Assembly: GCF_002208135.1 (NCBI RefSeq)
Contig: NZ_CP021646.1
Location: 665,501 to 729,500 of the forward strand
Source: Pseudoalteromonas piscicida
Lineage (GTDB): Bacteria > Pseudomonadota > Gammaproteobacteria > Enterobacterales > Alteromonadaceae
DNA: 64,000 nucleotides
Direction: 5' to 3'
Shown here: positions 1 through 64,000 of the stretch, piece after piece
Layout: every line of letters starts with the position of its first letter
How positions within the stretch are numbered: position 1 is the stretch's first letter
The notes under the pieces: model-generated
Database searches by the model: none
What the model saw: the letters and a program-made list of their open reading frames with translations, nothing else
Told to the model about the DNA's origin: nothing
Position numbers and translations under genes: made by a program

Positions 1-2
1 GC

Positions 3-3000
3 AATATAGTCGTTGGTCCACCTGTGAAATTTTTCGACAGACAAATGTTTGCGCTCGGTAAGAAACTATCAACGGTGGATAACGCCCATGTATTGATGAT
101 CTACGATAGCGATATTATTGATAGGTGGTTGTTAAACATAGGCTCCCTAGACGGTACGATGGAATTTAAAAACCAAAGTGATGAGATTATCGCGGGGAAA
201 CGCTATGATCACGACCACGATGGGCTGGTAAATTCATCAGCACCTTGGCAGTACGGACTACACTTTATCGCTAAGCCCGCCAAAGAGCCTATCAGTTTAA
301 ACTATCATGAAAGCTATGAGCAGTTTGCCGCTCCACTACAGCGGGAAATCTTGCTCGAACTCGCACTATTACTGTTTTTTATTCTTTTTACCTTTGTGAC
401 TATTGTGTGGTTAAGCGGACAAATATTTGTCCGACCTTTAAAGCATTTTGTGAACTATTTATCTTTGCAAGAGCACACGCCACAAGCCACCTTAAACTAC
501 CCCATTCCCTCAGAATGGCAACCTTGGTTTATACAAATCAAGCAGGTGGTGGAGCAAAAATCGCGCTTGATGCATGCCCTTAAACAACATAATCAAGAAC
601 TAGATGACGAAATTAAGCGCAAACAACAGGCATTAAAACAAAGCTTTGAGGCAAAAGAGCGCCAAGCTGCTTTACTTAACGCTGTGCTTGACTCTGTGCC
701 TGATATTATCTATTTCAAAAATATCGACGGTTCATTCATCGGTTGTAATCGCGCGTTCGAAGAGTTTATGGGGGTCGATAAGTCGGATTTGGTTGCGAAA
801 ACACAACCTGAAGTGACTTCCGGGTTAACCATACTACTTGAGCAAGAAGCGGCGATGGAACGCTCGCAAGAGCAGGTTGCAACTAACTTTGTCCTTGGGG
901 CAAATACTTACTTTTTGACTATCACCCCATTAAAATCGGAAACCGGAAAGCTCATTGGTTGTTTGGGAGTTGCGAGAGATATTACCGCAGCACAAGAGGC
1001 GTATAATGCCCTAAGAGATTCTGAAGAAAACTTTAGGGCAGCGACTGAGTTTGCACCAAATGGTGTCATTTTGGCTGCGATCAGCGGTAAAATCTTGGAG
1101 ATGAACAAGGCTGCCAAACGTTACTTGTCACTTGATAAGAATACGGGAGAAAAGCAGCTAGAGCGCTTGTTTGATGAGCAAAACTGGCAAGAGCTAAAGC
1201 CTGTTTTGGTAGGGCTTTTAAAAGAGCAAAAGAAAGTCGTTGAACACATGATCTCACAGTCGGGTAAGCACCGCTGGTTACAATTGAGTATTTCTTTAGT
1301 TTGGGATAAAAATAAGCGCCCTAAGTATTACGTGATCCATATTCAAAATATCACCGGTCTGTTGTTAGCAAAGCAAGATGCAGAGCGCGCAACGCTTGCC
1401 AAAAGCCGCTTTATCGCTAATATCAGTCATGAAATTAGAACGCCAATTAATGCCATTTTAGGTCTGGCGGATATGATCAAAAGTGAGGCGCTGAGTCGAG
1501 TTCAGAGTAAAAAGTTGCAGCAGCTTTCCGGGGCTGCTAATGAGCTGCTTACCATGCTCAACAGTATTTTAGAGTTTGCCAAAGTCGAAAGCCACCAAGG
1601 CACAATTCAATATGAGACATTTCAAACCTGCCATATATTTACCACGATAGAATCATTGATAAAGCCTTTGTGTATACAAAAAGGCTTGGAGTTTGAGTTA
1701 CAGGTCGACCCCCAAGTTTGGCCGTATCTCTACAGTGATGAAGATAAGGTAAAGCAAATCTTGGTAAACCTGCTTGGCAACGCAGTAAAGTATACCAATC
1801 ATGGCAAGGTTGGTTTGAGGGTGACGTTACTCGTTGATAGGGCTGCAAAACAAACCGTAAAGTTTGCCGTTTGGGACACTGGCGTTGGGATCAAGTCGCA
1901 AGAGATTGAGCATCTTTTTGATGCATTTACCCAAGGTGATGAAAGCTTCACACGTCGTCACGAAGGCATTGGTTTGGGGCTTGCGATTGTGAAGCAAGAA
2001 GTTGCACTTTTAGGTGGCGACATTGCGGTTAACTCAACCCCTAACGAAGGAAGCTGCTTTTTCTTTGAGTTGGTGCTAGATAAAGGCGCTTGCCCGGTTG
2101 TAGATAGTCACAAAGAAGTCTACTGTCTCACCACCGAAGCGCATAGCTTACCAAGCTATTTTGCGGGTCTCGCGGAGCCTTTATCTGTTGAGCGATTGCA
2201 CGCGATGCATGCTCAGCTCGACAAGTCTATTGTTGTTATTCCGCCAGAAGCACCGCTTGAACCCGCATATTCTGTATCTGGCAATACTGCCTTACTACTA
2301 CATTGTGAAGGGGAGTTCCCTGAGCGAAGTAACCATATTGCGCTCAATCAAAGTGTGTTTTACCAATCGGCTTACACTTGGCTTGCTGAATTTGCCCATA
2401 TGACGCAAACCGTCGACAACGTGTGTATGCAAGTTGCTGGCGCGCTTTGTTTGGTGGTCGACGATAACAACTTAAATTTAGATATTACTGAGAATATGTT
2501 AAAACAAAACGGTATCTCTACCGTAGGGCTTCAAAGCGCTGAACATATTGAGGAAGTTTGCCGCTCGCTGCGACCGGATATCATCCTGATGGATATCCAT
2601 ATGCCAAACATCGATGGCTATCAAGCGACCAAGCAGATCAGGGAAGTATGGTCTGAAACTGAGCTACCTGTTATCGCCTTGACCGCCAATGCAAGCAAAG
2701 AAGAACGGGCGAAAGCCACAGCCGTTGGCATGAATGATTATTTGGTAAAACCAATTAATAGCACACAGGCGTGCAAGGCATTGGCAAGCAATATTTTTCA
2801 ATCAGATAAAACAGAAGAAGCCTTTTTCGATTATGAGTTTGCTTTATCACAAATGATGCAAAATGAAACGTTTTTGCAAACAATGTTAGATAAATTTGCT
2901 AAACTTTGCCATGATTACCTAGAACAGGTTGCTGAAATAGAGCAAGGTTCAGCATTATTTGAATTAGCACATGGAATTAAGGGCGCTGCTGCAGGTCTGG

Positions 3001-3140
3001 GCTTTAAGCGACTGGCGAAAGTTGCAAAAGACCTTGAAACGCAAAGCAAAACGATCACAACAATAACAAATCGCACTGACTTGGATGTGTTAACAAATGC
3101 ACTTTCACAGGTGGTGTGCTTTATCGAGCTAAAAAGGTAG
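3..3140 (+). CDS. Hybrid sensor histidine kinase (PAS-PAS-HisKA-HATPase-REC-Hpt), 5' end cut by window edge
   Basis: Membrane-bound hybrid kinase of the ArcB/BarA type of multi-step phosphorelay. The frame is open back to base 3, so the GTG at 24 is probably internal and the N-terminus lies outside the window. Numbered from that GTG: remainder of a periplasmic sensor region (1-105), one TM helix (about 108-137), a charged coiled-coil-like linker (175-215), PAS (about 216-325), a second PAS (about 330-448), HisKA with H469 in an SHEIRTP box, an HATPase domain with N-box, DTGVGI and GIGLGLAIV, a receiver with D857 (MDIHMP) and K909, and a C-terminal Hpt domain with H983 (AHGIKG). All phospho-transfer residues look intact. 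It lies 9 bp before a REC/GGDEF protein, its likely partner. The signal sensed cannot be told. Confidence 0.93.
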   Translation, partial: NIVVGPPVKFFDRQMFALGKKLSTVDNAHVLMIYDSDIIDRWLLNIGSLDGTMEFKNQSDEIIAGKRYDHDHDGLVNSSAPWQYGLHFIAKPAKEPISLNYHESYEQFAAPLQREILLELALLLFFILFTFVTIVWLSGQIFVRPLKHFVNYLSLQEHTPQATLNYPIPSEWQPWFIQIKQVVEQKSRLMHALKQHNQELDDEIKRKQQALKQSFEAKERQAALLNAVLDSVPDIIYFKNIDGSFIGCNRAFEEFMGVDKSDLVAKTQPEVTSGLTILLEQEAAMERSQEQVATNFVLGANTYFLTITPLKSETGKLIGCLGVARDITAAQEAYNALRDSEENFRAATEFAPNGVILAAISGKILEMNKAAKRYLSLDKNTGEKQLERLFDEQNWQELKPVLVGLLKEQKKVVEHMISQSGKHRWLQLSISLVWDKNKRPKYYVIHIQNITGLLLAKQDAERATLAKSRFIANISHEIRTPINAILGLADMIKSEALSRVQSKKLQQLSGAANELLTMLNSILEFAKVESHQGTIQYETFQTCHIFTTIESLIKPLCIQKGLEFELQVDPQVWPYLYSDEDKVKQILVNLLGNAVKYTNHGKVGLRVTLLVDRAAKQTVKFAVWDTGVGIKSQEIEHLFDAFTQGDESFTRRHEGIGLGLAIVKQEVALLGGDIAVNSTPNEGSCFFFELVLDKGACPVVDSHKEVYCLTTEAHSLPSYFAGLAEPLSVERLHAMHAQLDKSIVVIPPEAPLEPAYSVSGNTALLLHCEGEFPERSNHIALNQSVFYQSAYTWLAEFAHMTQTVDNVCMQVAGALCLVVDDNNLNLDITENMLKQNGISTVGLQSAEHIEEVCRSLRPDIILMDIHMPNIDGYQATKQIREVWSETELPVIALTANASKEERAKATAVGMNDYLVKPINSTQACKALASNIFQSDKTEEAFFDYEFALSQMMQNETFLQTMLDKFAKLCHDYLEQVAEIEQGSALFELAHGIKGAAAGLGFKRLAKVAKDLETQSKTITTITNRTDLDVLTNALSQVVCFIELKR

Positions 3141-3149
3141 CGTCATAAG

Positions 3150-4052
3150 ATGCAGCAAGCTGAGCACATTTTTATTATTGATGATGACCCAATAAACAAA
3201 ATGGTCCTAAGTAATACATTGGGTGAGGGTCATAGACTATCCCAAAGCACAGGCACTAAGTTTTGTATTGATGAACTCAAAGCGAGTAAACCAGACCTTA
3301 TCATTTTAGATGTGTTAATGGCTGATGGCGCTGGTTTTTCTATTTTAGAATGCCTAAAGAGGGATGCGAGCACCTATGGTATTCCGGTTGTCGTGATCTC
3401 CGGTAGCGTGAGCTTTAAAGACGAAGCAAGAGGCTTGGAGTTAGGGGCGGTGGATTATATTACTAAACCCTTCAATCCCTTGATTGTAAAAGCCAGGATC
3501 AAAAACCATTTAGCGATAAAAAAGAAAAATGACCTGCTCGAAAAGCTGGCCTCTATCGATGGTTTGACGGAGTTGCCCAATCGTAGATATCTAGATGAAG
3601 CTATGAAATCAGCATTAGAGAGCGCGAAAATAGATGGCTGTGCGTTTACCGTTATGCTCGCTGAGGTAGATTATTTTAAAACGTTTAATGAGCACTATGG
3701 CTATATGCATGGTGATGATTGCTTATTTAAGGTAGCCAAAGCGCTAGAAGAAGCCGCAACAAGACGCTCTCTATTCATTGGCCGTTTTGATGGTACTCGT
3801 TTTGCGTTGGTGCTAACTCAGCATAATATCGATGTAATTAGTGAGATTGCCGAATCGCTACACAACTCAGTCAATGCGTTAAAAATCCCCCATATCGCCT
3901 CACCCATATGTGCCCATGTGAGCGTTAGCATTGGTGCGGTTCATATTGAAAATCACTGTAGTAATGAGCTAGCTGAACTGATAAAAGTGGCTGATACTGC
4001 CCTTGCCGCTGCACAAAAACAGCAAAGCATGGTATTTATTAAAGCATTATAA
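3150..4052 (+). CDS. Response regulator with degenerate GGDEF domain
   Basis: Two-domain protein of 300 aa. An N-terminal receiver (about 5-120) has the acidic pocket DDD at 11-13, phospho-acceptor D54 in ILDVLM and the TKPF lysine near 106. A GGDEF-family domain follows (about 130-298) with the usual opening DGLTELPNRRYLDE. The signature GGDEF loop reads DGTRF (214-218), and the metal-binding DxD stretch reads AEVDYFK, so both metal/catalytic sites are altered and diguanylate cyclase activity is unlikely. It may bind c-di-GMP or GTP, or act as a phospho-dependent scaffold. It follows the hybrid kinase by 9 bp and is presumably co-transcribed and phosphorylated by it. Domain calls are firm; loss of activity is inferred from residues. 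Confidence 0.9.
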   Translation: MQQAEHIFIIDDDPINKMVLSNTLGEGHRLSQSTGTKFCIDELKASKPDLIILDVLMADGAGFSILECLKRDASTYGIPVVVISGSVSFKDEARGLELGAVDYITKPFNPLIVKARIKNHLAIKKKNDLLEKLASIDGLTELPNRRYLDEAMKSALESAKIDGCAFTVMLAEVDYFKTFNEHYGYMHGDDCLFKVAKALEEAATRRSLFIGRFDGTRFALVLTQHNIDVISEIAESLHNSVNALKIPHIASPICAHVSVSIGAVHIENHCSNELAELIKVADTALAAAQKQQSMVFIKAL

Positions 4053-4119
4053 ATATGGAAAGTCATATGTGGGACGAAAGCATATCCGCATTATTCACCA
4101 TCCTTGGTGCGATAAAACC

Positions 4120-4500
4120 TTACTGAATTTGTTGTAGTGCGCTGTCACCAAAGCCAACCAGTAGGTTGTTTTTGAATACCAATGGCGTGCACTCATCTTT
4201 TGTCACTTTGCCGTCTGAGTGTTTGCTATTAGTTGCATAGTAAAGCACTTGATAGTTGTCGCCGTCTTTTGACACCAACTCACTAAAATCAGGTGTGGCA
4301 AACATGTCTTTTACTGATGAGTAAGATACACCCATTTCAAGGTTGGCAATCTTTTCACGATTTTTGCGCTGTTTATGTTCCCAGTTAGACGAGTTGTATT
4401 CAGAAGCCCAACCATGCTCTACTTCACCGTCGGATACAGCAACGATACAGCCCGATAATAGAGTAGAGCTAAGCGCAGCCACTAACATTAATTTTTTCAT
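4120..4500 (-). CDS. DUF3192-family lipoprotein
   Basis: Predicted lipoprotein of 126 aa. The ATG at 4500 is preferred over an upstream in-frame start at 4551 because it is preceded by AAAGGAAAA and opens a typical signal sequence (MKKLMLVAALSSTLLSGC) with lipobox LSGC. The mature part carries a short charged segment and then a compact domain with GVSYSSVKDMFATPDF and a C-terminal YYATN...CTPLVFKNNLLVGFG pattern that I recognise as DUF3192. This fold is loosely BamE/SmpA-like, with the helix-turn before a small sheet. No function is established for the family as far as I know. Transcribed alone, convergent with the upstream response regulator. Confidence 0.75.
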   Translation of the reverse strand: MKKLMLVAALSSTLLSGCIVAVSDGEVEHGWASEYNSSNWEHKQRKNREKIANLEMGVSYSSVKDMFATPDFSELVSKDGDNYQVLYYATNSKHSDGKVTKDECTPLVFKNNLLVGFGDSALQQIQ

Positions 4501-4697
4501 TGTTGTTTTCCTTTTTAATTTTGTTGCTGAGCAAATAATGCAAACAGCCATTTGTTTTTGCTTGAATTATCACAAGAGTTGCAAACTCTTTGCCAACTAA
4601 TAAAGTTTATATATATCAGTTTGTTGTTGGTTTTTAACCAGTTCGTAGTTGAGGGTTTTCACTAACATTTAGCTATATTACCTACTAAAACAATAAT

Positions 4698-5645
4698 CTA
4701 GACCACCCGGTTTCTCGTTGTCCCAGCCAAAAAATTTTCAATATTAATGGCAATTTCGCTGACTAAACGTTCGATGGCCTCTTTACTTGCCCATGCCGTA
4801 TGCGGTGTCAAAAGCAAGTTCTCACCTTGGTATTGAACAAGTGGATTACTTGCTTGTGCCGGCTCTTGTGTGAGGACATCCACAGCAGCACCAGCTATTT
4901 GCTTGTTAGTTAGCGCATCCACCAACGCGTGTTCATTGACTATGCCGCCTCTTGCGGTGTTGATAAGATAAGCATGATTTGGAAGTAGGGCGAATTCAGC
5001 ACTCGCAATCAGGTTTTCAGTTTCAGCGGTAAGCGGGCAGTGAATCGATACAATATCTGCAATTCGCAGTGCTTCTTCAAAAGCCATTCGTCCTGCTCTA
5101 ATCTCAGTTACGCCTCTACGTTCGGCAACAATTACCTGAGCTCCAAATGCTTGTGCGACTTTTGCAACGGCTTCTCCTAACGTTCCATGGCCTACGATCA
5201 CAAAGTTTTTGCCTGCAATTTCATTGATGCTGTAGTCCAAACGACAAAACATGTCACTTTGCTGCCAAAGGCCTGCATGGCAGTCTTGTTGATAACGATG
5301 GATATTTGTCATTAAGTTACCAAGCATAGTAAAGGTGTGCTGCACGACAGAAGGGGTTGAGTAACCAGCCACATTAGCCACCGCAACTTGATGGGCTTTT
5401 GCGGCTGCTAAGTCGATGTTATTTACGCCCGTGGCCGCGACACAAATCAGCTGTAATTGCGGTAACGCCGCTATTGTTTCTTCATTTAGTTTTACTTTAT
5501 TGGTGATGATGATTGCCGCATCTTTACAGCGTGTGATGATGTCATCACTGGATGTGGTGTCGTAAGACGTTAATGTGCCTAGTTTGGCAATGGGGGAAAG
5601 ATCGGTTCCTGCAAGTGTTTTAGCGTCTAATACCACGATTTGCAT
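4698..5645 (-). CDS. D-2-hydroxyacid dehydrogenase (hydroxypyruvate/glycerate dehydrogenase-like)
   Basis: NAD(P)-dependent D-isomer-specific 2-hydroxyacid dehydrogenase, 315 aa, the usual family length. The nucleotide-binding glycine motif GHGTLG is at 152-157, and the catalytic triad is visible as R232 (NTARGG), E261 (TQEP) and H282 (TPHTAW). The substrate is probably a small 2-keto acid such as hydroxypyruvate or glyoxylate; the exact one cannot be read from sequence. The ATG at 5645 is preceded by AAGGATAAAAAT. It is divergent from the MerR-family gene, and its start lies only 17 bp from the predicted ZntR-type promoter, so binding of that regulator could also affect this gene. Confidence 0.85.
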   Translation of the reverse strand: MQIVVLDAKTLAGTDLSPIAKLGTLTSYDTTSSDDIITRCKDAAIIITNKVKLNEETIAALPQLQLICVAATGVNNIDLAAAKAHQVAVANVAGYSTPSVVQHTFTMLGNLMTNIHRYQQDCHAGLWQQSDMFCRLDYSINEIAGKNFVIVGHGTLGEAVAKVAQAFGAQVIVAERRGVTEIRAGRMAFEEALRIADIVSIHCPLTAETENLIASAEFALLPNHAYLINTARGGIVNEHALVDALTNKQIAGAAVDVLTQEPAQASNPLVQYQGENLLLTPHTAWASKEAIERLVSEIAINIENFLAGTTRNRVV

Positions 5646-5661
5646 TATTTTTATCCTTTTC

Positions 5662-5693
5662 TTGACTTTGGAGTTAACTCTAAGGTTTATACT
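5662..5693 (+). promoter_or_regulatory. ZntR/MerR-type metal-responsive promoter with 20-bp spacer and dyad operator
   Basis: A -35 hexamer TTGACT (5662-5667) and a -10 hexamer TATACT (5688-5693) are separated by exactly 20 bp, the over-long spacing typical of promoters activated by MerR-family metal regulators. A dyad with 10-bp half-sites (5666-5675 and 5676-5685, 8 of 10 positions paired) fills the spacer. The arrangement closely resembles the E. coli zntA promoter as I remember it. Transcription would start near 5700 and read the regulator gene and the permease gene. Confidence 0.8.
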
Positions 5694-5736
5694 TGTGATG
5701 TCGACTAGGATAATCTTCAGGACTTGGGAGTGTAAA

Positions 5737-6144
5737 GTGGTAAAGATTGGTGAGCTGGCAAAGCGACTTCACGTATCAACTGACACGTTAAGGTATTATG
5801 AAGCAAACGATCTCCTACACCCTTGCACAAGGAGCGAGGGCGGGTATCGGTTGTTTGATGAGCAAAGTGAAAAGCAAATGCGCTTTATTCTTCGCGCGAA
5901 GGAAGTGGGGTTCAGCCTCAAAGAAGTACAAGACTTGCTGAAGATAAAGTTTGAAAAGCATCAGCACAGTTGTGAAGAAGTAAAAGCGCTAACTATCACT
6001 AAACGGGATTTAGTGAGAGCGCGGATCGCTGAGTTACAAAAATTTGAACAATCGTTATCGACGCTAGCAGAGCAATGCTGCGGCGGTAAGGAAGCGGCAG
6101 TGAGCTGCTCGATTTTAACGGCCTTGGAGGCTATCGATGAATGA
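5737..6144 (+). CDS. MerR-family metal-responsive regulator, ZntR/CadR-like
   Basis: Transcription factor of 135 aa. The frame is open further upstream, but the GTG at 5737 is chosen because it has a GGGAG Shine-Dalgarno 7 bp before it and lines up with the ZntR N-terminus (VKIGELAKR). A winged-helix DNA-binding domain (TDTLRYYE...EGGYRLF) is followed by the long dimerisation helix and a C-terminal metal loop. Cysteines at the ZntR positions are present (HSC near 79, CC near 114-115 and a final C), but the loop histidine of ZntR is replaced by Glu, so the metal could be Zn, Cd or Pb. It overlaps the permease gene by 8 bp and should autoregulate from the 20-bp-spacer promoter. Confidence 0.88.
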   Translation: MVKIGELAKRLHVSTDTLRYYEANDLLHPCTRSEGGYRLFDEQSEKQMRFILRAKEVGFSLKEVQDLLKIKFEKHQHSCEEVKALTITKRDLVRARIAELQKFEQSLSTLAEQCCGGKEAAVSCSILTALEAIDE

Positions 6145-7411
6145 ACTGATAGTAAATTTTTGGCAGCTATTTTTAGTATCTGCCCCGTGGTTACTGCTTG
6201 GTCTAATATTGGCCGGGTTACTGAATGTATTTATTCCAAAAGACTTGTTACAAAAGCATTTAGGTAAAGAAGGGTTTTGGACAACGATAAAGGCAGCGCT
6301 GATTGGGGCACCTATGCCGCTTTGCTCTTGCGGCGTTATTCCAGCTGCAGTGGGACTGAGAAGAGCGGGGGGCTCAAAAAGTGCGACAACCGCATTTTTA
6401 GTCTCAACACCTGAAACTGGCGTGGATTCTATCTCGGTTTCTTATGTGCTACTTGGTCCTTTTATGGCGATAATTAGGCCAATTGCAGCTGTGGTTAGCG
6501 CAATTGCGGCAGGGTTACTCGTTGGCAGTGAGAAAGATGAAAAGCCTGTGCCGCTAAAGCACCTTAATACCTCAGAGGAACCAAGCGCGACTAGCGGTTG
6601 TTGTGACGCTAATCATCACCCAGAGCCAAAGCCAGCTGAAAAGCATCACAGCCATGATAGCTGTTGCGCCAGCGCTAAAGTGGAAACCGCAAAAGTTAAC
6701 TCAAGCTGCTGTGCGCCTGCTGGCCCGCAATTAGCAATGGCTGGGGCGAATATGTCTTGTTGTGATACTACGGAGCCTGCCGTAACTAGTTGTTGCGATT
6801 CTTCATCAGCCACGGCAAGCTGTTGTGAGCCAGCCCCCGTACCTGAAAACCAAGGGGTTTTTGGCAAAACAGTAGAAGCTGTTAAGTTCAGTTGTAATCA
6901 ACTACTGTCCGATACCGCAGTTTGGCTACTTATCGGTTTATTCTTTGCCGCGTTAGTGCAAACTTTTGTGCCTGAGTCTTTCTTATCTCAATGGGGCGAC
7001 GGTATTATCGCCATGCTAGTGGTTATCCTTATCAGTATCCCAATGTATATCTGTGCAACGGCTTCAACCCCAATCGCCGCGGGCTTGTTAATGGCAGGTG
7101 TGTCACCTGGTGCGGTATTGGTCTTTATGCTCGCAGGTCCTGCAACTAACATCGCCACAATCGGGGTGGTAGGTAAAGAATTAGGGCGTCGAGCCGTGTT
7201 TGCCTATCTGGGCGGCGTTATCGGAGTTGCACTTATCTTTGGCTATTTAACGGATTACTTAGTTAATACTTACGGTTTTGTGGTAACACCGATGATAGGT
7301 GAGGAACACGAAGTGCTACCACATTGGTTGACAATATCGATGGGCGCATTATTAGCAGCACTCTTACTAAGATTAGCTATACTCAAATTAGGTAAAGTTG
7401 TTAGAAGATAA
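6137..7411 (+). CDS. COG0701 (ArsP/DUF318) permease with Cys/His-rich cytoplasmic insertion
   Basis: Polytopic inner-membrane permease of 424 aa from the family that includes the methylarsenite exporter ArsP and E. coli YraQ. It has two membrane halves (about 8-130 and 255-420). The first carries the family's PLCSCGVIP (61-69), and the second carries ICATASTPIAAGL and AGPATNIATIG. Between the halves lies an unusual 100-residue linker (about 140-240) with six CysCys pairs (155, 176, 191, 208, 219, 229) and a His cluster near 159-173, clearly a metal-binding insert. Its position after a ZntR-like regulator points to efflux of a soft or borderline metal ion; the substrate is unknown. Confidence 0.85.
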   Translation: MNELIVNFWQLFLVSAPWLLLGLILAGLLNVFIPKDLLQKHLGKEGFWTTIKAALIGAPMPLCSCGVIPAAVGLRRAGGSKSATTAFLVSTPETGVDSISVSYVLLGPFMAIIRPIAAVVSAIAAGLLVGSEKDEKPVPLKHLNTSEEPSATSGCCDANHHPEPKPAEKHHSHDSCCASAKVETAKVNSSCCAPAGPQLAMAGANMSCCDTTEPAVTSCCDSSSATASCCEPAPVPENQGVFGKTVEAVKFSCNQLLSDTAVWLLIGLFFAALVQTFVPESFLSQWGDGIIAMLVVILISIPMYICATASTPIAAGLLMAGVSPGAVLVFMLAGPATNIATIGVVGKELGRRAVFAYLGGVIGVALIFGYLTDYLVNTYGFVVTPMIGEEHEVLPHWLTISMGALLAALLLRLAILKLGKVVRR

Positions 7412-7447
7412 ACAATTGTGGTACTTTTTACCGTATTACAATTACCT

Positions 7448-7516
7448 GACGTTTAGGCATTTTATGTTCCAACTTGGCATATCGCCTTGGTGGTCAGACA
7501 TGAAATGCTTAGCGTC
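7448..7516. repeat. Imperfect long hairpin in the 155-bp gap after the permease
   Basis: The arms at about 7448-7469 and 7498-7516 pair over roughly 18 positions with a few bulges (GACG...GCATTT against AAATGC...CGTC). There is no T-run, so it is a weak terminator candidate. It may be a palindromic intergenic repeat or RNA structure between the permease and the acyltransferase. Confidence 0.35.
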
Positions 7517-7578
7517 TGTTTATTTGACACGATAGAATGCGTTCCAGTATTCGTTAATCCGACAATTTGAGAAGTAGA

Positions 7579-8673
7579 GTGGATAAATACGCTGACATTA
7601 GACCGTATAATGATGATGAAGTAGTGCCAGCATTGGCACGTCTGCTAGGTGATGATCAATTCATTGATGTGGTCGCCAAATATAACCTGCCAGCTTGGTT
7701 GAGTGCTTGGCCAGCTATCGCGCGTCCACTAGTAAGAATGAAACTAAAAAAGAAGTGGGGAGACTTTTGTACAATTGAGCAAGTACAAGATGAGGTGGCG
7801 TACTATCTACAAATTTTAATCAATAAAACGACGTCTAAAGTTACCTATTCTGGACTTGAAACATTAGACCCGGATACCTCGTATTTATTTATTTCAAACC
7901 ATCGCGATATCGTTTTAGACCCAGCACTTGTTAACTGGGGCTTGCATCAGCAAGATATGCGCACGGTGCGCATCGCTATTGGTGATAACCTACTGCAAGT
8001 ACCTTATATCACTGAGCTCATGCGCCTTAATAAGAGTTTTATTGTAAAGCGCTCGGCAAAAGCACCAAAAGAAATGCTAAAAGCATTAACCCAGCTTTCT
8101 GCCTACATTTGTGACTCATTAAGTGAAGGTAACTCCATTTGGATTGCGCAAAAAGAAGGGCGTGCAAAGGACGGAGTGGATCAAACCGATCCAGCACTGT
8201 TAAAAATGCTACAGCTCAATGGTCGCAAACAGAAGCTAGATTTTTCAGATTATGTAAAACAGCTAAGGATTGTGCCCGTTGCTATTTCCTATCAATATGA
8301 GCCGTGTGCGGTTGCTAAGGCAAAAGAGCTATACCATAAAAAACAGTTTGGCCAATATGTGAAAGCGCAAGGTGAAGACATTGCTAGCATTGTCGAGGGT
8401 TTTAGCTCAGATAAAGGCCACGTACATATCGCATTTGGTGACCCTATCACTGCGGATGTTGAAAACCCAGATGAGCTGGCGAATGTCATCGATAAACAGA
8501 TTTTAGATTTATACTATCTGCATTCAACCAATCACTTAGCTGCAGGTGATGATGCGCAAGTGAGCCCAGAAGATAAAGAGGACTTTATCTCAAAGCTTGA
8601 ATCTGTACCGGAAGAATTGAAGCAATTGGTGCTGAGCATGTATGCCGAACCACTGCGTCGCAAAGGCATTTAA
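7579..8673 (+). CDS. PlsC-like 1-acyl-glycerol-phosphate acyltransferase family protein
   Basis: Acyltransferase-superfamily protein of 364 aa. The GTG at 7579 follows a GAGAAG sequence and gives the N-terminus VDKYADIRPYND. A TTG 12 bp upstream is an alternative. The catalytic HX4D box is clear as NHRDIVLD about 115 residues in, followed by a glycerophosphate-binding-like block (FIVKRS) and an EG.R block (QKEGRAKDG). The protein is longer than PlsC and lacks obvious TM helices, as in a group of proteobacterial proteins annotated only as 1-acyl-sn-glycerol-3-phosphate acyltransferase-like. Its acceptor is unknown. Single gene, ended by a strong terminator. Confidence 0.75.
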   Translation: MDKYADIRPYNDDEVVPALARLLGDDQFIDVVAKYNLPAWLSAWPAIARPLVRMKLKKKWGDFCTIEQVQDEVAYYLQILINKTTSKVTYSGLETLDPDTSYLFISNHRDIVLDPALVNWGLHQQDMRTVRIAIGDNLLQVPYITELMRLNKSFIVKRSAKAPKEMLKALTQLSAYICDSLSEGNSIWIAQKEGRAKDGVDQTDPALLKMLQLNGRKQKLDFSDYVKQLRIVPVAISYQYEPCAVAKAKELYHKKQFGQYVKAQGEDIASIVEGFSSDKGHVHIAFGDPITADVENPDELANVIDKQILDLYYLHSTNHLAAGDDAQVSPEDKEDFISKLESVPEELKQLVLSMYAEPLRRKGI

Positions 8674-8686
8674 TAGCAGTGAGTAT

Positions 8687-8718
8687 GCGCAACCGTGGTG
8701 TTAGGTGGTTGCGCTTTT
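8687..8718 (+). terminator. Rho-independent terminator of the acyltransferase gene
   Basis: The stem GCGCAACC/GGTTGCGC (8687-8694, 8707-8714) is followed by TTTT. The convergent GNAT gene ends at 8725, so it may act both ways. Confidence 0.75.
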
Positions 8719-8724
8719 GTTCGG

Positions 8725-9267
8725 TTAACTTATAAGTTTATGATAATAAACGACTTCCATATCACCTAAAATATCTTTGTGAAGCCCTTTTTTCACATAA
8801 CTCATCCCAAGCTTTTTCATAATATTGATAGAGCCAAGGTTCTCTTCTTCAGCGATAGCGCTAAAGTGCGTCAAGATAGGATTTGCTGCTACTAGGTCTG
8901 GCATAAGGTGTTTTGCCGCTTCTGTCGCAAACCCTTTACCCCAAGACGCTCGCTTAAAGCGCCAACCGAGCTCTAAATCTTGATCGTTTCTTTGTTCTGA
9001 AAAGAAGTTAGCAGGGCGAACCAAAATCCAACCAATAAACGCCTTATTTGGCAGTTCAAAGCAACCCCAAAGCCCCCAACCTCTGTTCTCATCCGTAAAC
9101 TCAGTTAAACGCGGAATATATACAGCTTTTACTTCCTCAAGTGAGTTAGGCCGACCACCTGTGATGTATTTCATTACTTCAGGGTCGCTATCCAGATCGG
9201 CGAGCAGTGGTGCATCTTGTGGAGTGAGTAGGCGATAACTCAGTCTTGCAGAGTCCTTTACTTGCAT
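8725..9267 (-). CDS. GNAT-family N-acetyltransferase (RimJ/RimL-like)
   Basis: Acetyl-CoA-dependent N-acyltransferase of 180 aa. It starts YRLLTPQDAPLLADLDSDPEVMKYI, the usual RimJ/RimL-type opening, and has the central acetyl-CoA loop region (LGWRFKRASWGKGFATEA) and the late ENLGSINIMKKLGM segment typical of the group. The acetylated substrate (a ribosomal protein, another protein or a small molecule) cannot be told. GGGG precedes the ATG at 9267. It is divergent from the TapT gene, with 127 bp between the starts. Confidence 0.82.
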   Translation of the reverse strand: MQVKDSARLSYRLLTPQDAPLLADLDSDPEVMKYITGGRPNSLEEVKAVYIPRLTEFTDENRGWGLWGCFELPNKAFIGWILVRPANFFSEQRNDQDLELGWRFKRASWGKGFATEAAKHLMPDLVAANPILTHFSAIAEEENLGSINIMKKLGMSYVKKGLHKDILGDMEVVYYHKLIS

Positions 9268-9394
9268 TTTGTATACCCCAAATGAAAGCCAATAATACTC
9301 TAGAGTACAAAAGCTTATGTCGTGAGTAAAGATGTTGCTTAAGTTTGCGTAGACGCCAGCCGAGCGCTTTACTAAAATACGGCGGCATTTTTAG

Positions 9395-10072
9395 ATGGGG
9401 AATAGAGTGAATAATTCAGTACTAGCGCTTAGACAGCGTCAAATCGCTGCGGCTCAACGCGAATATAAGGCAAGAGGGTCAAAGCTTGCGCGTTGTGAAT
9501 GCTGCTTACTAGCCACGACTCTATGTATTTGCGATAAAGTCGAAGTGGCCGAAGCAGACTGTGCAGTGTGTTTGCTTATGTATCATAATGAAAGCTTTAA
9601 GCCCTCTAACACCGGACGCTTAATTGCTGATGTGATCCCTGATAACTACGCCTTTCGTTGGGACAGAACTGAGCCTGACGCTGCGTTATTAGCGCTTCTT
9701 TCGGACGAGCAATATGCACCAATAGTCGTTTTCCCCGAGCAAGGCGTGGAGCTTGAACGGGTAATTACCAAGGTGACTCGCACTGAGAATAAAACACCAC
9801 TGTTTATCTTTTTGGATGGCACATGGCGTGAAGCTAAAAAAATGTTCAGAAAGAGCCCCTATCTCGATAATTTACCCGTGTTATCCATCGCCCCTGAAAA
9901 GCTCTCGGATTACAAGCTTCGAGTCGCGCCGCATGAACATCAGCTTGGTACAGCAGAAGTTGCGTGTGTATTGTTTGCCGAATGCGGCGAGCAGGATGCG
10001 GCAGATAAATTAACCGAGCATTTTATCGATTTCAGAGATGCATACTTAAAAGGGAAGCGCAGCAAACTGTAG
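9395..10072 (+). CDS. tapT: DTW-domain tRNA-uridine aminocarboxypropyltransferase
   Basis: TapT/YfiP-type enzyme of 225 aa. It transfers the 3-amino-3-carboxypropyl group of S-adenosylmethionine to U47 of tRNAs (acp3U). The family signature is present as LDGTWREAKKM in the second half, and an N-terminal cluster CECC...CIC (near 34-50) matches the cysteine-rich start of the family. The ATG at 9395 has no clear Shine-Dalgarno. The in-frame GTG at 9407, six bases after GGGG, is a real alternative and would remove four residues. Monocistronic, followed directly by the REP array. Confidence 0.85.
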   Translation: MGNRVNNSVLALRQRQIAAAQREYKARGSKLARCECCLLATTLCICDKVEVAEADCAVCLLMYHNESFKPSNTGRLIADVIPDNYAFRWDRTEPDAALLALLSDEQYAPIVVFPEQGVELERVITKVTRTENKTPLFIFLDGTWREAKKMFRKSPYLDNLPVLSIAPEKLSDYKLRVAPHEHQLGTAEVACVLFAECGEQDAADKLTEHFIDFRDAYLKGKRSKL

Positions 10073-10083
10073 GCTGAGCCCTA

Positions 10084-10430
10084 ACCGTAGGTCGAGGTTT
10101 ACCTCGACAAAAAGCTGCATTATTTACGCAGTACAGCGAGCAAGATGATGGTGGTCAAAATTTATTTCGACAAAAAGCTGAATTGTTTACGCAGTAAAGC
10201 AAGCAAGATGTTGGTAGGTCGAGATTTATCTTGACAAAAAACAGTATTGTTTACGCTGTATGGCAAGCAAGATGCCGGTAGGTCGAGGTTTACCTCGACA
10301 AAAAGCTGCATTGTTTACGCGGTACAGCGAGCAAGATGACGGTAGGACGAGATTTATCTCGACAAGAAGCTGAATTGTTTACGCGGTACAGTGAGCAAGA
10401 TGACGGTAGGACGAAATTTATTTCGACACC
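10084..10430. repeat. Array of six REP-like hairpins in direct tandem, period about 64 bp
   Basis: Six hairpins of 7-bp stem and TTTA loop lie at 10091-10108, 10154-10171, 10218-10235, 10282-10299, 10346-10363 and 10410-10427, all in one orientation. Five of them are preceded by the tetranucleotide GTAG. The spacer between hairpins is itself repeated (AAAAGCTGAATTGTTTACGC then GCAAGATG). Inner stem pairs change together (GG/CC, GA/TC, AA/TT), so base pairing is being kept. A GTAG head before a short palindrome is typical of REP elements mobilised by RAYT transposases. No RAYT gene is in the window. Confidence 0.85.
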
Positions 10431-10477
10431 ACAAACATCTCGATAACACAAACGCAATATCACGCGATAGATAGGAA

Positions 10478-11111
10478 CAAAATAAGAAGCGCGCGACCCA
10501 TTGCTGAGTCGCGCTTACGGAATCTTCTAAATGCATCCTGCAAAGTTGAGTAGTTCAACGTCCTGAATTTTTCCTCTTCCATGGCATCGCTTGGTGTTCT
10601 CGTTTTGCGAATAAAGGCATCTTGCCCTGTGTCCATCTTCCTTTTACACGTCCGCTGTCTTATCCATTGCCATCCACTTGCTAAGAACATACCCTTTGTT
10701 CTAATTGTCCCTGTTTGCTACTTTCCAAAATAGCAGTGCCAATCATCACGTTGTTTTACTTTGGCACTTGGTAGCCTGAACGTGTTGCTTCAAGCTAGGT
10801 GTTGCGCTATTAATCGCAACAATTGGCATCTCCTAAGCCACATTTTACCAGTACATCCGATGTACCTTCCTTCCTCATCCTTAACCACCTGCATATCCAA
10901 TGCAGTAACGTTATCCTTTAACGTTTAGCTTCTCCCCTGAAGCAATCCTCAGATTCACCATGAACCTTTAGTCCCTATCCTTTAAAGCAATCACACCATG
11001 TGACATACAATCTCGCTCTCTTTTCCCTATATTCCTTTAAGTGGGTGCTTATCCATTCGCAAATCCTACCCTGAGCGTTTCCCGTGAATCCTTTGCCTCT
11101 CTTCCTGAGAT
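10478..11111 (-). ncRNA. csrB: CsrB-like regulatory RNA (CsrA-sequestering)
   Basis: No credible protein is encoded here, but on the minus strand GGA occurs 29 times in about 630 nt, roughly three times chance. Several copies sit in the loops of perfect small hairpins: 10889-10905 (loop TGGAT), 10907-10925 (loop AAGGA), 10928-10943 (loop AGGGGA), 10851-10865 and 10532-10542. This is the hallmark of CsrB/RsmZ RNAs, which titrate the translational regulator CsrA. The 3' end is set by a terminator hairpin at 10491-10514, and the 5' end by a TATACT box at 11119-11124, giving a start near 11111. At about 630 nt it is longer than E. coli CsrB. A GGA-free stretch (about 10741-10830) contains an 8-bp long-range stem. 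Confidence 0.8.
10480..10514 (-). terminator. Terminator of the CsrB-like RNA
   Basis: On the minus strand GCGCGAC and GTCGCGC (10508-10514 and 10491-10497) form a 7-bp stem, followed by the T-rich stretch CTTCTTATTTTG. Confidence 0.65.
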
Positions 11112-11118
11112 GTTGTTA

Positions 11119-11124
11119 AGTATA
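11119..11124 (-). promoter_or_regulatory. Putative -10 box of the CsrB-like RNA
   Basis: TATACT on the minus strand, with transcription starting about 7 bp further on. There is no recognisable -35 at 17 bp, as expected for a promoter that depends on an activator. Confidence 0.45.
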
Positions 11125-11269
11125 AGCGGGCTAAAAAAAATGAGGAGCAGTGAAACTCAATCTTTTTTGAGTCTTTTCTTAGTAATAATTAATAACTTTA
11201 TATTTATTAATTGGTTATCATATTTTTGAGTGTTATTTCAGCACATCTTTACTCAATTTCTGGCAGCTA

Positions 11270-11287
11270 AGTGAGATATGTCTCACA
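11270..11287 (-). promoter_or_regulatory. GacA/UvrY/VarA-type upstream binding site
   Basis: On the minus strand TGTGAGACATATCTCACT is an 18-bp palindrome of the form TGTGAG-N6-CTCAC. It closely resembles the UvrY/GacA boxes (TGTAAG-N6-CTTACA) that lie 150-200 bp upstream of csrB/rsm RNA starts. Here it sits about 160 bp upstream of the proposed start. Confidence 0.65.
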
Positions 11288-11381
11288 GTTAATTCTCCCG
11301 TTTTCTACAACGCTAATTTTATCTTGAGCGTAGTTGCAAAGATTCAGGGTGTAAAACAGCACAATTACAGGTAGAATTAGT

Positions 11382-11396
11382 TGATAATAATTATTG
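11382..11396. promoter_or_regulatory. Fur box upstream of the ferric iron operon
   Basis: TGATAATAATTATTG matches the 7-1-7 Fur consensus (TGATAAT-N-ATTATCA) at 12 of 14 informative positions and lies 20 bp before the start of the iron-binding protein gene. It predicts repression of the operon when iron is plentiful. Confidence 0.75.
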
Positions 11397-11415
11397 TTTA
11401 CCAAATGGAGTCTTT

Positions 11416-12420
11416 ATGAAAAAAGCACTTGTTACTTTACTGGCAACGCTTACTTGCCTACCAGCAATGGCTGCAGAGGAAGTTAATATCTACTCGTTTA
11501 GACAACCTTTTCTGATCCAACCTATTTTGGATGACTTCACCAAGCAAACCGGTATCAAGACCAATGTGGTTTTTGCAAAAAAAGGCTTAATTGAGCGTGT
11601 CAAGCGTGAAGGCAAGCATAGCCGTGCCGACCTTGTACTCACTTCAAACTTCAGTGCGTTAATTCAACTTGAAGACGAAAACCTTACACAGGCAATTAAC
11701 AGCGAAACCGTCACCAACAATATCCCAGCGAGCTTCAGAGATCCTGAAGGTCAGTGGATTGCGCTGACTAAGCGCGTGCGCAACGTGTACTCTGCAAAAG
11801 ACCGCGTAGGTAAATTAGATGCGCTTACCTATGAAGCGCTAGCGGATGAACAATATCGCGGGAAAATTTGTACGCGCTCAGGTAAGCATCCCTATAACCT
11901 TGGTCTAGTGGCGTCTATGATTGCACACCATGGTGAAGCAAAAACCAAAGAATGGCTTGAAGGCGTGAAGAAAAACTTAGCTCGTAAGCCTCAGGGTAAC
12001 GACCGTGCACAAGTAAAAGCAGTAAAAGAAGGGCTGTGTGACTTGGCCATCGGAAACAGCTATTACTTCGGTAAGATGATGGAAGATGAGAAGCAAAAAG
12101 CGTGGGCTGAAGCGGTATATATCAACTTCCCAAATCAACAAAATCGTGGTTCACATATCAACGTTTCTGGTGTTGTCTTAACCAAGCACGCTAAAAATAC
12201 TGAAAATGCCTTGAAACTCATTGAGTTTATGACCGACAATAAGGCGCAAAATATGTATGCGTCGATGAATATGGAATACCCGGTTAAACCTGGCGTCGAG
12301 TTATCGAAACTTGTGGCATCTTGGGGTGAGTTTAAGGAAGACAGCCTACCATTGTCAGAGATCAGTAAATACCGTCCGTTAGCACTTAAGCTAATCGATG
12401 AGGTAAAGTTTGACCTTTAA
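11416..12420 (+). CDS. fbpA: Ferric iron ABC transporter, periplasmic iron-binding protein
   Basis: Periplasmic substrate-binding protein of 334 aa (FbpA/FutA/AfuA family). It delivers Fe(III) to the permease encoded next to it. A classical signal peptide with Ala-X-Ala cleavage (CLPAMAAEE) is followed by the family opening VNIYSFRQPFLIQPILDDF. The C-terminal half carries SYYFGKM, the adjacent tyrosines that bind Fe(III), and a STGLLIE-like block replaced here by GSHINVSGVVLTKHAKN. GGAG lies 5 bp before the ATG. First gene of the operon, directly behind a Fur box; its stop overlaps the permease start (TAATG). Confidence 0.93.
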   Translation: MKKALVTLLATLTCLPAMAAEEVNIYSFRQPFLIQPILDDFTKQTGIKTNVVFAKKGLIERVKREGKHSRADLVLTSNFSALIQLEDENLTQAINSETVTNNIPASFRDPEGQWIALTKRVRNVYSAKDRVGKLDALTYEALADEQYRGKICTRSGKHPYNLGLVASMIAHHGEAKTKEWLEGVKKNLARKPQGNDRAQVKAVKEGLCDLAIGNSYYFGKMMEDEKQKAWAEAVYINFPNQQNRGSHINVSGVVLTKHAKNTENALKLIEFMTDNKAQNMYASMNMEYPVKPGVELSKLVASWGEFKEDSLPLSEISKYRPLALKLIDEVKFDL

Positions 12421-14051
12421 TGCAATTATCATTTTCACTGTCTAAATGGCAGAGTTTTGCGTGGCTGATAGGGCTTAGTCTATCAGTCCCGCTGATGTTC
12501 TTAATCTTTGAGTCGCTACAACCTGACTCCGAAGTCTTTGCTCATCTTTGGGACACCGTTTTGTGGGATTATGTCCGCAATACGGTTTTGCTTATTGTTG
12601 GTGTATGCATCCTTTGCGCTTTGATAGCGTTACCCCTTGGCTGGCTAACCGCGTATTGTGAGTTTCCTGGTCGGCGCTTTTTCGAATGGTCGCTGATGCT
12701 ACCGCTCGCGATGCCAACTTATTTGATTGCTTACGTTTATACCGATTTGCTGGATTACGCAGGGCCTGTGCAAATCGCGATGCGAGAGTGGTTTGGTTGG
12801 CAATCTCCAAACGATTATTGGTTCTTTGATATTCGCACTTTGTCTGGTGCAATCGTGATGATTGCGCTAGTGCTATATCCTTATTTATTTTTGATTTTTA
12901 GAACAGCACTAAGAGAGCAGTCGTTTAAGCTGGTGCAAGCCAGCCAACTTATGGGCAAGTCGCCTTCACAGAGCTTTTTTAAGGTGAGTTTACCTTTGTC
13001 TCGAGGCGCGATTGCGGCGGGGCTTGCTCTGATCGCTATGGAAAGTATGGCGGACTTTGCAACCGTACATTACTTTGCCGTAAGCACGCTAACCACCGCC
13101 GTTTATGATACTTGGCTAGGTTATTATTCACTTACCGCGGCGGCTAAAATTTCAGGTATTATGCTACTGTTTTTATTTTTGGTCATAACGCTGGAGCGAG
13201 TGAGTCGTCCAACTCAAGTTGTGCACGAGCGCCAATCGAGTGTCAACAGTACCACGCTTTATCACCTTAAAGGCGTGCAGGCTTGGCTAGCCAGCGCATT
13301 TTGCTGGTTTATTCTTATTGCTGCTTTTATCGTGCCTACATGGGTGCTTGCCGATTACGCCATCGACTATTTTGAACAAGCTTGGAATGACGACTTTTTC
13401 TTGTATGCGTGGCAAAGTTTAAAAATAGCGTTTTGGGTGAGTGTGGTATTAATTATCATGAGCATGCTGGTGGTGTTTAACCAGCGAGTTAGCAGTGGTA
13501 AACGCGCCACGCTACCGGGCAAGCTTGCAAGTACCGGATATGCGCTACCGGGCACTGTGCTGGCAATTGCAGTACTTATTCCACTCACTTTATTAGACGA
13601 CAAGCTAAATACTTGGCTTGAAGGTACTTCATTTGAGCCTGGCTTGCTGTTCAGTGGGACGATTTTTGCACTGGTTTTCGCTTACGTTGTACGATTTTAT
13701 GCGATCGCGCAAGGCGCGGTCGAATCAAGTTATCAGCGGATCAGTCCAAGTCTGGATATGGCAAGCTTTTCGTTGGGTCGCAATCGTTTCAAAACCATGT
13801 TATCAATACATCTGCCATTGCTGCGTCGCGGTATTTTAACCGCAGCACTGTTGGTTTTTATTGAATGTATGAAAGAACTTCCAGCGGCATTGTTATTACG
13901 ACCCTTTAATTATGAAACACTGGCAACACACGTTTTCCAATATGTGAGTGATGAGCAGCTGGAGCTGGCCTCTGTCTCTGCGCTATTTATTGTGTTGGTT
14001 GGTTTAATTCCGCTTTATGTTGTAAACCGTTCTATGGAGCAGCGAAGTTAA
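12420..14051 (+). CDS. fbpB: Ferric iron ABC transporter, fused double permease
   Basis: Inner-membrane permease of 543 aa made of two homologous BPD-transporter halves (about 60-260 and 340-530), each with about six TM helices. The two halves carry EAA-loop-like motifs (QLMGKSPSQSFFKVSLPLSRGAI and SLGRNRFKTMLSIHLPLLRRGI), which dock the ATPase. This fusion is normal for FbpB/SfuB, so the protein replaces a permease heterodimer. The ATG overlaps the stop of the binding-protein gene, and its own stop overlaps the ATPase start, both as TAATG, indicating translational coupling. Confidence 0.93.
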   Translation: MQLSFSLSKWQSFAWLIGLSLSVPLMFLIFESLQPDSEVFAHLWDTVLWDYVRNTVLLIVGVCILCALIALPLGWLTAYCEFPGRRFFEWSLMLPLAMPTYLIAYVYTDLLDYAGPVQIAMREWFGWQSPNDYWFFDIRTLSGAIVMIALVLYPYLFLIFRTALREQSFKLVQASQLMGKSPSQSFFKVSLPLSRGAIAAGLALIAMESMADFATVHYFAVSTLTTAVYDTWLGYYSLTAAAKISGIMLLFLFLVITLERVSRPTQVVHERQSSVNSTTLYHLKGVQAWLASAFCWFILIAAFIVPTWVLADYAIDYFEQAWNDDFFLYAWQSLKIAFWVSVVLIIMSMLVVFNQRVSSGKRATLPGKLASTGYALPGTVLAIAVLIPLTLLDDKLNTWLEGTSFEPGLLFSGTIFALVFAYVVRFYAIAQGAVESSYQRISPSLDMASFSLGRNRFKTMLSIHLPLLRRGILTAALLVFIECMKELPAALLLRPFNYETLATHVFQYVSDEQLELASVSALFIVLVGLIPLYVVNRSMEQRS

Positions 14052-15082
14052 TGCATAGTTTAGTGCTTGAAAATCTCTCTTATCGCTATGACGGTGAAGC
14101 CGTTGTGGATAGCCTAAATCTGACTGTAGAACAAAACGAGATTGTTTGTTTGCTTGGCGCCAGTGGCTGCGGTAAAACTACCACGCTAAAGGCGATAGCG
14201 GGCTTGATTGAACCATTTCAAGGCTCGGTGAGTATTTTAGGCAAAGCCATGAATGGTAACGGCACTTTCGTACCTCCACAAAAACGCAATATCGGCATGA
14301 TGTTTCAAGACTATGCACTATTTCCACATCTTACTGTGGCGCAAAATGTCGCGTTTGGTTTAACTTCAAAAAGCAAGCGTGAACGTCAAGACCGAGTGGC
14401 TGAAATGCTCCATTTGGTGCAGCTGCAAGACTATAGCGACCGCTTTCCACACGAGCTGTCAGGTGGTCAGCAACAACGCGTCGCAATTGCGCGAGCACTG
14501 GCGTACAAGCCAAATCTGTTGCTGCTTGATGAGCCGTTTTCAAATATAGATGCCCAAGTGCGGTTTCAGTTAATTAACGATATTCGCCGTATAATCAAAG
14601 ATCAGCAAGTTTCCGCGATTTTTGTTAGTCACTCGAAAGAAGAAGCCTTTGCTTTTGCTGATCGGTTGGCAATTATGGATAAAGGGAAAATCGCGCAAGT
14701 GGGCGAGCCTAAGACTCTGTTCCAACGACCAAAGAGCAAAATGGTTGCTGAATTCTTGGGTCAGGGAATTTATATTCCTGCACAGCGAGTGAATGGCGCT
14801 TCGGTAGAAACCCAATTTGGTGCTGTAAAGTCTCTCGTTGAACTCGGTAATATCGACGCGAAGGGCGAAATGTATGTGAGGCCACAGCACATTACGTTAG
14901 AAAATGCCGAGCTGGGCAGCGTTAAAGTACTCAATCAGCGCTTTATGGGAACGGAGTACATTTATCGTGTTGCATTTGAGGGACAAGAGCTCGAAGTCCC
15001 GCATCCGGCTCATGAACCGCTCGACTTAAATCAACCAATCTCTTTAAAAATTAAGGCACATGCTGTAAATTTCTTTTCTTAA
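14051..15082 (+). CDS. fbpC: Ferric iron ABC transporter, ATP-binding subunit
   Basis: ATPase of 343 aa that energises the ferric iron importer. Walker A is GASGCGKTT (about 37-45), the signature motif is LSGGQQQRVAIARAL, and Walker B is LLLLDEPFSNID, with the switch His in FVSHSKEEA. A C-terminal regulatory domain (about 240-343) contains a TOBE-like segment, as in FbpC/PotA-type subunits. It starts on the stop of the permease gene. The DyP-family gene follows after 30 bp with its own GGGAG ribosome site and no terminator between, so it is probably in the same transcript. Confidence 0.93.
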   Translation: MHSLVLENLSYRYDGEAVVDSLNLTVEQNEIVCLLGASGCGKTTTLKAIAGLIEPFQGSVSILGKAMNGNGTFVPPQKRNIGMMFQDYALFPHLTVAQNVAFGLTSKSKRERQDRVAEMLHLVQLQDYSDRFPHELSGGQQQRVAIARALAYKPNLLLLDEPFSNIDAQVRFQLINDIRRIIKDQQVSAIFVSHSKEEAFAFADRLAIMDKGKIAQVGEPKTLFQRPKSKMVAEFLGQGIYIPAQRVNGASVETQFGAVKSLVELGNIDAKGEMYVRPQHITLENAELGSVKVLNQRFMGTEYIYRVAFEGQELEVPHPAHEPLDLNQPISLKIKAHAVNFFS

Positions 15083-15112
15083 TAGCAAATGAATATAAGC
15101 AGGGAGTAGAGC

Positions 15113-16027
15113 ATGGCGCTTGCCCAATCAGGTGTGTGTGCTGAAGCCAATTTGCACGGCTTACACTTGTTCTTCAATGTGCTTGAAGGACAAGACGAGG
15201 CGCTAAGAGCGGCGCTCGCCAATAGTGGACGCTTGCAAGAGGAGTTGGAGGACAGATTTTCTGAGTCTATGTTATCGAGCTTTGTCGCGGTTGGTGCCCA
15301 ATACTGGCCGCACATCTATCCTGAGTTTATTCCTAAAGAGTTAAAAAGCTTTCCACATATTGTTGAGGCTGAGCACACCGTGCATACCCAGCCTTTTGAC
15401 TTGCTTTACGTGATCCGCTCCGACCGAGAAGACGTTAATCATATCTTTGCTCAAAGTGTGCTGCATATGCTAAACGGCCTAGTCGAAATGGTGGCACATG
15501 TGCGCGCCTTTCGTTTCTTAGATGGTCGTGATTTTAATGGCTTTATTTATGGCGCCGACACACCTAGAGGGCGTAGTAAACGTGAAGTTGCTCTCGTGCA
15601 CAACCCAAATGCAGCCGACCACCTTGGTAGTTATATTCATGTACAGCGGGTCAAGTTTGATTTACTGCGCTGGCAAGAGTTGCCGCTTGCTGAGCAAGAG
15701 CAATTGATGGGGCGTACACGTCTAGATAATGACCTAATTGAAGATTGCGAACCGTGTAACCACGCGGCATTAACCGAGTTGAAAGACGCAAACGGTAATG
15801 CGCTACTGCTTAATCAAAGCATGCCATTTGGTGACGTGTTTGAACAAGGAAGCTTGTCGCTAAGTTGCAGCGCCAAGGGCGATGCTTTTGAGCAGGTACT
15901 TAGAAGTCGATTGGGGGAAGGGGATGAATACGACCCCATATTGGATTATTCCAGTGCCGATATGGGCTCCGCGTTTTTTGCACCGTCACTAGAATTCTTG
16001 GCGGTGATGGCAAAAATGCCAGAGTAA
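15113..16027 (+). CDS. DyP-type peroxidase family protein with altered distal haem-pocket residues
   Basis: Protein of 304 aa with the full length and landmarks of class B dye-decolourising peroxidases such as E. coli YfeX. It has the central FRFLDGRDFNGFIYG, the GSYIHVQR block, the MGRTRLDN block and the C-terminal FFAPSLEFL. Compared with YfeX from memory, the haem-ligand His is kept (H217). The catalytic Asp of the VDGTENP motif is Tyr146 (IYGADTP), and the distal Arg, 17 residues after the His, is Asn234 (LNQSMPFG). It may therefore bind haem without normal peroxide chemistry. No signal peptide. Last gene of the Fur-boxed iron operon, suggesting a role in iron or haem handling. Confidence 0.8.
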   Translation: MALAQSGVCAEANLHGLHLFFNVLEGQDEALRAALANSGRLQEELEDRFSESMLSSFVAVGAQYWPHIYPEFIPKELKSFPHIVEAEHTVHTQPFDLLYVIRSDREDVNHIFAQSVLHMLNGLVEMVAHVRAFRFLDGRDFNGFIYGADTPRGRSKREVALVHNPNAADHLGSYIHVQRVKFDLLRWQELPLAEQEQLMGRTRLDNDLIEDCEPCNHAALTELKDANGNALLLNQSMPFGDVFEQGSLSLSCSAKGDAFEQVLRSRLGEGDEYDPILDYSSADMGSAFFAPSLEFLAVMAKMPE

Positions 16028-16037
16028 GTTACGTTTT

Positions 16038-16137
16038 AACCTGAACTCGGGGTAAGAAGTTAGTTAAGCTACTAAAATACCTAAGTTCAAAAGCGTATTA
16101 TCACTCTAGCCAGAAGTTATTATCCCGGGTTCAGGTT
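16038..16137. repeat. 100-bp element with 18-bp terminal inverted repeats
   Basis: The arms at 16038-16055 and 16120-16137 are complementary at 16 of 18 positions, and the other two pair as G-U in RNA. TTTT flanks both ends. A T-run after the right arm would also allow it to end transcription of the iron operon. It could be a MITE-like repeat or a large terminator structure. Confidence 0.5.
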
Positions 16138-16203
16138 TTTTAGCTTTACATCTCCAAAGCCCATCCATGGGCTTTGACTCGCCTCTAAAGCGCTTTTCAA
16201 CCG

Positions 16204-16690
16204 TTACAACATATATGGGTTCTTTGACGCTGAACTGTTACTAACAACTGGTCTTGATTGAATATCCTCAAGCTGTTGCCATACGCCTTTGGCCTTTGCC
16301 ATCGAGATAAACTGCTCGCTGATGTGCTTTGCCTGTGATGCAAGGTCAAATTGTCTCGGCTTAACTTACTTGGCAAGGGCTTTAACTAAGTAAGTTGCAC
16401 TTAACTCGCCTGAAAAGGGGTGTAGCTCGGTTAAATAGCGCGATAAATTTTGCTGGCAAAATGCCGCGATCTTTTCACTTAATTCTTTGCTTAGCTGTTG
16501 GCTAAAACGATGGTCATCTAACTTCGTTGCCATCAGCTCTGCTTGTGTAGCCTGAAACGCCAATTCTGCTAGCTCGGCCTTGCTTTGTTGAGTATTAAAT
16601 AATTGCGCCGCGATTCGACAACTGGCTGGGTAGACGAGTAACTAAAGCTGACGTTTTTGTTTATCGTGATAGTGGCGGAAGTATGTTTGT
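16204..16690 (-). pseudogene. Decayed gene of unknown family with in-frame stops
   Basis: One minus-strand frame reads as plausible protein over about 480 nt but is broken by a TAG near 16645 and a TAA at 16366-16368. The pieces read YFRHYHDKQKRQL, then a helical segment with LVYPASCRIAAQLFNTQQ and YLTELHPFSGEL, then FDLASQAKHISEQFISMA and the end NPYML with a TAA at 16204. The coherent composition across both stops, without a frame change, argues for a degraded gene rather than chance. I do not recognise the family. A perfect 9-bp inverted repeat (16156-16175) lies just beyond its 3' end. Confidence 0.4.
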
Positions 16691-16750
16691 TGGGATTAAA
16701 GTACCGTGGTTAGTGCTAACTAATGAGTTAGCACTAATAAAAATAAGAGA

Positions 16751-17218
16751 CTAAACGTTATCGAACAGCGTTTTTACTTTATCTAACGTAACGTCGATTT
16801 CAGACACTTTTGCAGGCGCAATAAAAATCGTATCATCGCCAGCGATAGTACCTAATACGCCGTCTGCGGTGCCTAATGAGTCAAGTAGCCTCGCAATTAA
16901 TTGTGCGGCACCTGGACTGGTTCGAATAATAATCATCATTTCGTTGTGCATAATATCAACGACTAACTGGCGCAAAGGGCTTTTTGCGGTTGGAACGCTC
17001 ATTTCAGCTGGTAAGCAGTACACCATTTCTTGCTTAGCATTACGTGTGCGCACAGCACCAAACTTGCTTAGCATGCGCGACACTTTACTCTGACTGACGT
17101 TGTCAAACCCTTGTTGTTTTAGAGCATCAACAATTTCACCTTGAGAACCAAAGTTTTCTTCTTTTAAAATAGCTTTAAATGCTTTGATCAGTGCTTCTTG
17201 TTTTTCTTGCGGCTGCAT
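16751..17218 (-). CDS. argR: Arginine repressor
   Basis: ArgR of 155 aa, standard length. An N-terminal winged-helix domain (1-75) has [14 protein letters not shown] and the recognition helix [21 protein letters not shown]-terminal oligomerisation and arginine-binding domain has [15 protein letters not shown] and [11 protein letters not shown], with the conserved GDD arginine-contact motif. With arginine as co-repressor it forms hexamers that repress arginine biosynthesis genes. It is divergent from mdh across a 241-bp gap, the arrangement known from E. coli, Vibrio and Shewanella. I did not find a convincing ARG box pair in the gap. Confidence 0.96.
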
Positions 17219-17459
17219 AGTCTGTCTTCTTTTACGGCTAATCTTTAAATTCTACACAAAACCACCAAGATTCCCAAATTTGCACGACCAAAATGCCAGT
17301 CGTAAAGCATAAGTGTACAAAGTGTCGCGATCTTTACACTTTTATTTAAGACATTAGTCAAAAAATCTCGAAAATAACCGTGATTAATTTGTGTTTAACA
17401 GCGCTTTTCATTATCTTTACTGCACACTCAATTCCACCTTCAAATTATGGAGAATTCAA

Positions 17460-18392
17460 ATGAAAGTTGCTGTATTAGGTGCCGCTGGCGGTATCGGTCA
17501 AGCTCTATCTTTATTGCTTAAAAATGGTCTTCCAGCTGGCTCTGAGTTAGCGCTTTATGACGTTGCACCTGTTGTACCTGGTGTTGCAGTTGACTTATCT
17601 CACATCCCAACTGCGGTAAAAGTAGCGGGTTATGGTAAAGATGACCTAGACCCAGCACTTGCTGGTGCTGACGTAGTGCTTATCCCTGCAGGTATGCCTC
17701 GTAAGCCTGGTATGGACCGTGCTGACCTGTTCAATGTTAACGCAGGTATAATCAAGACACTTGCTGAAGGTATCGTTAGAAGCTGCCCTAAAGCACTTGT
17801 TGGTATCATCACAAACCCAGTAAATGGCACGGTACCAATCGTTGCTGAAGTGTTCAAAAAAGCAGGTACTTATGATCCAGCTCGCGTATTCGGTGTAACA
17901 ACGCTTGACGTTATCCGCGCTGAAACCTTCATCGCAGAGCTTAAAGGTCTAGACGTTGCTGAAGTTAAGATCCCAGTCATTGGTGGTCACTCAGGTACTA
18001 CAATTCTACCTCTACTTTCTCAAGTTGAAGGCGTTGAGTTCACTGACGAAGAAGTTGCTTCACTAACAACTCGTATCCAAAACGCGGGTACTGAAGTGGT
18101 TGAAGCTAAAGCAGGTGGCGGTTCAGCTACACTTTCAATGGGTGCAGCAGCAGCACGTTTCTGCTTCTCACTAGTGAAAGGCCTACAAGGTGAGGAAGTA
18201 CTTGAGTACGCATACGTTGAAGGTAACACAGGCGATGCAACATTCTTTGCACAGCCAATTATCCTTGGTAAAAACGGTGTAGAGAAGTTACTTCCTTACG
18301 GTGAGCTAAGCGCGTTTGAGCAAAAAGCAAAAGACGACATGCTAGCGACACTTGAAAAAGACATCAAAGAAGGTGTTGATTTCATGGCGTAA
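17460..18392 (+). CDS. mdh: Malate dehydrogenase
   Basis: NAD-dependent malate dehydrogenase of the TCA cycle, 310 aa. An in-frame start at 17391 is rejected: the ATG at 17460 has GGAG 7 bp upstream and begins directly with the Rossmann motif ([15 protein letters not shown]). The substrate loop [17 protein letters not shown] is present with its arginines, NPVNGTVPI follows, and the catalytic His is in VIGGHSG. Codon use is that of a highly expressed gene. It is ended by a strong bidirectional terminator shared with serA. Confidence 0.97.
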
Positions 18393-18405
18393 GCCAGGTT
18401 GATAC

Positions 18406-18441
18406 AAAAAAACCAGTCGCATCACAGTGACTGGTTTTTTT
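18406..18441. terminator. Bidirectional terminator between mdh and serA
   Basis: A-run, stem CCAGTC/GACTGG and T-run (18406-18418 and 18429-18441) form a stem of about 12 bp usable in both directions between convergent genes. Confidence 0.9.
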
Positions 18442-18474
18442 ATGTCCGAGGTTTAATTCCTCAAATAGTTATGC

Positions 18475-19704
18475 TTAATGAAGAATACGTGCTCTGATAG
18501 TCCCTTCAACCGCACTTAACTCTTTCAGTGCTACTTCAGAGTGGTCGCTATCGACATCGATTACCACGTAACCAATAGACTCATCTGTTTGTAGGTATTG
18601 CGCCGCAATATTGATACCGTGCTGAGCGAACGCTTGGTTGATTTGTGTTAGTACACCTGGGCGGTTTATGTGTACATGTAATAAACGACTTCGGTTTGAT
18701 AATTCAGGTAGAGAAACCTCAGGGAAATTAACTGCCGTGACTGTTGAACCATTATCTGAATACTTCGCCAACTTACCTGCGACTTCTACACCGATGTTTT
18801 CTTGTGCCTCTTGGGTAGAACCACCAACGTGCGGGGTTAGCAATACATTGTCAAACTCGCGTAGTGGTGAGACAAATTCTTCATGATTAGATTTTGGCTC
18901 AACGGGGAATACATCGATAGCTGCACCGGAAAGTTTCTTTGCTGCTAATGCTTCAGCTAAGGCGTCAATATCAACAACCGTTCCGCGTGATGCATTAATT
19001 AGGATTGCGCCTTGCTTCATCACTTCAATTTCAGCCATACCGATAAGATTTTTGGTCTGAGATGTCTCCGGTACATGCAAACTGACCACGTCTGCTCTTT
19101 GTAGCAGTTGCGTAAGCGTGTGTAGCTGTGTCGCGTTGCCGAGTGTGAGCTTATCTTCGATGTCATAAAACTCTACGTTCATCCCGATATTCTCAGCCAT
19201 AATGCCAAGCTGGGTGCCAATGTGACCATAACCAATAATACCCAGCGTTTTACCACGGGCTTCGTATGAACCGTCGGCCGATTTATCCCACTCACCGCGA
19301 TGTGCCTTTGCGTTACGCTCAGGAACACGGCGCAGTAACAAGAGAATTTCACCCAGTACCAGTTCAGCGACAGAGCGGGTGTTAGAAAATGGCGCGTTGA
19401 ATACGGCGATACCACGCTTTTTAGCAGCATCCAAATCTACTTGGTTGGTGCCGATGCAGAAGCAGCCAATAGCGACCAGCTTTTCAGCTTGTTCTAATAC
19501 TGCTTCTGTAAGGTGAGTACGTGAGCGGATCCCAACAAAGTGAGCATCTTTGATCCGTTCGATCAGCTCAGGCTCCGGTAAGGATGTTTTAACGTAGTCT
19601 ATGTTGCTATAACCGTTGCGCTTTAGCGTCTCAACAGCGCTTTGGTGCACGCCTTCTAACAACAAAATTCGAATTTTATCCTTTGATAACGAAACCTTGC
19701 TCAT
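18475..19704 (-). CDS. serA: D-3-phosphoglycerate dehydrogenase
   Basis: First enzyme of serine biosynthesis, oxidising 3-phosphoglycerate to phosphohydroxypyruvate. The protein is 409 aa from the ATG at 19704, which matches the E. coli start (MSKVSLSKDKI). A GTG 12 bp upstream overlaps the rpiA stop. It has substrate-binding and NAD domains with GYGHIG, the catalytic R (NASRGTVVD), E (VFPVEP) and H (TPHVGGST), and a C-terminal ACT domain (about 335-409, HVHINRPGVLTQIN) for serine feedback inhibition. It directly follows rpiA, as in many gammaproteobacteria, and is probably co-transcribed with it. Confidence 0.96.
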   Translation of the reverse strand: MSKVSLSKDKIRILLLEGVHQSAVETLKRNGYSNIDYVKTSLPEPELIERIKDAHFVGIRSRTHLTEAVLEQAEKLVAIGCFCIGTNQVDLDAAKKRGIAVFNAPFSNTRSVAELVLGEILLLLRRVPERNAKAHRGEWDKSADGSYEARGKTLGIIGYGHIGTQLGIMAENIGMNVEFYDIEDKLTLGNATQLHTLTQLLQRADVVSLHVPETSQTKNLIGMAEIEVMKQGAILINASRGTVVDIDALAEALAAKKLSGAAIDVFPVEPKSNHEEFVSPLREFDNVLLTPHVGGSTQEAQENIGVEVAGKLAKYSDNGSTVTAVNFPEVSLPELSNRSRLLHVHINRPGVLTQINQAFAQHGINIAAQYLQTDESIGYVVIDVDSDHSEVALKELSAVEGTIRARILH

Positions 19705-19715
19705 CTGTAATCTCA

Positions 19716-20369
19716 CTAGTTGATTTTAGGCCCTTCTGGAGTGCCTGTTATTACAACGTCAGCGCCACGCGCGGCAAATAAGCCGTTAGTTACGACGCCA
19801 ACAATCTGGTTAATTTTTTCTTCAAGCGCTTTCGCTGCGCTAATTTCTAGGCCATGCACATCAAGAATGACATTGCCGTTATCAGTGATGACGCCTTGGC
19901 GGTAAACCGGATCGCCACCTAGTTTTAGTAACTCTCTCGCCACGTAGCTACGCGCCATTGGGATGACTTCAACAGGTAGTGGAAATGCACCTAGAGTCTC
20001 AACATGCTTTGTATTATCAACAATACAAACAAATTTCTTGGCAACGGCTGCAACGATTTTCTCGCGCGTCAGTGCTGCGCCACCGCCTTTTATCATTTCG
20101 TTGGTGCTGTTGATCTCATCTGCGCCATCAACATATACCGCAAGCTCTGACACATCGTTTAACTCAAAAACTTCAATACCAAGTGCCTTTAGCTTCTCTG
20201 TTGAAGCTTCTGAGCTTGATACTGCACCTTTGATTTGATCCTTGATACTGCCAAGTGCATCAATAAAGTGGTTTACCGTTGAGCCTGTACCAACCCCAAC
20301 AATGGTGTTTTCTTCTACATAGTTTAAAGCTGCCCATGCTGCGGCTTTTTTCATTTCATCTTGAGTCAT
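19716..20369 (-). CDS. rpiA: Ribose-5-phosphate isomerase A
   Basis: RpiA interconverts ribose-5-phosphate and ribulose-5-phosphate in the pentose phosphate pathway. The ATG at 20369 gives 217 aa starting [15 protein letters not shown], aligned with the E. coli protein. A start 21 bp upstream is possible, and neither has a strong Shine-Dalgarno. Diagnostic motifs are [35 protein letters not shown] (catalytic Glu and Lys) and a C-terminal [12 protein letters not shown]. It lies immediately upstream of serA. Confidence 0.96.
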
Positions 20370-20457
20370 AACGCTACACTTAGTTGTCATTGAAGTTGTA
20401 TGGAGTATAACTCAATCAAAGTGCCAGCGTCATGGTCAAAAGTGGCTCTAGATGCGC

Positions 20458-21102
20458 TTAACTAGTTGCCTTCTCATTATTTTTAGGCCACGTGTATAGT
20501 TTGGTTGGGGTGAGAATAGTCGAGAGCGGTACATCCCAAGCTGCTGTTGGTAAGCTTGAAACTTGCTGGCAATCATGAGCAAGGCCAACAAGTGCTGGTT
20601 TTGCTCGTTGCTCAGCGTAGTGTAACGCTAATGTTCTATCGTAGTACCCACCGCCCATACCGAGGCGGTTACCTTGCTCATCAAAAGCAACCAGAGGCAT
20701 CAGAAGTAAATCCAATGATGCAAGCGGTGCCACAGCTGAACAATCTAACTTAGGTTCCAAGATAGCATAGCGATTTGCCTTCATGGGTGAGTTTTTTTCA
20801 TACTGTTGAAAGAGTAAATTAGCGGGATTAAAGGGATGAATTACGGGTAGAAAAACGCGGTGTTTTTTATCCCAGAGTGATTGAATTAAAAGGGATGTGT
20901 CTAGTTCACCATCGTTTTGTAGATAGACCCCTACATTGGCATTTTTAGGGAGTTTTATTTGTTGAAAAAAATTAATGTTGAGCTGTAATGAAGCTTTCTT
21001 CTGTTGGTCTGCTGACAGCGAGTTTCTTGCGTTTCTAATCATTTTTCTCAAATTAGCACGAGTAACTTGAGATTTATTTATGTTGCTATTAGTTTTACTC
21101 AT
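20458..21102 (-). CDS. fau: 5-formyltetrahydrofolate cyclo-ligase family protein
   Basis: Enzyme of the 5-FTHF cyclo-ligase (YgfA/Fau) family, 214 aa, which converts 5-formyl-THF to methenyl-THF using ATP. The ATG at 21102 overlaps the stop of the upstream gene (ATGA), implying translational coupling. An N-terminal basic helix with LRKMIRNARNSLSADQQ is followed by the late nucleotide/metal-site signature (NRLGMGGGYYDRTL). In E. coli fau sits in the same neighbourhood as rpiA and serA, supporting the call. The 6S RNA gene that precedes fau in many relatives is not here. Confidence 0.9.
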   Translation of the reverse strand: MSKTNSNINKSQVTRANLRKMIRNARNSLSADQQKKASLQLNINFFQQIKLPKNANVGVYLQNDGELDTSLLIQSLWDKKHRVFLPVIHPFNPANLLFQQYEKNSPMKANRYAILEPKLDCSAVAPLASLDLLLMPLVAFDEQGNRLGMGGGYYDRTLALHYAEQRAKPALVGLAHDCQQVSSLPTAAWDVPLSTILTPTKLYTWPKNNEKATS

Positions 21103-21632
21103 TCTAACGCGAGCCATTCAGGGAAAAACAAACTCACACCAAGCAGAATAAATAAAAGAATTAATACAGCGAGCAAATAATACAGCCAAGTCTTCGATTT
21201 AGTAGGAGGGCTAGGTTCAAAGTCCAGCTCATCGAATAGCTCCTTAGACTCCCACTCTTCGTCTGTGGTATCTTCAATTTCTGTATGAGTGGTTGGTGCT
21301 ATGCGCTGCTCAATTTCTTCTAATCGCTCTTCGATACGTATTAGACTGCTCGTGATGTAATCCAGCGCTTCAAATACGCGCTCTTGATCTGCGTTGGCTG
21401 GGGCGGATGCTGTCTGGCTTTGTAGCTTGGCATTGATCCCCGCGCTTGCAAGTAATTTTACCTGTTTCAGCGCTTTGGTTTTATCTGCAGGAGCAAACAG
21501 GCTTTTGCCTGCGTAAAATTGCTGGATCTTTGAGGGTGAGGTTTTCAACCTGTCTGCAATTGCGATAGCAGCGCTTTGCTGATCCTTACCGTCGGCCATG
21601 CCAACGAAGACGACTTTAAACTGCTCGTTCAT
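21099..21632 (-). CDS. Conserved hypothetical tail-anchored membrane protein
   Basis: Protein of 177 aa, family not recognised. Residues 1-70 form a compact alpha/beta-like segment (FKVVFVGMADGKDQQSA, with Lys-rich KTKALKQVKLLASAGI). A short linker leads to a coiled-coil stretch (about 85-112, RVFEALDYITSSLIRIEERL), then a very acidic region (115-140) and one C-terminal TM helix (about 149-170). That orientation would leave nearly all of the protein in the cytoplasm, anchored by its tail. It overlaps the fau start by four bases. A link to folate metabolism is not implied by sequence. Confidence 0.75.
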   Translation of the reverse strand: MNEQFKVVFVGMADGKDQQSAAIAIADRLKTSPSKIQQFYAGKSLFAPADKTKALKQVKLLASAGINAKLQSQTASAPANADQERVFEALDYITSSLIRIEERLEEIEQRIAPTTHTEIEDTTDEEWESKELFDELDFEPSPPTKSKTWLYYLLAVLILLFILLGVSLFFPEWLALE

Positions 21633-21737
21633 GGTGTGTGCCTAAGTTGTTGAGAGATAGTATTGAGTATATCTAGATTATAGGTAACTGTAGAAGGATA
21701 AAAGGAAATTTTTACCACCGAGTGAGAGTTAAGATAA

Positions 21738-21757
21738 GTGGCCGCTCGCGCGGCCAC
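21738..21757 (-). terminator. Possible terminator of the carboxypeptidase gene
   Basis: A GC-rich hairpin (GTGGCCG/CGGCCAC) just past the gene's stop, but followed only by TTATCTTAA rather than a clean T-run. Confidence 0.4.
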
Positions 21758-21771
21758 AGTTGATTGGGAGT

Positions 21772-23283
21772 TTAGTAAAGCGCAGACTGATCCGCTTTTG
21801 GCGTTGTTTTTAAGATAAACTCGCGGAGATCTTCGTTCGACTTTTGTAAATCTTCGTGACGTAGATACATCATGTGCCCGGAGCGGTAACCTTTAAAGCT
21901 TAAGCGGTCACGCATTTTTCCGCTTGGGTCGAGTTGCCACATATTATACTTGGCATCAAAGTAATTCGTTGCACCATCGTAGTAGCCCGATTGGATCATC
22001 ACGTTTAGGTAAGGGTTTTGAGCCATCGCTAATCGTAATTGCTCACCCACATTATTATCACTGTTATCCCAAGGGTGAACCGAACCAAACATATTATATT
22101 TTACGTCGGTTTTATAATTGAGTTCCGTTGCGAAGTAATGGTTAATTGCAGGGGTAAAAGAATGCAACCAAGAGGTTAGCTCAGGCCAATAATCAGGACG
22201 AGAACCAGCGTCTCTTTTATCAATACCAAGATAGCGTGAATCCAGTCGACCAAGCGTATAGCCGCGGTCACGCAACAGCTCTTTCCAAAATGCCGCAGTG
22301 GGAATATCTAGGTTATTTTGAGCCACAAAGCGTTCGCTTAAGCCACTATATTTAGCAACGGCCTGTGTCACACTTTGCTTTTCTTGGGCGCTAATAAATG
22401 CACCTTTGGCAAGTGCTGGAAGATATTGATCAACAGTATATTGTTCAACTTCAGCAAGTACCTCTAGTAAGTCTTTATTTTGCAATTCAGAGGACAGTGC
22501 CTTGTGATACCAAGCGGCGGCAGCGTAATACGGTAGACGGTTTGCAACCTCAACAGGACCTTCTCGTTTAATACCGATTTCCGTAGGAGACACCAAAATA
22601 ACGCCATTGAGATAAAGCCACTGATTATTTTGCATCGCGTGTGCAAGACCTGACACTCGGGTCGTACCGTAACTCTCACCAATCAGATACTTAGGCGAAA
22701 GCATGCGCTCATTGCGATGAATGAATGTATTTAGCCACTCGGCTAAGTACTTAACGTCCGCGTTGACGCCAAAAAACATGTTTGTCTGTTCGGCTTTACT
22801 TGGGTATTTACCTTCAGCATTTTTGAGTACGCGAGAGTAGCCTGTGTTGACTGGGTTTACATAAACAATATCGGCAACATCTAGCACCGAATAAGGATTG
22901 TCTTTCAAGCCGTAAGGTTGCAGGGGATACCCTTCGTCATCAATTTTTAATACTCTTGGGCCAGTATAGGCGATGTGCATCCACACAGAAGCTGAGCCCG
23001 GACCACCGTTAAATGAGATCAGCAGCGGACGTTTGCTCATATCTTTGATTTTTGTGCGCTTGTAGTAGGTGTAATGCAACGTTGCTACTGCGTCGCCGTT
23101 TTCATTCCACACCGGCTGTGTGCCTGTTGTCGCGGTGTAGTTAATACGTTCGCCTTTTATTTCGGCTCTATGCTCAGTTGTTATTTTATGATCTATCTCA
23201 ATTGCGCGATTGTGCTCTTCAGCTATGCTTGGCGCTGAGAGTAGGGCACAACTCACGAGCAATAGTGGTAGTAGTTTTTTCAT
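21772..23283 (-). CDS. S10 family serine carboxypeptidase, exported
   Basis: Secreted peptidase of 503 aa with a Sec signal peptide (about 1-21, SAPSIAEE). The alpha/beta-hydrolase fold of the S10 family is shown by the oxyanion-hole block FNGGPGSAS (91-99), the nucleophile S204 in GESYGTTR, the acid near 436 (SGYYDGATN) and the His near 470 (GHMMYLRHEDL). It removes C-terminal residues from peptides, probably in the periplasm or outside the cell. Bacterial S10 enzymes are common in marine heterotrophs. It stands alone, divergent from the diguanylate cyclase gene. Confidence 0.92.
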   Translation of the reverse strand: MKKLLPLLLVSCALLSAPSIAEEHNRAIEIDHKITTEHRAEIKGERINYTATTGTQPVWNENGDAVATLHYTYYKRTKIKDMSKRPLLISFNGGPGSASVWMHIAYTGPRVLKIDDEGYPLQPYGLKDNPYSVLDVADIVYVNPVNTGYSRVLKNAEGKYPSKAEQTNMFFGVNADVKYLAEWLNTFIHRNERMLSPKYLIGESYGTTRVSGLAHAMQNNQWLYLNGVILVSPTEIGIKREGPVEVANRLPYYAAAAWYHKALSSELQNKDLLEVLAEVEQYTVDQYLPALAKGAFISAQEKQSVTQAVAKYSGLSERFVAQNNLDIPTAAFWKELLRDRGYTLGRLDSRYLGIDKRDAGSRPDYWPELTSWLHSFTPAINHYFATELNYKTDVKYNMFGSVHPWDNSDNNVGEQLRLAMAQNPYLNVMIQSGYYDGATNYFDAKYNMWQLDPSGKMRDRLSFKGYRSGHMMYLRHEDLQKSNEDLREFILKTTPKADQSALY

Positions 23284-23473
23284 TGCTTCCTCGGTATTGC
23301 AGTAGGTATGTCTGCATTAAAGAAGTATTTCATCTGAAATTCAAAGCCATTGAGACAAACTCAACAAAAAAAACGGCAGGTTTGAAAAATAGGCTGTTGT
23401 AACCTCGTTTATCGAAAAGTAACGAATTTGAGCCGATTTGGTTTTTTTTAGTGCAAGATTCGCGTATATTTAG

Positions 23474-23498
23474 TACTTTATTATGTAGTAATAAAGTA
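23474..23498. promoter_or_regulatory. Perfect 10-bp inverted repeat, candidate operator
   Basis: TACTTTATTA and TAATAAAGTA flank a TGTAG spacer, 62 bp before the diguanylate cyclase start. AT-rich, with no T-run context for termination. Likely an operator or part of the promoter; the regulator is unknown. Confidence 0.4.
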
Positions 23499-23559
23499 TT
23501 TAGCCCCGTTAAATTCTTGTTTCACTGCGCTTCTCGTTGTACTTAAGAGATCTCAATCC

Positions 23560-24789
23560 ATGCAAAGAATTTTAATTGTTGAAGACAGTAAAGTCGTACA
23601 ACAGGTATTGCGACACCTTGCTGCTCAGCATCTAGATGTCGAAATCGATTTTGCTTGGTCCCTCAAGGAAAGTAAGGACTTCTTAGCACAGCACCAATAT
23701 ACATTGGCGCTGGTAGATTTAACGCTGCCCGATGCGATGGACGCAGAGGTCGTGCAGCTCACGCTCAGCCACAAAATTCCCACTGTGGTGCTGACCTCAA
23801 AAATAGATGAATATAGTCGCCAGCAAATGCTTGAAATGGGCGTGGTGGATTATGTAATTAAAGACAATCGTGATTCATACCTATACGCGGTCAAGTTAGC
23901 ATCTAGACTGTTGAGAAACCAAGGTTGCAAGGCGCTGATCGCCGATGATTCTGTGATCAGTCGAGCGGTAATGAAGCAAATGCTTGAAAAGCAATTATTT
24001 ACAGTGCTTGAGGCGCAAGATGGCGAACAGGCATTGGAGATGTTGCTGTGCGACCATGAAATTAAATTGCTGCTGACAGACTTTGCGATGCCGACGATGG
24101 ATGGCTTTGAACTGGTGAAATCCGTTCGTAATAGTCGCGGACGTGATGAGTTGGCTATTATTGGTTTGTCTGGCGCGGGAAGTCATGGCTTATCGGCAAA
24201 GTTTATCAAATATGGCGCCAATGACTTTTTGGCAAAGCCCTTTATGAGTGAAGAGTTTCATTGTCGTATTATGCAGACGATGGAGCAGCTCAATTTAATT
24301 GCGGAAATCAAAGAATATGCCCATCGAGACTATTTAACAGGGCTTTATAATCGCCGTTATTTCTGTCAGCAAGCAGAACGGTTAATCAAAAACAAACCGG
24401 GCCAGCATATATTGGCATTGTTAGACCTCGACCACTTTAAATCTATTAACGACCAATATGGCCATGAAAGCGGTGATGATGTACTTAAACAAGTCGCTGA
24501 TTTACTACGAAGTGCATTTGGTCACTATATTGTGGCTCGTATAGGTGGCGAAGAGTTTGCTTTACTCATTCCAAGTTCAGATATGAAGGTGGCAAAGCAC
24601 ATGCTAGAAGACTTCAGGGAGCGTCTTGCTAAGCAGGCATTTAATATCCCGGCAGGTCAGTATTACTGCACCATCAGTATCGGTCTCGCAGTCTGTCAAT
24701 CAAAAAGTTTAAGCGAAGTGATGCGTAAGGCCGATAAGGCGCTTTATAAAGCGAAAGACAAACAGCGCAATTGCGTTATTGCGCATTAG
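23560..24789 (+). CDS. Diguanylate cyclase with two receiver domains (PleD-like)
   Basis: Cytoplasmic response regulator of 409 aa. The first receiver (1-115) has D53 but reads VIKDN in place of the usual KPF. The second receiver (about 122-238) has D174 (LLTDFAMP) and K226 (AKPF). A C-terminal GGDEF domain (about 250-409) has the metal site LLDLDHFKSIND and an intact GGEEF at 329-333. The RxxD inhibitory site five residues upstream is absent (GHYI), so product inhibition of the usual kind is not expected. It synthesises c-di-GMP from GTP when phosphorylated and dimeric. The cognate kinase is not adjacent. Confidence 0.93.
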   Translation: MQRILIVEDSKVVQQVLRHLAAQHLDVEIDFAWSLKESKDFLAQHQYTLALVDLTLPDAMDAEVVQLTLSHKIPTVVLTSKIDEYSRQQMLEMGVVDYVIKDNRDSYLYAVKLASRLLRNQGCKALIADDSVISRAVMKQMLEKQLFTVLEAQDGEQALEMLLCDHEIKLLLTDFAMPTMDGFELVKSVRNSRGRDELAIIGLSGAGSHGLSAKFIKYGANDFLAKPFMSEEFHCRIMQTMEQLNLIAEIKEYAHRDYLTGLYNRRYFCQQAERLIKNKPGQHILALLDLDHFKSINDQYGHESGDDVLKQVADLLRSAFGHYIVARIGGEEFALLIPSSDMKVAKHMLEDFRERLAKQAFNIPAGQYYCTISIGLAVCQSKSLSEVMRKADKALYKAKDKQRNCVIAH

Positions 24790-24840
24790 TTTTTTGTTAT
24801 TTGGGTGTTTATGCACCAACTCAGTTCAGACTTAATATCA

Positions 24841-24864
24841 ATGCACCTAGATGGTGCATTTTTT
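24841..24864 (+). terminator. Terminator of the diguanylate cyclase gene
   Basis: Stem ATGCACC/GGTGCAT with a five-base loop, followed by TTTTT. Confidence 0.85.
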
Positions 24865-24903
24865 ATGCGTAAAATTCCACTCCTCATTTTAATTCATTGT
24901 TAA

Positions 24904-25317
<414 letters not shown>

Positions 25318-25330
25318 GGGGATCCGAACA

Positions 25331-26560
25331 ATGGAAAATACAATAATAGAACTACAATTTTCATTAAATACTTTTTATTTTCTGATATCTGGCGTCTTAG
25401 TTATGTGGATGGCAGCTGGGTTCGCCATGCTTGAAGCGGGATTAGTGCGCTCAAAAAATACCACTGAAATCCTAACCAAGAACGTCGCACTGTACGCCAT
25501 TGCTTGTACTATGTACCTGCTTATTGGTTATAACATCATGTATGTCGATAATGCCGAAGGCGGAGTTTTACCAAGTCTAGGCGCACTCATAGGCAGTGCT
25601 GCGGACGATGCCGACCATGCACTGCAATCTGACTTTTTCTTTCAAGTTGTATTTGTTGCCACGGCCATGTCAATTGTCTCGGGCGCTGTTGCTGAGCGTA
25701 TGAAATTGTGGGCGTTTTTAGCATTTTGTGTGGTGTTAACTGGCTTTATCTACCCGTTAGAAGGCTATTGGACGTGGGGCGGTGGTTTCTTATCTGAGCT
25801 TGGCTTCGTGGACTTCGCCGGTTCTGCCATTGTGCATGGTGCCGGTGCTGCGGCTGCACTAGCGGGTGTCCTGTTACTTGGTGCGCGTAAAGGCAAATAT
25901 GGAAAAAATGGTGAGATCTACCCAATTCCTGGCTCCAACATGCCACTGGCTACACTGGGCACCTTTATTTTGTGGATGGGGTGGTTTGGCTTTAATGGCG
26001 GTTCTCAACTGTTCCTTGCAGACAAAGAAAATGCCATTGCGGTTAGCCAAATCATGCTAAATACCAATGCGGCGGCGGCTGCAGGTGCGGTTGCTGCACT
26101 GTTGGTGTGTAAATTAATGTGGGGCAAGGCAGATTTAACCATGGTGCTTAATGGTGCACTCGCAGGTCTTGTTACCATTACCGCCGAGCCGGCTTCTCCA
26201 ACACCTGTATTGGCGCTTACCCTCGGCGCGTTAGGTGGTGCTTTGGTGGTGTTCAGTATCGTCGCGCTAGACAAGGCAAAAATTGACGATCCTGTAGGTG
26301 CTATCTCTGTTCATGGTGTATGCGGGGCGTTAGGTGTGATGACGGTACCATTTTCAAACTCAGACGCTACTTTCCAAGGTCAGGCTGTGGGGCTTATCAC
26401 TATTTTAGGTTTTGTTTTCATTGCTTCATATATCGTCTGGAGTGTATTGAAAGCAAGCATGGGGATCCGCGTTGGCGAAGAAGAAGAGTTAAGTGGTATG
26501 GATCAACATGATTGTGGCGTAGATGCCTATCCCGAGTTCGTGACAGTTCGCGGACAGTAA
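25331..26560 (+). CDS. amtB: Ammonium transporter
   Basis: Amt/Rh-family channel of 409 aa with about 11 TM helices. The ATG at 25331 (MENTIIELQF), just after GAGGGGATCC, is chosen over an in-frame upstream start that overlaps glnK. Family landmarks are visible: MLEAGLVRSKN near the start, the pore twin histidines in DFAGSAIVHGAGAAAALAG and VGAISVHGVCGALG, and GFNGGSQ. There is no cleavable signal peptide, in contrast to E. coli AmtB. It takes up NH4+/NH3 and is controlled by the adjacent GlnK. Confidence 0.95.
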   Translation: MENTIIELQFSLNTFYFLISGVLVMWMAAGFAMLEAGLVRSKNTTEILTKNVALYAIACTMYLLIGYNIMYVDNAEGGVLPSLGALIGSAADDADHALQSDFFFQVVFVATAMSIVSGAVAERMKLWAFLAFCVVLTGFIYPLEGYWTWGGGFLSELGFVDFAGSAIVHGAGAAAALAGVLLLGARKGKYGKNGEIYPIPGSNMPLATLGTFILWMGWFGFNGGSQLFLADKENAIAVSQIMLNTNAAAAAGAVAALLVCKLMWGKADLTMVLNGALAGLVTITAEPASPTPVLALTLGALGGALVVFSIVALDKAKIDDPVGAISVHGVCGALGVMTVPFSNSDATFQGQAVGLITILGFVFIASYIVWSVLKASMGIRVGEEEELSGMDQHDCGVDAYPEFVTVRGQ

Positions 26561-26614
26561 TATAGTAATACAGTTGGCTCTCGGTCAATATTGTAAAGTT
26601 CTCGTTGTCTAAAC

Positions 26615-26646
26615 AAAGTGAGTCCAGCAGGGCTCACTTTTCTTTA
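26615..26646 (+). terminator. Terminator of glnK-amtB
   Basis: Stem AAAGTGAG/CTCACTTT closed by CC/GG, followed by TCTTT. Confidence 0.8.
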
Positions 26647-26727
26647 TAAATATTATTCTACTTTCAGCAGTTGTTAATTTAGGTTACCCTACCATCTTGC
26701 GATTCATTTTTTAGTTTTACTTGGGTC

Positions 26728-29049
26728 ATGACGGATAAAAAGAAAAGAACACCTGCCAAAAAATCAAACGTCAAAGCGAACACTTCGCGTAAAAACAATA
26801 CCCAGCAAAACGGTTCTAAGATGCAAAGAGTTAAAAGCCGTATACTGAGCACATTGTGGTCTTTCTTTTGGAAGGGGACTATTGCGGCGATATTCCTTGT
26901 AGCAATTTATATCATCTATTTAGACGCGAAAATAAGCCGGCAGTTTGAGGGCAATAAGTGGGAACTTCCCGTTCAGGTTTATGCCAGATCGATGCAGTTT
27001 TTTCCTGATCAGTTCCTTAATGAGGATGAAGTGCTGTGGGAGCTGAAGCGGCTTAACTATTCTCGTGTAAATCGTATCAGCCGTACCGGTCAGTATATCG
27101 TTCAAGGTCGCACAATCACCATTCATCGTCGCGCGTTCGAATTCTACGATGGCCCAGAAGCTGCGCGTATTTTTACGCTTAATTTTGCTGGTAAAAAGCT
27201 TGCAAATATTGTTGATAATCAAGGTCGACGCTTAGCTGGCGCTCGCTTAGAGCCAGTGCAAATTGCCCGGATCGGCAATGAATCCCGTCAAGACAGAGAG
27301 TTTGTTCCGTTCGATAAATTCCCTAATATTTTAAAAGAAACACTGCTGGTGGTAGAAGATAGAGACTTTTACGAACATCATGGTGTTTCTGCGCTGTCTA
27401 TTTTACGTGCACTGTATGCCAACATTAAAGCAGGGCGAACCGTACAAGGCGGCAGTACGCTCACGCAACAGCTCGCAAAAAACTTTTATCTCACCAGAGA
27501 TCGCACCTTAATCCGCAAGGTGAATGAAGCGTTCATTGCATTGATTTTAGATTTCCGTTATAGCAAAGATGAAATCCTTGAAGCCTATTTAAACGAAGTG
27601 TTTTTGGGACAAGCCTATAATCAAGGCGTTCATGGTATGGGGCTTGCGGCCGATTTTTATTTTGGTAAGCCGGTAGACGAGCTTGAGTTTGACCAAGTCG
27701 CTATGTTAGTTGCGATGGTTAAAGGGCCATCTTTTTATAACCCAAGACGCTATCCTGAGCGGGTAATGGAAAGGCGTGATTTAGTCTTAAGGCTGATGGT
27801 GGAAAATGGCCTCATCACAACGCCTGAGTATCGCGCAGCGCTGGCAAGGCCGATTGACGTACAACCGCTAAAAGCGAGCCGTATGCAGTCTTATCCTGGC
27901 TATTTGGAGTTGGTGAATCGCGAGTTAAAGAAACTCGTGCCTGATGATGACATTGTCGACTCTGGAATTCGGATTTTTACCTACCTCGATTTACAAAAGC
28001 AAACGGCGATGGAAGATGCCGTTAAAAAGGGCTTACCTTACTTAGAGCGCCGCTTCAAAACGGAAGATCTAGAAACCGCGATGCTGTCAGTTAATGTTGA
28101 AAAAGCGGGGGTATCGGCGTTAGTTGCTGGTCGTCAGTTGAAGTTTTCAGGTTTTAATCGGGTATTAGATACCGAGCGCAATATAGGCTCATTGGTCAAG
28201 CCCGCTATTTATTTGAGTGCTTTGTCGAATCCAAACTACCATTTGGGCATGCTACTGGATGACAGCCCCCTTGAAGTGACGGACGGCTCAGGTAAGGTCT
28301 GGTCTCCAGAGAACTTTGATCATAAATTCAGAGGCCAAGTGCCAATGTTTGAAGCGTTCAGCAATAGTATCAATATTCCAGCAGTAAATCTTGGCTTGGA
28401 TGTGGGTGTTAATCGAGTCGCGCAAACTTTGAATGAGCTTGGTGTTTCTAAGTCGATTCCACTTTATCCTTCTTTATTGTTGGGCGCGTTAGAGCTATCC
28501 AGTTTTGATGTTGCAGAGGCCTACACCACACTTGCTGCAGATGGTAAGCAGAGCGAGTTGACCAGTGTCATGGCTATCACCGACTCACTGGGTAAGCTTG
28601 TGTACGAACACCCTGTGCAAAAAAGCCAAACGCTAGACAGCGATGCGGTGTACATGACGAAATATGGCATGAAGCGCGTAACCAAAAAAGGCACAGCTAA
28701 ACGTCTCAATCTTCACTTTCCCTCTATTCAACTTGCAGGAAAAACGGGGACTAGTAATGATTTAAGAGATAGCTGGTTTGCAGGTTTTGACCAAAATACG
28801 GTCACTGTTGCTTGGATTGGTCGTGATGATAATAAGCCTACGGGATTAACGGGCAGCCAAGGTGCGCTAGAGCTCTATATTCGTTACCTCAAACCGCTGA
28901 ACCCACAGGCGATTGTAGATGAGCGTCCAAAGTCCATTCGCTGGGCGTTTATCAATCCGAAAACGGGTAAGCAATCGCCTCCGAGTTGTGGTCCAGTATT
29001 GCAGTTGCCTATTAGAGAGAGCATGTTCGAACCAAGACCTAGGTGTTGA
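26728..29049 (+). CDS. mrcB: Penicillin-binding protein 1B (bifunctional glycosyltransferase/transpeptidase)
   Basis: Class A PBP of 773 aa, close to E. coli PBP1b. A basic cytoplasmic tail (1-48) and a TM helix (about 49-69) are followed by a UB2H-like domain (about 75-165), the docking site for the activator LpoB. The GT51 glycosyltransferase has the catalytic Glu in VEDRDFYEHHG and GGSTLTQQLAKN. The transpeptidase has active-site Ser in SLVKPAIYL, SNS in the FSNSINIPA block and KTG in AGKTGTSND. It polymerises and cross-links peptidoglycan. Monocistronic between terminators. Confidence 0.95.
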   Translation: MTDKKKRTPAKKSNVKANTSRKNNTQQNGSKMQRVKSRILSTLWSFFWKGTIAAIFLVAIYIIYLDAKISRQFEGNKWELPVQVYARSMQFFPDQFLNEDEVLWELKRLNYSRVNRISRTGQYIVQGRTITIHRRAFEFYDGPEAARIFTLNFAGKKLANIVDNQGRRLAGARLEPVQIARIGNESRQDREFVPFDKFPNILKETLLVVEDRDFYEHHGVSALSILRALYANIKAGRTVQGGSTLTQQLAKNFYLTRDRTLIRKVNEAFIALILDFRYSKDEILEAYLNEVFLGQAYNQGVHGMGLAADFYFGKPVDELEFDQVAMLVAMVKGPSFYNPRRYPERVMERRDLVLRLMVENGLITTPEYRAALARPIDVQPLKASRMQSYPGYLELVNRELKKLVPDDDIVDSGIRIFTYLDLQKQTAMEDAVKKGLPYLERRFKTEDLETAMLSVNVEKAGVSALVAGRQLKFSGFNRVLDTERNIGSLVKPAIYLSALSNPNYHLGMLLDDSPLEVTDGSGKVWSPENFDHKFRGQVPMFEAFSNSINIPAVNLGLDVGVNRVAQTLNELGVSKSIPLYPSLLLGALELSSFDVAEAYTTLAADGKQSELTSVMAITDSLGKLVYEHPVQKSQTLDSDAVYMTKYGMKRVTKKGTAKRLNLHFPSIQLAGKTGTSNDLRDSWFAGFDQNTVTVAWIGRDDNKPTGLTGSQGALELYIRYLKPLNPQAIVDERPKSIRWAFINPKTGKQSPPSCGPVLQLPIRESMFEPRPRC

Positions 29050-29150
29050 GCCAAGTATTGGCTGCTAGGGTTTGTTGACCCTAGCACAGCCCACCTGACT
29101 AATGCTTTGTGTCTCCCACAAATTTATTCAAAGCGTAGCTGAAAAAACAA

Positions 29151-29173
29151 AAAAAGCCCTGAACGGGCTTTTT
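29151..29173. terminator. Bidirectional terminator between mrcB and hemL
   Basis: AAAAAGCCC/GGGCTTTTT hairpin with a four-base loop between convergent genes. Confidence 0.9.
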
Positions 29174-29205
29174 AAATACAAACTAATGCAAGTTTTAATC
29201 TGTGG

Positions 29206-30486
29206 TTATAACTTGGCAAATGCACGCTTTGCAGCGTCGATAGTTTTTTCGATTTCTTTGTTAGAATGCATGGTGCTCACAAAACCTGCTTCGAATGCTG
29301 ATGGCGCTAAATAAACGCCTTCATCTAGCATCAGGTGGAAGAACTTTTTGAAGCGCTCTAGGTCACATTCAGTTGCTTGTTGATAGCTGGTTACTTTTTT
29401 AGCGTCAGTAAAGAAGAAGCCAAACATACCACCTGCGTAGTTAGTCGTAAGTGCAATACCAGCCTCATCAGCAGCTGCTTGGAAGCCTTCACACAGGGCT
29501 TTACTCTTAGCTTCAAGCTCTGCGTGTAGCCCTTCTTCTGAAAGTAGCTCTAGCGCTTTTAAACCGGCAGCCATAGCAATTGGGTTACCAGATAGCGTGC
29601 CCGCTTGATAAACTGGGCCAACAGGGGCGATGTAATCCATGATTTCTTTTTTACCACCAAACGCACCCACTGGCATACCGCCACCAATCACTTTACCTAA
29701 ACAGGTCAAGTCAGGGGTGATGTTGTAGTACTGTTGAGCACCACCAAGTGCAACACGGAAACCCGTCATGACTTCGTCAAAGATAAGCACACTTTGATTG
29801 TCAGTACATATTTCGCGTAGACCTTCTAAAAAGCCTTCTACCGGTGGAATACAGTTCATGTTTCCGGCAACTGGCTCGATGATCACACACGCGATTTGAT
29901 CTTTGTACTGCTCAAAAATTGCTTTTACTTCATCAAGGTTATTAAATGAAACCGTTAACGTATGCTTAGCAAAGTCGGCAGGAATACCAGGGGAGTTAGG
30001 CACGCCCATGGTAAGTGCACCTGAACCTGCTTTAACAAGCAAAGCGTCAGCGTGACCGTGGTAACAGCCTTCAAACTTTAAGATCTTATCGCGGCCAGTA
30101 TAACCACGAGCAAGGCGAATAGCGCTCATGGTCGCTTCTGTACCAGAGCTTACCATACGCACTTTTTCAATAGATGGTACTAGCGCTTTTACTTTTTCCG
30201 CCATTAGGATTTCAGTTTCCGTCGGCGCGCCGTATGATAGGCCATTTTCAACCGCTTCAAGCACTGCTTGTTTAATCTCAGGATGGTTATGACCTAAGAT
30301 CATCGGGCCCCAAGAACCCACATAATCAATGTACTGTTTACCATCGGCATCAAAGGTGTGAACGCCTTCGGCTTTGGTGATAAATAGTGGCGTACCACCT
30401 ACACCATTAAAAGCGCGAACAGGAGAGTTAACACCTCCAGGGATTGAGTCTTGGGCGCGTTTGAATAAGTCTTGACTAATTGTCAT
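29206..30486 (-). CDS. hemL: Glutamate-1-semialdehyde 2,1-aminomutase
   Basis: PLP enzyme of 426 aa forming 5-aminolevulinate from glutamate-1-semialdehyde in the C5 haem pathway. Markers are the N-terminal [12 protein letters not shown], the [16 protein letters not shown] cofactor phosphate site, FDEVMTGFR, and the PLP lysine in [22 protein letters not shown] precedes the ATG at 30486. It follows pyrB by 12 bp and hemJ is two genes upstream, so the cluster groups two haem genes with pyrimidine synthesis. Confidence 0.96.
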
Positions 30487-30498
30487 TGTCGATCCTTT

Positions 30499-31515
30499 TT
30501 AGCTTTCACGTTTGCGGCTAAACCAAGGTACTTCTACCTCGTGTTTTTCCACTTGGTTTTCAACACCTAGCGTTAGGGCAAAAAGTGCCATACGGATCAA
30601 TACACCATTTTGAACTTGGCGGAAGATAGCTAGGTTGTCGTTGTTATTTAGGTCGTTGTCTAGCTCGTTTGCATCGCTGCGGCTGTCGCGTGGTAGTGGA
30701 TGCATTAATACTGAGCTAGGTTTACAGTGAGCGTCATAAATTGCTTGGCTGATCCTAAAGCCACCACGGTATTTGTTTGCTTCTTCTTGAGAAGGGAAAC
30801 GCTCTTCTTGAATACGAGTCTGGTAAACGATATCGGCAGCTAAATTGCCTTCCATCTTAGACACGACTTCAATACGGTGACCAGCATTGTCTACGACATC
30901 TAAAATAGACTGAGGCATTTGTAAGCCATCCGGTGCAACCATTGTAAAGCGGATATCTTTGTAGTGACTCAGTAACTTTGATAAAGAATGCACGGTGCGG
31001 CCGTATTTTAAATCACCGACTAGGGCGATGTGCATGCCGTCAATTCCGGTACCAAAGCGGCTAAGCTCTCGGTCAATTGTCAGTAGGTCCAACAGTGCTT
31101 GAGTCGGGTGCTCATTAGGGCCATCACCACCGTTGATAACAGGAACGTCGGAACCGGTTGCAAACTCGGCAACTGAGCCTGCGTCTGGGTGGCGCATTGC
31201 CACGGCGTCAGCATAAGCAGAAATCACGCGGGCGGTATCATACAAAGATTCGCCTTTTGCCAGTGCTGAGCTTTGCATACCGGTGGTTTCGCGGACTAGC
31301 CCGCCCAGCAGGTTAAATGCGGTGCCGAAACTTACGCGTGTTCTCGTGCTTGGTTCAAAAAATAGATTTGCCAAAATCGCCCCATTAAGTACTTGGGTAC
31401 GTTTTTGCTTTTTAGCATAGGGTTCCATTTTTTTGGCAATGGAGAAGATGTGTTCAATTGAATCTCTGTCTAATTGATTGACAGAAAGAATGTTTTCACC
31501 TTGGAAACTGAACAT
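30499..31515 (-). CDS. pyrB: Aspartate carbamoyltransferase catalytic subunit
   Basis: ATCase of 338 aa catalysing the first committed step of pyrimidine synthesis. The ATG at 31515 is chosen because AGGA lies 9 bp upstream; an in-frame start 39 bp earlier is less likely. The carbamoyl-phosphate loop is FFEPSTRTRVSF, the 80s-loop region contains SALAKGESLYDT, and the aspartate site includes MHPLPR. It is longer than E. coli PyrB, with a basic C-terminal extension (EVPWFSRKRES). No pyrI regulatory subunit is adjacent, so the allostery of the E. coli enzyme cannot be assumed. In tandem with hemL. Confidence 0.94.
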   Translation of the reverse strand: MFSFQGENILSVNQLDRDSIEHIFSIAKKMEPYAKKQKRTQVLNGAILANLFFEPSTRTRVSFGTAFNLLGGLVRETTGMQSSALAKGESLYDTARVISAYADAVAMRHPDAGSVAEFATGSDVPVINGGDGPNEHPTQALLDLLTIDRELSRFGTGIDGMHIALVGDLKYGRTVHSLSKLLSHYKDIRFTMVAPDGLQMPQSILDVVDNAGHRIEVVSKMEGNLAADIVYQTRIQEERFPSQEEANKYRGGFRISQAIYDAHCKPSSVLMHPLPRDSRSDANELDNDLNNNDNLAIFRQVQNGVLIRMALFALTLGVENQVEKHEVEVPWFSRKRES

Positions 31516-31639
31516 TTGGCGATTCCTAAAGACAAATTGACTACCGGGTTGCAAGGTCGCTCACCCAACCAGATAACACGCAGATTGCGGGCGGTTACTT
31601 GGGCGCATATTATACCCAAGTACCCCCAATAATGCACGG

Positions 31640-32074
31640 TTACAGTGCAGGTTTTAAAACGGCAAGAAAGACAATGGCTAATAGGATTAGTACGGGAAAT
31701 TCGTTGAAAAAACGATAGAACTTGTCGCTTTTACGATTGCGATCATGTTTGAAATCGGCAAGCAATTTAAAGCAATAACCATGATAAATATAAAGTAAAA
31801 TCACTAAGGTCAGTTTGTAGTGCAGCCACATACTATGTTTAAACCACTCACGTCCATATTCTGTAATCGTTAAGACTCCAAACACCGCGGTGAGAATAGC
31901 AAATGGGGTTACAAAATAGAGTAGGCGGCGCTCCATGATTTTGAGCATTGAGCTACAAGATTTTTCTTCAGTCATCGCGTGATACACAAAGAGACGTGGC
32001 AGATAAAAAATCCCTGCAAACCAGGCAATCATAAAAAAGATATGTAAGGCTTTATACGTTAGCAATAAGCTCAT
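31640..32074 (-). CDS. hemJ: Protoporphyrinogen oxidase HemJ
   Basis: Small membrane protein of 144 aa with four TM helices, UPF0093/HemJ family. It oxidises protoporphyrinogen IX to protoporphyrin IX in bacteria lacking HemG/HemY. The start at 32074 opens with the typical YKALHIFFMIAWFAGIFYL, containing the conserved His of the first helix. RLFVYHAM and a WLHYKLTLVI segment with conserved Lys follow. It is 20 bp downstream of the ClC gene and upstream of pyrB-hemL, in keeping with a haem role. Confidence 0.88.
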   Translation of the reverse strand: MSLLLTYKALHIFFMIAWFAGIFYLPRLFVYHAMTEEKSCSSMLKIMERRLLYFVTPFAILTAVFGVLTITEYGREWFKHSMWLHYKLTLVILLYIYHGYCFKLLADFKHDRNRKSDKFYRFFNEFPVLILLAIVFLAVLKPAL

Positions 32075-32094
32075 TATAAATTCCACTTTTTAGG

Positions 32095-33777
32095 CTAGAG
32101 TAAACTGTTTCTGGTGGTGAGTATGTGACGAATTTGGTCCCATCGCAATAACCCAAGTATTTGTTTATCATCCTTTTGATTGTATATATATACCGCGCCT
32201 GAGCGTTTATCTTTTAACACATCAAAGGCATCTGCTAAAGTCGCTTGTGTGCTTAGTCCTTGTAGCTCGATATAAGAGACCGATACGCTGCCCTCAGAGA
32301 TTAAGTTTAAATCGTATTCGGCTAAGCGGTAGCCGCTTTGTTCATCATAAACAATGAGCGGTGTTTGGCTATCAACCGCGGATAGGGTTTCCTTTATCTG
32401 CTCTTTATCGTCGGAATAGAGCAGTTTAAAATTTTCATCCATCTCAGCCACTATCCCCACTTTCTGCAATGCCTCTTTTGCTGGGGATACTTGGTAAGGT
32501 AGCCCTTGAAAGTCCAATTGTTGAATAAAAATAGAGCGGTTACCAAATGCCTGCAATGCGGTTACGTAAGCGGTGGTGATCACCAGCATAGCTGGAACGA
32601 TTATTTTCGGGTTTGAAGTCAGCTCCATTACCGCGGTGAGTGCTGCAAGTGGGGCGTGCAACGTTGCTGCAAGTAAGCCTGCCATACCAAGTACACCATA
32701 AGTTCCTGCAACATCGACGCTTGGCTCAATAAATTGCGCAAAGAAAGACATCAATGTGCCCATGATAACCCCAAGCCCAATCACTGGACCAATAATACCA
32801 CCGGGAATACCAAGGCCAATTGCAAATAACGTCGCCATCAACTTGGCAATCAATATTGTTGTAAGTAGCTGTAAGTTATGGGGAGACTCAACAGCTTGCG
32901 TGATAGCGCTCATACCTGAGCCCATGGCACCCGGCACGGCATAGCCAATTAATCCCGCAATCAAGCCCGCTAATAAAAGGCGAGGAAACATGCTGATGGG
33001 TTTAAAAGTTTTGATGATCAGCATCAGATTTTGATTAAAAGCAAAAGCAACCGCTCCTAATGCTGCACCACAAATAATTAAATAAGGGTAATGCCAAAAA
33101 CTCAACGGGGTGATATGAATGAGTGCCAGCTCGGAACTATTACCAAACACATATTGCGTGCTCATTGCACCGATAACTGACGCCAACATCACGGGCACGA
33201 AAATGTGGATTTTATACTCCCTGAGCACGACTTCCATGACGAATATCACCGCCGCGAGCGGAGTGTTGAATGAGGCCGCAATACCTGCAGATACACCGCA
33301 ACCGGCCAAAGTTCGTGCGGCATTGAGTGGTAGATGTAAACGCTCTGATAGAATGCTCGCGGCTGTTGCCCCCATGTGTACAGATGGCCCTTCTCGACCA
33401 ACAGAAAAGCCACTGATCAAAGCAACAGCACCACCAAAAAACTGGTTCGCAGAATTCCAAATTGGCATATGACCGTAGTGGTGTTTGATTCGATTGATCA
33501 CATAGGGGATGCCCAAGCGATAGTGCTTAAACCCGGTTAAGGCAGCAAAGACCGCGATGAGTAGCGCTGCAAGCACAGGTAAAAATAGTCGGTGCAGCTC
33601 AGAAAGCTCAGTAAAGTCATCTGGTTTATCGAGAAATGTACCTTGGATTAATTCAATAGTAAGACGAAAAGCAATGATAAGTATCGCCGCAAGTAGGCCT
33701 GCACCAGCACCAAGCAGGCACAGTTGCGCTGAAGTTTTAGGTTTTGCAAGGCTTCGTCTTAATGTATCCAACGACAT
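32095..33777 (-). CDS. ClC-family chloride/proton transporter with CBS domains
   Basis: Membrane protein of 560 aa. The ClC core (about 20-430) contains the selectivity-filter blocks GSGMSAI, GREGPSVHMG (with the gating glutamate) and GIPGGIIGPVIGLG. A cytoplasmic C-terminal region (about 440-560) resembles a pair of CBS domains, unlike the shorter E. coli ClcA. Presence of the gating Glu fits an exchanger rather than a channel, but this is inference. The ATG at 33777 has GGAA about 8 bp upstream; another ATG lies 9 bp earlier. First gene of a probable unit with hemJ. Confidence 0.9.
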   Translation of the reverse strand: MSLDTLRRSLAKPKTSAQLCLLGAGAGLLAAILIIAFRLTIELIQGTFLDKPDDFTELSELHRLFLPVLAALLIAVFAALTGFKHYRLGIPYVINRIKHHYGHMPIWNSANQFFGGAVALISGFSVGREGPSVHMGATAASILSERLHLPLNAARTLAGCGVSAGIAASFNTPLAAVIFVMEVVLREYKIHIFVPVMLASVIGAMSTQYVFGNSSELALIHITPLSFWHYPYLIICGAALGAVAFAFNQNLMLIIKTFKPISMFPRLLLAGLIAGLIGYAVPGAMGSGMSAITQAVESPHNLQLLTTILIAKLMATLFAIGLGIPGGIIGPVIGLGVIMGTLMSFFAQFIEPSVDVAGTYGVLGMAGLLAATLHAPLAALTAVMELTSNPKIIVPAMLVITTAYVTALQAFGNRSIFIQQLDFQGLPYQVSPAKEALQKVGIVAEMDENFKLLYSDDKEQIKETLSAVDSQTPLIVYDEQSGYRLAEYDLNLISEGSVSVSYIELQGLSTQATLADAFDVLKDKRSGAVYIYNQKDDKQILGLLRWDQIRHILTTRNSLL

Positions 33778-33786
33778 GAACGTCAT

Positions 33787-34041
33787 TCCACAATAGTAAA
33801 CCGTTTAAGAATATCAAATTTTTTACACTAAGTCCTTGTGCCAACGCAACTTAACTAAGGCAATAGTCATATTTTCCTCGGTTAAGTGTGGTGACACCAG
33901 TTTCAGAGCACAAGCCTGTCGCGTGCAGAGTTAAAAACTTCTCAACGACAACAAACAAATAGAAACTTTTTTTGAGTATGAACAAGGAGAAGCTTTCTTC
34001 CCAGAATGGATTATTTATCAAAGATAATTGGTGCAAACGCT
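33787..34041. other. Intergenic region between the ClC gene and erpA
   Basis: About 255 bp between divergent starts, before the IscR site. I see no convincing coding frame or strong hairpin. A 61-codon minus-strand frame with a TTG start is not credible. Confidence 0.6.
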
Positions 34042-34066
34042 ATACTTGATTAAAATACTCAGGTAT
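34042..34066. promoter_or_regulatory. IscR type 1 binding site upstream of erpA
   Basis: The 25-bp site beginning ATACTTGATT and ending CTCAGGTAT matches the type 1 IscR consensus at 23 of 25 positions, with only C9 and G17 changed. It sits 40 bp upstream of the erpA start, overlapping the promoter region, and predicts control by Fe-S status. Confidence 0.75.
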
Positions 34067-34105
34067 TAGATAATTTGCAGATTACAGGATTAGGGGTCTA
34101 AATCT

Positions 34106-34444
34106 ATGTCTGAACAATTACCAATTCAGTTTTCTGACGCAGCTGCAAGTCGCGTAAAGGAACTTATTGAAGAAGAAGAGAATGTCAATCTTAAGCTACG
34201 CGTTTATGTAACGGGTGGCGGTTGCTCAGGCTTTCAATATGGTTTCACTTTCGATGAAAAAGTAAATCCGGGTGATTTGGAAATCGTAAAAAACGGTGTC
34301 ACTATGGTTGTTGATCCAATGAGTATTCAGTATTTAATTGACGGTATCGTTGATTATACGGAAGGGCTTGAGGGCGCACGTTTCTTTGTGAACAATCCCA
34401 ATGCAACGACGACTTGTGGCTGTGGTGCAAGTTTCAGCGTCTAA
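34106..34444 (+). CDS. erpA: Iron-sulfur cluster insertion protein ErpA
   Basis: A-type Fe-S carrier of 112 aa, which passes [4Fe-4S]/[2Fe-2S] clusters to apo-proteins. The three conserved cluster cysteines are C40 ([11 protein letters not shown]), C104 and C106 (TTCGCGASF). The N-terminal sequence [20 protein letters not shown] is ErpA-like rather than IscA-like. Single gene behind a likely IscR site and in front of a terminator. Confidence 0.95.
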
Positions 34445-34468
34445 CCATAATTAGCGCTACGTTTCGTT

Positions 34469-34499
34469 AAAGAGTCATGCTTTTGTCATGGCTCTTTTT
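34469..34499 (+). terminator. Terminator of erpA
   Basis: An 11-bp stem with one G-U pair (AAAGAGTCATG/CATGGCTCTTT), followed by TTG. Confidence 0.8.
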
Positions 34500-34534
34500 G
34501 TTTCTGCCCACCACAGCTCAACTTCCTTTATTTG

Positions 34535-34711
34535 TTACAAGCTACCCGTTAGATACATCATTAAGACGAAAAACCCTAAAACAAAAGATGAAAATACTAA
34601 GATGTAGATAAAGCCTTTCTTCCCTTGCTTAAGTGGCACGCCGTTTGAGCGAAGGAAGTAAATCCAACCTAAGCACAATAGAATTGGCAGTAAAAACAGT
34701 AATCGAATCAT
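34535..34711 (-). CDS. 58-residue membrane miniprotein with two TM helices
   Basis: A short frame: the ATG at 34711, preceded by GAGG at 10 bp, encodes MIRLLFLLPILLCLGWIYFL, then a polar loop RSNGVPLKQGKKG, a second hydrophobic helix (IYILVFSSFVLGFFVLMMYL) and the end TGSL. The hydrophobic/basic/hydrophobic layout with positive residues in the loop is what a real two-span hairpin protein looks like, with the loop facing the cytoplasm. I do not recognise a family. Convergent with erpA and downstream of its terminator. Confidence 0.6.
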   Translation of the reverse strand: MIRLLFLLPILLCLGWIYFLRSNGVPLKQGKKGFIYILVFSSFVLGFFVLMMYLTGSL

Positions 34712-35180
34712 CTAGGAATAGCCTCTTTTTTAACCACTTAGTAAATGTTAGCTGTAAGTTTTTATTTTTTAAAGAAAAATAATTTATTTCAAATACTGGT
34801 ACATTTTTTAAAAAATTTGTTAAAGTGTTACTGGATATTACAGCCCTTAATGAATTAAGAAAAAGTAAAAAATTAATTAGGTGTTATTCGTGTTTTAGTC
34901 TATACCTAATTGGGTACATAGGGATAAGTTAACATTTTGTCTACGTGTTACTGGTTTGGCACAATTTACCGCAGCTAGCTGGTAAGTTGTACCGCATTCA
35001 GGGTAAACTGTAAGCTTGATCGAGTGCTACAGGAAAAATGTTGAGTTCATACAAGCTTAACATTTTGCATTGTATAGTTCCTCGATAAGCTACAACTGTA
35101 ATATTTAGATAATAACTAAATGAGACGGGCATATTTCATTTAGATAATTTAGTCTTTCATCTAGTAGGAGATGTTTCATT
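34712..35180. other. AT-rich upstream region of the Xre-type gene
   Basis: About 470 bp with very high A+T in its first 200 bp and no coding frame. It holds a long imperfect hairpin (listed separately) and the ribosome site AGGAGATG before the gene at 35181. Confidence 0.6.
35013..35091. repeat. Long imperfect inverted repeat upstream of the Xre-type gene
   Basis: Outer arms AGCTTGATCGAG and CTCGATAAGCT pair except for one bulged G. Inner arms AAAATGTT (35035-35042) and AACATTTT (35059-35066) pair perfectly around a 16-base loop. There is no T-run. It could be a cruciform operator, a structured leader or a small RNA. Confidence 0.4.
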
Positions 35181-35423
35181 ATGATGGGTAAAACGGTTTC
35201 TTCTGAAGAAAACGGCAAACTAACGAAGTGGCTAAAATCAAAGCGCCACGAGAAAGGTCACACAATGCGCAGCCTTGCGCAGGTTTTAGGTACACCTCAT
35301 TCATTCATCGGTAAAATTGAAAACCAAGAACGTCGATTGGATGTTATTGAGTTTTTACGTTACTGCGAAGCGTTAGAAGTTGATCCTTATGAAGGCCTAC
35401 AGCTAATCAAAGAAGATCAATAA
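35181..35423 (+). CDS. Small Xre-family helix-turn-helix regulator
   Basis: DNA-binding protein of 80 aa. Nearly the whole length is a Cro/CI-type HTH: LTKWLKSKRHEKGHTMRSLAQVLGTPHSFIGKIENQERRL, where the TMRSLAQ/PHSFIGKIE turn and recognition helix are clear, then LDVIEFLRYCEALEVDPYEGL. No partner toxin gene is adjacent (the next gene is convergent ampG), so a solitary regulator is more likely than an antitoxin. The ATG follows AGGAGATG. Alternative start one codon later. Confidence 0.88.
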   Translation: MMGKTVSSEENGKLTKWLKSKRHEKGHTMRSLAQVLGTPHSFIGKIENQERRLDVIEFLRYCEALEVDPYEGLQLIKEDQ

Positions 35424-35447
35424 GCGTTTAGTTAGCAAAAACGTAAA

Positions 35448-35475
35448 AGGTGCAAGGACCTGCACCTCTAGTTTT
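35448..35475. terminator. Bidirectional terminator between the Xre-type gene and ampG
   Basis: Stem AGGTGCA/TGCACCT with a six-base loop, followed by CTAGTTTTTG; it runs into the ampG stop codon. Confidence 0.75.
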
Positions 35476-36853
35476 TGTTAGCATGATACGCCTTTTCAAT
35501 AGCATAAAGCTTGTGCCGAATTAAATATAAAAACAATAACGATGGAAGCACCATAAGCGCAGTTAGCGCGAAGAAGAGTGCCCAATTACCTCCAAGCAAA
35601 TCATCTATCACAAAACCGCTATAGCCTGACAGCACAGTACGACCTAAACTGCCAAGTGAAGCAAGTAGGGCATAATGGGTTGCGCTAAATGCTCTATCAC
35701 AGAGCATAGAAATAAACGCTACCATCGCTACCAGTGACCAGGCTTGAGTAAAGCCGTCCACCACGATTGCTAGTGCGTAAAGGTGCTCTTTGGGGCCCGC
35801 AATCGCAATCCAAGAAAACATTAAATTTGATGCGGCCATAGCAACACCGCTAATAAATAAGCCCTTTACGATGCCGTATTTGTGATTAAAGATACTGCCA
35901 AGAAAAGCAAATACGATAGTGATCACACCAGTACCAAGCTTTGAATATTGCCCAATCTGGGTGTTTGTAAAACCCACTTCTTTATAAAATACGATGGACA
36001 TACGGGCTAAAAAGGCCTCTCCTATCTTAAATAGGAAAATAAAGGCGAGTAGGGCACATGCTGTTTTAACCCCATTCTTTTCAAAAAATCGCTTAAAGGG
36101 TTCAACCAGAGTTACAGCAAGCCAGGCATAAATCTTTTTAGAAGCATCTGATGAAGTGCTGTGGTTGAGTTTTTGCTCGTAACTCTTCTGTAGCTGTGCT
36201 TGTACTTGCTCGCGATGAGATTTTGGTTCTTTCGCCAGTAACGTGACAATCAATAAACACACTACGATGACGCTTAACATCTGATAGATAATGGGCCAGC
36301 TAAAGCCGGGCAAATCGGCCATAAAGAACGGAATTGCACCAAGTAAGGCATAGCCAGACCACCAACCTGAAGTCGCCATTGCTGCCGCAGCAGTAGCCTT
36401 TTCGCTTTCGTCTTCTGGCAAAATGTCGATGCGATAAGCATCTATTGCAATATCTTGGGTAGCTGAAAATAACGCAATAATAAAACACAATAATGCAGCA
36501 TGCGGAAGATGGTCTTTAATTGAAATAGTGGCTAATGCAAAGGTGGCAATAATAATAACGAACTGACAACTTGCTATCCAGCTTCGTCTTTGCCCTAAGC
36601 GATTATATATCAGTGGTATTTTTATACGGTCAACGAGTGGGGACCACAAAAAATTGATGGTATAGGCGCCATATACTAGGCCGAATAGGCCAATGGTGCT
36701 ACGGCTTAACCCTTCATCTTTAAGCCAAGCCGACATCACCGAGCCAATCAATACCCAAGGGAAACCACTACTTATTCCAAAAGCAAAGACAGTTAATAGG
36801 CGTTTGTCTTTGTAATAACCAAGATATTGTGAAAAGCTAGATGATATCAACAT
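35468..36853 (-). CDS. ampG: AmpG-like muropeptide permease (MFS)
   Basis: Major-facilitator permease of 461 aa with 12-14 TM helices. AmpG imports anhydro-muropeptides from the periplasm for peptidoglycan recycling. The motif SATQDIAIDAYRIDILPE in the fourth helix region is characteristic of AmpG. A cytoplasmic charged loop (about 205-245) splits the two halves. It is the last gene of the rlmG-yajG-ppi-ampG run; yajG-ampG adjacency is also found in E. coli, which supports the name. Confidence 0.88.
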   Translation of the reverse strand: MLISSSFSQYLGYYKDKRLLTVFAFGISSGFPWVLIGSVMSAWLKDEGLSRSTIGLFGLVYGAYTINFLWSPLVDRIKIPLIYNRLGQRRSWIASCQFVIIIATFALATISIKDHLPHAALLCFIIALFSATQDIAIDAYRIDILPEDESEKATAAAAMATSGWWSGYALLGAIPFFMADLPGFSWPIIYQMLSVIVVCLLIVTLLAKEPKSHREQVQAQLQKSYEQKLNHSTSSDASKKIYAWLAVTLVEPFKRFFEKNGVKTACALLAFIFLFKIGEAFLARMSIVFYKEVGFTNTQIGQYSKLGTGVITIVFAFLGSIFNHKYGIVKGLFISGVAMAASNLMFSWIAIAGPKEHLYALAIVVDGFTQAWSLVAMVAFISMLCDRAFSATHYALLASLGSLGRTVLSGYSGFVIDDLLGGNWALFFALTALMVLPSLLFLYLIRHKLYAIEKAYHANKN

Positions 36854-36862
36854 AACAGGTAA

Positions 36863-37480
36863 TTACTCTGGCTGCTTTAACACTTCGACTGAAAGAATAA
36901 TGACGGGTTCTTTAGGTATAAAGGTGTAGCCAAGCTTTTCATTGTAACCGGTTTCCACTTTCATAATCGCATCAAGTGTTTCGTAGCCTTCAGACACATT
37001 CCCGAACACCGCAAAGCCCCAGCCTCTGCCCGGGTTCAAGTGGTCGTTGTCGTCCATATTAAAGAAAAACTGTCTGGTACCTGAGTGTGGTTTGTTGTCT
37101 TGGTATGCCATGGCAATGGTATACATATCATTTTTCAAACCATTACCGCTTTCATTGAAGATAGCTTCGCGTTCAAACATACCATCGTACTCTTTGTCGT
37201 AACCTCCACCTTGGATAACAAAGTCTTTTTCGTTAGCTTCATCACGCTCAACGCGATGGAAGACAGAGCCGTTATAATCTTTGTTGATAACGTAAGTTAA
37301 GAAGTTATTCACTGTAATAGGGGCTCTGGATCTGTCTAGTTCGACAATAATTGGCCCTTTACTGGTATTGATTTGAACTCTAGGGAATAGATTATTCTTT
37401 TGCACAAATTTACCGTTCATTTCGGCAAGTACATTCATACTTAATAATAGGATGGCTAAGCTTAGAATTATTTTTTTCAT
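36863..37480 (-). CDS. Periplasmic cyclophilin-type peptidyl-prolyl isomerase
   Basis: PpiA-like protein of 205 aa with a signal peptide (MKKIILSLAILLLSMNVLAE). The cyclophilin core shows VFHRV with the catalytic Arg, FVIQGGGY, QFFFN and FAVFGNV. It isomerises X-Pro bonds of exported proteins. It has an insertion after FHRV rich in acidic residues (ERDEANEKD). Its ATG overlaps the yajG stop (TAATG) and ampG follows 9 bp later, so the three are one operon. Confidence 0.92.
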   Translation of the reverse strand: MKKIILSLAILLLSMNVLAEMNGKFVQKNNLFPRVQINTSKGPIIVELDRSRAPITVNNFLTYVINKDYNGSVFHRVERDEANEKDFVIQGGGYDKEYDGMFEREAIFNESGNGLKNDMYTIAMAYQDNKPHSGTRQFFFNMDDNDHLNPGRGWGFAVFGNVSEGYETLDAIMKVETGYNEKLGYTFIPKEPVIILSVEVLKQPE

Positions 37481-38037
37481 TAACTTCCTCTCATAAATTT
37501 AATAAATTCAGGGTCTTGAACGATTCGAGTGACAACCTGTTGAGCTAGGTTGTTGAGTTGTTCTTCGACTTTGGCCTGGTCGTGTTTTAACGGGCCACTT
37601 AAATTAGCGCTGCCTTTATACTGCTTTTCGAAACTGCGAGTGCCTTGATTTATTAGCACGGTGACATCAGCTTCAGCATCACTTTGGTGAGTTGAGAAGG
37701 ACTCCTCAACAATGGCTTTAAAGCGATTGATATTCACTGTGACTTGCGTTGCAGCAACTGGCGTTATTTGCGCACCATGTGCAGTGAGAGCTTGATTTAG
37801 CACTTGGTTGAAGTTAACCGGTAAATTTGCATCAGGTACATACAGCGCTGGTTCTTGGTTTTTAACTCGAATGGTGTATTTTGTGGTCCGCAGGTCGTTT
37901 ACTTGTACAGCTACGTTGGCGATAAGCGCGTTTGATGAGGGTCCTTGATATTCAGGATGAAGAATGACACTGCGTGGTGAGCTTTCACAGCCCACAAGTA
38001 TCAAGGTTAACAGAATAACCAGCAATGAAAAACGCAT
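37480..38037 (-). CDS. yajG: YajG-family lipoprotein
   Basis: Lipoprotein of 185 aa with a signal sequence and lipobox (LILVGCESS). The mature domain matches the YajG pattern: VAVQVNDLRTTKY, VNFNQVLNQALTAHGAQ, VTVNINRFKAIVEESF, and a repeated sheet region. Function is unknown; it is probably outer-membrane anchored. In E. coli it also precedes ampG. The ATG at 38037 lies 4 bp after the frameshift-corrected end of rlmG, whose last codons supply its AGGAG ribosome site. Confidence 0.85.
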   Translation of the reverse strand: MRFSLLVILLTLILVGCESSPRSVILHPEYQGPSSNALIANVAVQVNDLRTTKYTIRVKNQEPALYVPDANLPVNFNQVLNQALTAHGAQITPVAATQVTVNINRFKAIVEESFSTHQSDAEADVTVLINQGTRSFEKQYKGSANLSGPLKHDQAKVEEQLNNLAQQVVTRIVQDPEFIKFMRGS

Positions 38038-38041
38038 GAAG

Positions 38042-39171
38042 TTAGCTCCTCTTTATCGCACTTAAAACAGTGAATTTCTTGTTGTTGCCTAGTGTCTTGC
38101 TGTTACCGAACAAACGCTTTAGTTTGTCGTCGTATTCCAAGTGGCGGTTACCGATAATTCTTAACTCCCCCCTTGGCGAAGCGCAGCCTTAGCTTGCAAA
38201 AACATCTGCCAAGCGATGTGATCGGTGATCGCATTGGCCTGATGAAATGGCGGATTACACAGTACCAGATCCGCACCGTAATTTTCAAAACCCGTAAGGC
38301 AGTCGTTTTGAACGAACTGACAATCAGCAACACGCTCAGGTAGGTTATTCACGATATTTTGCTCCGCGCTATGCACAGCCATCGCGGATTCGTCGATAAA
38401 GGTGACGGTGGCATTTGGCATTTTTGCGAGCGTCATCAATCCGATGACACCATTACCACAGCCGAGATCAATGACCTTCAATGGTTTCTTGCCCATAGGT
38501 AGGTAATTGATAAAAAAACGTGCGCCTATATCAAGAGAATCTCGTGAGAAGACATTTGCTTCATTCGACAAGGTAAAATCGGTTTTTTCCAGCGACCAAG
38601 ACACAGGGAATTTACTATCAATGGCTTTGGCTGACGTCTTGCTGAACACCAAGCGCGATTTTTTTACGGCTAAGCTAGTCGTTGGCTCAGTTAAGAAGTG
38701 GCTAAAGCTTTTTAATGTAGAAGTGTGAATTTCCTTTGCTTTGCCAGCCGCAATTACGGGAATGTCGGCAGTCAATTTACTTAACTTGGCGAGTTGCGAT
38801 TGTAGTAGCCCTGAATTTTTGGGAATTTTTATTAATATCAGATCGATATCTTTTGGCAGCTCATCCATGCTAGTGAGTACATCAACCTTAGCGTCCGCAA
38901 GTTCATTGGCCTCTAAATTATACTCATAGGCGAGGGTACTCACATAAGAATCGGTCACTACCGTGCAGTGCTTGTCAGCAAGTGCACAGCATAATGCGCC
39001 AAAACTATCGTTTAGAATGAGAATACGGTTTGCATCGCGGTGATGTTCAAAGACATAATCTAACAGGTATTCGTCGGCTGAATCCCAAGCTTGTAAGCTA
39101 CGATTTTTTTGATCGAGTGGAAGCCTATGTAGCGTAAAAGGGTTTCCGGCTAGAATTGCATCAGTCGTCAT
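38042..39171 (-). pseudogene. rlmG: 23S rRNA (guanine-N2) methyltransferase RlmG, frameshifted near the 3' end
   Basis: SAM-dependent methyltransferase of the RsmC/RlmG family (RlmG modifies G1835 of 23S rRNA). The main frame (39171 down to 38161) contains an N-terminal pseudo-MTase domain, the SAM motif VIDLGCGNGVIGL and the catalytic NPPFH, but stops after LRQGGS. After one extra base in the G6 run at 38167-38172, the frame continues GELRIIGNRHLEYDDKLKRL to a TAA at 38042, giving 376 aa, the family length. So one G is missing, by true mutation or assembly error. The corrected 3' end contains the yajG ribosome site, supporting the full-length reading. Confidence 0.85.
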
Positions 39172-39209
39172 GTGAATGTTCTATAAATAAAAGCAGCGGG
39201 TAGTTTAAC

Positions 39210-39803
39210 ATGAGAGCAGTAGACAAAGCACGGAACTTGCCGAGCGGTTTTAGCTATCGAGCACAGGCTATTAGCTTCGATAAAAGTCTAGCGCTATATA
39301 ATGTACTGCTTAATACTGTAGCGTGGCAGCAAAATACCATCACCTTATTTGGCAAAACGCATCAAACTCCCCGGCTTGAACGCTTTATTGCAGATCCTGA
39401 TGTTCGCTACAGTTACTCGGGAAAGTTACTTGAAAATGCACCTTGGCCTTCGGTATTGCTTGGGATCAGACAAGCGCTAGAACGCAGATTTAATATTCCT
39501 TTTAATGCGGTATTGGCTAATTTCTATCGTAATGGTCAAGACAGCATGGGCTGGCACAGTGATGATGAACCTGAACTCGGTTTGACCCCCACAATTGCTT
39601 CACTGTCGCTTGGTGCGACCCGCAAATTCAAAATACGCCAAAAAGTAAGCCACTCTGTAACCGACATTTTATTGGAAACGGGCAGCTTATTGATAATGCA
39701 AGGTGATAGTCAGCGCGACTATCAACATGCTTTGCCTAAGCAGGCCAAGGTGACTCAGGGGCGCATTAATCTTACTTTTCGAAGTGTTGGAAATACGCGC
39801 TGA
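39210..39803 (+). CDS. alkB: AlkB-family 2-oxoglutarate/Fe(II) dioxygenase
   Basis: DNA/RNA alkylation-repair dioxygenase of 197 aa, which removes methyl groups from 1-methyladenine and 3-methylcytosine by oxidation. The iron triad is visible as HSDDE (H and D in MGWHSDDEPELG) and the distal His in YQHALPK. The 2-oxoglutarate arginines lie in RINLTFR. The Tyr-Ser PRLERFIADPDVRYSYSG block is typical of the AlkB homologue group in marine gammaproteobacteria (ALKBH2/3-like). Divergent from rlmG with 38 bp between starts. It lacks an Ada partner. Confidence 0.88.
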   Translation: MRAVDKARNLPSGFSYRAQAISFDKSLALYNVLLNTVAWQQNTITLFGKTHQTPRLERFIADPDVRYSYSGKLLENAPWPSVLLGIRQALERRFNIPFNAVLANFYRNGQDSMGWHSDDEPELGLTPTIASLSLGATRKFKIRQKVSHSVTDILLETGSLLIMQGDSQRDYQHALPKQAKVTQGRINLTFRSVGNTR

Positions 39804-39848
39804 ACGGCGTATAGTAGCGTCACGAATTGCTCTAGGAGACAAAGTATA

Positions 39849-40163
39849 ATGTCAATGCAATCACAGATTTATGACAAGATATCGGAAGCTGTTGCGTGCA
39901 AGCACCTGAACGTGATCAATGAAAGCCATATGCACAGCCGTGGCGAAGAGTCTCACTTTAAAGTCATTGTCGTAAGCGAACAATTTATCGGTCAGAGACT
40001 GCTTCAGCGTCATCGAAAAATCAATGAAGTGCTAAAAGATGAGCTGCAAAATCATATTCACGCTTTGGCCATTCATGCCTATACACCCGAAGAGTTTTCA
40101 GAAAAAGAAGGTCAGACGCCCGAGTCACCAAAATGCTTAGGTGGTTCTAAGTTCGATAGCTGA
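39849..40163 (+). CDS. bolA: BolA-family protein
   Basis: BolA of 104 aa. The family core is clear: LNVINESHMHSRGEESHFKVIVVSEQF, the RLLQRHRKINEVLKDEL helix with conserved R-H-R, and HALAIHAYTPEEF. BolA partners monothiol glutaredoxins in Fe-S sensing and affects morphology and stress responses in E. coli. CTAGGAGAC lies upstream of the ATG. Single gene ended by a terminator. Confidence 0.93.
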   Translation: MSMQSQIYDKISEAVACKHLNVINESHMHSRGEESHFKVIVVSEQFIGQRLLQRHRKINEVLKDELQNHIHALAIHAYTPEEFSEKEGQTPESPKCLGGSKFDS

Positions 40164-40213
40164 TCAGATGTGTGTTTTACATATCTACCAGTACACTACG
40201 CAATAATTTTAAT

Positions 40214-40242
40214 AAAGTGAGGCCAATCTCACTTTTATTTTG
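40214..40242 (+). terminator. Terminator of bolA
   Basis: Stem AAAGTGAG/CTCACTTT with a six-base loop, followed by TATTTTG. Confidence 0.8.
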
Positions 40243-40268
40243 TATCAAATCAATGGATAGGATCTCTT

Positions 40269-41458
40269 ATGGTCATTAAACCAAAAATTCGTGGATTTAT
40301 TTGCACTAATGCACACCCTGCAGGCTGTGCTGCACACGTTCAAGAACAGATTGACTACGTAAAACAACAAGGCCAAATTGAAAATGGTCCTAAAAATGTA
40401 TTAGTGATTGGTGCATCGACAGGTTATGGCTTGGCATCGCGTATTACTGCTGCATTTGGGGCTGGTGCGAAAACACTAGGTATCTTCTTTGAAAAAGAAG
40501 GTTCGGAGAAAAAAACGGCGTCAGCAGGTTGGTATAATACGGCTGCATTCCAACAAGCTGCAGAAGAAGCGGGTTTATGGTCTAAAAATATCAATGGCGA
40601 TGCGTTTTCTGATGAGTTGAAGCAAAAAGCCATCGACACCATCAAAGCGGAACTGGGTAAAGTAGATTTAGTGGTATATAGCCTTGCTTCTCCTCGTCGT
40701 AAAGACCCTAAATCTGATGAAGTTTACTCTTCAACACTTAAGCCAATTGGCTCAGCTATCACCACTAAAAACCTGAATACTTCAAAGCGCGTCATTGATG
40801 AAATGACAGTTGAAGCTGCTGACGAAGACGAAATCGCCAATACGGTTAAAGTGATGGGGGTGAAGACTGGGAACTTTGGATTGATGCGCTTAAACAAGCG
40901 GATGTGTTAGCTGAAGGTTTTAAAACAACGGCATACACTTATATCGGTAAAGAGTTGACTTGGCCAATATACGGTCACGCAACTATTGGTAAAGCCAAAG
41001 AAGACTTGGACCGTGCGACGCTAGCAATTCGCGAAACTACAGCTGATATTAACGGCGAAGCGTATGTGTCGTCATTAAATGCAGTAGTGACGCAGGCAAG
41101 CTCTGCTATCCCGATTATGCCTTTATATATTTCTGCACTTTTCAAAGTGATGAAAGGGGATGGCACGTATGAAGGGACGATCGAGCAAATCCATGGCTTG
41201 TTTACTGAAAACCTATATGGGCAATCGCCACGCTTTGATGATGCCGGTCATTTGTTCCAAAACTATAAGGAACTAGAAGACGGCGTTCAAGCGCGTGTAC
41301 AAACCATTTGGGATACCGTTGATACAGATACAATCGACGAACTGACGGATTATGTTGGCTATCACAACGAATTCTTGAAGCTATTCGGCTTTGGGGTCGA
41401 CGGCGTAGATTACGAAGTGGATGTGGATGCAACGGTAGAAATTAATCACCTCGTTTAA
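40269..41458 (+). pseudogene. fabV: Enoyl-ACP reductase FabV, split by a single-base frameshift
   Basis: Trans-2-enoyl-ACP/CoA reductase of type II fatty acid synthesis. The first frame (40269-40910) carries the N-terminus and the NADH-binding part ([25 protein letters not shown]). The second (to 41458) carries the active site PIYGHATIGKAK with the Y-X8-K pair. They join if one G is added to the G5 run at 40856-40860 (...[20 protein letters not shown]...), giving 396 aa, the normal FabV length. As read, the product would lack its catalytic Tyr. FabV is expected to be important or essential, so an assembly error is the leading explanation. Confidence 0.9.
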
Positions 41459-41493
41459 TTTCACGGTTTTTGATCTCACCTTTTTTGATTTTG

Positions 41494-41528
41494 CGGGCAA
41501 AGTGCTAATTGGTACCTTGCCCGTTTTT
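41494..41528 (+). terminator. Terminator of fabV
   Basis: Stem CGGGCAA/TTGCCCG followed by TTTTT. Confidence 0.85.
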
Positions 41529-41900
41529 GTTTGATTGTTCGAATTTTTACTTATTTTGCAGATTAGGGTAAGAAAAATTTTATCTATGCAACTTTGGTCT
41601 ATACTCCTTCCAGTGATGGATTTTTCAACTAATCTAAATCCACGTTAAAGTCGTATTAATTTCATAATTCCACTCGCATACTCAGTACGATTAATGTTAA
41701 AATCAGAGAAATATGTGAGGACTTTTATCACGACGCTGCTTTTTTGTGCGTTGAGGGGTATTTTAAAGGGGCTTGTTTGGGAACCCTATTCGGACTCATA
41801 ACTTTCTGCTCTTTATACCTAATACTTAGTACAAACGAGGTGGCGCTGTGGTGACTAAAGATATTTTCAGTTTCTTTCCGTTAATGTAATGCAAGTGCGT
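41529..41900. other. Upstream region of the nqr operon
   Basis: About 370 bp of AT-rich sequence. It probably holds the nqr promoter, but no hexamer pair is convincing. Near its end a 13-codon frame (GTG at 41848, after ACGAGGTGG) ends in TAATG, overlapping an in-frame ATG 12 bp before the usual nqrA start. This could be a coupled leader peptide. Confidence 0.45.
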
Positions 41901-43244
41901 ATGATCAACATAAAAAAAGGTCTGGACTTACCAATCGAGGGCGCACCTCAGCAAGTTATTCATGATGGTTCTGCTGTCAAACGAGTAGCTGTGCTAGGTG
42001 AAGAATTCATAGGTATGCGTCCTACCATGCATATTCGTGTGGATGACCAAGTCAAAAAAGGCCAAGTTCTTTTTGAAGATAAAAAGAACCCAGGCGTCAA
42101 GTTTACTGCGCCAGCTTCTGGTGTAGTTAAAGAAATTAACCGTGGTGCTAAGCGTGTACTTCAATCCGTTGTGATCGAAGTTCAAGGCGACGAGCAAATC
42201 ACTTTTGAGAAGTTTTCAGCTGCTGAATTAAGCAACCTAGACTCTGACAAAGTGAAGGAAGTGCTAATCGAGTCTGGTCAATGGCCAGCGCTTCGTGCAC
42301 GTCCATTCAGCCGTGTCGCTGTGCCGAGTGCAACACCTAGCTCAATCTTTGTGACAGCAACAGATACTAATCCGTTAGCAGCAGATCCTGCTGTTATCAT
42401 CGCAGAAAACGTGGAAGCGTTTGAAGCGGGTCTAGCGGTCGTATCTCGTTTGACTGAAGGCAAAGTATTTGTGTGTAAGAAAGCGGGTGCTAACGTACCT
42501 AGTTCTTCTATCTCACAAGTAGAAGTTCACGAGTTTGCAGGTGTACACCCAGCAGGTAACGTGGGTACTCACATTCACTTCCTAGATTCTGTAGGTACAA
42601 ACAAGCAAGTTTGGCACATTGGTTACCAAGATGTCATCGCGTTTGGTAAGTTGTTCCTTACAGGTGAAATCTATACGGACAGAGTTGTTTCTCTAGCGGG
42701 TCCTCGTGTTAAGAATCCTCGCTTAGTGAAAACTCATGTCGGTGCGTCGCTAACAGATTTAGTTGCAGGCGAGCTTGAAGACGGTGATAACCGAGTCATT
42801 TCTGGCTCTGTGTTAGCTGGTAAAACAGCAACTGGCCCTCACGCTTACCTTGGTCGTTACCATACTCAAGTATCTGTATTACTTGAAGGTCGCGAGAAAG
42901 AGCTTTTTGGCTGGATCGCGCCAGGTAGTGACAAATTCTCAGTAACGCGTACATTCATTTCACACTTAGCACCTAGCCGTTTGTTCAAAATGACAACGTC
43001 TACAGGTGGTTCTAAGCGTGCAATGGTGCCAATCGGTAACTATGAGCGTGTTATGCCACTCGATATTTTGCCAACCCTATTATTACGTGATCTTATTTCA
43101 CGTGATCTAGATTCTGCGATTTCGTTGGGTGCACTAGAGCTAGATGAAGAAGATTTAGCACTATGTACTTACGTATGTCCGGGCAAATATGAGTACGGTT
43201 CAATCCTGCGCGATTGCCTGACTACTATCGAGAAGGAAGGTTAA
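41901..43244 (+). CDS. nqrA: Na+-translocating NADH:quinone reductase subunit A
   Basis: NqrA, 447 aa from the ATG at 41901 ([12 protein letters not shown]), which matches the V. cholerae start. An in-frame ATG at 41889 would add four residues and is coupled to an upstream mini-frame. Peripheral cytoplasmic subunit of the respiratory Na+ pump, implicated in ubiquinone binding. Family blocks are [44 protein letters not shown] and [12 protein letters not shown] near the C-terminus. First gene of nqrABCDEF. Strong ribosome site not seen. Confidence 0.96.
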
Positions 43245-43246
43245 AA

Positions 43247-44449
43247 ATGGCCTTAAAGAAATTTTTAGAAGACATTGAACCTCACTTTGAACCTGGTGGT
43301 AAACACGAGAAGTGGTATGCGCTTTACGAAGCCGTAGCAACTATCTTCTATACTCCAGGTTATGTAAACAAAGGTGCAACGCACGTTCGTGATAACATCG
43401 ACCTAAAACGTATTATGATTTTAGTGTGGATGGCGACGTTCCCTGCAATGTTCTTTGGTATGTTCAACATCGGTCACCAAGCTGCGCTTGCACTAGGTAA
43501 TGGTTTTGAGCTTGCTAATACTTGGCAGGTAGCTATCTTCCAAGCGCTTGGTGGTGAATTAACTGCTGATGCAGGTTGGGGCGCCAAGATGTTCTATGGT
43601 GCATGTTTCTTCCTCCCTATTTATGCAACGGTGTTTGCGGTTGGTGGTTTCTGGGAAGTGTTATTCGCGTCAGTTCGTAAGCACGAAGTAAACGAAGGTT
43701 TCTTCGTAACTTCGGTATTGTTTGCGCTTATTCTGCCTGCGACAATTCCACTATGGCAAGCTGCTTTAGGTATCACTTTCGGTGTCGTAATCGCGAAGGA
43801 AATCTTTGGCGGTACAGGTCGTAACTTCCTAAACCCAGCACTTGCTGGCCGTGCGTTCCTGTTCTTCGCTTACCCTGCTGATATTTCTGGTGACACAGTG
43901 TGGACAGCGGTTGACTCGTTTTCTGGTGCGACATACTTAGGTCAAGCGACTGCGGGCGTATTAGATTACAGCAACATGGACCTATGGTTTAACGCGTTTT
44001 ATGGCTTTATCCAAGGCTCTGTAGGTGAAACATCTACACTGGCAATCTTACTTGGTGGTTTGTTCCTTGTTTATGTTCGTATCGCCTCATGGCGCATCGT
44101 GCTAGGTACATTCATCGGTATGGTTGTGATGTCATTTGTTCTAAATGCAATCGGTTCTGAAACAAACGCTGCGTTTGCAATGCCTTGGCATTGGCACTTA
44201 GTACTTGGTGGTTTTGCATTTGGTATGTTCTTTATGGCAACAGACCCAGTATCTGCGTCTTTCACAGACAAAGGTAAGTGGTTATACGGTGCGCTAATCG
44301 GTGTAATGGTTGTGCTTATCCGTGTTGTTAACCCGGCATACCCAGAGGGCATGATGTTGGCAATCCTATTCGCTAACCTTTTTGCTCCATTATTCGACCA
44401 CTTCGTAGTGCAGTCTAATGTGAAGAGGAGATTGGCACGTGTCAACTAA
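43247..44449 (+). CDS. nqrB: Na+-translocating NADH:quinone reductase subunit B
   Basis: Integral membrane subunit of 400 aa, about 10 TM helices. FMN is covalently bound through a phosphodiester to the Thr of the SGAT motif, here T229 (FSGATYLG); ApbE, encoded downstream, makes that link. The [19 protein letters not shown] block is also typical of the RnfD/NqrB family. The ATG at 43247 follows GAAGGAAGG, two bases after the nqrA stop. It overlaps nqrC by 11 bp. Confidence 0.97.
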
Positions 44450-45188
44450 GAATGAATCAATGGGCAAAACGCTCGGCGTAGTTGTTGGCTTATGTTTAGT
44501 GTGTGCAATCGTAGTATCTTTTGCTTCGGTTCAGCTTCGCCCTATGCAGCAAGCAAACAAAAACGAAGATATTCAACGCAACATTTTAGCCGTTGCTGGC
44601 TACGATAAAGTTAAAAACGTGTCTGAAGTTTTTAACCAAAATATCGAATCACGTGTTGTTAGCCTAGAAACAGGTGAATTTGTTGAGGACGTTAAAGCGG
44701 AAACTTTTGACTTTGAAGCGACTAAGTTTGATGCCAAGCGTAGTTACAAGCTTTCTAAAGAAGAAGATAAAGCGGGTATTCAACGTATTACGAATAACTC
44801 ACCGGTTTATTTTGCAAAAGATGACCAAGGCAATGTCTCTACTATCATTCTACCAATCCAAGGTTACGGCCTTTGGGGTGTGATGTATGGCTTCCTTGCG
44901 CTGGAAGCTGATGGTGAGACAATTAAGTCAATCAACTTTTATAAGCACAGCGAAACTCCAGGTCTTGGTGGTGAAATCCAAAACCCTAAGTGGACTGCAC
45001 TTTGGGAAGGTAAAGAGCTTCCAATCGACGTAGTTAAAGGTAGTGCTGGCGGTAACGAACACAAGGTAGATGGTCTATCTGGTGCAACACTTACTTCTAA
45101 CGGTGTTGATCACACAGTTGATTTCTGGACGAGCGACAAAGCGTTTGGTCCATTCCTTGCGAAAGTACGTAAAGGAGCATTGAACTAA
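44439..45188 (+). CDS. nqrC: Na+-translocating NADH:quinone reductase subunit C
   Basis: Subunit of 249 aa with one N-terminal TM helix (about 11-32) and a large periplasmic domain. The covalent FMN threonine is in SGATLTSNG (T217), preceded by the FMN-binding block [13 protein letters not shown] and [11 protein letters not shown]. It receives FMN from ApbE after export. Overlaps nqrB upstream; its stop overlaps the nqrD start (TAATG). Confidence 0.97.
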
Positions 45189-45820
45189 TGGCTAATGCAA
45201 AAGAAATGAAGGAAGTCTTGTTTGGTCCTGTTTTTGCGAACAACCCGATTGCACTGCAAGTGTTGGGGATCTGTTCTGCACTAGCGGTAACTTCAAGCCT
45301 TAAAAATGCACTTATCATGTCGATCGCGTTGACATTGGTTACTGCGTTTTCAAGTTTATTTATCTCAATGATCCGTAACCACATTCCTTCAAGTGTGCGT
45401 ATCATTGTACAAATGACGATTATTGCATCTCTAGTAATCGTTGTAGACCAAGTGCTTCAAGCCGTTGTTTACTCAACAGCGAAAGAACTATCAACGTTCA
45501 TCGGCCTTATCATTACTAACTGTATCGTAATGGGTCGTGCAGAAGCATATGCAATGAAGTCACCACCAACAATGTCATTCCTTGACGGTATTGGTAACGG
45601 CCTAGGTTACTCTGTTGTTCTTCTAACAGTTGGCTTTATCCGTGAACTATTTGGTGCAGGCACATTGTTTGGCGTTGAAATTTTACCACTTATCTCAGAA
45701 GGTGGTTGGTATCAGCCTATGGGTCTACTAGTTATGCCATTCAGCTCATTCTTCATCGTCGGTGCATTTATTTGGGCACTACGTACTTGGAAGAAAGAGC
45801 AAGTAGAAGCGAAGGCGTAA
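45188..45820 (+). CDS. nqrD: Na+-translocating NADH:quinone reductase subunit D
   Basis: Six-TM subunit of 210 aa of the NqrD/RnfE family. Together with NqrE it forms the membrane core that holds an Fe centre ligated by four cysteines; the candidates here are in GICSALAVT and [13 protein letters not shown]. NqrM, encoded downstream, is needed to insert that iron. The start overlaps the nqrC stop, and nqrE follows after 10 bp with GGGGAGAG as its ribosome site. Confidence 0.96.
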
Positions 45821-45830
45821 GGGGAGAGAG

Positions 45831-46439
45831 ATGGAACAATATATTAATTTATTTATAAAAGCGGTTTTCATTGAAAACTTAGCTTTGTCTTTCTTCTTAG
45901 GTATGTGTACTTTCTTGGCGGTATCTAAGAAAGTAACCACGTCATTAGGTCTAGGTATTGCAGTAATCGTTGTTCTAGGTATTTCTGTACCTGTAAACAA
46001 CTTAGTTTATCACGCAGTGCTAGCACCTGGTGCATTGGAGTGGTTAGGGTTCCCTGAAGTGGATCTTAGCTTCCTACGATTCTTGACGTTTATTGGTGTA
46101 ATCGCAGCGCTTGTTCAAATTCTAGAAATGACATTGGACAAGTTCTTCCCTGCACTGTACAACGCACTGGGTATCTTCCTACCGCTAATCACAGTTAACT
46201 GTGCGATTTTCGGTGCGGTATCATTCATGGTTGAGCGTAACCTAAACTTCGGTGAATCTGTAGTTTATGGTCTAGGTTCAGGTGTGGGCTGGGCACTTGC
46301 TATCGTATTGTTAGCAGGTATTCGTGAGAAGATGAAGTATGCAGACGTTCCTGATGGTTTACGTGGCTTAGGTATTACCTTTGTTACTGTAGGTCTAATG
46401 GGCTTTGGCTTCATGTCATTCTCTGGTATTTCACTGTAA
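45831..46439 (+). CDS. nqrE: Na+-translocating NADH:quinone reductase subunit E
   Basis: Six-TM subunit of 202 aa, homologous to NqrD but inserted with inverted topology. It contributes cysteines to the shared intramembrane Fe site: [12 protein letters not shown] and [14 protein letters not shown]. The opening [20 protein letters not shown] is highly typical. Ribosome site GGGGAGAG 6 bp upstream; nqrF follows after 20 bp. Confidence 0.96.
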
Positions 46440-46459
46440 GGTAGCGAGGAAACTATACG

Positions 46460-47686
46460 ATGGAAACTATTGTATTAGGCGTAAGCATGTTCATCGCTAT
46501 CGTTGTGATGCTAGTGCTTATTATCATTGCAGCGAAATCGAAGCTTGTAGCAAGCGGTGACGTTACAATTGATATTAACGGCGATCCTGAAAAAGCGATC
46601 AAGACTCCTGCTGGCGGTAAGCTACTAGGTGCACTTGCAAACGCGGGTATTTTCGTATCGTCTGCGTGTGGTGGCGGTGGCTCATGTGGCCAGTGTCGCG
46701 TACATATTAAAGAGGGTGGTGGTGATATTCTACCAACCGAACTTGACCATATCTCTAAAGGTGAAGCACGTGAAGGCTGTCGTCTAGCGTGTCAGGTTAA
46801 CGTTAAAAACGACATGGAAATCGAAGTTGAAGAATCAATCTTCGGTGTTAAAAAATGGGAGTGTACAGTTATCTCTAACGATAACAAAGCAACCTTCATC
46901 AAGGAGCTAAAACTAGGCATCCCTGAAGGTGAAGTTGTACCTTTCCGTGCCGGTGGTTACATTCAGATTGAAGCACCAGCTCACCATGTTAAATATGCAG
47001 ACTATGATATTCCTGAAGAATATCGTGCTGACTGGGAACGTTTTGGTTTCTTTAAGCTAGAGTCTAAAGTTGACGAAGAAACGATCCGTGCATACTCAAT
47101 GGCTAACTATCCAGAAGAGTTCGGCATCATTATGCTAAACGTACGTATCGCGACTCCGCCGCCAAATAACCTAACTTTACCTTGTGGTAAGATGTCATCG
47201 TACATCTGGTCACTAAAAGAGGGTGACAAGGTTACCATTTCTGGTCCATTCGGTGAATTCTTCGCGAAAGACACAGATGCAGAAATGGTATTCGTTGGTG
47301 GTGGTGCTGGTATGGCGCCAATGCGTTCACACATCTTCGATCAGCTTAAGCGTCTTAACTCTAAGCGTAAGATGTCTTTCTGGTACGGTGCACGTTCTAA
47401 GCGTGAAATGTTCTACGTGGAAGACTTCGACGGTCTAGCAGAAGAAAATGATAACTTCGAATGGCATGTTGCCCTTTCAGATCCTCAACCAGAGGATAAC
47501 TGGGAAGGTTACACTGGCTTCATTCATAACGTACTTTTTGAAAACTATCTTAAAGACCATGAAGCGCCAGAAGATTGTGAGTTCTACATGTGTGGTCCTC
47601 CAATGATGAACGCGGCAGTGATTAACATGCTTAAAGACTTAGGTGTTGAAGACGAAAACATCCTACTTGATGACTTCGGTGGTTAA
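46460..47686 (+). CDS. nqrF: Na+-translocating NADH:quinone reductase subunit F
   Basis: Electron-input subunit of 408 aa. An N-terminal TM helix (about 4-26) is followed by a plant-type [2Fe-2S] ferredoxin domain with C70, C76, C79 and C111 ([10 protein letters not shown]...), then an FAD domain with RAYSMANYP and an NADH domain with [13 protein letters not shown] and CGPPMM. It oxidises NADH and passes electrons into the complex. Last gene of nqrABCDEF, ended by a strong hairpin. Confidence 0.97.
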
Positions 47687-47724
47687 TTAGGCTTCGGTCT
47701 AACGATGAACTTAAGTTAGAATAT

Positions 47725-47762
47725 AAGCCCTCCAGCAAAATACTTTGCTCGAGGGCTTTTTT
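47725..47762 (+). terminator. Terminator of nqrABCDEF
   Basis: Two stacked stems (AAGCCCTC/GAGGGCTT and AGCAAA/TTTGCT) around a four-base loop, then TTTTTT. apbE lies beyond, so it depends on read-through or its own promoter. Confidence 0.9.
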
Positions 47763-47794
47763 ATACCCGTTGGTACTAAACTCAGGGAATTCTG

Positions 47795-48826
47795 ATGCAA
47801 GCAAGTGACGCTTTTTTATCTCGATTTTTTATCATTTCGTTTTTATTCGTTTTTTTAACAGGGTGCCAAGACGCAAAACCTGAAGCTAAGGAAATCGTGC
47901 TGTCCGGCAAAACCATGGGTACGACATACAACATTAAGGTATTCCCCGGCGAAAAGCTGCTCGAACAAGCGCAGTTGCACGATGAGGTTGAGCAAGCATT
48001 AAAGGTTGTTAATCAATCTATGTCCACTTATATACCAGATTCTGAGATTAACCAGTTCAATCGTTTAGCAGCGAATACAGTCATGCCTATTAGTGAAGAT
48101 TTTCGCTTGGTAGTTGCTGAGTCTATCCGCCTTGGAAAGTCGACCAAAACGCTTGATGTTACGATGGGACCACTTATCGATTTGTGGGGGTTTGGTCCTG
48201 ACAAAAGGCCAACAATGCGTCCGTCGCAGGCTGAGTTAGACGATATGCGCACTCGTATCGGTGTCGATAAGCTTATTTTAAATAATCGTGGTCTTGCGAA
48301 GACAGTTGCGGGGCTTGAATTATCATTCTCTGCAACCGCTAAAGGTTATGGCATAGATAAGGTCGCTGAGGTGATTGAGAGCCATGATATTCATGACTAT
48401 ATGGTTGAAATCGGCGGCGAGCTTCGTGTTTCTGGCAAGAAACCGGATGGTGAGTGGCGTATCGCTATCGAGAAACCCGATGCACCTGTTGGTCAACGCC
48501 AAATTCACCGTGTGATAGAGCCTGGCAAAAATGGTATTGCAACCTCAGGTGACTACCGTATTTTCTATGAAATGGACGGTGAAACCTTTACACACCTTAT
48601 TGACCCAACAACAGGTCGCCCGGTTAAACATGAGCTAGTATCGGTAACGGTACTGCATCCATCTGCGATGACGGCTGATGGCTTAGCGACAGCATTGACC
48701 GTGATGGGCACGGAGCGCGCAAAGGCGTATGCCACCGAGCATCAACTCCCCGTATATTTGATGTATAAAAGCCCTGAAGGGATCAAGAGTTACGCAAGTG
48801 AAGCGTTTGAGCCGTACTTGAATTAA
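47795..48826 (+). CDS. apbE: FAD:protein FMN transferase
   Basis: ApbE, 343 aa, a periplasmic lipoprotein (lipobox LTGC, C24) that uses FAD and Mg2+ to attach FMN to Thr in NqrB and NqrC. The family blocks are GTTYNIKV, SDWGFG-like LIDLWGFGPDKRP, ATAKGYGIDKVAE, EIGGELRVSG, and the late ATSGDYR and HLIDPTTGRP. Its place after nqrF fits this role. Confidence 0.94.
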   Translation: MQASDAFLSRFFIISFLFVFLTGCQDAKPEAKEIVLSGKTMGTTYNIKVFPGEKLLEQAQLHDEVEQALKVVNQSMSTYIPDSEINQFNRLAANTVMPISEDFRLVVAESIRLGKSTKTLDVTMGPLIDLWGFGPDKRPTMRPSQAELDDMRTRIGVDKLILNNRGLAKTVAGLELSFSATAKGYGIDKVAEVIESHDIHDYMVEIGGELRVSGKKPDGEWRIAIEKPDAPVGQRQIHRVIEPGKNGIATSGDYRIFYEMDGETFTHLIDPTTGRPVKHELVSVTVLHPSAMTADGLATALTVMGTERAKAYATEHQLPVYLMYKSPEGIKSYASEAFEPYLN

Positions 48827-48850
48827 GCTGTGCAACACCCCATAATTTAA

Positions 48851-48879
48851 TTGTGAGTGACGCCATGAAAGCGTATAAT
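48851..48879 (+). promoter_or_regulatory. Sigma-70 promoter of nqrM
   Basis: TTGTGA and a perfect TATAAT are 17 bp apart, ending 47 bp before nqrM. Inverted repeats TGAGTGA/TCACTCA (48854-48860, 48890-48896) surround the -10 box and could bind a regulator or fold in the leader. Confidence 0.6.
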
Positions 48880-48926
48880 TTGCGCGTCGTCACTCAATTC
48901 AATGTAGCAATAAAAGGGGCTAGATA

Positions 48927-49139
48927 ATGTCTTTATTCCTCCTTACTTTCGGTTTACTTATGCTTATCGCTGTTGCGATGGCTGTAGGCGTTATCGTACA
49001 AAAGAAATCCATGGCGAGTAGCTGTGGTGGTTTGGGCTCAATGGGTATTGATAAAATCTGTGATTGCGACGATCCATGCGACAAACGCAAAAAGCGGTTA
49101 GCAAAAGAAGAGATGTGGAAAGAAAACCAGATCCTGTAA
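48927..49139 (+). CDS. nqrM: Na+-NQR maturation protein NqrM
   Basis: Small DUF539 protein of 70 aa required to deliver iron to the NqrD/NqrE Cys4 site. One N-terminal TM helix (about 3-25) is followed by a cytoplasmic tail with SSCGGLGSMGIDKICDCDDPC (read as C33, C45, C47, C51), the cysteine pattern of the family, and a basic end. Preceded by AAAGGGGC. It completes the nqr-apbE-nqrM locus. Confidence 0.93.
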   Translation: MSLFLLTFGLLMLIAVAMAVGVIVQKKSMASSCGGLGSMGIDKICDCDDPCDKRKKRLAKEEMWKENQIL

Positions 49140-49159
49140 CCGTGGAATAATATTAATTG

Positions 49160-49185
49160 AAAACGCAAGCTTAGCTTGCGTTTTT
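49160..49185 (+). terminator. Terminator of nqrM
   Basis: AAACGCAAGC/GCTTGCGTTT hairpin with a TTA loop and T-run. Confidence 0.9.
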
Positions 49186-49219
49186 GCTTTTTGGGTAACA
49201 AACCTCAGGTGAAGTAAAT

Positions 49220-49819
49220 ATGCAACGGCAACTCTATTTTGTTCGTCATGGTGAAACGACCATGTCAGACCATCTACTCGGAGTGACCGATCCCGAATTG
49301 AGTACAGCCGGCGCTCAGCAATTGCTGCAATCGTTAACGAGTCTAGGTGGTCTGCAGCGTGTTATTAGTTCGCCACGAAAGCGCTGCCTGAATACCGCGA
49401 AAGCATTTGCAAAACAGTATCAACTCCCCGTTGACGTGGAGCCGAATCTCGCCGAATTTGACTTTGGACAATGGGATGGAAAACCCTATGATACACTTTG
49501 GCGCGACACCCAATCTCCAAGTATTGGTGACTTTTGGCAAAACCCTTGGCAGCACACGCCTCCTGAGGGCGAGTCTATGCATGATTTTCATCATCGGGTT
49601 GCCACGTGGTGGCACAGCATTTTGGCGTCGCCAAGTGAAGAGTGTATCGCCGTCGTCGCGCATGCAGGCGTAATAAAAGCGCTTATTGCACTTATTCTTG
49701 ACCTGCCACCGGAATTTACCGCACACCAGTCAAATATAACTATTCCTTATGCGGGTATAGTAAAAGTTGAGATATTTTACGACAGTAATCAAAGCGCTTG
49801 GCCAAAAGTTGTATTTTAG
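49220..49819 (+). CDS. cobC: Histidine phosphatase, probable alpha-ribazole-5'-phosphate phosphatase
   Basis: Phosphoglycerate-mutase-like phosphatase of 199 aa. The phospho-His is in the N-terminal FVRHGET block, and the second His in VVAHAGVIKAL. Such enzymes hydrolyse many phosphoesters, but the position next to a B12 riboswitch and the cobalamin operon indicates CobC, which dephosphorylates alpha-ribazole phosphate or adenosylcobalamin phosphate. It is upstream of the riboswitch, so it may not share its control. Confidence 0.8.
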   Translation: MQRQLYFVRHGETTMSDHLLGVTDPELSTAGAQQLLQSLTSLGGLQRVISSPRKRCLNTAKAFAKQYQLPVDVEPNLAEFDFGQWDGKPYDTLWRDTQSPSIGDFWQNPWQHTPPEGESMHDFHHRVATWWHSILASPSEECIAVVAHAGVIKALIALILDLPPEFTAHQSNITIPYAGIVKVEIFYDSNQSAWPKVVF

Positions 49820-49851
49820 ACGTCTAGACTTCATAATATTGCAAATTTCAC

Positions 49852-49952
49852 GATAGGCAGATATTGGGAATGAGGTGTGAGTCCTCAACTGTCCCCGCAA
49901 CTGTAAGTGTTTGAGTGTTATCTCTTGCATAAGTCAGATACCAAGGCCTATC
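49852..49952 (+). promoter_or_regulatory. Adenosylcobalamin riboswitch
   Basis: The class-defining core is present: GGGAATGAGGTG, then TCCTCAACTGTCCCCGCAAC and TGTAAG, and a B12-box-like AGTCAGATACCAAGGCC. The closing stem P1 is GATAGG (49852-49857) with CCTATC (49947-49952). A downstream hairpin (ACTTAAG/CTTAAGT, 49958-49979) lacks a T-run, so control is probably at translation initiation of the btuD start at 50036. It would shut off the operon when adenosylcobalamin is plentiful. Confidence 0.93.
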
Positions 49953-50035
49953 CATATACTTAAGCGGGCAGACTTAAGTCAAAGTAGCAGCTTACTCGCT
50001 AGGTTGTCTCTTTGCCGTGCCCAATCAGAGGTGCT

Positions 50036-50833
50036 ATGGCGGTCACTCCACAGTTTCAAGTCGATAAACTTAGCGTGCAGCTTGGTGGTAAAGCCATCTT
50101 AAAGGCACTCAGCTTTGCTATTAATTCGGGTGAATTTATTGGTTTGCTCGGACCGAATGGAGCTGGAAAGTCGACCTTGCTGCGCACGTTATATCAATAC
50201 ACAACGCCAAGCTCTGGGGCGCTACTTTTTAACGGTAAGCCGCTAGCCAGTTATGGACGTAAGGCCTACGCGAGAAATGTTGCCGTCGTGCTACAAGAGA
50301 TCCCCGCTGAGTTTACTCTGCCATTATTCGATATGGTATTGATGGGGCTAACACCAAACAAATCACTGCTCGCGACAACGACGGCTGCTGAAAAACAGGC
50401 AATCTTACATGCCATTGAGCAGGTTGGATTGAGCCATAAGTTGGAGCAATGTTTTAGCTCCTTGTCTGGTGGGGAGAAGCAAAGGGCAATGATCGCACGT
50501 GCTATGGTGCAAGCGCCTCAAGTATTAATAATGGATGAGCCCACCAGCCATTTGGACATTAAATATCAAATCCAAATTATGGAACTGGCCAAACAGCTTG
50601 GCGTTACTATCATTGCCTCTTTTCACGATTTAAATTTGGCTAGCGCCTTGTGCGACCGCTTATTAGTATTAAATAACGGTGAGCTTGTTGCAGATGGGTC
50701 GCCACTTGAAGTCATTAACGAAACCCTATTAAGCCAAGTTTTTGGAGTATGTGCTGGGGTTTCTGCTGTCCGTCATCCGCCCAATAACAGTGAGATCCCG
50801 CATATACGCTTTCATTACGGATATCAGTTATGA
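50036..50833 (+). CDS. btuD: Cobalamin ABC transporter ATP-binding protein (BtuD-like)
   Basis: ATPase of 265 aa of the FecCDE/BtuCD class. Walker A is GPNGAGKST, the signature SSLSGGEKQRAMIARAM, and Walker B QVLIMDEPTSHLD, with the switch His in ASFHDLN. The ATG at 50036 follows CAGAGGTG; an in-frame TTG at 50012 is rejected. First gene under the B12 riboswitch, overlapping btuC by four bases (ATGA). Together with btuC and btuF it makes a complete B12 importer. Confidence 0.9.
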   Translation: MAVTPQFQVDKLSVQLGGKAILKALSFAINSGEFIGLLGPNGAGKSTLLRTLYQYTTPSSGALLFNGKPLASYGRKAYARNVAVVLQEIPAEFTLPLFDMVLMGLTPNKSLLATTTAAEKQAILHAIEQVGLSHKLEQCFSSLSGGEKQRAMIARAMVQAPQVLIMDEPTSHLDIKYQIQIMELAKQLGVTIIASFHDLNLASALCDRLLVLNNGELVADGSPLEVINETLLSQVFGVCAGVSAVRHPPNNSEIPHIRFHYGYQL

Positions 50834-51855
50834 TTGCCGCAAAGCGGATCGCGTTGATCTCGGTACTGCTATTGAGTTTATGCTGTTTTAGCATGCTGAT
50901 GGCACTTAAGATCGGTGCGATTGATTTATCTTGGCATACGGTCATACAAGCGATTATTAATTTCGATCCCAACGTACTTCAACAACGGGTGGTAGTTGAA
51001 CTTCGTCTGCCACGGACGTTACTGGCGATGAGCGCGGGAGCAGGACTGGCGATAGCGGGTCTTATTTTGCAAACCGTGACGCGTAACCCTCTAGCTGATC
51101 CTTATTTATTTGGTATTTCTTCAGGTGCTTCATTCGGTGTGGTGGTACTTATCGCGCTGTTTGGTGCACAGTCTAGTTTAATGATGTCTGGGGCTGCATT
51201 TGTCGGAAGTTTGCTGTCTATCTTGCTGCTTTTATTTGTGGCAAAACGCAATGCACTGCAGCAGGTGGAAACTATGCTCTTGGCGGGCGTCGCACTTTCT
51301 TTTCTGTTCAGTGCCTTTACCAGTTTGTTGCTTTATTGGAGTGACCCTCAAGCCATCAGTGCAATCTTGTTTTGGAATCTAGGCTCATTTGCAAGGGCGA
51401 GCTGGCAATGGCTATGGCTTCCATGTTTGGTCGTGTTGCTGAGTTTTATCACGCTTTTAGTGATGCGTCGGCCACTCAACGCCTTGTTGCTCGGAGATGA
51501 GAGTGCCACCACGCTTGGCGTGAATGTAGGACGAGTACGAATAGGTATGTTGTTATTGAGCTCCTTACTCACCGCAGTACTTGTGGCTGCGTGCGGCGGA
51601 GTCGGATTTGTAGGCTTGATGATCCCGCATATCGTGCGCTTTTTTATCTCGCAAGCAAAGGTTATTGGGCTTGTGGCCACCGCGCTTTGCGGTTCGCTTT
51701 TGATGCTATGGGTGGATGTATTGTCGCGCACTCTTATCGATAATCAGGAGCTTCCCGTGGGCGTGATCACCGCCGCCATTGGCAGCGTGTTCTTCTTAGC
51801 ATTGCTTATTTTCAAAAATCGCCGCTCTGGAGGCGTCGGAGTTACCCATGGTTAA
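50830..51855 (+). CDS. btuC: Cobalamin ABC transporter permease (BtuC-like)
   Basis: FecCD-family permease of 341 aa with about 10 TM helices. Motifs VELRLPRTLLAMSAGAGLAIAG, RNPLADPYLFGISSGASFG and the cytoplasmic EAA-like GLMIPHIVRF segment are typical of BtuC/FhuB relatives. The start overlaps btuD, and the end overlaps cobT by 8 bp, so they are translationally coupled. Confidence 0.92.
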   Translation: MIAAKRIALISVLLLSLCCFSMLMALKIGAIDLSWHTVIQAIINFDPNVLQQRVVVELRLPRTLLAMSAGAGLAIAGLILQTVTRNPLADPYLFGISSGASFGVVVLIALFGAQSSLMMSGAAFVGSLLSILLLLFVAKRNALQQVETMLLAGVALSFLFSAFTSLLLYWSDPQAISAILFWNLGSFARASWQWLWLPCLVVLLSFITLLVMRRPLNALLLGDESATTLGVNVGRVRIGMLLLSSLLTAVLVAACGGVGFVGLMIPHIVRFFISQAKVIGLVATALCGSLLMLWVDVLSRTLIDNQELPVGVITAAIGSVFFLALLIFKNRRSGGVGVTHG

Positions 51856-52903
51856 ACCGTTAGATACACGCTTAAACACGCTTATTCAACAGCGCATTGA
51901 CTTAAAAACCAAACCGCTAGGTGCGCTTGGTAAGCTTGAAGCCTTGGCTGCGCAGCTAGTACAGATCTTCTCACAAGGGCTGACGCAATTGGACATAGAG
52001 CACTTAGCAATAACACGCCCTGCAATGTTTGTTTTTGCGGGCGACCATGGTATTGCAAGCCAAGGGGTTTCTATTGCGCCAAGCGAAGTGACTGGGCAAA
52101 TGGTTGCAAACTTTGTGCAGGGTGGTGCAGCGATCAACGTCTTTTGTCGGCAACTTGGTTGGCAGTTAACCGTAGTAGACTGCGGCACATTAGTGCCATG
52201 TGAGCCTGCGCCGAATTTGCGCTCGCAGCGACTTGGCGATATTACTCACGCTTTTCATAAACAGCCCGCGATGAGCGAAATACAGCTCAAGCAAGGGCTT
52301 GAATATGGAGAACAAGTGGTGATGTCCGCTATTGCAGCAGGTAGCAACGTGATTGCTTTTGGTGAAATGGGGATTGGCAATACCAGTTCCGCAGCTGCAA
52401 TTTTAGCAGCGCTCAGTGGTGCGAGTGTGGAATTATGTGTGGGGCGCGGTACAGGCATTGACGATGAAACGCTTTGCAAAAAACGGGCACTTATCAAACA
52501 GGCTCTAGAATATCATCAAGATAAGCTTGCGACGCCAGAACAAATTTTGCAGCGCCTTGGTGGCTTTGAAATTGTGCAAATGGTTGGCGCCATGCTGGCG
52601 GTTGCACGTGCACAAAAAGTAATCATAGTGGATGGTTTCATCTCCACCGCAGCGGCTATGCTGGCAAGTAGAATAGCACCACATAGTAAGCAATATATGG
52701 TGTTTGCTCACGGCTCTATGGAGCAAGGCCATAAGTTAATGTTAGAGCAGTTAAATGCTGAGCCATTACTACATTTAGATATGCGCTTGGGTGAGGGTAC
52801 GGGAGCCGCGCTAGCGCTACCATTATTACAAGCTGCGCTAGGCTTTTTTTGCGAAATGGCAAGCTTTGCCGATGCCCACGTTACGCAAGTGGTAGACGCA
52901 TAA
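51848..52903 (+). CDS. cobT: Nicotinate-nucleotide-dimethylbenzimidazole phosphoribosyltransferase
   Basis: CobT, 351 aa, activates the lower ligand by making alpha-ribazole phosphate from DMB and nicotinate mononucleotide. Family features are LDTRLNTLIQQRIDLKTKPLGALGKLE, FAGDHGIASQGVS, GEMGIGNTSSAAA, and the catalytic Glu in MRLGEGTGAALALPLL. Overlaps btuC upstream; its stop overlaps the cobS start (TAATG). Confidence 0.95.
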   Translation: MVKPLDTRLNTLIQQRIDLKTKPLGALGKLEALAAQLVQIFSQGLTQLDIEHLAITRPAMFVFAGDHGIASQGVSIAPSEVTGQMVANFVQGGAAINVFCRQLGWQLTVVDCGTLVPCEPAPNLRSQRLGDITHAFHKQPAMSEIQLKQGLEYGEQVVMSAIAAGSNVIAFGEMGIGNTSSAAAILAALSGASVELCVGRGTGIDDETLCKKRALIKQALEYHQDKLATPEQILQRLGGFEIVQMVGAMLAVARAQKVIIVDGFISTAAAMLASRIAPHSKQYMVFAHGSMEQGHKLMLEQLNAEPLLHLDMRLGEGTGAALALPLLQAALGFFCEMASFADAHVTQVVDA

Positions 52904-53685
52904 TGCAGTGGCAACAAGAGTGGCGACTGTTTAGGCTTGCCGTGGTGTTTTTAACGCGAGTGCCAATTCGCCTGGATCCCGCCCCTTCATCCAATGAACT
53001 CAACGAAGTGAGTGGTTACTTTGCTTTAGTTGGTTTATTTGTGGGAGGATTATCGGCCATGCTTGGCTATGTTGCCAGTGATAGTGTATCACCAATGTTC
53101 GGCGCTGTTGTTGCACTGGCTGCGGGTATTTTACTTACCGGCGCTTTTCACGAAGATGGTTTTGCTGATGTTTTTGACGGTTTTGGCGGTGGCTGGAGCC
53201 GTGAACAAAAGCTTGAGATCATGAAAGATAGCCGTCTTGGTACATATGGTAGTTGTGCGCTGATATTGCTGTTATTGGCCAAATTTGCGCTTTTGAGCAT
53301 GCTCTTCAATGATTTTGCAATGACACTCGCTTCGCTTATTTTAGCCCACAGCCTAAGCCGTGCCTTTGCGGTGTCTTTAATCGGTGCGCTTAACTATGTA
53401 CAGGCTGATAAGCTGAGCAAAGTTAAGCCGGTAGCGAAACATCTATCGGGTGCTGCGGTGACTCGTCTTATGCTCACTACCATCGCGATTTTAATTTTTT
53501 GTTGGCTATGGCTTGCGCTTTCACTGTTCGACTTGCTGATGCTGTGCACTGGTTTATTTGTGCTAAGACTTGTGTGCATTAAATGGTTTAACGCTCAGCT
53601 TGGTGGTTACACCGGAGACTGTTTAGGGGCCGCGCAGCAACTCGCTGAGCTTGTTATTTTGCTTTTTATTGTGGGTCATCTTTAA
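52903..53685 (+). CDS. cobS: Adenosylcobinamide-GDP ribazoletransferase (cobalamin synthase)
   Basis: CobS, 260 aa, multi-spanning membrane enzyme joining adenosylcobinamide-GDP and alpha-ribazole (phosphate). The ATG at 52903 overlaps the cobT stop and is chosen over an in-frame start within cobT. The hallmark acidic motif HEDGFADVFDGFGGG and the DSRLGTYG block (Mg2+/substrate site) are intact. About six TM helices. Its stop overlaps cobU (TAATG). Confidence 0.95.
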   Translation: MQWQQEWRLFRLAVVFLTRVPIRLDPAPSSNELNEVSGYFALVGLFVGGLSAMLGYVASDSVSPMFGAVVALAAGILLTGAFHEDGFADVFDGFGGGWSREQKLEIMKDSRLGTYGSCALILLLLAKFALLSMLFNDFAMTLASLILAHSLSRAFAVSLIGALNYVQADKLSKVKPVAKHLSGAAVTRLMLTTIAILIFCWLWLALSLFDLLMLCTGLFVLRLVCIKWFNAQLGGYTGDCLGAAQQLAELVILLFIVGHL

Positions 53686-54224
53686 TGGCACAAATACAGT
53701 TAATACTGGGCGGTGCTCGCTCAGGTAAGAGTCGCTTGGCAGAGCAGCGCGCTATTGTATTGTTAGAGCAAGGTGCGGTGAACGAACTTTACTATGTTGC
53801 AACTGCAAAGGCCCAAGATGAAGAAATGAAAAGCCGAGTGTTTGCTCACCAGATGCAGCGCGATAGCCGCTGGCAGCTAGTAGAAGAGCCGTGGCACATT
53901 GATAAGCTTATTGCTACTGCACGCGAAGATGCGCTGTTACTTATCGATTGTTTGACCTTGTGGCTGAGTTTTGGCTTATGCGAAATGGGTAAGGCCGCGA
54001 CCATAGACAAAAAGGAGCATTTACTGGCGGCACTAGAAAGCTGTGCTGCCACTGTTATTTTGGTGAGTAACGAAGTGGGACATGGGATAATCCCGTTGGG
54101 TGAGCTAAGCCGTGAGTTTGTTGATGAGTCTGGTTGGCTCCATCAAGACATTGCCAAAGTGGCCGACAGAGTCGACTTTGTTATTGCAGGCTTGCCACAA
54201 TGTTTAAAAGGTCAAGACGTATGA
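53685..54224 (+). CDS. cobU: Bifunctional adenosylcobinamide kinase/guanylyltransferase
   Basis: CobU, 179 aa, phosphorylates adenosylcobinamide and attaches GMP. The P-loop is [12 protein letters not shown], followed by [18 protein letters not shown] with the guanylylated His, [11 protein letters not shown] and [10 protein letters not shown]. Starts on the cobS stop; its stop overlaps the cobQ start (ATGA). Confidence 0.95.
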
Positions 54225-55693
54225 AAACCTTAATGGTGCAGGGCACCACGTCGGATGCCGGTAAAAGTACACTGGTTGCGGGACTTTGCCGGGTGCTGCA
54301 GCGTAGAGGCTTATCTGTTGCGCCTTTTAAGCCGCAAAATATGGCACTAAATAGTGCCGTCACACCTTGCGGCGGTGAAATTGGTCGGGCACAAGCACTC
54401 CAAGCCGAAGCCGCAAAAGTCCCGCTATCCACAGACTTTAATCCTATTTTGCTTAAGCCAAACTCTGACACCGGCGCACAAGTGATCATTCACGGCAAAG
54501 CCATTAGCAATATGGAAGCAGCCGCTTATCATGATTACAAAAAGGTAGCGATGGAGGCCGTACTTTCCTCACATCAACGCCTCAGCGAACAATTTGAGCT
54601 GTGCATAGTGGAAGGGGCGGGGAGCCCGGCTGAGATCAATCTGCGTGAAAATGACGTTGCCAATATGGGGTTTGCCTGTGAAGTTGCATGCCCCGTGATC
54701 ATTATCGCTGATATCGACAAAGGCGGGGTGTTCGCACACTTGGTTGGCACTCTTGCGCTATTAAGTGACTATGAACAAAGCTTGGTTAAGGGGTTTGTGA
54801 TCAATCGCTTCCGTGGTGATATTGCGTTATTGCAATCTGGACTTGACTGGCTCGAGCAAAAAACGGGTAAGCCGGTACTTGGGGTATTGCCCTATTTACA
54901 CGGCTTAGCGCTCGATGCAGAAGATGCGGTGACGGTGGACAATATCTGTGAACAGGGATCGTTAAGCGTCAGGGTCTTGCTATTTCCCCATATTAGTAAT
55001 CATACAGATTTTGACACCTTGCGCTTAAACCCTGAAGTGGATTTGCGTTATGTGCGCTATCAAGAATCTATCGGTCCTTGTGATTTAATCATATTGCCTG
55101 GCAGTAAAAATGTGTTGAGCGATTTAACCTTCTTACGCAAACAGGGTTGGGCGGAAGAAATCAAACGGCACCTGCGATACGGTGGTAAGGTACTTGGCGT
55201 GTGTGGCGGTTTGCAAATGTTAGGTAAATTCATCAGAGATCCAAATGCGGTGGAATCAACACTCGGCGAAGTCGCTGGGCTTGGTCTGGCTGACTTTGAG
55301 ACCACACTCTCAGAGCAAAAAGTACTGACGCAAGTATCTGGCATTTGCCAACTGGATGAGCAAGGTGCTGAAATTTTTGGTTACGAAATTCATGCTGGGG
55401 TCTCTTCTGGAGCGGCACTTGAGGTGCCATTCTTGCGATTTAACACACATCCAAATAACGGTGTGCAAGACGGTTTTATCTCTCAAGATAACCAAATTGC
55501 AGGCACCTATTTACATGGTTTATTTGATACGGTCGCAGCGACACAGGCTATCTTGTCTTGGGCTGGTATTAGGCAGGCGGGAACTACCGCGATTGATTTA
55601 GCGAAGCACAGAGAGCGGCAAATTACGCGTCTTGCCGACAGCTGTGAAGCACATTTAGATTGGCAAAAATTAATGAAAATAATTGAGGAATAA
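54221..55693 (+). CDS. cobQ: Cobyric acid synthase
   Basis: CobQ/CbiP, 490 aa, ATP- and glutamine-dependent amidation of the corrin side chains. The N-terminal dethiobiotin-synthetase-like domain has [12 protein letters not shown] and [10 protein letters not shown]. The C-terminal type 1 glutamine amidotransferase has its nucleophile Cys in [10 protein letters not shown] and His in GTYLHGLFD. The ATG at 54221 is coupled to cobU; an in-frame start at 54134 inside cobU is rejected. Its presence shows that cobyric acid precursors, not only cobinamide, can be used. Confidence 0.95.
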
Positions 55694-55694
55694 C

Positions 55695-56291
55695 ATGAGT
55701 GAACAACAAGATAAGCATCAGCAACGACAGCAAAAAGTAAAACAACAAGTCGATGAAAAAATTGCAGCGGCGCAGCAAGAGCAGGGCATTTTACAAGTGA
55801 TCACAGGTAACGGTAAAGGTAAGTCAACATCAGGTTTTGGCACCGTTGCGCGTTGTGTCGGTCATGGTATGAACGCTGCGGTTGTACAGTTTATTAAAGG
55901 AACCTGGGATTGCGGTGAACGCAATTTGCTCGAAAAAGTCGGTGTGCCATTTGCGGTCATGAAAACGGGCTTTACATGGGAAACGCAAAACCGTGAAACC
56001 GACACAGCCGCTGCGCAGGCGACGTGGCAGCAAGCAAAAGTATGGTTGCAAGATGAAAGCATCGACTTGGTATTGCTTGACGAAATTACCTATATGTTGA
56101 GCTATGACTATCTAGATTTAGACGAAGTCATAACGGCGCTAGAAAACCGTCCTACTATGCAGTCAGTGATTGTAACTGGGCGCGGTGCACATCGACGCCT
56201 GACCGAGCTTGCAGATACCGTGAGTGAGGTGCGCAATGTGAAGCATGCCTTTGAGACCGGCATTAAGGCGCAAAAAGGGTTTGACTACTGA
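55695..56291 (+). CDS. cobO: Cob(I)yrinic acid a,c-diamide adenosyltransferase
   Basis: CobO/BtuR (CobA in Salmonella), 198 aa. It transfers the adenosyl group of ATP to Co(I) corrinoids. A polar, Gln/Lys-rich N-terminal helix (about 1-35) precedes the reversed P-loop GNGKGKSTSGFG; VVQFIKGTWDCGERN and LVLLDEITYML follow. GAGGAATAAC precedes the ATG at 55695. Also written btuR. Its stop overlaps the btuF start (TGATG). Confidence 0.95.
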   Translation: MSEQQDKHQQRQQKVKQQVDEKIAAAQQEQGILQVITGNGKGKSTSGFGTVARCVGHGMNAAVVQFIKGTWDCGERNLLEKVGVPFAVMKTGFTWETQNRETDTAAAQATWQQAKVWLQDESIDLVLLDEITYMLSYDYLDLDEVITALENRPTMQSVIVTGRGAHRRLTELADTVSEVRNVKHAFETGIKAQKGFDY

Positions 56292-57154
56292 TGTTAAAAT
56301 TCGCGTTATTTATTGTTCTAGGTTTTGCCTTTAGTGTTAGCGCTAAGCCCGCAGAGCGGATCATCGCGCTTGCGCCTCATATTGTCGAAAATCTTTATGC
56401 AATAGGGGCTGGAGAACGGATTGTAGGCACGGTAGCCTATGCAGATTATCCAGAATCAGCCAAGCAACTGCCTCAAGTTGGCGACTATCAAGGCATTTCG
56501 GTTGAGAAAATTTTGGCACTTAAGCCTGATCTTATCATTGCGTGGAAAAATGCAAGTCACGTTCCTATGCTCGAAAAGCTCGAAAGCTTTGGTGTTGACG
56601 TGATTTATAGTGAAGCGAAATATCTAGATAAACTACCCGATGAGTTGCTACGCCTAGGTAAAATTACTGGTCTTGGATCTCAAGCACAGCAACAGGCTGA
56701 TTTATTTTCTAAACGTTTAAATGAACTAAAAGCCAAGTATAAACAAAGCGTTAGCTTAGCTGTGTTTTATCAATTGTGGCCATCTCCGCTAATGACTGTG
56801 GGAGGCGAAAGTTGGTTACAGCAAGTATTTACTGTGTGTAATGTGAAAAATGTTTTTGCCGACGCCACCACGGACTATCCGCAAATTAGCATTGAAAATG
56901 TTCTGTTGAAATCACCACAAGTGATTGTGATCCCTGAAGAAAAGACCAAACAAGAGGTGAAAGCAATTGAATGGCAGCAATGGCCTTCGATCCCAGCGGT
57001 AAAGTACCAACAAACTATTTCGGTAGATGCCGATCTGCTCCATCGTTATAGCTATCGCATGCTCGAGGGAATATCGGATTTATGTGGTAAACTCGACGCT
57101 TCTCGAAGCCATTATAATATGATGAAAAAGGTGAAGCATGACAACGTGGAGTGA
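56291..57154 (+). CDS. btuF: Periplasmic cobalamin-binding protein (BtuF-like)
   Basis: Class III substrate-binding protein of 287 aa with a signal peptide ([14 protein letters not shown]). The body shows [24 protein letters not shown] and [14 protein letters not shown], typical of BtuF. It delivers vitamin B12 or cobinamide to BtuCD, encoded at the start of the same operon. The 3' end overlaps ung by 17 bp, so ung is read from the same message. Confidence 0.88.
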
Positions 57155-57806
57155 CGTGTTAGGTCAGGAAAAGCAACAAGATTACTTTAAACAAACCATG
57201 GATTACGTGGCAGAGCGTCGCGCTCAAGGTATCAATGTGTTTCCGCCACACGACCAAGTATTTGAAGCGTTTAAAGTCACCCCTTTCGACCAGGTTAAAG
57301 TGGTGATTTTAGGGCAAGACCCGTATCACGGCCCCAATCAAGCCCATGGTCTATGTTTCTCTGTGTTGCCAGGGATTAAGCCACCGCCATCGTTAAATAA
57401 TATGTATAAAGAGTTGGTGCAGGATATTGAAGGCTTTAGCATACCTAATCACGGCTACCTAATTGACTGGGCTAAACAGGGCGTACTGTTGTTAAATACG
57501 GTGTTGACGGTAGAGCAAGGCCAAGCTCATTCACACAAACATTTGGGCTGGGAGCGCTTTACAGATGTAGTGATTGAAAGACTGAATGCCCAAAGCGAAG
57601 GCGTTATTTTCTTACTCTGGGGCTCACACGCCCAGAAAAAGGGTAAGAGCATAGACACAAACCGTCACCATGTTTTACACGCACCACATCCTTCGCCGCT
57701 CTCAGCGCATCGCGGCTTTTTTGGTAGTGGCCATTTTAGTAAAACCAACCAGCTGCTCACCCAAATGGGTAAGCAGCCAATCGACTGGCGATTGACCGAG
57801 CTATAG
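57138..57806 (+). CDS. ung: Uracil-DNA glycosylase
   Basis: Family 1 UDG of 222 aa that removes uracil from DNA to start base-excision repair. The catalytic water-activating motif [13 protein letters not shown] and the leucine-loop motif [18 protein letters not shown] are intact. It begins inside btuF and is therefore in the B12 operon transcript, though it probably has other expression too. Ended by a bidirectional terminator. Confidence 0.97.
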
Positions 57807-57818
57807 CAGATAAAAACC

Positions 57819-57848
57819 AAAAAGAGCGCCGTGAAGGGCGCTCTTTTT
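57819..57848. terminator. Bidirectional terminator between ung and the DUF3545 gene
   Basis: AAAGAGCGCC/GGGCGCTCTTT hairpin with A- and T-runs on either side. Confidence 0.9.
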
Positions 57849-58038
57849 AGTTAAAATCAAATTCGTCTAAATCAACATTGTCTGCGAAAATATCTAGTTC
57901 CTGTAGTTCTTTGCGTAGTCGCTGTTTATCTTTTAGCGCTTCAATTTCACGCCATTTTCTTTTTTTGCCCTTAGATGAAGTTTTTTTCCTAGTATCCGGA
58001 CTTTCTAATAATTCTAATAACTCGTCTAGGGTATCCAT
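57847..58038 (-). CDS. DUF3545-family small basic protein
   Basis: Protein of 63 aa. It begins MDTLDELLELLESPD, has a strongly basic middle (KKTSSKGKKRKWREIEALKDKQRLRKEL) and an acidic, Asp/Phe-rich end (NVDLDEFDFN). I recognise the pattern as DUF3545, a short family of Alteromonadales and Vibrionales with no known function. The basic helix could bind nucleic acid, but that is a guess. AGGAGATTTTC precedes the ATG. Confidence 0.75.
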   Translation of the reverse strand: MDTLDELLELLESPDTRKKTSSKGKKRKWREIEALKDKQRLRKELQELDIFADNVDLDEFDFN

Positions 58039-58397
58039 GAAAATCTCCTATTGATAAAAACAACCTAAAGTGGCACTTGCTTTGGCTGTTGTTAGCACTA
58101 CAACTGCAATGACACCGTTGATTTCTTCATACTATTTGGCAAACCTCTTCATGAGGAACCGATAAAAGTCTGATAGCTAAAGTACGCTACAAACAACCCC
58201 GCGTTGCTTGCTTTTTGTACCAAAACCAGAAAGTAGCGGCATCAATTTTCACTTCAAGTGATATTGATATACCACAGACGGGATAAAAATAAAACACAAT
58301 TGTGTCTTTTGGGTTAAAACCAAGTGACAGTTTGATGAAGGTCAATTCGGGTGATATCTAGGAGGTGTTCAGAGAGGTTTGTATTGAGAGCGATAAC
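58039..58397. other. Gene-free region between the DUF3545 gene and the tal terminator
   Basis: About 360 bp without a credible frame. The only structure I see is a perfect 12-bp palindrome ACACAATTGTGT at 58294-58305 inside A/T-rich flanks. It presumably also holds the DUF3545 promoter. Confidence 0.5.
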
Positions 58398-58423
58398 AAA
58401 AACGCCGCATAATGCGGCGTTTT
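58398..58423 (-). terminator. Terminator of tal
   Basis: AAAACGCCGCAT/ATGCGGCGTTTT hairpin just past the tal stop; symmetric, so usable from both sides. Confidence 0.85.
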
Positions 58424-58444
58424 GAAATCGAAAGTTTAAGGCAC

Positions 58445-59395
58445 TTATAGTGCTTTAAAGCGTGCTACCAATGTTTCTTGCGCATCGGCAAACGAACGGA
58501 TACCTTCAGCAAGCTTTTCTGTGGCCATTGCGTCTTGGTTATGTAACCAGCGGAACTCAGCTTCTGTTAGCGCCGCAGGTTTGGCTTTAGGCTCAAAGTC
58601 AGCTTCAAGTAAGTAATCTTCGTTTGCAGGCATTGCAGCAAGCTCTTCTAGTAGAGAAGGGCTAATCGTGAGTTTATCACAACCCGTTAGTGCAAGAATT
58701 TCACCTGTATTTCTGAAACTGGCGCCCATTACAACGGTTTTATAACCGTGCTGCTTATAAAATTCAAAAATACTACGAACAGATTGCACACCCGGATCTT
58801 GCAGTGGATCAGTTGGCTTTTCTAAGCCATTGGCAACGTGCCAATCTAGAATACGGCCAACAAATGGTGAAATTAAAAATACGTTTGCATCGGCACATGC
58901 TCGTGCTTGCGCTTCGCTAAATAGCAACGTTAGGTTGCACTTAACACCTTCTTTTTCTAGTGCTTCAGCGGCTTTAATACCTTCCCAAGTCGATGCAATC
59001 TTAATCAAGATTTTGTCTTTGCTAACGCCTTGTGCTTCATATAGATTCAATAGTGTTTTTGCTTTTGCGATGGTCGCTTCGGTATCAAAAGATAAACGTG
59101 CGTCTACTTCGGTTGAGATATATCCTGGCACAGAGTTCGCGATTTCTTTACCAATCACAACGGCAAAATAGTCACAAGCTAGCGCTAGTTGCTTGTCAGC
59201 GTCACTTTCATTGGCTTTGGCATAATCCCAAGCTTCTGCTAGATAAGGCTGGTAAGCAGGCGTCTCTGCCGCTTTAAGTAAAAGAGAAGGGTTAGTTGTT
59301 GCATCCTCAGGCTGTAGCTTGCGGATGGCTTCAATGTCACCGGTGTCAGCGACGATTGATGAATGTTGTTTTAGCCTATCTAATGCTGAAGTCAT
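58445..59395 (-). CDS. tal: Transaldolase
   Basis: Transaldolase B-type enzyme of the non-oxidative pentose phosphate pathway, 316 aa. The ATG at 59395 is chosen: GAGGAAC lies just upstream and [20 protein letters not shown] matches the E. coli start. An upstream in-frame extension is rejected. The Schiff-base lysine is in [12 protein letters not shown], and [12 protein letters not shown] and [10 protein letters not shown] are further signatures. yaaA is divergent from it, a neighbourhood also seen in E. coli. Confidence 0.96.
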
Positions 59396-59667
59396 GTGTT
59401 CCTCATTCCAATATTGATAACAGCGAAGTGATATTAGACGCCTTATGTTGCAACACCATGAAATAGCTGAATAGGTCATATGTCCGTATCGGGCGACATA
59501 TCACACTCACTATTTTAGGTTGTTGTTATATAAGGTCGAGTTGTAAAACGAAGCTGTACTTTAACAGCGAATTGCTTAAACCCAAGTGAAAGCGGACAAA
59601 CACTTGAAGTTACTTGGGGATAGTGTTGAAATTGACATTAATTACTAGCTAAGTCAATAGGCAAACC

Positions 59668-60444
59668 ATGATCACAGTTATTTCTCCAGCGAAAAACCTA
59701 GACTATGAAACACCCGCACCAATCAAGACGCACACACAGCCTGAGTTGCTGGAGCATAGTGAGTCACTTATTCAAGTTTGTCGCGACTTATCACCACAGC
59801 AGATCGGTAGCTTAATGAAGATAAGTGATAAACTTGCAGGCTTAAATGCAGCAAGGTTTACTGAGTGGTCACAACCCTTTACGCAAGACAATGCTAAACA
59901 AGCTATTTTTGCTTTCAACGGCGATGTTTATGTTGGTTTAGAAGCGCAAAGCCTTACTGAGGCTAACTTAAATTATGCGCAAAATCATTTACGTATCTTA
60001 TCTGGGCTGTATGGCATTCTAAAACCACTTGACTTAATGCAAGCCTATCGTTTAGAAATGGGTACAAAGTTAAGTAACCCGCGTGGCAAAAACCTGTATG
60101 AGTTTTGGGGCACGATTATCGCTGACAAACTGAATAAGGTCATGGAAGAGGCACAAACACAATATTTGGTGAACTTAGCTTCAAATGAGTACTTTAAAGC
60201 GGTAGATAAGAGAGCGCTAAAAGGCGACATTATCACACCTATCTTTAAAGATTGTAAAAATGGTCAATACAAAGTCATCAGTTTTTACGCGAAAAAAGCG
60301 CGTGGTATGATGGCAAGATATATCATTGAGAACCAAGTATCGGATTTGGAAAACTTGAAAGCGTTTGATATTGCAGGTTATCGCTTTAGCGATGAAGCAA
60401 CGCAAAAGGCCCAAGAGCCGGTGTTTTTGAGAGAAGAACAATGA
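59668..60444 (+). CDS. yaaA: Peroxide stress protein YaaA
   Basis: YaaA (DUF328), 258 aa. In E. coli it lowers free iron and protects DNA during H2O2 stress, and has a DNA-binding fold. The sequence follows the family throughout: [58 protein letters not shown] and the late [12 protein letters not shown]. It overlaps the next gene, a small lipoprotein, by four bases (ATGA). Confidence 0.95.
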
Positions 60445-60719
60445 CAAAAAAATTATGGGTAGCGGCAGTGTTCGTCGCTGTGTTTGTTAGCGGTTGCAGT
60501 GGGCATTTTACGACTCGAGTAAGCAATGTGCCGGTTGATTGCGAAGGTGATTCACGTTCGTGTTCTGTTACCTGCCGCAAGGATTACTCAGATCCGATGC
60601 AAGTACAAAACTGTGAGGATCGGTGTTTCCAACAACAAAATCAATGTCGAGTAGACAGACCGACAGAAGATAAATGGGAAATCACGGACGAAAAGCCGAC
60701 TTATCCCACTTCCTTCTAA
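60441..60719 (+). CDS. Small cysteine-rich lipoprotein
   Basis: Predicted lipoprotein of 92 aa. Signal sequence [19 protein letters not shown] with lipobox VSGC. The mature part has seven further cysteines in a repeated pattern ([26 protein letters not shown]), suggesting disulfides in the periplasm, and an acidic/Pro-rich tail. I do not recognise a family. It is translationally coupled to yaaA, which hints at a shared stress role, but there is no direct evidence. Confidence 0.75.
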
Positions 60720-60728
60720 TTCGCTACG

Positions 60729-61514
60729 CTACGCGCCTTTGGGTAAGCTCATATAGGCGCGTACGACTCTATCTCTAAATGCCAAATCCGCGGCCTTTTC
60801 GGCAGCTCTGTATAGTTGGCAAAACCCCTCAGGCTTTCCTGTTTGCAATAAGATGTCATCTAAAGCATCGATGCCAGTTAGGGTCTGCTTCCAGCGCGAT
60901 ACGATATTAGTGTCTGGCTCTGGCAACTGGGTGAGGATTTGCTCAGATAGCTTAAATTCACTGTCGGTGGCGACTTTGATCATATCGTCGTTGGCCGCAG
61001 CTAGCCAAGTGGCGCCTGTTGCGTTGACACAAATTAACGGTAAGTAAGGTGCGATTGCTGGAAAGGCAGTGTTTTTAAACACATCCACTTGCCAATAAGA
61101 CCGAGCAATCTTCACAAACTGCTCGAAATTAGTGATGGTTGAAAAGCCTGATTGTGCGATGGGCTTGATTTCAACTCTGGGTTTGTTTGCATTGACCGTA
61201 TCGTTTGCGGTATCTATATACCAATCTCCCACCAACATCGCATTTTGAAAGTACTCATCGCGCAGTGAACCCCATACTTTTTTGAGCTCTGTATTCTCTT
61301 TAAGCATATAACTTCTGAGCACAGATAAACGTTCTGAATTTTGCTTGAGCTCCGTGGTGACGAGTTTAAACATTTCATCGCGAATTTCCAGACAGCGACC
61401 AAGCGGGTAGGGCTTATCTGAGAAATTAGGGTATTCAGGCGCAAGCGTAAGATCGGCTTTGAGACGAAGGTTTGCCAGCTCAAAAGCGAGTAAATCTATT
61501 TCCTGTTGTGTCAA
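60729..61514 (-). CDS. Conserved hypothetical protein next to the QEGLA gene
   Basis: Soluble protein of 261 aa, no signal peptide or TM helix, family not recognised. The first third is mostly helical and charged (EIDLLAFELANLRLKADLTL, then EMFKLVTTELKQNSERL). The middle contains LVGDWYIDTANDTV, VEIKPIAQSGFSTI and VNATGATWLAAANDDM. The end is helical again (GFCQLYRAAEKAADLAFRDRVVRAYMSLPKGA). It starts 59 bp after the DUF1704 fusion gene in the same direction with no terminator between, so it is probably co-transcribed and may be a third component. Confidence 0.7.
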   Translation of the reverse strand: MTQQEIDLLAFELANLRLKADLTLAPEYPNFSDKPYPLGRCLEIRDEMFKLVTTELKQNSERLSVLRSYMLKENTELKKVWGSLRDEYFQNAMLVGDWYIDTANDTVNANKPRVEIKPIAQSGFSTITNFEQFVKIARSYWQVDVFKNTAFPAIAPYLPLICVNATGATWLAAANDDMIKVATDSEFKLSEQILTQLPEPDTNIVSRWKQTLTGIDALDDILLQTGKPEGFCQLYRAAEKAADLAFRDRVVRAYMSLPKGA

Positions 61515-61573
61515 AATAAAGCCACTGGGTAGATACTAGATGGCACTAGTATAACCACAGTGGCGAATTTGGC

Positions 61574-63553
61574 CTATTTAATTGAAGAAATTAAATAACT
61601 TAGGATAGCATCTGGCTCTGGATCTCGGCTCGTATCCGGCAGATATTTAGGCCTTGTGAATATACCTTGCTCTACTAACGCATCCAATGCATCTAAGTGC
61701 GCGATGCCCGTTTTACCGAGATATAAGTTATCTAAGCTGCGAGTGTTGGCAAGCTGCACTATGTCTTTAAAGCCTTTTAAGTAGAGATGATCTTTAGTAA
61801 AGCCACCACCACGGAAAATTCGCGTGGTCAGCGCAAAGGCTTCATTGACGTTTAATACACCCGAGTCAGCCAAAAACTCATACACTTGATAGAATTTATC
61901 GCCTTTAAGCAGCATGTTGACCGCAATCACCCTAAGCGCTAATACTTTTAATCGTGTCAGATTTATTTGTCCAGATTGATACTCGCGATAGATGGCAAGC
62001 CCTTCTTGGGTGTAGGTATTGCCGGGTAGACCTAAGTGCAGCACTTTAAGTTGCTGGGCGTCAGCATTTAAGGTCGTGAGCAAGTGCACGCCAATTTCAT
62101 GCTCTATCAAGGCATTAATATCAAGCTCAGATAGCATTGCACTGCTATTTACAAGTAAAAGACGCTTACTATTGTCGACCATTGCTTTGGCAACGAGTTT
62201 GCTTGATATAGCGACCTTACAAGGTAAGCCCATGGTTTCAATTGCTTGATTAAAACGTACTAAGGCTTGCTCGGCCGTAATGTCTTTTTTTGGCAAGGTT
62301 TCGGTTTCGCGTGCGTGCAGCAAAAACGTCGCATTATTTATATCGTTGTAATCCGGCTCACCATAATAACGTAACGAGTTATACAAAAACGCTTCGCGAC
62401 CAATTTGGGTGATCAGTTCGATTTTAGTGGCGTAGCTGTCGATCACTTTACGATATAAATCTTTTACGATCGGGTCTTGGATTTTTCCAACGGGCAAGCG
62501 GTAGAGTTGCTCTTTAAACTCGTACGGGTCAATTTTCAGCGGGCGATATTTAAACGCCGGCTGATAATGACGTTTCGAGAAAAAACGGCGCTTTTCTTGC
62601 GCAATATTACTTGGGTTAACGTAATGCAGCGTTTCTAGGTTTTTGGCAATACGGTACAGCGCAGCGTCCACGTTAACCAACGCAGGGTCAAGCTGCGACG
62701 TTGATTTTGCTTTGCGAAGTGGCTTATAGCAGTGATTTTTAGCAAATGTTTTTGCCGTTTTACTCAAAGCGAGATGCATGTTGCGCTGTAGTTTTTCAAA
62801 CACTACAGGGAATAATTCGCCGCTGTTTTCGTCCATAAAGACTTTTTTCACTTCCAGCGGTACCACTAAGGTGTTATCAAAGTGGCTGGTAATATATTGC
62901 GCTTGATAACCATGGCCCTGAAAGACGGTATTTTCAGCACAATCCACCAGCTGACCTGCCAGCTTTTTTAGCCCTAGCTGCTTTTTCAGCTCATCTAATA
63001 CGGCGCGAAAACGCAAGGTATCAAGTTGTGCAGTGCCAATGTTAAAGGTTGGTGCATAAGGGTAGCTGCGAACTTGATAGTTATAGCTGTGTACATCAAA
63101 TAGCAAGCAGGCACCAAACTTACGCTCAAGCGTGGTTAAAAGCGCACTGAGTACGCGGTAATAGGCTGCATGCTTTGACAAGCTAACGTCTATGTCTGCA
63201 TTCGGTAGCGCTTGGCTCCACACTTGTTTACCCCAGGCTTCTTTGTATATCGCAAGCTCTGGCGCACGGTTAAGATCGTATTCGTAACGTGAGTCACGCG
63301 CGATAAGCGTGATGGGTAATGATTCAATCATGCCGTCGGTAAACGGATCTTCCTCTTGTAAACGCTCAGCATCGCTAATGGCGAACAAGCCTTTTAGGCT
63401 AGCACGAGTGCGGTGGCCTGCATGTACAGCGGTGGCGACATAAGGCACGTATTCTCTCACTTCGAGGTGAAAAGCGCCTTCAGCAAATTGCCCACTGATG
63501 GGTTTGCCGGCTTCAAGCGCGGCAATGATAGCTTGTTCAGATAGCATGAGCAT
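61574..63553 (-). CDS. N-formylglutamate amidohydrolase-like domain fused to DUF1704 (QEGLA) metallopeptidase domain
   Basis: Two-domain protein of 659 aa. Residues about 15-275 resemble N-formylglutamate amidohydrolases (TAVHAGHRTR, DSRYEYDLNRAPE, LLFDVHSYNYQVR), a zinc-dependent deformylase/amidase fold. Residues about 330-650 are DUF1704, known as the flavohaemoglobin expression-modulating QEGLA-motif family: zinc motif HEIGVH (HExxxH) in NALIEHEIGVHLLTTL and TQEGLAIYREY. Eukaryotic DUF1704 members (MATCAP) are tyrosine carboxypeptidases. Its start overlaps the end of the ATP-grasp gene by 17 bp. The substrate is unknown. Confidence 0.85.
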   Translation of the reverse strand: MLMLSEQAIIAALEAGKPISGQFAEGAFHLEVREYVPYVATAVHAGHRTRASLKGLFAISDAERLQEEDPFTDGMIESLPITLIARDSRYEYDLNRAPELAIYKEAWGKQVWSQALPNADIDVSLSKHAAYYRVLSALLTTLERKFGACLLFDVHSYNYQVRSYPYAPTFNIGTAQLDTLRFRAVLDELKKQLGLKKLAGQLVDCAENTVFQGHGYQAQYITSHFDNTLVVPLEVKKVFMDENSGELFPVVFEKLQRNMHLALSKTAKTFAKNHCYKPLRKAKSTSQLDPALVNVDAALYRIAKNLETLHYVNPSNIAQEKRRFFSKRHYQPAFKYRPLKIDPYEFKEQLYRLPVGKIQDPIVKDLYRKVIDSYATKIELITQIGREAFLYNSLRYYGEPDYNDINNATFLLHARETETLPKKDITAEQALVRFNQAIETMGLPCKVAISSKLVAKAMVDNSKRLLLVNSSAMLSELDINALIEHEIGVHLLTTLNADAQQLKVLHLGLPGNTYTQEGLAIYREYQSGQINLTRLKVLALRVIAVNMLLKGDKFYQVYEFLADSGVLNVNEAFALTTRIFRGGGFTKDHLYLKGFKDIVQLANTRSLDNLYLGKTGIAHLDALDALVEQGIFTRPKYLPDTSRDPEPDAILSYLISSIK

Positions 63554-64000
63554 CTTCTATTACTTGACGGAATTGGTTTTTGCGATGCGTTACTAGTTCT
63601 TTGGCGTGCACCACACTCTCTACAAAATCGATAACTTGCACTTGCAGCTTACAGCGGTTTAAACGGTTAATACGGGTTATCCCACCAGGCGAGAGTACGT
63701 TAACTTCGATAAGCTTGCCGCCTATCACGTCAATGCCAACAAAATACAAACCATCACGCACAAGCTTAGGACCGATATGCTTACATAACGCTTTTTCTTG
63801 GTTGGTGAGTTTGTGTTTCACCACTTTGCCACCGGCATGTACGTTGGCACGCACTTCATTTGCTGCAGGCACACGTTTCATGGCACCAATCGGTTCGCCG
63901 TTAAGCATTAGGATGCGAACATCACCCTCGTCGGCACCTTCAACATAGTCTTGCAAAATGACGTAGTTGCTGCCTTTACCTGCCTCATCGCCACCAATAT
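63537..64000 (-). CDS. Glutathione-synthase-like ATP-grasp ligase, cut by the window edge
   Basis: C-terminal 154 or so residues of an ATP-grasp protein; the frame is open to the right edge. It resembles GshB: QDYVEGADEGDVRILMLNGE, the basic loop KRVPAANEVRANVHAGGK, FVGIDVIGGKLIEVNVLSPGG with the Mg2+-binding E and N. It would ligate an amino acid or amine to a carboxylate with ATP. True glutathione synthase is possible, but linkage to a DUF1704 peptidase suggests a separate peptide- or protein-modifying ligase. Overlaps the fusion gene by 17 bp. Confidence 0.85.
   Translation of the reverse strand, partial: IGGDEAGKGSNYVILQDYVEGADEGDVRILMLNGEPIGAMKRVPAANEVRANVHAGGKVVKHKLTNQEKALCKHIGPKLVRDGLYFVGIDVIGGKLIEVNVLSPGGITRINRLNRCKLQVQVIDFVESVVHAKELVTHRKNQFRQVIEDAHAI

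What the first reader, a model, noticed from the sequence alone, without database searches (positions are those of the whole stretch)
61574..64000. ATP-grasp ligase paired with an amidohydrolase-DUF1704 peptidase: possible reversible residue-addition system
A GshB-like ATP-grasp gene overlaps a gene fusing an N-formylglutamate-amidohydrolase-like domain to a DUF1704 domain with an intact HExxxH and QEGLA motif. In eukaryotes, tubulin tyrosine ligase is also ATP-grasp, and DUF1704 proteins (MATCAP) remove the C-terminal tyrosine. A bacterial operon with both folds suggests a cycle in which one enzyme adds a residue to a peptide or protein and the other removes it. The overlap, motifs and domain order are read directly; the cycle is inference.
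Basis: partly seen in the sequence, partly recalled or inferred. Interest (0 to 1): 0.75.

Follow-up and report, generated by a model that had tools for sequence, protein, structure and literature searches.

The report
Bacterial peptide-bond make-and-break operon
A pair of overlapping marine-bacterium genes joins an enzyme that builds an amide bond to a protein with two different bond-cutting domains, one of them the bacterial cousin of the human enzyme that trims microtubule tails; the trio usually stays together in several bacterial phyla, so it is probably one reversible chemical switch, with a substrate that is still unknown.

Summary

The ligase is not the genome's canonical glutathione synthase: that lies elsewhere, the ligase misses the TIGR01380 cut-off, and it forms its own clade. 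Of 24 system-bearing Bacteroidota/Verrucomicrobiota genomes, none has canonical GshB over cut-off and 19 match neither GshA family. The parts co-occur (fusion in 18 of 19 ligase-bearing and 0 of 41 other Pseudoalteromonas genomes) as a fusion, as split genes, or with a second, catalytically dead FGase domain. Stand-alone MATCAPs are unlinked.

A Photobacterium damselae transcriptome lists two consecutively tagged genes with these names, induced 38- and 28-fold at low salt, one called plain GshB.

Best reading: a make-and-break module for an amide bond, probably on an acidic substrate, like RimK-RimB but with unrelated hydrolases. Partly supported; new variant of a known kind.

The parts
63537..64000 (-). 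3' part (153 codons and stop) of the GshB-like ATP-grasp ligase gene; the full 348-aa gene continues beyond the window to contig position C1:730083
61574..63553 (-). FGase-MATCAP fusion gene, 659 aa
   Evidence: AlphaFold2 model mean pLDDT 90.8
63537..63553 (-). 17-nt overlap of ligase end and fusion start (translational coupling is inferred)
   Evidence: frames overlap in 81 of 86 fused-type pairs measured, taking the first start codon of each frame (some genomes appear twice in that set)
62849..63445 (-). FGase domain (Pfam range, residues 37-235); H44, E68, R89, D93, H155 and E234 are near-invariant in the family
61592..62584 (-). MATCAP/DUF1704 metallocarboxypeptidase-like domain (Pfam range, residues 324-654)
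62084..62101 (-). HEIGVH metal-binding motif (residues 485-490)
61994..62008 (-). QEGLA motif (residues 516-520; E517 the presumed third metal ligand)

Best explanation
The locus encodes a three-activity, probably cytosolic module that makes and breaks amide bonds on one shared substrate. The GshB-like ATP-grasp ligase activates a carboxylate with ATP and joins an amino acid to it. The MATCAP domain is a metallocarboxypeptidase that removes the C-terminal residue(s), and the FGase domain is a metallo-amidohydrolase that cuts a second amide, probably next to glutamate or another acidic residue. The net effect is a reversible or self-limiting modification of a peptide, or of a protein tail, adjusted to osmotic or growth state. 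Shown: the parts, their predicted folds and intact motifs, the close genetic linkage, the separation from canonical GshB, and occurrence in genomes without recognised glutathione genes. Taken from a paper: strong induction of a like-named gene pair at low salt. Inferred: a common substrate, the direction of each reaction, the acidic substrate, the location in the cell and the physiological role.
For: Linkage seen from both sides. MATCAP side: ligase beside 12 of 13 FGase-associated MATCAP loci of the class survey, 31 of 31 of the family survey (in L143 the adjacent copy is a fragment and a full copy lies 2 kb off), and 71 of 80 named loci, 2 of the 9 misses being contig ends. Ligase side: MATCAP beside 15 of 16 ligases over the NF009110 cut-off in 398 Pseudomonadota genomes, the 16th lying at a contig end. 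Controls: neither FGase nor the ligase clade beside 0 of 26 stand-alone and 0 of 12 short MATCAPs. Genus: ligase in 19 of 60, fusion in 18 of 60, both in 18, fusion alone in 0. Alternative architectures keep the trio: fused, fully split in flavobacteria, or FGase gene plus a MATCAP with a dead FGase-like domain. Not canonical glutathione synthesis. FGase residues conserved: H44 and E68 in 127 of 128, H155 in 123 of 128. Acidic substrate hints: FGase fold neighbours include poly-gamma-glutamate hydrolase and succinylglutamate desuccinylase; an SDF (glutamate/aspartate-type) symporter upstream of the ligase in 16 of 19 flavobacterial split loci, one of them profiled; human TMCPs carry out tubulin tail processing and deglutamylation (PMC10499314, title, abstract start and passages). 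Osmotic link: PMC10308900, A0J47_RS17020 38.4-fold and RS17025 27.5-fold up at 1% against 3% NaCl. Precedent: RimK-RimB, PMC11957791 (abstract and opening).
Against: No biochemistry or genetics on these proteins was found in the held library. No substrate gene is evident in the operon. Making ligase and hydrolases together risks a futile cycle. The link between loss of the ligase and decay of the FGase active site is strong in raw counts (a key residue changed in 5 of 8 ligase-less loci against 3 of 118 others) but not significant once relatedness is counted: 7 ligase changes on the tree, same direction in 1-2 of 5 independent pairs, none opposite. The flavobacterial symporter neighbour may be plain synteny, since aroC is conserved there too. 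The low-salt data come from one species, and that the two tags are this operon is inferred. PRK05246, an NCBI glutathione synthase model, is passed (285 against 272).
Confidence: 0.5

Rival explanations
1. One-way biosynthesis: the ligase makes a small peptide metabolite, and FGase and MATCAP are later trimming steps of the same pathway (deacylation and removal of a C-terminal residue), so there is a pathway and no cycle.
For: Operon organisation and the near-constant trio fit a pathway equally well. In 12 of 19 flavobacterial split loci a rhodanese-type sulfurtransferase lies just upstream of FGase (in L246 the ligase is off the contig), and an SDF symporter upstream of the ligase in 16 of 19, which looks metabolic.
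Against: No exporter, tailoring enzyme or regulator was seen to be shared across phyla in the clustered neighbours. The ligase family extends a carboxyl end (knowledge of GshB) and MATCAP removes residues from that end, which is opposite rather than sequential chemistry.
Confidence: 0.2
2. Protein-tail cycle in the strict sense: the ligase adds a residue to the C-terminus of a particular protein, and the MATCAP domain removes it, as in tubulin tyrosination and detyrosination.
Against: The ligase is a GshB-type enzyme, whose characterised relatives act on small peptides; no TTL-family match. The PA3496-like neighbour is not found in the window's genome nor in 7 other of 12 genomes searched, most of which have the system, so it cannot be the general target.
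Confidence: 0.2
3. Glutathione side-system: the ligase is a second or alternative glutathione synthase, and FGase and MATCAP turn over glutathione or its conjugates.
For: The ligase passes the NCBI PRK05246 model (285 against 272) and the NF009110 'glutathione synthetase' subfamily (473 against 408). In six Pseudomonadota genomes with type B ligases no canonical GshB passes its cut-off and GCS2 is present in 6 of 6.
Against: Fails TIGR01380 (249 against 299). Canonical GshB is present in 48 of 54 Pseudomonadota genomes with the system. In 24 Bacteroidota/Verrucomicrobiota genomes there is no canonical GshB over cut-off and no PF04262 GshA, and GCS2 in only 5. A threonine constant in the 21 canonical rows is glycine in the 124 system ligases aligned (window G300).
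Confidence: 0.15
4. Independent enzymes kept together only by shared stress regulation, with no common substrate.
For: No direct evidence of a shared substrate exists. One genome keeps the ligase without the fusion (G926), and 7 of 80 named loci, contig ends apart, have the fusion without a ligase beside it.
Against: Frame overlap in 81 of 86 pairs; the trio persists in rearranged forms across phyla; gene fusion.
Confidence: 0.1

Closest known systems
RimK-RimB (ATP-grasp glutamate ligase with retropepsin protease on ribosomal protein S6; PMC11957791, abstract)
   Same: A bacterial ATP-grasp ligase paired with a cognate protease that undoes its product; RimK also rose at low salt in the Photobacterium data (52-fold, PMC10308900).
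   Different: The hydrolases here are two unrelated metalloenzyme folds (FGase and MATCAP), not an aspartic retropepsin; the ligase is GshB-like (RimK model TIGR00768 at 78 bits against a cut-off of 143).
RloA-RloB-RloC (retropepsin, inactive transglutaminase membrane protein, ATP-grasp; PMC12239564, abstract and passages)
   Same: ATP-grasp plus peptidase operon tied to hypo-osmotic tolerance; relatives of RloA, RloB and RloC (below their exact cut-offs, except the RloC-like TIGR02291 match) sit next to type B ligases in genus g382.
   Different: RloA is secreted and RloB is membrane-bound; no such parts were seen in the window's operon.
Tubulin tyrosine ligase and MATCAP/TMCP (eukaryotic tubulin tail cycle; PMC10499314, passages)
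   Different: Ligase of another family; fused to an FGase; bacterial; substrate unknown.
Canonical glutathione synthase GshB
   Same: Fold family, ATP-binding and many conserved residues; about 29-35% identity between the window's ligase and canonical copies in the genus.
   Different: Separate clade, different residues at diagnostic positions, C-terminal extension, operon with hydrolases.
N-formylglutamate amidohydrolase HutG
   Different: HutG equivalog TIGR02017 not reached: 24 bits against 279 for a stand-alone FGase of the system (L072), no match listed for the fusion.

Membership tests
Canonical glutathione synthase (TIGR01380) | Score over the curated cut-off | tested here: not met
   249.3 against 299.05 bits. 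The related model PRK05246 is passed, 285.2 against 272.
Canonical glutathione synthase (TIGR01380) | Groups with canonical GshB in a tree | tested here: not met
   21 canonical rows form their own clade (100/99), the window's ligase clade 91/98, type B 99/98. The order of the three clades is unresolved.
Canonical glutathione synthase (TIGR01380) | Makes glutathione from gamma-Glu-Cys and glycine | not testable with these tools
   Needs enzyme assay.
NCBIfam NF009110 GshB-like subfamily | Score over the curated cut-off | tested here: met
   473 against 408; in 398 genomes 16 matches score 436-488 and the next is 241.
MATCAP / DUF1704 (PF08014, TIGR02421) | Profile score over cut-off | tested here: met
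   PF08014 327.7 against 27; TIGR02421 380.8 against 338.65.
MATCAP / DUF1704 (PF08014, TIGR02421) | HExxxH plus downstream glutamate motif | tested here: met
   HEIGVH 485-490 and QEGLA 516-520; the metal-motif residues are invariant in alignment A1.
MATCAP / DUF1704 (PF08014, TIGR02421) | MATCAP fold | tested here: met
MATCAP / DUF1704 (PF08014, TIGR02421) | Carboxypeptidase activity | not testable with these tools
   Needs enzyme assay.
FGase (PF05013) | Profile and fold | tested here: met
HutG N-formylglutamate deformylase (TIGR02017) | Score over the equivalog cut-off | tested here: not met
   No TIGR02017 match for the fusion at E <= 0.001; a stand-alone system FGase (L072) scores 24.3 against 278.75.
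Tubulin tyrosine ligase family | TTL profile match of the ligase | tested here: not met
   No TTL family among Pfam matches at E <= 0.001.
RimK-RimB system | RimK-family ligase | tested here: not met
   TIGR00768 78.3 against 143.4.
RimK-RimB system | Ligase opposed by a cognate protease on one substrate | not testable with these tools
   Linkage shown; reaction not.

The most novel reading that the evidence does not exclude
A widespread bacterial counterpart of the microtubule tail cycle: an ATP-grasp ligase extends the C-terminus of an acidic protein tail or peptide, and a MATCAP carboxypeptidase fused to an FGase reverses it, as an osmotically tuned switch. MATCAP would then have bacterial relatives that work against ATP-grasp ligases apart from tubulin.
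Probability: 0.15. Interest if true: 0.9.

Novelty: new variant of a known kind. Interest (0 to 1): 0.6.

Why it matters
MATCAP-family proteins occur in many bacteria under an uninformative name. This locus ties one branch to a specific ligase and a specific second hydrolase, which gives a concrete in vitro test. It also suggests that a headline gene of a low-salinity transcriptome, read there as ordinary glutathione synthase, is a paralogue in this operon. If the cycle is real, bacteria run another ATP-grasp-plus-peptidase switch beside RimK-RimB, with chemistry related to the tubulin code.

Tried and rejected
Canonical GshB as the answer: rejected by cut-off, tree and coexistence, with the type B exception noted. 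HutG/histidine degradation: the HutG equivalog is not reached. Anti-phage defence: no PADLOC match for either protein at E <= 0.001. Precursor peptide or small substrate gene next to the operon: 2,071 small reading frames were compared; the largest printed cluster held 9 loci, and the 12 printed looked like antisense, out-of-frame or tail pieces of larger neighbouring frames, which I judged by eye and did not check one by one. A real small gene, PA3496-like, sits upstream of the ligase in Colwellia-like loci only. Ligase loss driving FGase decay: suggestive raw counts (corrected for missed ligases), not significant on a tree. A single origin of type A and type B ligases: neither shown nor rejected (AU p 0.083 for A+B, 0.32 for B+canonical). 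An earlier run (p 0.015) used some wrong reading frames for canonical rows and is discarded. PDB search with the single fusion sequence gave no useful hit; the profile did. The dead FGase-like domain of type B matched the fused FGase profile (E 5.6e-13, probability 98%) but the stand-alone FGase profile only weakly (E 2.6e-4, probability 42%); the fold comparison then supported it.

Literature: DUF1704 occurs in 1 held paper (listing only) and QEGLA in 4 (listings; only PMC10308900 opened). The search for two of N-formylglutamate amidohydrolase, ATP-grasp, TIGR02421, COG3930 and QEGLA found none. PMC4431377 and PMC13269789 were searched for passages without useful result; searches are listings. 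Iyer et al. 2009 on amidoligases, recalled as the likeliest place for an earlier mention, is not held and was not read, so I do not claim that the association is unpublished.

Counting errors found and corrected: my ORF filter hid the ligase behind longer antisense frames in L069, L075 and L213; direct tblastn restored them, changing 10 of 13 to 12 of 13 and 70 of 80 to 71 of 80. It also hid FGase genes in L068, L125 and L129, restored.
Full report
What is there. The fusion gene is at 61574-63553 (minus strand, 659 aa); the ligase gene overlaps its start by 17 nt and leaves the window. The window lies at C1:665501-729500 of a two-contig, 5.3 Mb genome; the best named protein matches are Pseudoalteromonas. 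The flanking sequence gives the whole ligase, 348 aa with a GTG start. Upstream on the same strand is a chemotaxis receptor (L002:8232-9932), so the operon proper seems to be two genes. The 261-aa frame 59 nt downstream (60729-61514) has no Pfam match.

The ligase is not the cell's canonical glutathione synthase. It scores 473 against NF009110 (cut-off 408), 285 against PRK05246 (cut-off 272, passed) and 249 against TIGR01380 (cut-off 299, failed). The genome has another GshB scoring 445.6 against TIGR01380, and a GshA (PF04262). In 398 Pseudomonadota genomes the 16 NF009110 matches over cut-off score 436-488 bits and the next best is 241. An IQ-TREE tree of 57 rows has three clades: the window's type (91/98), type B (99/98) and canonical GshB (100/99); their order is unresolved. 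At one aligned column the 21 canonical rows have threonine and the 124 system ligases glycine (window G300), while many general GshB residues are shared.

Conservation of the trio. Class survey: 39 of 274 genomes have a MATCAP match; regions of all 39 were fetched (window's own, the rest). Thirteen loci, the window included, are of the FGase-associated kind and 12 of them have the ligase beside it; L066 is the exception. Family survey: 59 of 246 genomes; 31 long-frame loci including the window, all 31 with the ligase, though in L143 the adjacent copy is a 149-aa fragment and the full copy lies about 2 kb away. Controls: 26 stand-alone loci and 12 short-MATCAP loci have neither FGase nor the ligase clade; three of them hold a weak ATP-grasp-like match of under 70 bits. 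One more locus (L076) holds only MATCAP fragments with stops. Starting from the ligase: 15 of 16 over-cut-off loci have a MATCAP beside them (one cut by a contig end), and the 16th ligase itself starts at a contig end. 71 of 80 have the ligase on the same strand within five frames, 2 of the 9 misses being contig ends. Ligase and fusion (or split pair) are seen together in Pseudomonadota, Bacteroidota, Planctomycetota (L212) and Verrucomicrobiota (L221); a Desulfocapsa MAG (L208) has the fusion without this ligase and a spirochaete MAG (L190) is cut at the contig end. Genus: the ligase is in 19 of 60 Pseudoalteromonas genomes and the fusion in 18, always with the ligase (in G951 the fusion frame has a stop); G926 keeps the ligase alone. 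Fisher p is 2e-14 but ignores relatedness. Patchy presence within the genus fits gain or loss as a unit.

Glutathione context. Of 79 genomes asked, one was not held; the other 78 carry the system (G105 the fusion alone, as far as the fetched region shows). 48 have canonical GshB over cut-off: 48 of 54 Pseudomonadota and 0 of 24 Bacteroidota/Verrucomicrobiota. Of those 24, none has GshA PF04262 and 5 have GCS2 PF04107, four of them at only 88-95 bits. So 19 of 24 have the ligase with no recognised source of gamma-Glu-Cys. MAGs can be incomplete, but seven of the 19 carry strain titles of isolates (Empedobacter tilapiae, E. falsenii, Algoriella, Winogradskyella, Oceanihabitans, Gilvibacter, Hyunsoonleella; titles with the mapping). 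Against this reading, six Pseudomonadota genomes (G522, G546, G598, G614, G618, G676; two of them under 90% complete) have no GshB over that cut-off but have GCS2, so their type B ligase could serve glutathione.

Physiological leads. PMC10308900 (abstract and passages read) compares Photobacterium damselae at 1% and 3% NaCl. A0J47_RS17020 'Glutathione synthase GshB' is 38.42-fold and A0J47_RS17025 'Flavohemoglobin expression-modulating QEGLA motif protein' 27.51-fold up at low salt, both on chromosome II; RimK is 52.24-fold up. The authors link the first to V. cholerae gshB. That the two consecutive tags are this operon is my inference: the P. damselae protein in the database is a fused FGase-MATCAP with intact motifs (P0105), and the Photobacterium loci L175-L178, L180 and L227 have the ligase directly before the fusion. 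I did not see the RM-71 sequence itself. Separately, in one genus (g382) type B ligases are followed by relatives of RloA, RloB and RloC. In P. aeruginosa loss of RloC or RloB rescues the hypo-osmotic defect of mutants lacking the secreted Rlo peptidases (PMC12239564, passages), which gives the epistasis design for the next step. In flavobacteria an SDF-family symporter (best NCBIfam match GltP, below its cut-off) lies upstream of the ligase in 16 of 19 split loci, and a rhodanese-type sulfurtransferase just upstream of FGase in 12 of 19; the counts are by sequence cluster, with one and three representatives profiled. aroC is also conserved there, so part of this is synteny.

How it most likely works. 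By family knowledge GshB-type ligases phosphorylate a peptide's carboxyl end and attach an amine, so they lengthen that end by one residue; MATCAP-type enzymes remove residues from a carboxyl end (PMC10499314, passages). The two chemistries are opposite. FGase hydrolyses the amide of an acylated glutamate in its characterised relatives. I therefore favour one shared acidic substrate that the ligase extends and the fusion resets (0.5), without deciding between small peptide and protein tail. RimK-RimB (PMC11957791, abstract and opening) is the closest working precedent.

Limits. No activity, structure or mutant of any member was found in the held library. The family, class and named sets overlap in part, so their counts should not be added. 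The 80 named loci are the best matches to this query and favour its own type.

Noticed in passing
L118:8163-8405, L144:10137-10379, L152:10079-10336, L155:9790-10053 (all minus): In Colwellia-like loci an 80-87 aa protein (PA3496 family in NCBIfam, one of three tested just under its cut-off) with an acidic C-terminal tail holding tyrosine and tryptophan lies directly upstream of the ligase on the same strand; a conceivable local target. It is absent from the window's genome at this sensitivity.
   Followed up: partly
L002:14235-15935 (minus), about 6 kb beyond the window end: A 566-aa putative lipoprotein with an over-cut-off Peptidase_M49 match (PF03571, 61 bits against 21) lies a few genes upstream of the operon.
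   Followed up: no
Pseudoalteromonas genomes: The fusion (18 of 60) and a stand-alone MATCAP in frames of 427-456 aa (22 of 60) are almost mutually exclusive; only G954 has both.
   Followed up: no
G926:C91:23879-24925 (L280:2880-3926): Ligase kept with no trace of the fusion in the 11 kb fetched; in G951 the fusion frame carries a TAA.
   Followed up: partly
L067:1835-3980; L143:8609-12024: Ligase duplicated: two tandem type B ligases in L067, and a 149-aa fragment plus a full copy in L143.
   Followed up: no
L121, L126, L127, L128 (genus g382): Type B systems sit directly beside relatives of the RloA/RloB/RloC osmotic-tolerance operon.
   Followed up: partly
Vibrio/Photobacterium/Thalassotalea-like loci, e.g. 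L174-L178, L180, L184, L189: Fused-type operons often lie just after a gene resembling maoP with a divergent LysR (hdfR-like) gene; the names maoP and hdfR are recalled and not from a call.
   Followed up: no
window 60729-61514 (minus): 261-aa frame 59 nt downstream of the fusion on the same strand, no Pfam match; a frame of the same length is beside the operon in L172.
   Followed up: no
PMC10308900, tags A0J47_RS17020 and RS17025: A transcriptome paper treats RS17020 as ordinary GshB; it is probably the paralogue in this operon, which would change the interpretation of one of its top genes.
   Followed up: partly
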